5,404 nt of DNA from Chloroflexota bacterium (GTDB taxonomy: Bacteria; Chloroflexota; Anaerolineae; Promineifilales; Promineifilaceae): contig JAAEOP010001083.1 of assembly GCA_024223125.1 (NCBI GenBank), forward strand, positions 1 to 5,404. Reading direction: 5' to 3'. The notes below the pieces were generated by a model. It was not told the DNA's origin. It was given only the letters and a program-made list of their open reading frames with translations, and did not search any database. Below are positions 1 through 5,404 of this stretch, in pieces; positions within the stretch are counted from its first letter, which is position 1, and every line of letters starts with the position of its first letter. Made by a program: the position numbers and the translations under genes.

Positions 1-246
1 AGGTGCGATACTTGGTCTCAGACCGGGCCAAGGCCTTGATCAAGCTGGCGGTGGAGCATTTCGGTTGTCGCAGTATAGCCGATTTGTTTCATCCATTGCA
101 CGAAATAGCCAAAGGCTTCTCATTTGCCATCCAAAACCGATTGAACCAAGCCAAAAAGAAACTGAAAAAAGCAGAAGTGGTCTTAGCCGGCAGTCCGCCC
201 CAAAGTGAACTGCGGAAACAACAAAACCAACAGCAGCAAGCATTAG
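1..246 (+). pseudogene. 3' portion of a DUF6399-like transposase gene, interrupted by the IS21 element
   Basis: The frame is open from the window edge, so the real start lies to the left; GTG at 3 is internal or arbitrary. The peptide has VSDRAKALIKLA, then a GCRSIADLFH segment, then a Lys/Gln-rich probable coiled coil (about residues 38-80) including AKKKLKKAE and ending QQNQQQQAL. From memory this resembles the C-terminal part of DUF6399-type transposase proteins; I could not run a search. Past about 246 the frame runs into the AT-rich left end of the IS21 element (encoding FFIKKK) and stops at TGA 294-296, so the last 16 or so codons are insertion sequence, not native protein. The rest of the gene is expected beyond the right end of the IS21 element, outside this window. 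The fragment is probably non-functional. Confidence 0.6.
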
Positions 247-249
247 TGT

Positions 250-273
250 TTTTTATAAAAAAAAAGAGCACCA
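250..273 (+). repeat. IS21 left-end terminal repeat, copy 1
   Basis: This 24-base unit begins TTTTTATAA and ends AAAAGAGCACCA. It matches the unit at 284-307 at 21 of 24 positions, with a 34-base period. Such repeats at IS21-family ends are thought to be IstA binding sites. It contains TATAAA at 254-259, a few bases from the terminus. Confidence 0.7.
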
Positions 274-283
274 GAAAAGAGAA

Positions 284-307
284 TTTTTATAATTGAAAAG
301 AGCACCA
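284..307 (+). repeat. IS21 left-end terminal repeat, copy 2
   Basis: Second copy of the left-end repeat, TTTTTATAATTG followed by AAAAGAGCACCA. The three differences from copy 1 are contiguous, in the AT-rich middle. The GAGCACCA core is identical and is the part most likely to be recognised by the transposase. Confidence 0.7.
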
Positions 308-310
308 CTT

Positions 311-326
311 TAGCAGAGATCTGCTA
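311..326. promoter_or_regulatory. Short palindrome upstream of istA, possible operator
   Basis: TAGCAGA and TCTGCTA form perfect 7-base inverted arms with a 2-base spacer, between the terminal repeats and the istA start. A small dyad here could bind a regulator or IstA itself. TATCAT at 325-330 is a possible -10 box overlapping it, but I see no matching -35 box at the right distance. The dyad is visible; the function is a guess. Confidence 0.35.
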
Positions 327-371
327 TCATAAGTATTTGAAAAATCTATAGTGATAGTGGAGAAAAGGAGA

Positions 372-1907
372 ATGTTAAAAGTGGAAGTTCGAGAACAAAT
401 ACGACGAGCATACTATGTGGAAGGCAAAAGTATGCGCCAAATAGAACGGGAATACCATCACTCCCGGCACACCATCAAAAAGGCATTGGAAAATGCAGAG
501 AGTGGAAGTTACACCCTCAATCGGTCCCGGCCAGCGCCAGTGTTGGGGCCCTACAAGGCCCGGATAGATGAACTGTTGCAGGAAAATGAAAAGCTACCGC
601 CCAAGCAACGTTACACCGGGCACAAAATATACAAAGAAGTGCAGCAGGCTGGATACAAGGGCAGCGGGTCAGGGGTATGGGTCTACATTACCCGGCAACG
701 GAAGGCCAAACGAAAGCCGCAGGTTTTCATACCGCTGGAGTTTGATCCGGGGATAGATGGCCAGGTGGATTGGGGAGAAGCGTGGGTGATATTAGGGGGC
801 GAGAAGAGAAAGACACAGATATTCGTGATGCGGTTGTGCTACTCCCGACGTCCCTTTGTGATGGCCTTTCCCAACCAAAAACAGGAAGCCTTCTTTGCCG
901 GTCACGTGGCTGCCTTCCATCATTTTCAGGGAGTACCCCACCGGTTAGCCTACGACAATTTGAAAGCAGCGGTGTTGCGTATTCTAACCGGACGAAACCG
1001 ACAAGAGCAAGAGAAAATCATCGAGTTTCGCAGTCACCACCTGTTTGACAGTCGTTTTTGCACCCCGGGTCAAGGTCATGAAAAGGGTGGGGTTGAACAC
1101 GGAGTGGGCTATGTCCGCCGGAACTTCATGGTGCCGCTGCCCAAGGCAGACAGTTTTGAGGAGTTGAATGAGCAACTGCGGCAAGCTTGTCTGGAGGATG
1201 ATCAGCGTCGGGTTGACCGCCAATCGCTAACCATCTATGAAGCCTGGCAAGAGGAACTCAAACATATGCGACCCTTACCCGATCATGATTACGACTGTTG
1301 CATCAAGCGCCTGGTCAAACTCAATGGTTACGGGCAAGTGGAGATTGACACCAACCGTTATAGCGTACCGGCTGATCTGGCGGAAGCTGAATTGACGGTC
1401 AAACTCTATCCCTTCCAGATTAAAGTTTATGGTTCTCAGCAGAGAGAACCCATTGCCGTTCATAGCCGTTGTTACCAGCGCAAACAAGATATCTTCGACC
1501 CGTTGCACTACCTGCCGCTGCTGGCCCAACGGCCTGGGGCTTTGGAACACGCCAAGCCCATTCGTCAGTGGCGAGCGGGTTGGCCAGCCGTCTACGACCA
1601 ACTGCAACGGCATTTGCAGCGTCAGTGGCCCGATGGCCGGGGTGTACGCGAGTTCATTCGCATTCTGCAGTTGCATCGGGTACATTCGGCTGAGTTAATT
1701 GAGCCAGCGATCAGCCAAGCTTTGCACTATAATTGTGCTCATGCCGATGGGGTTGAGTTGTGCCTGCGCCAATTGCTCCAGCCGGAGACAGAGTGGCCCC
1801 GTCTTGATTTGAGCGATCATCCCAAACTGGCTGGCTTTGATCAGCAAGAACTGGACTTGAGCCGCTACAACCAACTTTTGAATACCGGAGGGAAACCATG
1901 TCAGTAG
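372..1907 (+). CDS. istA: IS21-family transposase IstA (DDE integrase)
   Basis: IstA is the DDE transposase that cuts and joins the IS ends, working with the ATPase IstB. The protein is 511 residues from ATG 372, a normal IstA length. An N-terminal helix-turn-helix (SMRQIEREYHHSRHT, about residues 21-35) should bind the terminal repeats. The catalytic core shows the three acids: D133 in GQVDWGEA, D195 in YDNLKAAV, and E242 in EKGGVEHGVGYVRR. A C-terminal region follows with the NRYSVP motif (about 328-333) common in IstA. The start is uncertain. The frame is open back to GTG 351, which has no ribosome site. ATG 372 matches the usual IstA N-terminus (MLKVEVREQIRR) but has AAGGAG (365-370) only one base away; GTG 381 would be better spaced. 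The gene overlaps istB by 10 bases and appears intact. Confidence 0.93.
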   Translation: MLKVEVREQIRRAYYVEGKSMRQIEREYHHSRHTIKKALENAESGSYTLNRSRPAPVLGPYKARIDELLQENEKLPPKQRYTGHKIYKEVQQAGYKGSGSGVWVYITRQRKAKRKPQVFIPLEFDPGIDGQVDWGEAWVILGGEKRKTQIFVMRLCYSRRPFVMAFPNQKQEAFFAGHVAAFHHFQGVPHRLAYDNLKAAVLRILTGRNRQEQEKIIEFRSHHLFDSRFCTPGQGHEKGGVEHGVGYVRRNFMVPLPKADSFEELNEQLRQACLEDDQRRVDRQSLTIYEAWQEELKHMRPLPDHDYDCCIKRLVKLNGYGQVEIDTNRYSVPADLAEAELTVKLYPFQIKVYGSQQREPIAVHSRCYQRKQDIFDPLHYLPLLAQRPGALEHAKPIRQWRAGWPAVYDQLQRHLQRQWPDGRGVREFIRILQLHRVHSAELIEPAISQALHYNCAHADGVELCLRQLLQPETEWPRLDLSDHPKLAGFDQQELDLSRYNQLLNTGGKPCQ

Positions 1908-2698
1908 AAAGCAGCTTACTGGAAGGTTATCTGAAGCAATTGCGTCTGACCACCTTCATCCATAACTATGCCCAATTTGCCCAAGACGCGGCCCAGGCCA
2001 ACCAGAGCTACGATCACTTTTTGGTGGCCCTGGCTCGTGAAGAAGTCGTCCAGCGTGACCTCAACCGCCAGCGACAACGGCTTCGGGCGGCCAAGTTTCC
2101 GCTACTGAAAGAACTGACTGACTTCGACTTCTCAGCTATCCCCAACCTCAACAAACAACGCATCCTTGAACTGGCTCGGGGCAGCTACATCGAAAAAGCA
2201 GAGCCGATTATCCTGGTCGGTCAGCCCGGACTTGGAAAAACTCATGTAGCGACTGGATTGGCCGTCGCAGCTTGTCGCCAAAAGCATCGGGTTCGCTTTT
2301 ACAACGCCGCGGCCCTGGTCAACGAACTGGCTCTGGCTCAACAGGAACAACGCTTGCCCAAGTTCCTGGCTGTTGCCCTTAAACATCAACTGATTGTTAT
2401 CGATGAATTGGGCTTCATCCCCTTCTCTACCGCCGGTGCTCAATTGATCTTTCAATTCTGTTCGGCCTTGTATGAGCGGGTGGCCATCATTGTCACTACT
2501 AACCTCAACTTCGCTGATTGGACCCAGGTTTTTGGGGATGAAAAATTGACCCTGGCCCTCCTCGATCGCCTCACCCATCGCGCAAACATCATAACGTTCA
2601 ACCGAATAAGCAAAACGGTCAAGCAAAGCCACAGTCAGCAGCGGAACGATTTGTGGCGCTTCCAGGCCATCCCTTGTATGGCCATCGGGTTAAGGTAA
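1898..2698 (+). CDS. istB: IstB ATPase, 3' end disrupted by the serine-recombinase element (chimeric tail)
   Basis: IstB is the AAA+ helper ATPase that selects targets and activates IstA. ATG 1898 lies inside the end of istA, with GGAGGG at 1888-1893 as its ribosome site. Walker A is GQPGLGKTH (residues 108-116), Walker B is LIVIDELGF (165-173), and VTTNLNFADW (199-208) is the sensor region. The native protein runs to LTHRANII (231-232). The next 34 residues, TFNRISKT to the stop at 2698, look nothing like IstB and are read from the inserted element. The missing 21 residues (EFVGQSYRFRERM and on) are encoded at 5245-5307. Joining the two parts restores 253 codons, the usual family size. The ATPase core is complete, but loss of the SYRFR end makes normal activity doubtful. 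Confidence 0.92.
   Translation: MSVESSLLEGYLKQLRLTTFIHNYAQFAQDAAQANQSYDHFLVALAREEVVQRDLNRQRQRLRAAKFPLLKELTDFDFSAIPNLNKQRILELARGSYIEKAEPIILVGQPGLGKTHVATGLAVAACRQKHRVRFYNAAALVNELALAQQEQRLPKFLAVALKHQLIVIDELGFIPFSTAGAQLIFQFCSALYERVAIIVTTNLNFADWTQVFGDEKLTLALLDRLTHRANIITFNRISKTVKQSHSQQRNDLWRFQAIPCMAIGLR
2589..2592 (+). other. Left attachment-site core (attL, TCAT)
   Basis: The istB-derived AACA precedes TCAT and element-derived AACGTTCAACC follows it. The same TCAT occurs at 5240-5243. Serine recombinases exchange strands at a 2-base overlap, so the true crossover is probably TC, CA or AT within this core. Confidence 0.75.
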
Positions 2699-3045
2699 TT
2701 CAACGTCAAACGTCTAAGACATACATCCTGTGTACGGTCGAAACACTGGAACAGCCAGGCTTTCACTACAAAATTTTCGACCATTGGTTTTCTATGGCTC
2801 CACCCCCGCCGGCCGCGCAGCCGGCCTCAACACAAGCTCCACTTTGGCTATCCTTGTCTGCCCTTGATAATATGGTTCAAATGATGTTAACCAAGAACCA
2901 AAATTGGAGGGCCAAGGCAGATGATCAAGCTATCAGACCAAGCGAATGCTCAGATTTGGGCCCAGATATCACCTCAGTCCAAGATACAGCTTCGCAATCG
3001 GCTCTTCTTCCTGGCGCTCAAACAGCTAGGAGGGATTTATCATGA
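2653..3045 (+). CDS. DUF5372-like accessory protein of the serine-recombinase element, 5' end detached
   Basis: The product carries GHPLYGHRVKVIQR near its start, a GFHYKIFDHWF segment, a Pro/Ala linker (APPPPAAQPAS) and a probable helix LSLSALDNMVQMMLTK. From memory this resembles the small DUF5372-type proteins encoded just before large serine recombinases; its role is unknown. The linker DNA contains two GCCGGC copies (2808-2813, 2820-2825) that could form a hairpin. In the integrated state the only start inside the element is GTG 2653, with a weak upstream GGA. The frame continues left to the junction as NVQPNKQNGQAKPQSAAERF, which looks like native protein. If the element ends are joined, the frame is completed by ATG 5226 with a strong ribosome site, giving 156 residues that begin MSNSSHNVQPNKQ. 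The stop TGA overlaps the recombinase ATG as ATGA, suggesting translational coupling. Confidence 0.72.
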   Translation: MALPGHPLYGHRVKVIQRQTSKTYILCTVETLEQPGFHYKIFDHWFSMAPPPPAAQPASTQAPLWLSLSALDNMVQMMLTKNQNWRAKADDQAIRPSECSDLGPDITSVQDTASQSALLPGAQTARRDLS

Positions 3046-3220
3046 GCCATCACAAGATAACGGCGAAGCATCTACAGCGCCAAGCAGTGATTTACATTCG
3101 GCAGTCAACGTTGAAGCAAGTGGAACAGAACCAAGAGAGCGGGAGACGGCAATATCAACTGGTGGACCGAGCCCAGGCTCTGGGGTGGAGCGCTGCCCAG
3201 TGTGTGGTCATCGACGATGA
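2921..3220 (+). CDS. Small overlapping ORF of unknown function
   Basis: ATG 2921 has GGAGG at 2906-2910, ten bases upstream, so a real start is plausible. The first 45 or so residues, MIKLSDQANAQIWAQISP and on through a helix around FFLALKQLGGIYHEPS, look like a small helical protein. The remainder is rich in Ser, Thr, Pro and Gly and overlaps the recombinase by 179 bases, and may be only open frame. It also overlaps the DUF5372-like ORF by 125 bases in a third frame. I do not recognise a family. Its place between two element genes suggests an accessory role, such as helping the recombinase, but nothing in the sequence shows this. It could be a chance ORF. Confidence 0.4.
   Translation: MIKLSDQANAQIWAQISPQSKIQLRNRLFFLALKQLGGIYHEPSQDNGEASTAPSSDLHSAVNVEASGTEPRERETAISTGGPSPGSGVERCPVCGHRR
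3028..3034 (+). promoter_or_regulatory. Ribosome binding site of the serine recombinase
   Basis: AGGAGGG lies 7 bases before ATG 3042, a near-perfect Shine-Dalgarno. It fixes the recombinase start and lies within the final codons of the DUF5372-like ORF, so ribosomes finishing that ORF would arrive at the recombinase start. Confidence 0.85.
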
Positions 3221-5210
3221 TCAAGCGCATTCGGGAGCTTTCAGTGCCGACCGGGAAGGGTATCAACGTCTGATATCGATGATTGCCCTGCGAGAGGTGG
3301 GGGCCATATTGGGCTTAGAGGTGGCTCGTCTAGCCCGCAATAATCTGGATTGGTATCAAATGTTGGAATTGGCCGCCGCTTTTGAGGTGCTGATTGTAGA
3401 TGAAGATGCGGTTTATGATCCCCGAGATTTCAATGACCGGCTCTTGTTGGGGTTGAAGGGTACTATGGCCGAAGTTGAACTACACCAAATAAGGACGCGG
3501 ATGGTTCGAGGTCGGTTGAACAAGGCCAAACGAGGCGAATTAGCCTTGAACTTACCGATTGGTCTGGATTGGGATCCCCATACGGACAAAGCAGGCTTGG
3601 CCATTGACCACAGTGTCAGGCACACTATCGAGATGGTCTTCCGTCTTTTTGGCCAGTTGCGCTCTATTCGAGGTGTGCTAAACTATCTGCGCCGAGAAGG
3701 CTTGGAGTTGCCCCATCAGCATCTGGATCGCAAATTGGGGCGTCAAATTGGTTGGCGTCGGCCCAGTTATGATGCCCTGTACGGTATTTTGACCAACCCA
3801 GTCTATGCCGGGGTCTATTGCTATGGCAAAAAAGAAAAACAGCGTAACCCCTTGACCCAAACAGTCCACGTCCGCAAACGACCGCGCCACGAATGGGATG
3901 TGTTTTTGCCGGAGCATCATCCCGGCTATATCACTTTGGCTGAGTTTGAGGAGAACCAACAGATTTTGGAGAATAACCGCAATCTTTTCCCGGCCAATCA
4001 AGGAGCTCCCCGCCACGGTCTGGCTTTGCTCCAGGGTTTGGTGTTCTGCCAGCATTGTGGTTCCAAAATGCGGGTTCGCTACAGTCGAGGTCAACCTTAC
4101 TACACCTGCGATGCGGCTGAACGACGGTATGGTGACCCGGTCTGTAATCGGGCCAGCGCCAAGCGGGTGGATGCTTTGGTCGAAGAACTTTTTTTAACCC
4201 TGATTAATGCCGAAACCCTGGAGTTATCCTTGGCCTATGACGAAAAACTGGATCAGGAAGTGGCGTCAGTGGAGCGTGCTTGGCAGGAGAAACTGCAACG
4301 TCTGGAATATGAGACTGAACTGGCTCGACGGCGCTATGAAATGGTTGATCCGGAAAACCGGTTGGTGGCTCAGACGTTAGAAACGGCCTGGAACCAACGC
4401 TTGGTTGAATTGGAAGCAGCCCGGCGGGCTTACACCGCCCAAAAACCGACTACGGTTGAATTGACCAGCACGCTGGAACAACTTCAACACGTTGTCACTC
4501 ACTTGCGGGATTATTGGCAGGGAGAACAGGTTTCGGCACAAGACAAAAAGGAGTTATTACGTTGTTTGATTGAGCAACTCTTTTTGGAAAGCCAGGGTAA
4601 AGTGATCCGCACCCGGGTCTGTTGGTATGGTGGTGCTTTCAGTGAATTAGATGTGCCTAAATATATATTCAGTTCGCCCCAGCTTTATCATCGCATCCGA
4701 GACCTGGCTCGAACCCAAACTGACCATGAAATCGCCGCCACGCTCAACCAAGAGGGGGTGACAACGGTCAAAAACAAAGCTTGGACCGCCAGACGGGTGA
4801 TGGACTTTCGACTATCAAATGCGATTGCATCGGGCTTTACCACCAATGAGGCTTTACGGCTGACTGATGCCGGTTACATCACCAGCGCGGAGGCAGCAAC
4901 ACAGTTAGGGGTCAGTCAGGGAACCATTCAAACCTGGTACAGATTGGAGGTTCTGTCCGGCAAACATGATGGGGGACAATCACCTTTGTGGATAGAGTGG
5001 ACTGAAGATGTGGTGCGTCGCTTAGATGGGAGCGCGACCCCGGACCCGCGGATGGTATCGGTTCGCTCACTCTGTCGAACCCAGGAAAAACGGCCCAACG
5101 AAGTCTTAGCTTGGGCCCAGTCCAACGGACATCGCATCTACCGGTTACGTCGGGGATCAGCTATGCGCTTTTTTATTTTACCAAAAAACAGTTCAGAGAG
5201 GCTTCAATAG
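3042..5210 (+). CDS. Large serine recombinase (site-specific integrase/transposase)
   Basis: This 722-residue enzyme is expected to insert and excise the element through a serine-DNA intermediate. The N-terminal resolvase domain (about 14-165) has YIRQST with R20 and nucleophile S22, VIDDDQAHSG (56-65), and VARLARN with R96 and R99. A95 sits where resolvases have Asp before the first Arg; relatives often have Ser there. KGTMAEVELHQIRTR (139-153) begins the long linking helix. A recombinase domain (about 170-290) ends near NPVYAGVYCYG. A zinc ribbon follows with C336, C339, C356 and C368. Residues 400-465 look like the coiled coil that controls synapsis in large serine integrases. The C-terminus adds two probable helix-turn-helix segments (about 558-590 and 613-633, ITSAEAATQLGVSQGTIQTW). 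All catalytic residues are present and the gene looks intact. The upstream ORF overlaps it as ATGA. Confidence 0.93.
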   Translation: MSHHKITAKHLQRQAVIYIRQSTLKQVEQNQESGRRQYQLVDRAQALGWSAAQCVVIDDDQAHSGAFSADREGYQRLISMIALREVGAILGLEVARLARNNLDWYQMLELAAAFEVLIVDEDAVYDPRDFNDRLLLGLKGTMAEVELHQIRTRMVRGRLNKAKRGELALNLPIGLDWDPHTDKAGLAIDHSVRHTIEMVFRLFGQLRSIRGVLNYLRREGLELPHQHLDRKLGRQIGWRRPSYDALYGILTNPVYAGVYCYGKKEKQRNPLTQTVHVRKRPRHEWDVFLPEHHPGYITLAEFEENQQILENNRNLFPANQGAPRHGLALLQGLVFCQHCGSKMRVRYSRGQPYYTCDAAERRYGDPVCNRASAKRVDALVEELFLTLINAETLELSLAYDEKLDQEVASVERAWQEKLQRLEYETELARRRYEMVDPENRLVAQTLETAWNQRLVELEAARRAYTAQKPTTVELTSTLEQLQHVVTHLRDYWQGEQVSAQDKKELLRCLIEQLFLESQGKVIRTRVCWYGGAFSELDVPKYIFSSPQLYHRIRDLARTQTDHEIAATLNQEGVTTVKNKAWTARRVMDFRLSNAIASGFTTNEALRLTDAGYITSAEAATQLGVSQGTIQTWYRLEVLSGKHDGGQSPLWIEWTEDVVRRLDGSATPDPRMVSVRSLCRTQEKRPNEVLAWAQSNGHRIYRLRRGSAMRFFILPKNSSERLQ

Positions 5211-5212
5211 AG

Positions 5213-5217
5213 AGGAG
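5213..5217 (+). promoter_or_regulatory. Ribosome binding site at the right end, facing outward
   Basis: AGGAG lies 8 bases before ATG 5226, ideal spacing, immediately after the recombinase stop (5208-5210). There is no complete native gene downstream of it in this integrated copy. Its logical target is the small ORF at the other end of the element after circularisation. Confidence 0.65.
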
Positions 5218-5225
5218 TACTTACT

Positions 5226-5243
5226 ATGTCAAATTCAAGTCAT
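5226..5243 (+). other. Detached 5' segment of the DUF5372-like gene (start codon and first six codons)
   Basis: ATG TCA AAT TCA AGT CAT reads MSNSSH up to the right junction. In a circular form the final CAT coincides with CAT 2590-2592 and continues at AAC 2593 in exactly the frame of the small ORF ending at 3045. In the integrated state the same ATG reads out into the istB remnant in the wrong frame and stays open to the window edge, at least 59 codons, probably as a meaningless peptide. I infer that this is the true start of the split gene. Confidence 0.7.
5240..5243 (+). other. Right attachment-site core (attR, TCAT)
   Basis: Element-derived CAAATTCAAG precedes TCAT and istB-derived CGAATTTGTCGG follows it. 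The predicted empty site is AACA-TCAT-CGAATTTG, and the predicted circle junction is ATTCAAG-TCAT-AACGTTC. Confidence 0.75.
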
Positions 5244-5310
5244 CGAATTTGTCGGTCAGTCATACCGATTTCGGGAACGTATGCAACGAGAAACCCACCA
5301 GGAGCAGTAA
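5240..5310 (+). pseudogene. istB: Detached 3' end of istB
   Basis: In the frame ATC 5242, GAA 5245, TTT 5248 the sequence reads IEFVGQSYRFRERM and ends at TAA 5308-5310. This is the typical IstB C-terminus, with the SYRFR motif after the THR-x-x-I segment that ends the upstream part at 2590. It has no start of its own. It is the key evidence for the inner insertion and its boundaries. Confidence 0.88.
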
Positions 5311-5317
5311 CCCATTG

Positions 5318-5367
5318 GCCTGTGGACTTGTGGACAATCTCGAAGAGTTGTCCACAAGTCCACAGGC
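5318..5367. repeat. Long hairpin after istB (20-base arms)
   Basis: The left arm 5318-5337 (GCCTGTGGACTTGTGGACAA) and right arm 5348-5367 are perfect inverted copies separated by ten bases. CTC/GAG inside the loop can add three more pairs with one bulged base. Each arm holds two tandem GTGGAC words, and the right arm includes TTGTCCACA, one base from a DnaA box. It lies 7 bases after the istB stop. No T-run follows, so it is not a standard intrinsic terminator. It most likely belongs to the IS21 element's 3' region, where it could protect the transcript or limit readthrough; that role is inferred. Confidence 0.75.
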
Positions 5368-5404
5368 TCTACTACTACGGCGGTGACGGTAAGACTCTTG
5401 AAAG

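Follow-up and report, generated by a model that had tools for sequence, protein, structure and literature searches.

We consider it probable, from the arrangement of the sequence, that the attachment site (att) of a large serine recombinase element divides one of the element's small genes, orf1, so that the ribosome-binding site, the start codon and the first codons lie at the right end while the remainder of the gene lies at the left end, and that full-length protein would consequently be made only from the excised circle. The separation of start codon and gene is a trait of the element family and not an accident of the window, that is, the whole 5,404-nucleotide stretch that was analyzed. 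It is also fairly likely that this whole family of serine recombinase elements, which resides in the genes of other mobile elements, encodes a protein restricted to the circle, so that recombination would assemble the gene and integration would silence it without a regulator.

The element and its split gene

The window contains an IS21-type pair, istA and istB (Pfam, NCBIfam), and istB is the host gene of the insertion. The element lies in sense within it, spans 2593-5243 (2,651 bp), has the core TCAT, and breaks istB after ...HRANI. Rejoining of the flanks makes istB whole (HRANI/IEFVGQSYRF, where the slash marks the join, here and below), and a single Pfam IstB_IS21 match spans the join. The features are as follows.

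1898..2592, + strand: 5' part of the host gene istB (IS21 helper ATPase); Pfam IstB_IS21, 7e-69
2589..2592, + strand: attL, left copy of the core TCAT; sequence
2593..3045, + strand: left-end part of orf1, 150 codons, SH3-like barrel plus helix; sequence, AlphaFold2 model
2653..2655, + strand: internal GTG of the orf1 frame, the last residue of predicted strand 1; sequence
2921..3220, + strand: orf2, overlapping orf1 and the recombinase; sequence
3042..5210, + strand: large serine recombinase (Resolvase, Recombinase, zinc ribbon); Pfam
5213..5217, + strand: AGGAG, presumed ribosome-binding site of the split gene; sequence
5226..5243, + strand: orf1 start and first six codons (MSNSSH), right end; sequence
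5240..5243, + strand: attR, right copy of the core TCAT; sequence
5244..5310, + strand: 3' remainder of istB, in a frame that differs from that of ATG 5226; sequence

The recombinase has the three domains of a large serine recombinase in one protein (PF00239, 7e-20; PF07508, 1e-17; PF13408, 2e-11; all over the curated cut-offs), and, as is typical of this class, a short core is common to both ends and the target is intact on rejoining. Of 7,999 entries scored, 7,785 were related to it at E<=1e-20. For 15 of 120 recombinase relatives among the matches listed, the longest contig measures 2,655-2,714 nt, about the element length plus a k-mer; such contigs could be circles or collapsed repeats. 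An orf2-like ORF is present in the relative L001 at 324-647, its conservation being judged by eye. Directly past the istB stop, a 20-base inverted repeat at 5318-5367 (gcctgtggacttgtggacaa ... ttgtccacaagtccacaggc) possibly belongs to the IS21 end.

When the ends are joined as in a circle, ATG 5226, with AGGAG 8 bases upstream, is in frame with the left-end ORF, which is open from the left border onward. The predicted DNA junction is ATTCAAG-TCAT-AACGTTC, and the rebuilt orf1 reads MSNSSH/NVQPNKQNGQ... and comprises 156 residues. In the integrated copy, GTG 2653 is the sole in-frame start ahead of the conserved LPGHPLYG motif, and ATG 5226 runs out into the host, out of the istB frame. These observations bear out what the earlier note had read from the window: joining at TCAT rebuilds the 156-residue ORF from ATG 5226, the integrated orf1 has no ATG, the right-end ATG faces host DNA in a wrong frame, and the stop of the rebuilt ORF (TGA at 3045) overlaps the recombinase ATG (3042). 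For the window alone, such frame agreement would be expected by chance in 1 of 3 cases.

A promoter consensus scan of the integrated sequence from 2400 to 5404 returned 2 promoter-like sites against a chance mean of 2.6, none of them within 200 nt of either element end, and neither promoters nor terminators rose above shuffled sequence. The circle junction was searched for in plasmid records, where 0 of 72, 0 of 32 and 0 of 2 matching records reached 80% junction coverage, as well as in viral contigs and in sets of 2 and 3 genomes (one junction sought per set), which contained none. Low-frequency circle intermediates are not expected in finished assemblies. With no circle junction in the assemblies searched, we infer circle-dependent expression rather than observe it.

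Relatives and the frame across the junction

Relatives were drawn from three sources: genome contigs, which gave one locus (L001, from a proteobacterial MAG); 400 genomes of the same phylum as the genome of L001, of which 28 matched at E<=1e-100 (loci L002-L031); and named plasmids, in which 443 records matched and 23 regions were taken. The plasmid relatives include those of rhizobia, Azospirillum, Leptolyngbya, Streptomyces and others, and the records of the family are proteobacterial, cyanobacterial and actinobacterial, with environmental genomes in addition. Before the count, 12 of the 54 loci were left out: L002, a duplicate of L001; L005, L012, L013, L018, L027 and L031, in which the contig cuts an end; L011, with an internal TAG in the recombinase; L023, in which an intact left ORF was not found; L032, with an IS21 in place of the left end (L036-L038 were taken instead); L046, whose left end was not found; and L048, whose flanks are two different host genes. 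The last has IS66 TnpB on the left flank and an ISL3-type gene on the right, a rearranged insertion. The resulting table holds 43 copies including the window, and the 39 with a recognizable left-end domain motif were scored.

The ends were placed mostly via the join that restores the interrupted host gene. Once the host frame is known to the left and right of the element, the spacing of its ends is set modulo three, regardless of the exact core. No host gene on both sides was available to set the core in L001, L003, L007, L019, L022 and L037; among the 38 in-frame copies, the core was set by host-gene reading in 34. The first core placements of L009, L014 and L041 were dropped because the host frame was not restored, and the cores were re-placed; the rejected placements had given L014 and L041 a junction that breaks the frame. 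In 36 of 37 loci a script re-found the peptide of the restored host gene, unbroken where the flanks meet; this is a consistency check because the probe peptides were written from the manual reading. In its sole miss, L036, the probe was wrong, and the sister copy L038 passed. Pfam families spanned the join in all 10 loci submitted: IstB (three times), DDE_3, RVT_1, DDE_Tnp_ISL3, DDE_Tnp_IS66, Resolvase, rve/rve_3 and Phage_integrase.

Host genes of further relatives were identified by eye.

L006, L008, L010, L014, L024, L030: group II intron reverse transcriptase
L009, L017, L020: ISL3
L016, L035, L042-L044, L047, L049, L053, L054: IS66 and its TnpB
L034, L050, L051: IS3 type
L015, L045, L052: IS5 type
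L004: IS630 type
L039: tyrosine recombinase
L028: another serine recombinase

The identifiable host genes all code for transposases, transposase helpers, reverse transcriptases of introns or site-specific recombinases; represented are istA/istB, IS66 TnpB/TnpC, ISL3, IS3, IS5, IS630, group II intron reverse transcriptase, and recombinases of the tyrosine and serine types. The element family seems to reside within other mobile elements, with lineages differing in site. In L019 (G288:C2) the flanks are the same IS3-type sequence, inverted to each other, and the core between them is the palindrome GC, as though joining were possible in either orientation. Rhizobial relatives (L037, L038, L054) have an annotated helix-turn-helix gene between orf1 and the recombinase, and Nitrobacter L046 has an annotated LuxR-type gene immediately ahead of the recombinase.

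A script, blind to the frame of orf1, picked the start codons by their type, their spacing and their Shine-Dalgarno match. In line with the expectation of the earlier note that copies at other sites would carry a right-end ribosome site and start entering the left-end ORF in frame, 38 of the 39 scored copies were in frame across the junction. We altered the start rule once, adding spacing after the result of the first rule was known, and this is a weakness of the 38/39 count. Under the first rule, which ignored spacing, 33 of 38 copies were in frame, and in its misses besides L022 (L025, L039, L043 and L050) it had taken a later start codon, 4 to 11 bases beyond the first; the second table additionally includes L037, absent from the first. 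Sixteen plasmid hits had been picked before their ends were read, and the 12 of these that could be scored all kept the frame, compared with 9 of 12 by the first rule.

The distances from start to domain take nine values (66, 69, 72, 75, 78, 81, 84, 90 and 111 nt), all multiples of three, and this total length is unaffected by where the end of the core is drawn. The copies are related, so the 38 are not independent events, and L036-L038 are one element at three sites, which leaves 36 distinct elements when counted once. Counting copies as independent would overstate the result; nine values require eight or more length changes, for which the chance is about (1/3)^8. Chance was rejected as the source of the agreement seen in 38 of 39 copies. 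When right and left ends were permuted, 0 of 100,000 permutations reached 38 (best, 30), with 710 of 1,406 mismatched pairs in frame; when a core exceeds 2 nt, how the sequence divides into a right and a left piece depends on the drawn core end, and the permutation is accordingly kept off the main evidence.

The stretch from core to domain (50-71 nt) was free of stops in 38 of 38 copies, and 21 of them have no ATG, GTG or TTG in it. The right-end pieces of the scored copies measure 5 to 52 nt. The chosen start was ATG in 35 of the 38 and GTG or TTG in the other 3, with a Shine-Dalgarno match of at least 5 nt in 30, and in eight in-frame loci it overlaps the end of the recombinase gene. The left ORF lay outside the host frame in all nine motif-scored sense insertions with a trusted host frame; L035 was left out of this comparison, as the host frame chosen by the script looks wrong. 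In the lone scored miss, L022, the left flank is 5-7 nt; the longest common string places it out of frame, and the 4-mer GCTC would place it in frame.

Individual relatives illustrate the arrangement. L001, with a recombinase 58% identical and the core AGAT, reads MSVLRD/ENQPNTQ across the junction, its right flank being istB by eye. Bradyrhizobium L033 lies antisense in istB, its start ATGA overlaps the recombinase stop, and it reads MKSSAHRT/RQSTPILE. The rhizobial copies L036-L038 read MSAPS/FKSRT, the predicted circle junction of this type being ATGTCTGCTCCTT joined to CTTTCAAGTCC; Sinorhizobium meliloti 2011 carries a copy of the L036 type. In each of the copies that were tabled and left unscored for want of a domain motif (L015, L019, L045 and L052), the joined ends are bridged by an open frame of 90-126 aa. 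In L052 the second rule picks an in-frame GTG (102 aa). In Leptolyngbya L045 the start lies beyond the 75-nt range of the second rule, which takes a TTG (20 aa), and the start by the first rule gives 125 aa. The right-end piece of L045, 28 residues long, includes the motif-like VEVYSGSLAG, which, read by eye, may be the beginning of the domain itself on the right-end side.

The orf1 protein and alternative readings

The predicted fold of the orf1 protein combines an SH3-like barrel with a helix. Its core is modeled confidently by AlphaFold2, with residues 18-21 as strand 1, and L23, P24, H26, P27 and W65 are invariant in 57 sequences. The earlier description of the protein as DUF5372-like held insofar as it fits the family; the window protein itself, however, matched no Pfam family at E<=1, DUF5372 (PF17342) included. 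The rebuilt proteins of L036 and L017 matched DUF5372 at 1e-25 and 1e-17, those of L033 and L004 matched under the cut-off, and four others did not match. When the profile of the window's group was compared with those of five sets of rebuilt proteins, the probabilities were 98, 97, 96, 86 and 46%, and the best partner was the DUF5372 group. By these comparisons the window protein is related to DUF5372, yet it is not filed as a member.

The N-termini of database relatives were counted in the 67 of 78 that have a recognized motif. They lie 22-26 residues ahead of the motif in 22 relatives, 1-4 residues ahead (the position of GTG 2653, an internal start) in 20, 10 residues ahead in 2 and 30 or more ahead in 23. 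The junction-predicted N-terminus lies 28 residues ahead of the motif in the window and 30 in L003. For the earlier note's proposal that homologues would begin at the rebuilt start, the evidence is mixed: the group of 22, read from protein entries, has about the junction-predicted length, although its start may also come from a host gene, and the group of 20 begins where the internal start would place it.

These 20 relatives speak for an alternative in which integrated copies ordinarily translate orf1, from an internal GTG or ATG by LPGHP or from a host-supplied start, and the right-end start is a relic. Several database relatives with long, host-coded-looking N-termini, and the 17 of 38 copies that have one or more start codons in the stretch from core to domain, point the same way. 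We nevertheless regard this alternative as distinctly unlikely. The other 21 copies offer no such codon, an internal start cuts into predicted strand 1 (GTG 2653 would remove most of it), and in the nine sense insertions orf1 does not share the frame of the host gene. Moreover, a relic start would lose its frame, its stop-free reading and its ribosome site, whereas the frame is kept in 38 of 39 copies.

Constraint on DNA alone could also be considered, with the conserved GAGGTGCA-ATG block being merely a recombinase-binding att half-site and the open frame a by-product. The block does lie inside the presumed att and is common to similar copies, but the sequence varies while the frame is constant, the 5-52 nt pieces giving distances that differ by multiples of three only, and ATG is replaced by GTG or TTG in 3 of 38 copies; this explanation is most improbable. 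Somewhat better placed, though still unlikely, is the possibility that the rebuilt ORF is a leader, and that what matters is translation in the circle entering the recombinase and raising its synthesis. The overlap of the orf1 stop with the recombinase ATG in the window would suit a leader, as would the eight loci whose right-end start overlaps the recombinase end and would close a translational loop in the circle. A leader would, however, have no need of the invariant residues and confidently modeled core of the protein part. Protein production from the excised circle remains our preferred reading.

Proposed cycle and comparison with known systems

In the proposed cycle, the recombinase would excise the element as a circle, its ends meeting at the core and the host gene becoming whole again. 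A transcript that runs over the junction would then be translated from the right-end ATG into orf1, followed by orf2 and the recombinase. As these three frames overlap, recombinase synthesis may rise by coupling, and where the right-end start overlaps the recombinase end, translation could pass round the circle. Integration would put the start 2.6 kb downstream, leaving orf1 silent or with a shortened product only. As its weakest step, the model makes the small barrel protein most likely a circle-stage helper that binds DNA or the recombinase and favors integration into the next target. We infer that a need for the protein in the circle only would point to a role in assisting integration or restraining re-excision more than to one in excision. 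According to a review, the Tn4451-type enzyme requires no helper for integration or excision (PMC5704250), which counts against this step.

If the model is correct, the family has a regulator-free switch in which DNA rearrangement is the on/off state and acts at the start codon, not just at a promoter. The split gene could explain why database N-termini fall at an internal codon or in odd places, and why the Pfam DUF5372 model starts at residue 23-24 in the four rebuilt proteins that match it. The junction frame would offer a stringent check, at the sequence level, on where such elements end. Serine recombinases are much used in genome engineering, and a protein confined to the circle would be a natural candidate for their direction-setting factor.

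Tn4451 and Tn4453, with the large resolvase TnpX, reportedly form a junction promoter in the circle (Lyras and Rood 2000). They resemble the window element in having a large serine recombinase, a circular form and a gene activated by end-joining, but they form a promoter at the junction, whereas the window element rebuilds a coding sequence. The sigK skin element interrupts a host gene that is restored on excision. The same is described, in the part of the source drawn on, for the gerE gin element (PMC5595907); these elements rebuild the host gene, whereas the window element rebuilds its own gene plus that of the host.

In ICEKp1, the integrase promoter switches between the integrated and excised states in a way that favors integration (PMC13023037). 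Dependence of expression on this state is common to ICEKp1 and the proposed orf1 switch, but the part of that report used here describes a promoter swap of the integrase gene and no split coding sequence. Among the matches listed in the open-access literature, there was no description of an att-separated start codon in transposon-like serine recombinase elements, and no open-access paper on DUF5372 was found. The parting of a start codon from its gene by att appears to be new for such elements. The novelty suggested in the earlier note appears to hold in this respect and has to be narrowed in another, as the principle is known from mycobacteriophage BPs, whose attP lies within the repressor gene (PMC4557955). 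There, as far as the consulted part of the account goes, integration shortens the C-terminus and yields a stable, active repressor. Both systems place att inside an element-encoded gene so that integration alters the protein; BPs, however, is a phage whose repressor is shortened at its C-terminus, and the window element loses the 5' end with the start and the ribosome site. The predicted polarity is also opposite, the integrated stage being the active one in BPs and the predicted silent one in the window element.
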